This document shows positions 1 to 16,787 of a stretch of DNA of 16,787 nucleotides, one piece after another (within the stretch, counting starts at the first letter, position 1; every line of letters begins with the position of its first letter). The translations under genes were made by a program, and so were the position numbers. Source of the DNA: an uncultured Oscillospiraceae bacterium (GTDB taxonomy: Bacteria > Bacillota > Clostridia > Oscillospirales > Ruminococcaceae). The stretch is taken from the NCBI GenBank assembly GCA_900556525.1, contig USOZ01000014.1, positions 1 to 16,787 of the forward strand, written 5' to 3'. The notes below the pieces were generated by a model, which did not search any database, was not told where the DNA came from, and saw only the letters and a program-made list of their open reading frames with translations.

Positions 1-1
1 T

Positions 2-20
2 GGGAGAGGGCAGGGCAGGG
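2..20 (+). other. possible G-quadruplex tract at the window edge
   Basis: Four GGG runs sit at 2-4, 8-10, 13-15 and 18-20, separated by loops of 3, 2 and 2 bases, which fits the usual G3 quadruplex pattern on the plus strand. It lies about 90 bases before the promoter of the ABC-F gene. The plus frame starting at base 2 stays open to a TAA at 104-106 and uses G/C-ending codons, so the tract may simply be the 3' end of an upstream gene cut by the window edge. That reading would make the G runs incidental. No function can be assigned. Confidence 0.35.
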
Positions 21-111
21 AGAAAGCCGCGGCGCGGGAGCGCTTTGCGCAAACCGTTTTATTCCATAAAACCGCCGCCGTTTATCGCCGCCCTTTTGTA
101 CAATAATTCGT

Positions 112-140
112 TTGCATTATTGCCGTAAATATGGTATACT
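112..140 (+). promoter_or_regulatory. sigma-A type promoter of the ABC-F gene
   Basis: A -35 element TTGCAT (112-117) and a -10 element TATACT (135-140) are 17 bases apart. A TG one base before the -10 makes it an extended -10. Transcription should start near 147, leaving a leader of about 35 bases. A ribosome binding site AAGGA at 168-172 lies 8 bases before the ATG at 181. Confidence 0.75.
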
Positions 141-180
141 AAAAAGTGATTGACAAACAGACGAAGAAAGGAACGAAAAT

Positions 181-1794
181 ATGATTACAGTATCGGACGT
201 AAGCCTGCAGTTCGGAGGACAGACCCTCTTCAAAAATGTTGACCTTTTATTTACCGAGGGCAACTGCTACGGCGTTATCGGCGCAAACGGCGCGGGAAAA
301 TCGACATTCCTCAAAATCCTCAACGGCGAGCTTGAGCCGACAACGGGAACCGTAACTATCCCGAAAAATCTGCGTATGTCGGTGCTTCGTCAGGACCACT
401 TTGCTTTCGACGAATATACCGTTCAGGAAACCGTTATCATGGGGAACAAGCGCCTTTACGACGTGATGAAAGAAAAGGACGCCCTTTATGAGAAAGAGGA
501 CTTCTCCGAGGAGGACGGAAACCGCGCAAGCGAGCTTGAGGGCGAATTTGCCGAACTCGGCGGCTGGGAAGCGGAAAGCGACGCAGCTAAGCTCGTTCAG
601 GGACTCGGGCTTGACGAAAGCATTATGTACAGCAATATGAGCAGCCTTTCGGGTAACGAAAAGGTAAAGGTGCTTCTCGCGCAGGCTCTTTTTGGAAATC
701 CCGATATAATCCTTATGGACGAGCCTACTAACCACCTCGATATTGACGCTATCGCGTGGCTCGAGGACTTCCTCGCGGAATATTTCGGAACAGTTATCGT
801 TGTTTCCCACGACCGCCACTTCCTCAACAACGTCTGCACTCACACGGTCGATATCGACTACGGAAAAATCAAAATGTACGTCGGAAACTATGAGTTCTGG
901 TATGAATCTTCACAGCTTATTCAGCGCATGATAAAGCAGCAGAACAAGAAAAATGAAGAAAAAATAAAGGAACTTCAGACGTTTATCCAGCGCTTCTCCG
1001 CTAATAAGTCCAAGTCCAAGCAGGCGACCTCCCGCCGCAAGCTGCTCGATAAGCTGACGGTCGAGGAAATGCCCGCGTCAAGCCGCCGCTATCCGTTTAT
1101 CGGCTTCGATATGGAAAGAGAAGCGGGTAAGGATATTTTACAGGTCAGCGGGCTTTCAAAGACGGTTGACGGCGTGAAGGTTCTCGACGACGTTTCGTTC
1201 ACCGTCGGAAAGGGCGATAAGATCGCGTTCCTCGGCGAAAGCGAAATTGCGATAACTACACTTTTTAAGATAATTATGGGCGAGCTCGAACCCGACGAGG
1301 GCAGCTATAAATGGGGAAGCACCATTACAACAAGCTACTTCCCGATCGACTCCGACCACTTCTTCGCGGGCTGCACAATGTCCATTCTTGACTGGATACG
1401 CCAGTATTCGACCGACGTTACCGAAACTTATCTGCGCGGATTTCTCGGAAGAATGCTGTTCTCGGGCGACGACATTTATAAGCCCGTAAACGTTCTTTCG
1501 GGCGGCGAAAAGGTGCGCTGTATGTTCTCAAGAATGATGCTGTTCCAGTCGAACGTGCTGGTTCTCGACCGCCCCACGAACCACCTCGACCTCGAAAGCA
1601 TTACCGCCGTCAACAACGGTCTGCGCGACTTTAAGGGCAACGTTCTGTTTGCCTCGCACGACCACGAGATCGTTCAGACGGTCGCAAACCGCATTATCGA
1701 GATAAACGAACACGGCTGCTACGATAAAATCGGCACTTACGAGGAATATATCGACTGGCGCAAGGGTCAGAACCTCGGAACATTTACGTTATAA
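181..1794 (+). CDS. ABC-F family ATP-binding cassette protein with a degenerate second ATPase site
   Basis: This soluble twin-cassette ATPase (537 residues, no membrane segments) belongs to the ABC-F class. Members bind the ribosome and act in translation or antibiotic protection. Cassette 1 has Walker A GANGAGKST at 34-42, a signature reading LSGNE (156-160) instead of LSGGE, Walker B ending D180-E181, and switch His210. A charged, Lys-rich linker with predicted helices joins the halves at about 240-300. Cassette 2 has lost its Walker A lysine (GESEIAITT, 352-360, Ile358 where Lys is expected). It keeps LSGGEK (439-444), but the Walker B glutamate is Arg464; His493 remains. It resembles the YkpA/YbiT-like branch, where I recall worn second sites, so the gene is probably functional and asymmetric rather than decayed. 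The start is supported by its promoter and ribosome binding site. It is a single-gene unit. A specific resistance role cannot be claimed. Confidence 0.9.
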   Translation: MITVSDVSLQFGGQTLFKNVDLLFTEGNCYGVIGANGAGKSTFLKILNGELEPTTGTVTIPKNLRMSVLRQDHFAFDEYTVQETVIMGNKRLYDVMKEKDALYEKEDFSEEDGNRASELEGEFAELGGWEAESDAAKLVQGLGLDESIMYSNMSSLSGNEKVKVLLAQALFGNPDIILMDEPTNHLDIDAIAWLEDFLAEYFGTVIVVSHDRHFLNNVCTHTVDIDYGKIKMYVGNYEFWYESSQLIQRMIKQQNKKNEEKIKELQTFIQRFSANKSKSKQATSRRKLLDKLTVEEMPASSRRYPFIGFDMEREAGKDILQVSGLSKTVDGVKVLDDVSFTVGKGDKIAFLGESEIAITTLFKIIMGELEPDEGSYKWGSTITTSYFPIDSDHFFAGCTMSILDWIRQYSTDVTETYLRGFLGRMLFSGDDIYKPVNVLSGGEKVRCMFSRMMLFQSNVLVLDRPTNHLDLESITAVNNGLRDFKGNVLFASHDHEIVQTVANRIIEINEHGCYDKIGTYEEYIDWRKGQNLGTFTL

Positions 1795-1801
1795 TAAGCA
1801 C

Positions 1802-1842
1802 AAAAATCCCCCGTCCTTGATGAAAGGGCGGGGGTTTGTTTT
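1802..1842. terminator. bidirectional intrinsic terminator between converging genes
   Basis: An 11-bp stem (1808-1818 with 1824-1834, one G-U pair, C5/G5 base) closes a five-base loop. It is followed by TTTGTTTT on the plus strand and preceded by AAAAA, giving a T run on the minus strand. It ends the ABC-F gene from the left and the acetylation operon (stop at 1856) from the right. Confidence 0.9.
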
Positions 1843-1855
1843 ATATTCACATTCA

Positions 1856-3442
1856 TCATTTCAGCTTATACTCAACAGGCTCGTAAACGTCCGTTCCGTC
1901 ATGTCCGACGAGGATAAACGATATACTGTCGAGAAGTTTGCCGTTTTCGTCATACAGGAGCGACGCGCTGAAATTCGCGGTAAATCCGGATCTGAGATAC
2001 CCCGACTTTTTATAAGCGTCAACAACTCCCTGACGGTTATTTCCGTATTTACACGCGATAATATTATCGCCCGCCTTGATATAAACGCCGCCGAGCGTGC
2101 TTTCGGCTTCCGAGTCAACAGCCCAGCCGACCAGCGAAACCTCCTCGGCATTTCTGTCTATCTTGATTTCGCCCTTCTGCGCGGGTTTTACATTATTATA
2201 TTTATCAAGGAACATTCCGTGATAGCTTACTGTGTTCTGCTGCTCTTTCTGCGGGAGAGAGGATATGGTTTCTTCAGCATTATCGAAAATATCTCCGGAA
2301 TTGAAGAAATTGCTTGAGCAGCCATAAACAATCACCGCGTCATAATCAAGCAGAAGTGCATTATTTAATGCCGAGCCGTCGTCTGTACGCGGATCAATTA
2401 CGGTTACATTCTCCGAAACGAGCGACATAAACGACATTGTGCGCAGCATTATTGAGTCGGCGATTATCAGCAGCCTCGGACCAGAAACGCTATTGCTGAT
2501 TTTGTAATACGCTTTCGGATATTGCAAGACGTCCGTTACCCAGTATGTGTATTCATTGCTGTCTTTTTTATTCTCATACCCATTTAGACAAACGTCGTCG
2601 TAAGTGCCGCTTTTCTTGGTTCCGTTATCGTACACATACAGACTCATTTCAGTCGGAAATTTCGGATGATATATCTCGAAGCTGTCTATTCCCGAAACAA
2701 ATCTTCCGCTGCTGCGGCTGGTGTTTCCGATAAAAGGGTAGGCGTTTATGTTATAATTGTTTTTGTCAAAGACCTTTCCAAATTCGGGAATTTCGATTCC
2801 ATAGCTATCCATAAGATGACGGGAGAGCAGCTCTGCGGTGTAAAATTCATACTCCGTGCGCAAATGGATATCCGTGTCGAAATATACGTTATCCTTTTCG
2901 GGCAGCTCCCCGTTAAGGTCGATTGTATCGATTCCCGCATTTTTCAGAGAATTAAAAATTTTCATCTGCTCGTCGTAAAAAGCGCCGTACCCGCTAACCT
3001 CGCGCTCGCCGTCGGTAAGCTCTCTTTCAGGGGTCTGAACATATATCAGCGGAATATCTCTTTTCTTCAGATATTCGCTAAGTTGCGACATCTCACCTAT
3101 GAAACCGTCTGTATCAATCTGACTGTTCAGAAAAAAGTAGATAGTTTCGCCATGCGCGGTTTTGATAAAGTCAAAATTCCCCGCAATTTTCTTGTTAAAA
3201 AGCGTCATGCCCGCGCCATAAATGTCGGCAAATTTCAGTTTATATGAAAACTTGTCCTTTACGTCAGCTTCAACCCCATTTAAATCCTTTTGCAGTTCTT
3301 CAAGGCTGCCTTTCGACCCGAACGTTTTAAATGAATTTCCTATACCGTTTATAATATTTTTGCCGTTCGCTATGCCGAAAAAGCATATCGAAAGAATAAA
3401 GAACACACTGAGAATAACGCCTGTAATTTTCTGATATTTCAT
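1856..3442 (-). CDS. AlgJ/DHHW-like SGNH-fold protein, probable cell-surface polysaccharide O-acetylation partner
   Basis: This 528-residue protein has one N-terminal membrane anchor (about 7-25) and an extracytoplasmic body. It resembles the AlgJ/AlgX/DHHW family, which works beside MBOAT proteins to place acetyl groups on exported polymers. The DxHW-type motif appears as D191-I-H193-L, keeping Asp and His but not Trp. The nucleophile block appears as ADSI with Ser330, matching a GDS motif. A second domain of about 100 residues (430-528) starts after EIKIDRN, contains VGWAVD, and looks like a beta-rich module perhaps for sugar binding. The start has an AGGAGG ribosome binding site 6 bases upstream. 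It lies 11 bases after the MBOAT gene, so the two are one operon. The substrate polymer is unknown. The family assignment rests on motifs and context, and the overall sequence is divergent. Confidence 0.8.
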   Translation of the reverse strand: MKYQKITGVILSVFFILSICFFGIANGKNIINGIGNSFKTFGSKGSLEELQKDLNGVEADVKDKFSYKLKFADIYGAGMTLFNKKIAGNFDFIKTAHGETIYFFLNSQIDTDGFIGEMSQLSEYLKKRDIPLIYVQTPERELTDGEREVSGYGAFYDEQMKIFNSLKNAGIDTIDLNGELPEKDNVYFDTDIHLRTEYEFYTAELLSRHLMDSYGIEIPEFGKVFDKNNYNINAYPFIGNTSRSSGRFVSGIDSFEIYHPKFPTEMSLYVYDNGTKKSGTYDDVCLNGYENKKDSNEYTYWVTDVLQYPKAYYKISNSVSGPRLLIIADSIMLRTMSFMSLVSENVTVIDPRTDDGSALNNALLLDYDAVIVYGCSSNFFNSGDIFDNAEETISSLPQKEQQNTVSYHGMFLDKYNNVKPAQKGEIKIDRNAEEVSLVGWAVDSEAESTLGGVYIKAGDNIIACKYGNNRQGVVDAYKKSGYLRSGFTANFSASLLYDENGKLLDSISFILVGHDGTDVYEPVEYKLK

Positions 3443-3453
3443 TGCGTACCTCC

Positions 3454-4920
3454 TCAGAAATTGAAATAAATGAACGCGTCATACGACGTAATCGTGATAA
3501 AGCTTATAGAAAGGACAAACACCGCCGCGATAATTACTGTTTCCGCCGTCGAATATACTACGCCGGAAACCTTTCCCGTACAGCGCTTCTTTATCCACGG
3601 AACGATCGGTGTGGATAAGATCATTCCCGCCGCAAGCAGTCCGAGATTTTCAAAGAACATATATAAAGCCGAGCTGTCGCAGAACGTTCCGTTAAGCCCG
3701 AACATTGCGCCTATATATGCCATTCCGCTTGACAGGTCGGGCGCGCGGAACACTACCCAACCAAGTATAACGCAGAGCAGCGTGAATATTCGGTAAAGTA
3801 CCTGCTGCCATTTGTGTTTGAATTTTTTCGGAAACCCCGTAATTTTTTCAAAAACAAGTATCGCAAAATAAAACAGACCCCATATGACAAAGTTCCAGCT
3901 TGCGCCGTGCCATACGCCCGTAAGCAGCCATACCACAAACAAATTCAGTATAAGCCGCGATTTTGATTTCACTCTTGAGCCGCCCATAGGGAAATAAACA
4001 TAGTCCCTGAACCATGTGCCGAGGGATATATGCCATCTTCTCCAGAATTCCGAAACCGAAGCGGAAATATACGGGTAATTGAAGTTCTCGTCGAAATGAA
4101 ATCCGAACATTCGTCCAAGCCCTATAGCCATATCGGAATAGCCCGAAAAATCGAAGTAGATCTGAAGCGTGTATGTCAGTATGCCGACCCACGCCAGTAA
4201 TGCTGTAAGCTGTGTGTAATCCGCACTGTTAAAGCAATAATCGGCGGTTATCGCCAAAGTATTTGAAAGAATAGCCTTTTTGCCCAGACCGATTATAAAG
4301 CGCTTTGTGCCGTAAACGAAGTCGGCAATGGTTTCCTTTCTGCTTCTAAGCTCGTTTGCGACCGTTTCATATCTTACGATAGGACCTGCTATAAGCTGCG
4401 GGAAAAGCGAAACATACAGCATCGTGTTGAGCGGATTTTTCTGAACCGTGCCGTTTCGGTAATAAATGTCAAAAACATACGAAAGAATCTGGAATGTGAA
4501 AAACGAAATTCCTATCGGAAGCGCAATATTCGTCTGCGGTATCACTTCCTCCGCTCCGAACAGGGAGAAAAGCGAGTTGACGTTTGAAATTGCAAAGTTC
4601 AGATACTTGAACACGAAAAACATCAGCAGGTCGAGTATGACCGTACCCGTAAGAACCGTTTTTGCCAGCCGCTTATAGTGCGCGGCATTTTCGGCGCTGC
4701 TTTCCGACTTTACAATAAACTTGTCTATAAGCAGCACCATAAAATGATTGATAAAGGTAACACCTATCATTATAAAAACAAACAGCGGCTCGCCCCACGC
4801 GTAGAAAAACAGCGAAGCCAGCAGCAAAAACACATTCTTGAACCGCCTGTCTATCAGATAATACCCTATGATCGTCAGGGGCAGAAAGAAAAATAAAAAA
4901 ATCGTTGATGAAAATACCAT
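3454..4920 (-). CDS. MBOAT family O-acyltransferase (AlgI-like)
   Basis: This polytopic membrane protein (488 residues, around ten or more hydrophobic segments) belongs to the membrane-bound O-acyltransferase family. It is thought to pass acetyl groups across the membrane to a surface polymer. Diagnostic blocks are YFDFSGYSDMAIG (255-267), EFWRRWHISL with His297 (291-300), DYVYFPMGGSR (306-316) and VWHGASWNFVIWG with His338 (336-348), the likely catalytic histidine. Length matches AlgI and DltB-type relatives. DltB is less likely, because the neighbour is an AlgJ-like protein and no dltA/C/D genes are present. The ATG is preceded by AAGGAG at 8 bases. It is the first gene of a two-gene operon with the SGNH protein downstream and a perfect promoter upstream. 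Confidence 0.93.
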   Translation of the reverse strand: MVFSSTIFLFFFLPLTIIGYYLIDRRFKNVFLLLASLFFYAWGEPLFVFIMIGVTFINHFMVLLIDKFIVKSESSAENAAHYKRLAKTVLTGTVILDLLMFFVFKYLNFAISNVNSLFSLFGAEEVIPQTNIALPIGISFFTFQILSYVFDIYYRNGTVQKNPLNTMLYVSLFPQLIAGPIVRYETVANELRSRKETIADFVYGTKRFIIGLGKKAILSNTLAITADYCFNSADYTQLTALLAWVGILTYTLQIYFDFSGYSDMAIGLGRMFGFHFDENFNYPYISASVSEFWRRWHISLGTWFRDYVYFPMGGSRVKSKSRLILNLFVVWLLTGVWHGASWNFVIWGLFYFAILVFEKITGFPKKFKHKWQQVLYRIFTLLCVILGWVVFRAPDLSSGMAYIGAMFGLNGTFCDSSALYMFFENLGLLAAGMILSTPIVPWIKKRCTGKVSGVVYSTAETVIIAAVFVLSISFITITSYDAFIYFNF

Positions 4921-4951
4921 TTACAGCGCTCCTTGATTTTCAGCGTTATTG

Positions 4952-4969
4952 ATTCGCATATCGAATATG
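4952..4969. promoter_or_regulatory. small overlapping palindromes in the 5' leader of the MBOAT operon
   Basis: ATTCG-CATAT-CGAAT (4952-4966) overlaps CATAT-CGA-ATATG (4957-4969) between the transcription start and the MBOAT ATG. It could be an operator or a small leader hairpin. No known regulator site is recognised. Confidence 0.3.
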
Positions 4970-4998
4970 TCAGTCTTAAAAAAGCAATTTATCAGTTT

Positions 4999-5027
4999 AT
5001 TATACAACTTTTTTATCATTTTGTCAA
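4999..5027 (-). promoter_or_regulatory. perfect-consensus sigma-A promoter of the MBOAT/AlgJ-like operon
   Basis: On the minus strand, TTGACA (5022-5027) and TATAAT (4999-5004) match the consensus exactly and are 17 bases apart in an A/T-rich setting. Transcription should begin near 4992, giving a leader of about 70 bases before the ATG at 4920. Such a promoter suggests strong transcription unless it is repressed. Confidence 0.9.
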
Positions 5028-5036
5028 TATTAAGCG

Positions 5037-5077
5037 TAAAATCAACCCCCAAAAAGACCACACAGCCTTTTCGGGGG
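5037..5077 (-). terminator. probable intrinsic terminator after pgsA
   Basis: An 11-bp stem (5046-5056 with 5067-5077) with one A-C mismatch and a C5/G5 base closes a 10-base loop. On the minus strand it is followed by TTGATTTTA. It lies about 100 bases beyond the pgsA stop and just before the MBOAT promoter, so it separates the two transcription units. Confidence 0.65.
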
Positions 5078-5178
5078 TACGCAAATTTCACTTATACTCA
5101 GCGCCAATTAAAAAACGAATATAATCTTTGCATATATGGTTTACACAAAAATTTTTTCTATAGCTTCATTGGCGCTTA

Positions 5179-5724
5179 CTAACTCAGCACTCTCCGATAA
5201 TCCCAAACGTAAATTGCGCCCGAAATGACCGTAAGGATCGTGCATATATACATTAAAATGTCGCTTATAAGCGGAACAAACGGTATCTCCGCTCCGAAGT
5301 CCATGAACATATGAAGTCCGAGGATAATACATATCGCAGCCATTGTCGACGCGGTTTTGAGCTTTCCCCAGATATTCGCGGCTATCACGATCTTCTCCTT
5401 GCTTCCCGCCGCGACCAGCCGCAGCCCCGAAACAAGAAATTCCCTCGCAATTATGAGCCAGACGAGCCACGCCGCCGTGTATCCCAGCTCGACCATACAT
5501 ATAAGCGCTGCCGCAACAAGTATTTTATCGGCGAGCGGGTCGAGGAATTTCCCAAAATCGGTCACCATGTTGTACTTACGCGCAATTTTCCCGTCGAGCA
5601 TATCCGTTATGCTTGCCGCCGCGAAAAGTATCAGCGCGATGAGGTGCTGCGAAAACGCAAGCGCCGCAACAAAAAACGGTACTATGACCACGCGCAGCAT
5701 GGTCAGCTTATTCGCCAGATTCAT
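5179..5724 (-). CDS. pgsA: CDP-diacylglycerol-glycerol-3-phosphate 3-phosphatidyltransferase
   Basis: This membrane enzyme joins CDP-diacylglycerol and glycerol-3-phosphate to make phosphatidylglycerophosphate, the committed step to phosphatidylglycerol. The 181-residue protein carries the complete CDP-alcohol phosphotransferase signature: D41-x2-D44-G45-x2-A48-R49-x8-G58-x3-D62-x3-D66. Several hydrophobic helices surround it, and the length is typical. An in-frame ATG at 5742 overlaps the rimO stop as ATGA. I chose the ATG at 5724 because MNLANKLTMLR is the usual family N-terminus and an AAGGG ribosome binding site precedes it. The upstream start would add six residues. It is the last gene of the recA-recX-rimO-pgsA run and ends before a hairpin. 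Confidence 0.95.
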   Translation of the reverse strand: MNLANKLTMLRVVIVPFFVAALAFSQHLIALILFAAASITDMLDGKIARKYNMVTDFGKFLDPLADKILVAAALICMVELGYTAAWLVWLIIAREFLVSGLRLVAAGSKEKIVIAANIWGKLKTASTMAAICIILGLHMFMDFGAEIPFVPLISDILMYICTILTVISGAIYVWDYRRVLS

Positions 5725-5738
5725 ACGCTCACCCTTTC

Positions 5739-7067
5739 TCATTCAACCTCGCCGATAAGATTGTTTTCAAGGCAGTCGGTTATTTTCAGCTTAACGAACT
5801 GCCCCATAAACAGCTTTTTCTTACTCGTGAAGTACATCATTCCGTCAATTTCGGGAGCGTAAGACGCGTCGCGTCCGAAGTACATTTCCGAATAGCGGTC
5901 ATAGCCCTCGACGACCGCCTCGGTCTCCGTACCTATTCTCGCGGCGCAGTAATCGCCGACGCGTATTTCCTGTTGTTCCATTATTATATCGGCGCGGTGG
6001 ACTTTTTCCGCCTCGGCAATCTGATTCGGGAAATCCGCCGCAGGCGTTCCCTCCTCCTGAGAATATGCAAAGCAGCCGAGCCGCTCAAAACGTATCTCAT
6101 GCGCAAATTCCGCAAGCTCGGTGAACTGTTCCTCGGTTTCGCCGGGGAAACCCGTAATGAACGTCGTGCGAAGCGTAAGCCCCGGAATTTTCTCGCGCAG
6201 CTTTTTTATAAGCGCGGTAAGGCTCGCGCGGTCGCCCGTGCGGTTCATGTCATGCAGAATTTCCGCGTTGCAGTGCTGAAGCGGAAGATCTATATACTTG
6301 CAGACTTTTTCCTGCTTTGCGATAACGTCGATAAGCTCGTCTGTCATGCGTTCGGGGTAGCAGTAGAGCAGTCTTATCCACTTTACGTCAAGCTCGCAGA
6401 GCTTATTCACAAGCTCGGGGAGCATAAGTTTTCCGTAAAGATCCTCGCCGTAGCGGGTCGTGTCCTGAGCAATAAGGATAAGTTCCTTTACGCCGCTTTT
6501 TACAAGTCCCTCAGCCTCGGCGATTATATTTTCCATCGTGCGCGAACGGAAACGCCCGCGTATCTGCGGAATTGCGCAGTATGTACAGCAGTTGTCGCAG
6601 CCGTCCGCGATTCTCAGGTATGCGTAGTGCGGCAGGGTAGAGAGCATACGGTCGCCCTCCATAGTGTGTTCCTCGGCTTTTCCGAAATTGATTATGCGTT
6701 CGCCGCTCATAACGCGGTTCACCGCTTCAACAATGTCCTGATTTCTGCCTATTCCGAGAACCGCGTCGATTTCGGGGAACTCCTCGTCCATTTGCTGCTG
6801 ATAACGCTGGGCAAGGCAGCCCGTGACGATGATTTTCTTGTTTATTCCGTCGTTTTTGCGGTTTATCGCTTCGCAGATCTCCTCGATAGCTTCTTCCTTT
6901 GCGCTCTGGATAAAGCCGCAGGTGTTTATGATAACAACATCGGCAAGTCCCGCCTCGGGAACGAGCTTAAAGCCCGCTTTATCGAGCTTCGCAAGCATAA
7001 GCTCCGCGTCGCACTGGTTTTTGGGGCAGCCGAGTGAAACTACCCCGACTTTTATCGGTTCAGACAT
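5739..7067 (-). CDS. rimO: ribosomal protein S12 (Asp) methylthiotransferase
   Basis: This radical SAM enzyme adds a methylthio group to an aspartate of ribosomal protein S12. The N-terminal UPF0004 domain carries the three cysteines of the second iron-sulfur cluster: C14 (SLGCPKN), C50 (INTCGF) and C84 (VTGCLAQR). The radical SAM motif is C157-x3-C161-x2-C164 inside GCDNCCTYCAIP; the extra Cys160 is not part of the spacing. A C-terminal TRAM domain follows from about 375. At 442 residues it has the usual RimO length. Its SLGCPKNQCDAE opening and IPQIRGRFRSR block fit RimO better than MiaB. It lies 34 bases after recX and its stop overlaps or abuts pgsA. AAGGAA serves as ribosome binding site, about 10 bases upstream. 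Confidence 0.96.
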   Translation of the reverse strand: MSEPIKVGVVSLGCPKNQCDAELMLAKLDKAGFKLVPEAGLADVVIINTCGFIQSAKEEAIEEICEAINRKNDGINKKIIVTGCLAQRYQQQMDEEFPEIDAVLGIGRNQDIVEAVNRVMSGERIINFGKAEEHTMEGDRMLSTLPHYAYLRIADGCDNCCTYCAIPQIRGRFRSRTMENIIAEAEGLVKSGVKELILIAQDTTRYGEDLYGKLMLPELVNKLCELDVKWIRLLYCYPERMTDELIDVIAKQEKVCKYIDLPLQHCNAEILHDMNRTGDRASLTALIKKLREKIPGLTLRTTFITGFPGETEEQFTELAEFAHEIRFERLGCFAYSQEEGTPAADFPNQIAEAEKVHRADIIMEQQEIRVGDYCAARIGTETEAVVEGYDRYSEMYFGRDASYAPEIDGMMYFTSKKKLFMGQFVKLKITDCLENNLIGEVE

Positions 7068-7101
7068 ATCAAAACTTTTCCTTTCGGTATTATGGAATCA
7101 C

Positions 7102-7605
7102 TTATTCCTCCCATTCGGGGGAGTCAAAATCCTCTTCCGCGTTTTCGCGTACAATTTCTATCGCGCTTTTTACCTCGCCGTAGCTGAACCCACGGCGCGC
7201 GAGTGCGGCAACGACTTTCTGAAGCTCTTTCCGACCCTCGAGCCCCTCGCCGAAGAGCCTGTCGCTGTATTTCTGCTCGATAAGCTGCACAAGCCCCTCG
7301 AGCCGCGTTTCCTCGGGGTATTCCGCAAGAACAGCCTCCGCCGTTTCGCGGTCTATCCCTTTTTGGAACATCATATACTGCGCGCGGCGAACACCGTATT
7401 TCTTTACCTCTATGTAGTGCCGCGCGAGCCGCTTCGCATAGCGCTCCTCGTCGAGATAACCGTATTCCTCGACAAATTCGAGAACTTTTTCACAGGTTTC
7501 CTCGCTGTAATTGTTCATCAGCTTCTTGTGAAGCTCCTTACGGCTGTAATCGCGCCCGCCAAGGAGATACAGCGCCCGCCGCTTTGCAATGTCAAGCTCC
7601 GTCAT
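7102..7605 (-). CDS. recX: RecX regulatory protein
   Basis: RecX binds the RecA filament and restrains its growth and strand exchange. This 167-residue, highly charged, helical protein shows the family's repeated three-helix units. Examples are the opening block around [16 protein letters not shown] and the block [28 protein letters not shown] (given here only as a landmark, residues about 48-75), with a shorter repeat near [12 protein letters not shown]. Its ATG overlaps the recA stop as ATGA, so translation is probably coupled to recA. No independent ribosome binding site of strength is visible. The recA-recX pairing supports the call. Confidence 0.93.
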
Positions 7606-8840
7606 TCGCCCATTTCATCAAGTGAAAATTCCTCAAAATCGTCGTCCGCGTCAACAACAACGCTCTTTTTCGATTTTGACTTTTTGGGAGCAGCCTTCGG
7701 CGCTTCGCTTTCGTCGGGAGCTTCCGCTTTGGTCTGAGCCGCGCTTTCGGCGGTATTTTCGCCCGCTTCCGACGGATTTTCGTCGTCATCGCCCGAATAT
7801 GCGAGCTTCTGCGCGTTCTCCATTATCTTTTCTTCAAGCTCTTTCTGAATATCGGGATTTTCGGCAATGAACTTCTTCGCATTCTCTCTGCCCTGTCCGA
7901 TACGCATATCGTTATAGCTGAACCAAGCGCCCGACTTCTTCACAAGCCCAAGTTCAACCGAATAGTCGAGAATTTCGCCGAGCTTTGAAATTCCGTGGCC
8001 AAAAATCATGTCAAATTCGCAGGTTTTGAACGGAGGCGCGACCTTGTTTTTGATTACCTTACACTTTGTACGGTTTCCGATATTGTCGGAGCCTTCTTTT
8101 ATAGCCTCGCCCTTGCGGACTTCGATCCGCACGGAAGCGTAGAATTTAAGCGCACGGCCGCCGGGAGTTGTTTCGGGATTTCCGTATACAACGCCTATTT
8201 TTTCGCGTATCTGGTTAATGAATATCGCAACGGTGTTCGACTTCGATATTACCGCCGTGAGCTTTTTCATTGCCGCCGACATAAGGCGCGCCTGAACTCC
8301 GACGAAGCTGTCCCCCATATCGCCGTCGATCTCAGCCTTTGTTACCATTGCCGCTACCGAGTCGAGTACGATTATGTCGATAGCGCCCGAGCGCACGAGC
8401 GCTTCCATAATATCGAGCGCCTGTTCGCCCGTGTCGGGCTGTGAAACGATAAGCTGGTCAATATCTACACCGAGAGCCTTTGCGTAAACGGGGTCGAGCG
8501 CGTGTTCAACGTCCACGAACGCCGCAATTCCGCCGCGCTTCTGCGCTTCCGCAATAGCATGGAGCGTAACCGTCGTTTTACCGCCCGATTCAGGTCCGAA
8601 AATTTCAATAATTCTGCCCTTGGGGAGTCCGCCGATACCGAGCGCCATGTCAAGACCTATTGAACCCGTCGGGATAGACTCGACGTTAAGCGCCGCCTTT
8701 TCGCCCATTCGCATTACCGAGCCTGCACCGAACTGCTTTTCAATATGTGCAAGCGCGGCGTCGAGAGCTTTTTTCTTTTCTTCCGCCGTCGTCGGCTTTT
8801 CAAGCGTTTTTTTCGGTGCGTTATTATTACTTTTAGCCAT
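7602..8840 (-). CDS. recA: recombinase RecA
   Basis: RecA forms ATP-dependent filaments on single-stranded DNA for homologous pairing and induction of the SOS response. Walker A is GPESGGKTT (82-90). The catalytic glutamate lies in VDVEHALDP (Glu112), Walker B at IIVLD (156-160), and the loop L2 region in [20 protein letters not shown] (209-228). At 412 residues it is longer than the typical ~350. The surplus is an N-terminal Lys/Ala stretch and a C-terminal low-complexity tail (about 350-412) of mixed Glu/Ala/Ser/Lys, ending acidic. The ATG is preceded by AAAGGAAT. No LexA box or full promoter was recognised in the 55 bases upstream. It leads the recA-recX-rimO-pgsA series. Confidence 0.98.
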
Positions 8841-8895
8841 TTAATATAAATTCCTTTCTTTATTTGGGTATATTTATTTTCACAGTGCTATTGTA

Positions 8896-9780
8896 TCACA
8901 TCTTATGTCCGATTTTTTTTACATTACCGCTTTCGAGAAGCTGTTCGATCTTATCCGCGTATGCGAGCGCGCGGGCGTAGTCAAGCACGCCGATAACCTC
9001 GCCTATGTAATAAACGCATCGTTCTATCTCCTCGTCGCAGCCGAATTTTATCAGCTCGTCGGCGAGCCTTGCCGATTCGTTGAAATCCTCGGCGGAAAGC
9101 GCCGCGCGAAGCTGCCCAAGCAGCCGCCTGAACCGCGTGGGCGCGTCCTCGCCCGTATCCTTACCGACAGCTCTTTCAAACTGCTCCGAAAAAACTCGCA
9201 GCTTCTTCGCGAAAAGAATATGCTTATCTTCGAGCGCGCTTCGGTCGCCGAGCTTCGCTTCTTGCTCAATAAGACCCGCAAGCTCAGCCATATCCGTCAT
9301 GCCGAGGCTTCGCAAAGTCCCTTTAAGCCCGTGGACATAGACCGCGTAATCGGAAAGACTTCCCGAAGCGAATACATTTTCGAGCTTATAGACAGTTTCG
9401 GGCGCAGCCAGCGCGCAAAGCACGGATTCGAGCGTTTCTTCTCCGCCGCAGCCCTCATCCGCCGTTCCCGCGTCCAGACCGTCGATAGCCGAAAGGCTTT
9501 CAAGAAAAGGCGAAAACGGCTCGTTATGCTCTTTTTCACGCGCAGCAGACGGGACAGGAAGCTGTTTTTCTTCCGGAATATAGCGCCTCAAAACCTCGTC
9601 GAGCTTCATTTTTTCAATAGGCTTTGTAAGAAAGCCGTTCATACCCGCCTCGCGGCAGCGGAAGTCCTCAGAACCGACAAGAACCGCCGTAAGCGCGATT
9701 ATCGGCACTTTTTTGTATTTTTCGCCGTCGAGATTTCGGATAACGGCGGTCGCCTTCAAGCCGTCAAGCTCGGGCACCAG
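8896..9780 (-). other. 3' part of a receiver-Hpt phosphorelay gene (left genome)
   Basis: What remains of this gene encodes the last part of a CheY-like receiver (beta4-beta5 with IALTA and FLTKPI), a linker, and an Hpt domain. The motif HGLKGTLRSLG carries the probable phosphorylated histidine (residue 233 of the joined frame). A further helical stretch of about 110 residues has no family I can name. Such receiver-Hpt modules usually end hybrid sensor kinases or stand as phosphorelay proteins. The 5' part, including any kinase domains and the phospho-acceptor Asp, is missing because of the seam. It ends 55 bases before recA on the same strand. Confidence 0.75.
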
Positions 9781-10029
9781 CGCCACCGGTGCTACCTGAG
9801 GCTTAACGGCAAAGATTACCAGATCAGCATCCTTTACCGCCTCTTTATTATCCGTAGTAACATTTACGCCAAAGGCTTCATGCAGACTGCGCGCATGTGC
9901 CTCAGTCGGCTCGCCTACGGTAATCATCTCCGGCGCAATCAGGCCGCCGCCGATAATTCCCTTGATAATAGCCTTGGCCATAGCGCCGCCGCCGATAAAT
10001 GCAATTTTCTTTACTGCTATTTGTCCCAT
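8896..10029 (-). CDS. chimeric open frame: ProC N-terminus joined to a receiver-Hpt C-terminus
   Basis: The frame reads 377 residues without a stop, but it is made of two unrelated parts. Residues 1-83 or so are the NADP-binding start of pyrroline-5-carboxylate reductase. From about residue 85 the text PELDGLKATAVIR begins in the middle of a response-regulator receiver domain and continues through PIIALTA (109-115) and LTKPI (Lys136) to a histidine phosphotransfer domain. Each half lacks what it needs: ProC has lost its catalytic and dimer domain, and the receiver has lost its phospho-acceptor aspartate. Codon style also changes at the join, as does the inferred host of the flanking genes. 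I read this as an assembly chimera, not a real fusion protein. The start at 10029 has AGAGGGG 9 bases upstream. Confidence 0.55.
   Translation of the reverse strand: MGQIAVKKIAFIGGGAMAKAIIKGIIGGGLIAPEMITVGEPTEAHARSLHEAFGVNVTTDNKEAVKDADLVIFAVKPQVAPVALVPELDGLKATAVIRNLDGEKYKKVPIIALTAVLVGSEDFRCREAGMNGFLTKPIEKMKLDEVLRRYIPEEKQLPVPSAAREKEHNEPFSPFLESLSAIDGLDAGTADEGCGGEETLESVLCALAAPETVYKLENVFASGSLSDYAVYVHGLKGTLRSLGMTDMAELAGLIEQEAKLGDRSALEDKHILFAKKLRVFSEQFERAVGKDTGEDAPTRFRRLLGQLRAALSAEDFNESARLADELIKFGCDEEIERCVYYIGEVIGVLDYARALAYADKIEQLLESGNVKKIGHKM
9772..9795. other. probable assembly seam between two genomes
   Basis: On the minus strand the sequence passes from typical ProC (AVKPQVAPVAL) to typical receiver (PELDG) within about eight codons here. 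Left of it lie clostridial-style genes, right of it Negativicutes-style genes. No repeat, insertion sequence or integrase is visible at the point. Confidence 0.75.
9787..10029 (-). other. proC: 5' part of proC (pyrroline-5-carboxylate reductase), right genome
   Basis: About 80 codons remain: a Rossmann nucleotide-binding start FIGGGAMAKAIIKG (11-24 of the frame), then the beta-alpha-beta continuation ending VIFAVKPQVAP (71-81). This is the recognised N-terminus of ProC, which reduces pyrroline-5-carboxylate to proline. The full enzyme is about 265-280 residues, so roughly two thirds is missing. The start overlaps the sepF stop by 13 bases, giving the operon order yggS-sepF-proC. That order is plausible for Negativicutes and identifies the right-hand genome's last genuine gene before the seam. 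Confidence 0.85.
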
Positions 10030-10580
10030 GGATTATTTCCCCTCTCGTCAAGCTCGTGCTCTTCGCCCGCATCTATATCTACGTTTTTCGGGGCGCAGAT
10101 AACAATATTGCGTCCCAGCTTTTTCATGCTGCCGCCGATAGCATAAACAGTACCGCTGATAAAGTCGGTCATACGCTTGGCAACAACATTATCTGTCTTA
10201 TCATAATTAACAACTACAGCCTGATTATCGCGCAGATAATCGGCAATCTTAGGAGAATCATTGAAATCTACAGGCTCCAGCAGTACAACTGTCATCAGCT
10301 TGTCGGCAATAGGCAGGTTAATGGTTTTGCTGCCCATTTTTTCATCTTTAACCGGCTCCGGCTTTGCTGCCGAACTCTTAAAGTTCAAAATGGATTTGCG
10401 TTCACGCTTAGGCTCCTCTGCCGGTGCTGCAGCAGCAGGCTCCTTGCTGCCGAAGAAGCGCTTCTTGGGTTTCGCCGGCTCCTGCTCGGTCTTGGCAGGC
10501 TTTTGCTCCACTTCTTCTTCGATGATTTCTTCCTCGTCATAAAGACTTAATGCATTCATGATTTTATCAATAATATTCAT
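10017..10580 (-). CDS. sepF: cell division protein SepF
   Basis: SepF bridges FtsZ filaments to the membrane and stabilises the division ring. The 187-residue protein has the expected layout. A short N-terminal amphipathic helix (1-13) suits membrane binding. A long Glu/Pro/Lys/Ala-rich disordered linker follows (about 15-83). The conserved core (85-167) includes FISGTVYAIGG.MKKLG and ICAPKNVDI. The frame could begin at a GTG one codon earlier, but the ATG at 10580 gives the standard MNIIDKIMN start with AAGGTTGGTGA upstream. It lies 24 bases after yggS and overlaps proC, consistent with one operon. Confidence 0.95.
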   Translation of the reverse strand: MNIIDKIMNALSLYDEEEIIEEEVEQKPAKTEQEPAKPKKRFFGSKEPAAAAPAEEPKRERKSILNFKSSAAKPEPVKDEKMGSKTINLPIADKLMTVVLLEPVDFNDSPKIADYLRDNQAVVVNYDKTDNVVAKRMTDFISGTVYAIGGSMKKLGRNIVICAPKNVDIDAGEEHELDERGNNPWDK

Positions 10581-10604
10581 CACGTCACCAACCTTATCTA
10601 TGTC

Positions 10605-11306
10605 TTAAAATTTCAGGCTATAATCACGCTGGCCGAACAAGGCTGTGCCTACACGCACAATATTGGCGCCTTCTTCTATCGCAACTGTATAATCATTGCT
10701 CATACCCATAGACAGAATATCTGCCTGCGGATACTGCTGCTTTAAACGGGCAAATGCACGGTAGCCTGCTGCAAATACAGGTCTTGTCTGCTCGATATCT
10801 TCGCATTTCTGGGCAATAACCATCAGCCCGCGCAGACGCACATGCTTGTATTCGGGCAGCTTCGGCAGCAGCGCCAAATAATCCTCTTTATCTAAGCCGG
10901 ACTTCTGCTCCTCATGGGCAATGTTCAGCTGCAAAAGAATATCCTGCACCTTACCGATGCGTTCCGCCTCCTTATCAATCGCAGCCAGCAAATGCTCACT
11001 GTCAACCGATTCGATAAGGTCAAACAAAGCAACAGCCTGGCGCGCCTTATTCGTCTGCAGATGACCGATAAGATGCCAGTAGCCGTGTTTGCCTAAGGCC
11101 TCCTGCTTATGCTTGGCCTCCTGCACGCGGTTTTCGCCTACGTTGGCAATGCCCAAGGCTTCGATATCTGTAATAATTTCCGGCGGATGGTTTTTCGTCA
11201 CCGCCACCAGCGTTACCTTATCTCCTGTGAGCAGGTCTTTATTTTTACGCTTGTCCAAAGCAGACGCTATCTGCTCCTGAACCTGCTTTAAATTATCAGC
11301 TAACAA
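10605..11306 (-). CDS. yggS: PLP-binding homeostasis protein YggS/YlmE
   Basis: This 233-residue protein of the YggS/PROSC (YBL036C) family binds pyridoxal 5'-phosphate without known catalysis and balances PLP and amino-acid pools. The fold is the N-terminal-barrel of alanine racemase. The PLP lysine is Lys38 in VAVTKNHP, followed by VGENRVQE (57-63), WHLIGHLQTNK, and the phosphate loop SMGMSNDY with RVGTALFG near the end. The initiator is a TTG at 11306 with a GGGGGG ribosome binding site 8 bases upstream; no ATG fits the family N-terminus. Position upstream of sepF is the usual Gram-positive arrangement. It heads the operon and has its own promoter at 11391-11419. Confidence 0.95.
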   Translation of the reverse strand: MLADNLKQVQEQIASALDKRKNKDLLTGDKVTLVAVTKNHPPEIITDIEALGIANVGENRVQEAKHKQEALGKHGYWHLIGHLQTNKARQAVALFDLIESVDSEHLLAAIDKEAERIGKVQDILLQLNIAHEEQKSGLDKEDYLALLPKLPEYKHVRLRGLMVIAQKCEDIEQTRPVFAAGYRAFARLKQQYPQADILSMGMSNDYTVAIEEGANIVRVGTALFGQRDYSLKF

Positions 11307-11390
11307 TGTATTTGCCCCCCAATTCTCAGCAAAATGATTTGTGGCAAAGATTCTGCTTTTTATTATGCTTTAAAAGCTCTTTATCCTTAT

Positions 11391-11419
11391 ATTTTAGCAT
11401 ACGTGTAAACCATTGTCAC
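11391..11419 (-). promoter_or_regulatory. promoter of the yggS-sepF-proC operon
   Basis: On the minus strand, GTGACA (11414-11419) and TAAAAT (11391-11396) are 17 bases apart. TGC directly before the -10 makes it an extended -10. The predicted leader is about 80 bases to the TTG start. It lies just beyond the acyl-CoA dehydrogenase terminator. Confidence 0.7.
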
Positions 11420-11423
11420 GAAT

Positions 11424-11462
11424 AAAAAACAAAGAGCTGCCACACAAAAGTGCAGCAGCTCT
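11424..11462 (-). terminator. intrinsic terminator after the acyl-CoA dehydrogenase gene
   Basis: On the minus strand a 13-bp stem (11450-11462 with 11433-11445, two G-U pairs) with a TTTT loop is followed by TTGTTTTTT. It begins 29 bases after the stop at 11492. Confidence 0.92.
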
Positions 11463-11491
11463 CAATAAATTTATCTTCGTTATGATAGCTA

Positions 11492-12631
11492 TTAGTATAA
11501 CAGCTTGTTGGCAATAACCAGACGTTGGATTTGGTTGGTGCCTTCGTAGATTTGCATGATTTTAGCGTCACGCATCATCTTCTCTACAGGGTATTCTTTG
11601 GTGTAGCCGTAGCCGCCCATTACCTGAACAGCGTCGGTGGTTACCTGCATAGCAGTATCAGCAGCATAGCATTTAGCCATAGCAGCCTCTTTGGAGAATT
11701 CCATGCCCTGGTCACGCATCCAGCAAGCCTTTTGAACCATGAGGCGAGCGGTTTCAACCTTCATAGCCATGTCAGCCAACATGCCTTGAACCATTTGGAA
11801 GGAAGCAATCGGCTGACCGAATTGACGGCGCTCCTTAGCATATTTAACAGCGCAGTCCAGAGCAGCCTGAGCGATACCTACGGAAACAGCGCCAACGAAC
11901 GGACGAGCGCTGTCTAAGGTGTTCATAGCAATACGGAAGCCTTCGCCTTCGCGGCCTACGCGATAGGATTCGGGGATAACAACGTCTTGCAGAACCAGCT
12001 CGGTAGTATTGGAAGGACGGATGCCCATTTTGTTTTCTTTTTTGCCAACGGAGAAGCCCGGGGTGTCTTTCGGAACGATGAAAGCAGTCAAACCACGGAT
12101 ACCGCCGGTTTTACGGGTGTTAGCGAATACCAGGAAGATTTCTGCCAGACCGCCGTTGGTGATGAACATTTTGGTACCGTTCAGAGTATAGGTACCCTCT
12201 TCCTTGTTGTGTACAGCACGGGTAGAAACACCGCCTGCATCACTGCCTGCACCGGGCTCGGTCAGAGCGAAAGCAGCCAGACCGCCGTTGTTCAGGATAT
12301 CGCAATACATTTTCTTTTGTTCGTCGGTGCCTGCCAGCAGAACAGGTACAGTTGCCAGGCTGTTGGCAGCCAGAGAGGTTGCAACACCTGCGCAGCCTTT
12401 GCCCAGCTCTTCATAAATGGTAGCAACAGAAATGCTGTCCAGGCCGGGGCCATCTAATTCTTCCGGAACAATAACGTTCAGCAAGCCCATTTCGTTAGCC
12501 TTGTCAATCAGGCCGTCACGCATATGGTTTTCTGCATCCATTTCAGCAGCATAAGGAGTAATTTCTTTTTCAACAAACTCCCTTACCATTTCCTGTAATT
12601 CTAATTGTTCCTCGTTTAATGCAAAATCCAT
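11492..12631 (-). CDS. acyl-CoA dehydrogenase (short-chain, butyryl-/glutaryl-CoA type)
   Basis: This FAD-dependent enzyme oxidises an acyl-CoA to a 2,3-enoyl-CoA, passing electrons to an electron-transfer flavoprotein. The 379-residue length is standard. Visible motifs are the FAD/substrate block FALTEPGAGSD (121-131), MFITNGG (155-161), RRQFGQPIASFQ (268-279), QVMGGYGYTKEYPVE (336-350), and IYEGTNQIQR (361-370) with catalytic base Glu363. The exact substrate cannot be read from sequence. In a fermenting Negativicutes, butyryl-CoA or a non-decarboxylating glutaryl-CoA role are both reasonable. Two ATGs are adjacent; AGGAGG lies 5 bases before the second (12631), which also gives the usual MDFALNEEQ start. 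It follows the thioesterase gene by 64 bases with no promoter seen between them. Confidence 0.93.
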   Translation of the reverse strand: MDFALNEEQLELQEMVREFVEKEITPYAAEMDAENHMRDGLIDKANEMGLLNVIVPEELDGPGLDSISVATIYEELGKGCAGVATSLAANSLATVPVLLAGTDEQKKMYCDILNNGGLAAFALTEPGAGSDAGGVSTRAVHNKEEGTYTLNGTKMFITNGGLAEIFLVFANTRKTGGIRGLTAFIVPKDTPGFSVGKKENKMGIRPSNTTELVLQDVVIPESYRVGREGEGFRIAMNTLDSARPFVGAVSVGIAQAALDCAVKYAKERRQFGQPIASFQMVQGMLADMAMKVETARLMVQKACWMRDQGMEFSKEAAMAKCYAADTAMQVTTDAVQVMGGYGYTKEYPVEKMMRDAKIMQIYEGTNQIQRLVIANKLLY

Positions 12632-12640
12632 CATATCCTC

Positions 12641-12652
12641 CTTGATATCAAG
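12641..12652. promoter_or_regulatory. 12-bp perfect palindrome touching the acyl-CoA dehydrogenase ribosome binding site
   Basis: CTTGATATCAAG is fully self-complementary. On the minus strand its last AAG is the beginning of AAGGAGG, the gene's ribosome binding site. It could be a regulator's site or a small structure limiting ribosome access. No known regulator is identified. Confidence 0.4.
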
Positions 12653-12695
12653 CGGTCTTCCGCGTCATTTCCCTTCCAAATCAACTCAGGTAAGC

Positions 12696-13142
12696 TCACC
12701 ATTTGGCGGGTATCTCTTTAAATCTGTCGACGACAAACATCGTTGTTAAAATCGTCCCAATTAAATGCTCTTTGCTGTCAGTCATTTCAGCCTCAATAAC
12801 CATCGTAGAATGTCCGGAATGCTTAATATGGCTTCGTACCGTTAAGGTAGTCGGCTCATGGACACCTTTGATAAAATTCATGCTGAAATTAAGAGTTGCC
12901 ACTACAGCGCCCACGCTTGCACCGGTAACACCCAGAACGGAGTCTGCCAAGGCCAACATCACTCCGCCGTGACATATGTCACGATGATTAAAATGCTTTG
13001 CCGGATCAACGTCAATGCTGACTTCAGCACTGCCACACTTTATCTCACCAATATGCACACCGAATTGAGTCATAAAATTATTATCCGTGTACATCTGGCG
13101 AATATAGGCAGGAACATCCTTGACCTGCTCCACAGCTATCAT
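12696..13142 (-). CDS. PaaI-family hotdog-fold thioesterase
   Basis: A single hotdog domain of 148 residues, likely hydrolysing an acyl- or aryl-CoA. The active-site signature is H58-G-G-V-M-L-A-L-A-D67, the PaaI form of HGG...D. The pattern NFSMNFIKGV.....TVRSHIKHSGHS continues the fold. The frame extends upstream to a TTG at 13178, but that lies at or next to the predicted transcription start and reads as TTGACA, so I chose the ATG at 13142. That ATG has AAAGG only 2 bases away, so the exact start is uncertain. It leads the pair with the acyl-CoA dehydrogenase, suggesting a shared CoA-thioester pathway; the substrate is unknown. Confidence 0.85.
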   Translation of the reverse strand: MIAVEQVKDVPAYIRQMYTDNNFMTQFGVHIGEIKCGSAEVSIDVDPAKHFNHRDICHGGVMLALADSVLGVTGASVGAVVATLNFSMNFIKGVHEPTTLTVRSHIKHSGHSTMVIEAEMTDSKEHLIGTILTTMFVVDRFKEIPAKW

Positions 13143-13190
13143 CGCCTTTCTTCGGACAGCAGAAAATATTACTGTCAATATATCTTTGAT

Positions 13191-13219
13191 ATTTTACCAC
13201 AAAACAGCGCTTAACTCAA
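13191..13219 (-). promoter_or_regulatory. promoter of the thioesterase/acyl-CoA dehydrogenase unit
   Basis: On the minus strand, TTGAGT (13214-13219) and TAAAAT (13191-13196) are 17 bases apart. A TG one base upstream of the -10 makes it extended. Transcription would begin near 13184, about 40 bases before the ATG at 13142. Confidence 0.7.
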
Positions 13220-13296
13220 CAGTTTCATGCAAAAAAATAAGCTGAAAGGAAAGTTTTAGGGATAATTTTTTCAATAGTCGCACTTTGGTCTAAGCA

Positions 13297-13336
13297 CGAA
13301 ACAAAATGGCTGCCGCACTTTGAGTACAGCAGCCAT
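13297..13336 (-). terminator. intrinsic terminator after the glutamine synthetase gene
   Basis: On the minus strand a 14-bp stem (13323-13336 with 13306-13319, including two G-U pairs) with a CAA loop is followed by TTTTGTTTC. It begins 17 bases after the stop at 13353. Confidence 0.92.
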
Positions 13337-13352
13337 GCAAGAAGCATTTAAA

Positions 13353-15275
13353 TTAATCGATAATATTTTGCTTGTAATCGTGATACAGAGTCTTGAGCTC
13401 TTCCATAGTTGCTCCCATCTCAACCTTGAGCTTGGAAACAGTATCATAGTCGCCTTCGGCAACAGCTCTGCGGATAGCAGTGAAGATGCTCTTCTCTTCG
13501 AAGGAATCCTTGGCCAGCTTAGCACGCAGGTTCTGAATTTTACGCCACATTGCCAAGTCGCAGTCGGTGCAGGTTTCCTGATTGTGCAAGCGCTTCATAT
13601 CAATAACAGCCTGATAGTTTTCCGGAATCAGACGAGTCAAAAGCTCGGTTTTCCAGCGAATCAGCGCACCCTGCATGAAGGAGTCGATGTATTCCTTCTT
13701 CAGGATATTGCCTTGGGTGAGCACGGCAACCTTTTCCGGATATTTTTCGAAGGCGCAGAGATTTTCCCAAACGGTAGCAGGCGGTTCACCGAACAGCTTG
13801 CTGCGTTCTTCCGCAGTGAAATCTTCAAACACGTCTTCCTCAGTGCGGTATTGACGGTCGGTATCCAGATAGAAGCCCTCTTCGCCGGCCTTCTTGGAAA
13901 TTTCTTTTTCCAGAGCCTTCAGGTCCTTGCCGGATTCTACGCAAGCCTTGATGCCGTCGAGGCAGGACAGGTAGAAGGCAGCAATGGCGATGTAGGTATT
14001 GGTGTACGGGTTCGGAGAACGCATTTCAATACGGGTAGCCTTATCGTTGTCCAGATCACGGATCAGGCCTGCAAGAATGGTTCTGTTACGGGACGGGTTA
14101 TCCGGGCTCAGACCGAGGCTGGTAACGATGCAGACAGGAGCCTCGAAGCCGGGTTTCAGACGGTTCAGAGAGTCAATGGTGCAGGAGATAAACGGATTGG
14201 TTACCTCGTAGTTTTTCAAAAGTCCCATGAGAGCGCCGTAGCCGACAGCGGACAGGAAGTCCTTGTGCATATCCTTCGGCGAGAACAGGTTGACAATCTT
14301 GCCGTTTTTCATTTTTGCGGCAATGCCTACATGTGTATGCTCACCGCTGCCTGCAACACCGGGAATCGGTTTAGCCTGGAAGGAAACCTCCAAGCCGTTC
14401 ATGCGGAAAACCTCTTTAACGATGATACGTGCCAAAAGCTCGTTATCAGCAGTCTGAACGCCGCTGCTGAACTTCCAGTCAACCTCCAGCTGCTCCATAA
14501 CGTGAGTCATATGACCTGCACCGTCAATCTGACCTTTAACGCCGCCACATTCCTTATGGCCCATTTCCGGCTCCAGACCGTACAGCTCCAGAGTCTGGAT
14601 GGTCTGTTCCAACGCAGTACGCACGTTGCCGCGGGTACGCTGCCAATATTGCTCCTGCATTACCTGAGAAGAGCTCAGAGCCTCCAGCGGTGCGTCCTCA
14701 CGCGGAGTTTTTACCCAAAATTCCAGCTCGGTAGCACTGGTGAAGAGCAGCTTTTCAATCTCGGCAGGATTTACATGCTCCAAGCCGGCAATTACCGGAT
14801 GCTTAGCAAACAAATCCATGATTTCTTTTTCTACATAAGCCAGAGTATCATTCAAAATAGAACGGGAATCAACATGATTGCCGTTGTGAATCAGATAGCA
14901 GGGAATGCGCAGAGTACCGATCATACGACCGCTTTCTGCGTCAAAATGCTCATAGTTATAATCAACAAACCAGTTAACGGTTTTATCAACCTTCATATCA
15001 ACGCGGGCATCGTTCAGAGTAGCGATACCGGTCAGCACAACGGAGGAACCGTCAGTCTGTGCTGCGCTGCCTGCCAAAAAGCCATCGATATCCTCAAGGA
15101 AAATCTTCATCGGGATTTTTTCGTCGGTATCATTACCGGCAAAATCCACACCCATCAGAGATACGAACTGAATCTCCGGATGCAGAGTCAGAAGCTCACG
15201 CAGAGTGCTTTCGTTTTGTTCTTCGGGTTTAATTACGTACAGTAAATCTTTGTTGTTCATGATCAGTGCAGCCAT
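13353..15275 (-). CDS. glutamine synthetase, large form with C-terminal extension
   Basis: The enzyme makes glutamine from glutamate, ammonia and ATP. Catalytic-domain landmarks are present: TELEF (Glu183/Glu185, metal site), HKECGGVKGQID (240-251), GSGEHTHVG (309-317, the GSGxHxH nucleotide loop), the loop around NPSRNRT (393-399) and RIEMRSPNPYTN (415-426). At 640 residues it is far longer than class I enzymes (~440-470). About 170 extra residues follow the catalytic core, including ETCTDCD and a charged helical end. This is not clearly the class III (GlnN) type, so I leave the class open. AGGAGG lies about 7 bases before the ATG at 15275; another Met at codon 6 is a weaker choice. It is a single-gene unit with its own promoter, a 5' leader with a hairpin, and a terminator. 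Confidence 0.88.
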   Translation of the reverse strand: MAALIMNNKDLLYVIKPEEQNESTLRELLTLHPEIQFVSLMGVDFAGNDTDEKIPMKIFLEDIDGFLAGSAAQTDGSSVVLTGIATLNDARVDMKVDKTVNWFVDYNYEHFDAESGRMIGTLRIPCYLIHNGNHVDSRSILNDTLAYVEKEIMDLFAKHPVIAGLEHVNPAEIEKLLFTSATELEFWVKTPREDAPLEALSSSQVMQEQYWQRTRGNVRTALEQTIQTLELYGLEPEMGHKECGGVKGQIDGAGHMTHVMEQLEVDWKFSSGVQTADNELLARIIVKEVFRMNGLEVSFQAKPIPGVAGSGEHTHVGIAAKMKNGKIVNLFSPKDMHKDFLSAVGYGALMGLLKNYEVTNPFISCTIDSLNRLKPGFEAPVCIVTSLGLSPDNPSRNRTILAGLIRDLDNDKATRIEMRSPNPYTNTYIAIAAFYLSCLDGIKACVESGKDLKALEKEISKKAGEEGFYLDTDRQYRTEEDVFEDFTAEERSKLFGEPPATVWENLCAFEKYPEKVAVLTQGNILKKEYIDSFMQGALIRWKTELLTRLIPENYQAVIDMKRLHNQETCTDCDLAMWRKIQNLRAKLAKDSFEEKSIFTAIRRAVAEGDYDTVSKLKVEMGATMEELKTLYHDYKQNIID

Positions 15276-15293
15276 AAGGCTGCCTCCTTTCTC

Positions 15294-15336
15294 AATACTC
15301 CCTAATTATCATGCTGCAGAAAAATGCTCCCTACAT
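15294..15336 (-). repeat. two-copy direct repeat in the glutamine synthetase leader
   Basis: On the minus strand ATGTAGGGAGCATT (15323-15336) and AATTAGGGAGTATT (15294-15307) share TAGGGAG plus flanking bases at a 29-base period. They lie between the leader hairpin and the ribosome binding site. They may bind a regulator in DNA or RNA form; nothing known matches. Confidence 0.45.
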
Positions 15337-15354
15337 ATTTTCCGCAAGATAAAC

Positions 15355-15408
15355 GAAAAAGGACCTTTTTAAGCATGGACACACTACTTCCTTACTCAAA
15401 AAAGTCCT
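15355..15408 (-). terminator. leader hairpin with T run upstream of glutamine synthetase (possible attenuator)
   Basis: On the minus strand a 14-bp stem (15395-15408 with 15360-15373, two G-U pairs) encloses a 21-base loop and is followed directly by a T run (TTTTT). It starts about 10 bases after the predicted transcription start of the glutamine synthetase gene. It could therefore stop transcription early, and also end holA transcription. The inner part of the stem is A/T-rich, so its strength is uncertain. Confidence 0.6.
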
Positions 15409-15424
15409 CGTTGACTGTCTTATT

Positions 15425-15454
15425 ATTATAGCAGATATTAAGTGCTTTTGTCCA
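15425..15454 (-). promoter_or_regulatory. promoter of the glutamine synthetase gene
   Basis: On the minus strand TGGACA (15449-15454) and a perfect TATAAT (15425-15430) are 18 bases apart. The start would be near 15418, giving a leader of about 140 bases. It lies 24 bases beyond the holA stop. Confidence 0.8.
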
Positions 15455-15478
15455 GCTTTAATTTCTGAGGATAAGATA

Positions 15479-16549
15479 TCATGCAAGCAGGCGGACAAGT
15501 ATTTCCTCCAGCTTTTCGTAGCCGCGTCCTCCCTGACGCAGCTTGATATTCATATCCGATAGTCCCAGCAATGCTTCCGTCAGACGCTTTTCGTCAAAGC
15601 GCCTGCTGTCGCGCTCCAAAAATCTGTAGGCATATGGGCTGCGCATCCCCAGCTCCTCCATAATGCCCTTTTGGTCGTAGCCTCTGCGCTTCAGCTCCAG
15701 ATAGCGCAGCACCTGACGTAGCTTAAATGCGACAGTTGCGCTGAGCGGCAGGATATAGGTTCCGTGCTTACGTTCGCTCGCCAGCAGCTCCAGACACTGC
15801 TTCAGCTTGCCTGCCATAATATAATTGGTTAGCGCAAAAGATGATGCGTTGGGCAGCAGTGCAAAAACATTCAGCACATCATCTTCCGTCCACTCTCTGC
15901 GTCCTGCGGCATAAATTGCCAGCTTGCCGATTTCCTGCTGCAGCAAATCCAGCGGAATTTCTTCCTTTACCGGCTCAATATATTCGCTGATGGCAGCCAG
16001 CGCATCTCTGGTAAAATGCGCGCCGTATGCTGCTGCCTGCGCATACAGCCAGTCATCAAGCTCTCTTTCCTTAATACGCTCACACGGACAAATCAGCGCA
16101 CTTGCTTTGAGCTGCTTATATAGCTTGGTCCGCTTATCCATTTTTTTGCTGCTGATAACCAGCAGACAGTAATCAGGCACGTCGCTGACTATCGCCGCCA
16201 GCTGCTCCATTTTCTTGGAATCGGTATCCTCCTGCGCATCCGCAGCACTGTTTGCTTTGGCAGGCTTTGCTGCCCACAGCTTTTCGTCCTTCAGGAAAAT
16301 CAGCGATTTGCCGCAGAAGAAGGGATAGCTGTTGACGGCCGCCTGCAGGCCGGACAAATTGGTGTCCTTGTCAAAAACCGTTATTTCGCGGTCAGCCTCC
16401 GACGTATCACCAAAAACATATTCCGGCAGCGCGGCAATAATGCTGTTGCGGTAGTAATCCTCCTCGCCGCACAAAAGCAGTACCTGCGCCTGCGGCAGCG
16501 GCTTATGCTGTTGTAATAGTGAAATCAGGTTTTCCGGTTTAATATCCAT
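15479..16549 (-). CDS. holA: DNA polymerase III subunit delta
   Basis: HolA is the clamp-loader subunit that opens the beta sliding clamp. The 356-residue protein opens with the family block VLLLCGEEDYYRNSII (23-38), continues with FDKDTNLSGLQAAVNSYPFF and KSLIFLKDEKLW, and later has LLQQEIGKLAIYA, characteristic of the delta middle domain. C-terminal helices include RQVLRYLELKRRGYDQKGI and a closing DMNIKLRQG. An Ala/Asp-rich insertion near 94-112 is a likely flexible loop. GAGGGAAT precedes the ATG at 16549. It follows the antitoxin gene by 15 bases on the same strand. The start was chosen by ribosome binding site and family N-terminus. Confidence 0.93.
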   Translation of the reverse strand: MDIKPENLISLLQQHKPLPQAQVLLLCGEEDYYRNSIIAALPEYVFGDTSEADREITVFDKDTNLSGLQAAVNSYPFFCGKSLIFLKDEKLWAAKPAKANSAADAQEDTDSKKMEQLAAIVSDVPDYCLLVISSKKMDKRTKLYKQLKASALICPCERIKERELDDWLYAQAAAYGAHFTRDALAAISEYIEPVKEEIPLDLLQQEIGKLAIYAAGRREWTEDDVLNVFALLPNASSFALTNYIMAGKLKQCLELLASERKHGTYILPLSATVAFKLRQVLRYLELKRRGYDQKGIMEELGMRSPYAYRFLERDSRRFDEKRLTEALLGLSDMNIKLRQGGRGYEKLEEILVRLLA

Positions 16550-16564
16550 CTGTATTCCCTCTTA

Positions 16565-16787
16565 TTATTTTTCTAACGGTACAATAGCTAAGGTCTTGCC
16601 TAAAGGTGCAAGTATTTTTAAGATTGTACTGATTTTAGGAATAGAGGTACCGTTTTCCATTCTCGCAATTACAGGCTGCTTTACTCCGCTCAAAAGCTCC
16701 AATTGCTTTTGGGTTATTCCCTTATCCTGACGTGCCTTGATAAGTTCACCAATTAAGGCAACTCGCAAATCACTTGCAGAAATTTCT
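16565..16787 (-). CDS. XRE-type helix-turn-helix antitoxin, 5' end cut by the window
   Basis: This is the C-terminal part of a small Cro/CI-type DNA-binding protein with the helix-turn-helix at ITQKQLELLSGVKQPVIARM and a tail ILAPLGKTLAIVPLEK. That combination is typical of HigA/RelB2-like antitoxins, which repress their own operon and neutralise a RelE/HigB-type mRNA nuclease. A TTG at 16768 could be mistaken for the start. The frame is open to the window edge and reads EISASDLRVAL there, matching the longer family N-terminus, so I annotate it as partial. The toxin gene would be expected just upstream, outside the window. Confidence 0.8.
   Translation of the reverse strand, partial: EISASDLRVALIGELIKARQDKGITQKQLELLSGVKQPVIARMENGTSIPKISTILKILAPLGKTLAIVPLEK

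What the first reader, a model, noticed from the sequence alone, without database searches (positions are those of the whole stretch)
9772..9795. Contig seam: proC and a receiver-Hpt gene joined in frame
The minus-strand frame runs from the NADP-binding start of ProC straight into the second half of a receiver domain. Both proteins are cut at points that remove essential parts. Codon style and inferred host change at the same place. A real fusion would be non-functional on both sides, so an assembly chimera is the simplest explanation. The join is in frame, so an automatic annotator would report a novel-looking two-domain protein.
Basis: partly seen in the sequence, partly recalled or inferred. 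Interest (0 to 1): 0.75.

Follow-up and report, generated by a model that had tools for sequence, protein, structure and literature searches.

The report
Chimeric contig joining two bacteria
The odd two-part protein is an artefact: this DNA record glues a piece of one gut-type bacterium's genome to a piece of an unrelated one, cutting two ordinary genes at the join.

Summary
The 377-aa minus-strand frame (10029-8896) is the first ~84 residues of ProC joined in frame to the second half of a receiver domain plus Hpt. Each parent exists apart: P0004, an intact 273-aa ProC, 97.6% identical over residues 1-83, and P0001, with a whole receiver and Hpt, 99.7% identical over residues 90-377. None of the 120 listed homologues (of 189) carries both halves. 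Synonymous codons split the window best at 9783-9786 (gain 239; permuted maximum 35) and 4-mers at 9750 on a 50-base grid. The left side is Ruminiclostridium/Oscillospiraceae-like: a 911-916-aa hybrid kinase, then recA, recX, rimO and pgsA, stand together in three deer-gut MAGs. The right side is Phascolarctobacterium-like, cut in a yggS-sepF-proC cluster. Parental proteins confine the break to 9765-9777, leaving at most 11-12 shared bases, fewer than a usual assembler k-mer (recalled). A chimeric molecule or read, or a short-overlap merge, is therefore likelier. No reads were available; a real junction is very unlikely but not excluded.

The parts
8896..10029 (-). Chimeric ORF, 377 aa: ProC N-terminus (res 1-84/88) joined in frame to receiver second half + Hpt (res 85/89-377)
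9765..9777 (.). Breakpoint interval; 9766-9776 (11 bases) is the longest stretch that both parents could share (12 if ProC has Val at residue 89), and covers the codons of the Pro-Glu-Leu common to both
   Evidence: Parental residues; codons. Inferred from protein, not from parental DNA
9778..10029 (-). First 84 codons of proC (right-hand lineage)
   Evidence: 97.6% identical to intact ProC P0004 over residues 1-83
8896..9765 (-). 3' part of a hybrid histidine kinase gene: receiver second half and Hpt (left-hand lineage)
   Evidence: 99.7% identical to P0001 over residues 90-377; relatives are 911-916-aa kinases next to recA in L001-L003
5179..8840 (-). Left side: recA, recX, rimO, pgsA (Oscillospiraceae/Ruminiclostridium-like)
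1856..4920 (-). Left side: MBOAT acyltransferase and AlgX-like protein genes
   Evidence: codon style as left (where both were also training genes). AlgX is below its Pfam cut-off
181..1794 (+). Left side: ABC-F ATPase gene
   Evidence: best model below its cut-off; 91-93% identical to the copies in L001-L004; codon style as left, held out of training
10017..11306 (-). Right side: sepF and yggS, directly upstream of proC
   Evidence: the same yggS-sepF-proC order in 8 of 8 loci L075-L082
11492..16549 (-). Right side: acyl-CoA dehydrogenase, hotdog thioesterase, glutamine synthetase, holA
   Evidence: codon style as right (where these were also training genes)

Best explanation
The window is a chimeric contig. 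About 9.8 kb from an uncultured Ruminiclostridium/Oscillospiraceae-type bacterium (class Clostridia) was joined artificially to about 7.0 kb from an uncultured Phascolarctobacterium-type bacterium (class Negativicutes). The join lies within at most about 11-12 shared bases coding for Pro-Glu-Leu, in the same frame in both genes, so the frame stays open by accident. It most likely arose from a chimeric library molecule or read, or from an assembler step that accepts a short overlap. The 377-aa protein probably exists in no cell. Shown: two parents, two lineages, one sharp breakpoint. Inferred: that the join arose outside a cell, and by which step. The confidence given is for a chimeric contig by any artificial route.
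For: Parents P0004 (intact ProC with its dimerisation domain) and P0001 (whole receiver plus Hpt) exist apart, and 0 of the 120 listed homologues has both halves. The synonymous-codon split over 13 minus-strand ORFs falls at 9783-9786 with gain 238.8; 60 permutations gave mean 28.7 and maximum 34.8, scanned every 15 codons. The 4-mer split falls at 9750 on a 50-base grid. With the codon model trained without the fused ORF and without abcF, the three held-out pieces fall as expected (receiver-Hpt part -0.25, abcF -0.17, ProC part +0.17 per codon); the other 6 left and 6 right genes also separate, but they trained the model. The score along the fused ORF peaks at residue 82. Left taxon: RimO is 84% identical to a protein named Oscillospiraceae and 83% to one named Ruminiclostridium; kinase-recA-recX-rimO-pgsA stand together in L001-L003. 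None of the 6 intact right-hand proteins, nor ProC P0004, matches any of the 72 left loci at E 1e-5. Right taxon: P0004 is 77% identical to P0038, named Phascolarctobacterium sp.. ProC of left relatives is 32% identical (found in 2 of 4 genomes), and the best of 299 genomes of the left relative's phylum is 48%. The right-hand glutamine synthetase has only partial 31-33% matches, in 3 of 4 left relatives. The join removes the receiver's phosphate-accepting Asp (in P0001, FMDRVMPEL; role recalled) and the ProC dimerisation domain.
Against: No reads, coverage or assembly graph were available, so a real junction is not excluded directly. GUNC's authors call misassemblies relatively rare (PMC8201837, passage read). 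A shared k-mer of 21 or more is not supported by the parental proteins, so the commonest assembly route does not fit simply. In MDA chimeras, segments more than 10 kb apart showed complementary bases in only 28-35% of cases (PMC1855051, passages read), so a microhomology join between unrelated molecules is not the typical case there. Parental DNA at the join was not seen: the limit on shared bases rests on cluster-representative proteins. Some left relatives carry discordant names (P0168 Bacteroides, L004 Roseburia, L031 Bacteroides).
Confidence: 0.96

Rival explanations
1. A real junction: a recombination or large transfer in a living cell put ~10 kb of Oscillospiraceae DNA, including recA, next to a truncated proC in a Phascolarctobacterium-like chromosome, or the reverse.
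For: The frame is open across the join and the DNA has no gap or ambiguous base. Microhomology also serves real end-joining (inference).
Against: Both sides keep the codon and 4-mer style of their own lineage. Two genes are broken. The intact right-hand ProC cluster has 2785 members, and no second copy of the fusion was listed. No mobile-element gene was recognised among the 14 main ORFs searched; smaller ORFs were not searched.
Confidence: 0.02
2. A true gene fusion with a function, a ProC-like NADP-binding domain controlling an Hpt phosphotransfer domain.
For: Only the in-frame joining.
Against: The receiver has lost its phosphate-accepting Asp and its first half, and ProC has lost its dimerisation domain. 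No homologous fusion is among the 120 proteins listed. Codon style changes inside the gene.
Confidence: 0.01
3. A sub-case of the artefact: an ordinary de Bruijn misassembly through a k-mer of 21 or more bases shared by the two genomes.
For: Shared k-mers are a known cause of chimeric contigs (PMC7299287, passages read). Chimeric-looking HolA proteins P0278-P0280 of the same right-hand species hint at homology-driven joins.
Against: At 9777 and 9765 the parental proteins demand different bases, leaving at most ~11-12 shared bases.
Confidence: 0.2

Closest known systems
Inter-species chimeric contigs in metagenome assemblies
   Same: Two lineages in one contig and one sharp breakpoint, with each parent found elsewhere; described as misassembly in PMC8201837 and PMC7299287 (passages read)
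   Different: The join happens to be in frame, so it yields one long open ORF; the shared stretch is shorter than a usual k-mer (recalled)
Chimeric molecules of multiple displacement amplification
   Same: Joins at short matches: 2-21 nt in over 70% of junctions in PMC1855051, and over 95% of overlaps 3-13 nt in PMC5372508 (passages read); the limit of ~11-12 nt here fits
   Different: Whether this sample was amplified is unknown. The pieces come from different species; for segments over 10 kb apart complementarity was seen in only 28-35% of cases in PMC1855051
Hybrid histidine kinase upstream of recA in Ruminiclostridium-named MAGs (L001, L002, L003)
   Same: Receiver then Hpt at the C-terminus, followed by recA-recX-rimO-pgsA
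   Different: Frames of 911, 912 and 916 aa; HisKA, HATPase and a whole receiver were found in L001 and L002 (Hpt in L001 scores 22.9, below the 24.6 cut-off; L003 not scanned). The P0001 region is only 33-35% identical
Pyrroline-5-carboxylate reductase ProC in the yggS-sepF-proC cluster
   Same: Residues 1-84 and the two upstream genes
   Different: Cut after about residue 84-88; the dimerisation domain is missing

Membership tests
Inter-species chimeric contig | Two sides from different lineages | tested here: met
Inter-species chimeric contig | Single sharp composition breakpoint at the join | tested here: met
Inter-species chimeric contig | Parent genes found separately | tested here: met
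   P0004 and P0001. P0001 begins inside what is a longer kinase in relatives, so it covers the broken part but may not be the whole parent
Inter-species chimeric contig | Join not recurring independently | tested here: met
   0 of 120 listed proteins has both halves; 69 further hits of that call were not listed, and only the 7997 best candidates were scored
Inter-species chimeric contig | Drop in read depth or read pairs at the join | not testable with these tools
   no reads held
De Bruijn k-mer misassembly | Shared stretch of at least 21 bases at the join | tested here: inconclusive
   parental proteins allow at most ~11-12; parental DNA not seen
ProC (pyrroline-5-carboxylate reductase) | C-terminal dimerisation domain PF14748 | tested here: not met
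   not reported for the fused ORF; present in P0004
Response-regulator receiver domain | Whole domain with phosphate-accepting Asp and N-terminal acidic pair | tested here: not met
   positions 53-110 of 111 only, against 1-110 in P0001; residues; their roles are recalled

The most novel reading that the evidence does not exclude
A living Negativicutes-type cell really carries ~10 kb of Oscillospiraceae DNA with a second recA, joined by microhomology inside proC, caught before its composition changed.
Probability: 0.02. Interest if true: 0.5.

Novelty: not a real feature. Interest (0 to 1): 0.08.

Why it matters
It shows how an in-frame chimera can enter databases as a novel-looking two-domain protein. 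Neither the 377-aa protein nor the linkage of recA to proC in this record should be used as evidence of gene fusion, gene order or gene transfer. If the junction were real, it would be a recent transfer of housekeeping genes between classes.

Tried and rejected
A real fusion was rejected: none of the 120 listed homologues carries both halves, both domains are cut at essential parts, and codon style changes inside the gene. A scan of genome contigs with the fused protein found no relative, and a scan of viral contigs with ProC P0004 found none. A plasmid search with ProC gave 303 records, each under 60% identity. Solved-structure searches added family names, and one weak match that runs across the join. 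Literature searches, seen as listings, for chimeric contigs, spurious fusions and gap closing gave general context or nothing useful; passages of four papers were read. A second seam near 1795-1855 (displaced abcF) was considered; composition does not point to another species there, but a misjoin within one species cannot be seen.

Full report
WHAT IS THERE. The minus-strand frame 10029-8896 is open for 377 codons. Pfam places an NADP-binding domain at residues 8-85, the second half only of a receiver domain (profile positions 53-110 of 111, 29.1 bits, just under the curated 30.2) at residues 86-147, and Hpt at 209-265. NCBIfam matches ProC at the start (profile positions 1-76 of 263) and the ends of hybrid kinases such as BarA after it; all 14 matches are below their curated cut-offs. 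A solved receiver chain, 7c1j, aligns weakly to residues 43-162, across the join; I take this as over-extension.

THE TWO PARENTS. A search of 5.8 billion proteins (189 hits, best 120 listed, 7997 candidates scored) found each half as its own protein. Compared half by half, 116 of the 120 match residues 1-83 only, 4 match residues 90-377 only, and none matches both. P0004 is an intact ProC of 273 aa with the dimerisation domain, 97.6% identical over residues 1-83, in a cluster of 2785 members. P0001, 373 aa, has a whole receiver (profile 1-110) and Hpt and is 99.7% identical over residues 90-377. It keeps FMDRVMPELDG, with the phosphate-accepting Asp that the fused frame lacks (role recalled). 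In relatives the gene is longer: L001, L002 and L003 carry frames of 911, 912 and 916 aa before recA. HisKA, HATPase, receiver and Hpt are found in L001 and L002; Hpt in L001 scores below its cut-off, and L003 was not scanned. P0001 therefore starts inside the kinase, and its own upstream part may be missing.

THE BREAKPOINT. The fused frame reads VALVPELDGLKA. ProC proteins P0002, P0004 and P0005 read VALVPELMAAM and P0003 reads VALVPELVAAM; the receiver parent reads RVMPELDGLKA. Val85 is GTG, where the receiver parent has Met (ATG), so base 9777 comes from the ProC side. Asp89 is GAC, where ProC has Met (or Val in P0003), so 9765 comes from the receiver side (codons). The parents can share at most the 11 bases between these (12 if ProC has Val). 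This rests on proteins; the parental DNA was not seen.

TWO LINEAGES. Synonymous-codon usage over 13 minus-strand ORFs (4383 codons) splits best at 9783-9786 with a likelihood gain of 238.8; 60 permutations of synonymous codons gave mean 28.7 and maximum 34.8 (their split was scanned every 15 codons, the real one at every codon). Tetranucleotides, strand-symmetric or strand-specific, split best at 9750 on a 50-base grid; the strand-specific test gave the same without 1-1850. A codon model trained without the fused frame and without abcF scores the three held-out pieces as expected: receiver-Hpt part -0.25, abcF -0.17, ProC part +0.17 per codon. The other 6 left and 6 right genes also separate, but they were the training set. 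Along the fused frame the cumulative score peaks at residue 82.

Left side: RimO is 99% identical to the unnamed P0121, 84% to a MAG protein named Oscillospiraceae bacterium and 83% to one named Ruminiclostridium sp.; one 81% relative is named Bacteroides, which looks like a misnamed MAG. A scan with a RimO alignment gave 72 loci, mostly named Ruminiclostridium, Oscillospiraceae or Clostridia, with a few discordant names. Of these 72, 38 hold recA, recX, rimO and pgsA, 6 match the receiver-Hpt protein at E 1e-5 or better, and 4 hold abcF at 80% or more. L001-L003, the three best, carry abcF, the kinase, recA, recX, rimO and pgsA on one strand; L004 has all but the kinase. So the recA-pgsA run is common but not universal, and the kinase beside it was seen in few relatives. 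None of the 6 intact right-hand proteins (sepF to holA), nor ProC P0004, matched any of the 72 loci; the loci are only 3.5-21 kb each.

Right side: P0004 is 77% identical over its whole length to P0038, named Phascolarctobacterium sp., and the only genus name in the list of 49 HolA relatives is also Phascolarctobacterium, at 45%. NCBI places Phascolarctobacterium in Negativicutes and Ruminiclostridium in Clostridia. ProC was found in 2 of 4 genomes of left relatives, at 32%; the other two showed none, perhaps because these drafts are incomplete. In 299 genomes of the phylum of L001's genome, 253 had a match and the best was 48%. The right-hand glutamine synthetase has only partial matches of 31-33%, in 3 of 4 left relatives. 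In all 8 loci fetched around the best ProC matches, yggS, sepF and proC follow one another, so the right side is a common cluster cut inside its third gene.

MECHANISM. Both genes lose essential parts, each parent exists apart, and two lineages meet at one point: this is a chimeric contig. The shared stretch is too short for a usual k-mer of 21 or more (k recalled). Chimeric molecules join at such lengths: 2-21 nt in over 70% of junctions in an MDA study (PMC1855051), though in only 28-35% of cases for segments over 10 kb apart; over 95% of overlaps were 3-13 nt in another (PMC5372508; passages read). A short-overlap merge by an assembler is the alternative; one search found no useful paper on it. 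GUNC's authors call misassembly relatively rare (PMC8201837, passage read). That the same three residues stand in the same frame at the join in both parents makes a homology-guided join likelier than a blunt one (inference).

LIMITS. No reads and no genome for this window were available. Absence of the fusion is absence from the listed hits of one search. The finding is an artefact and scores low.

Noticed in passing
181-1794 (+): The ABC-F gene lies at the far end, convergent to the AlgX-like gene, whereas in L001-L004 it lies upstream of recA on the same strand. A real rearrangement or a second misjoin within the same species.
   Followed up: partly
15479-16549 (-), proteins P0278, P0279, P0280: Three database proteins join different cytidylate-kinase-like starts (PF13189) to this species' HolA C-terminus at the same point, at a shared DVLNVF motif; they look like further in-frame chimeras of the same right-hand species.
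   Followed up: partly
proteins P0002 and P0003: P0002 is ProC of this species running into a different domain (PF04245) after about residue 167; P0003 (40 members) departs from ProC near residue 185 as if frameshifted.
   Followed up: no
L001, L003: No ProC was found in the genomes of these two left relatives; incomplete drafts or true absence.
   Followed up: no
13353-15275 (-): The 640-aa glutamine synthetase is below the curated cut-off of each of the 4 NCBIfam models listed for it.
   Followed up: no
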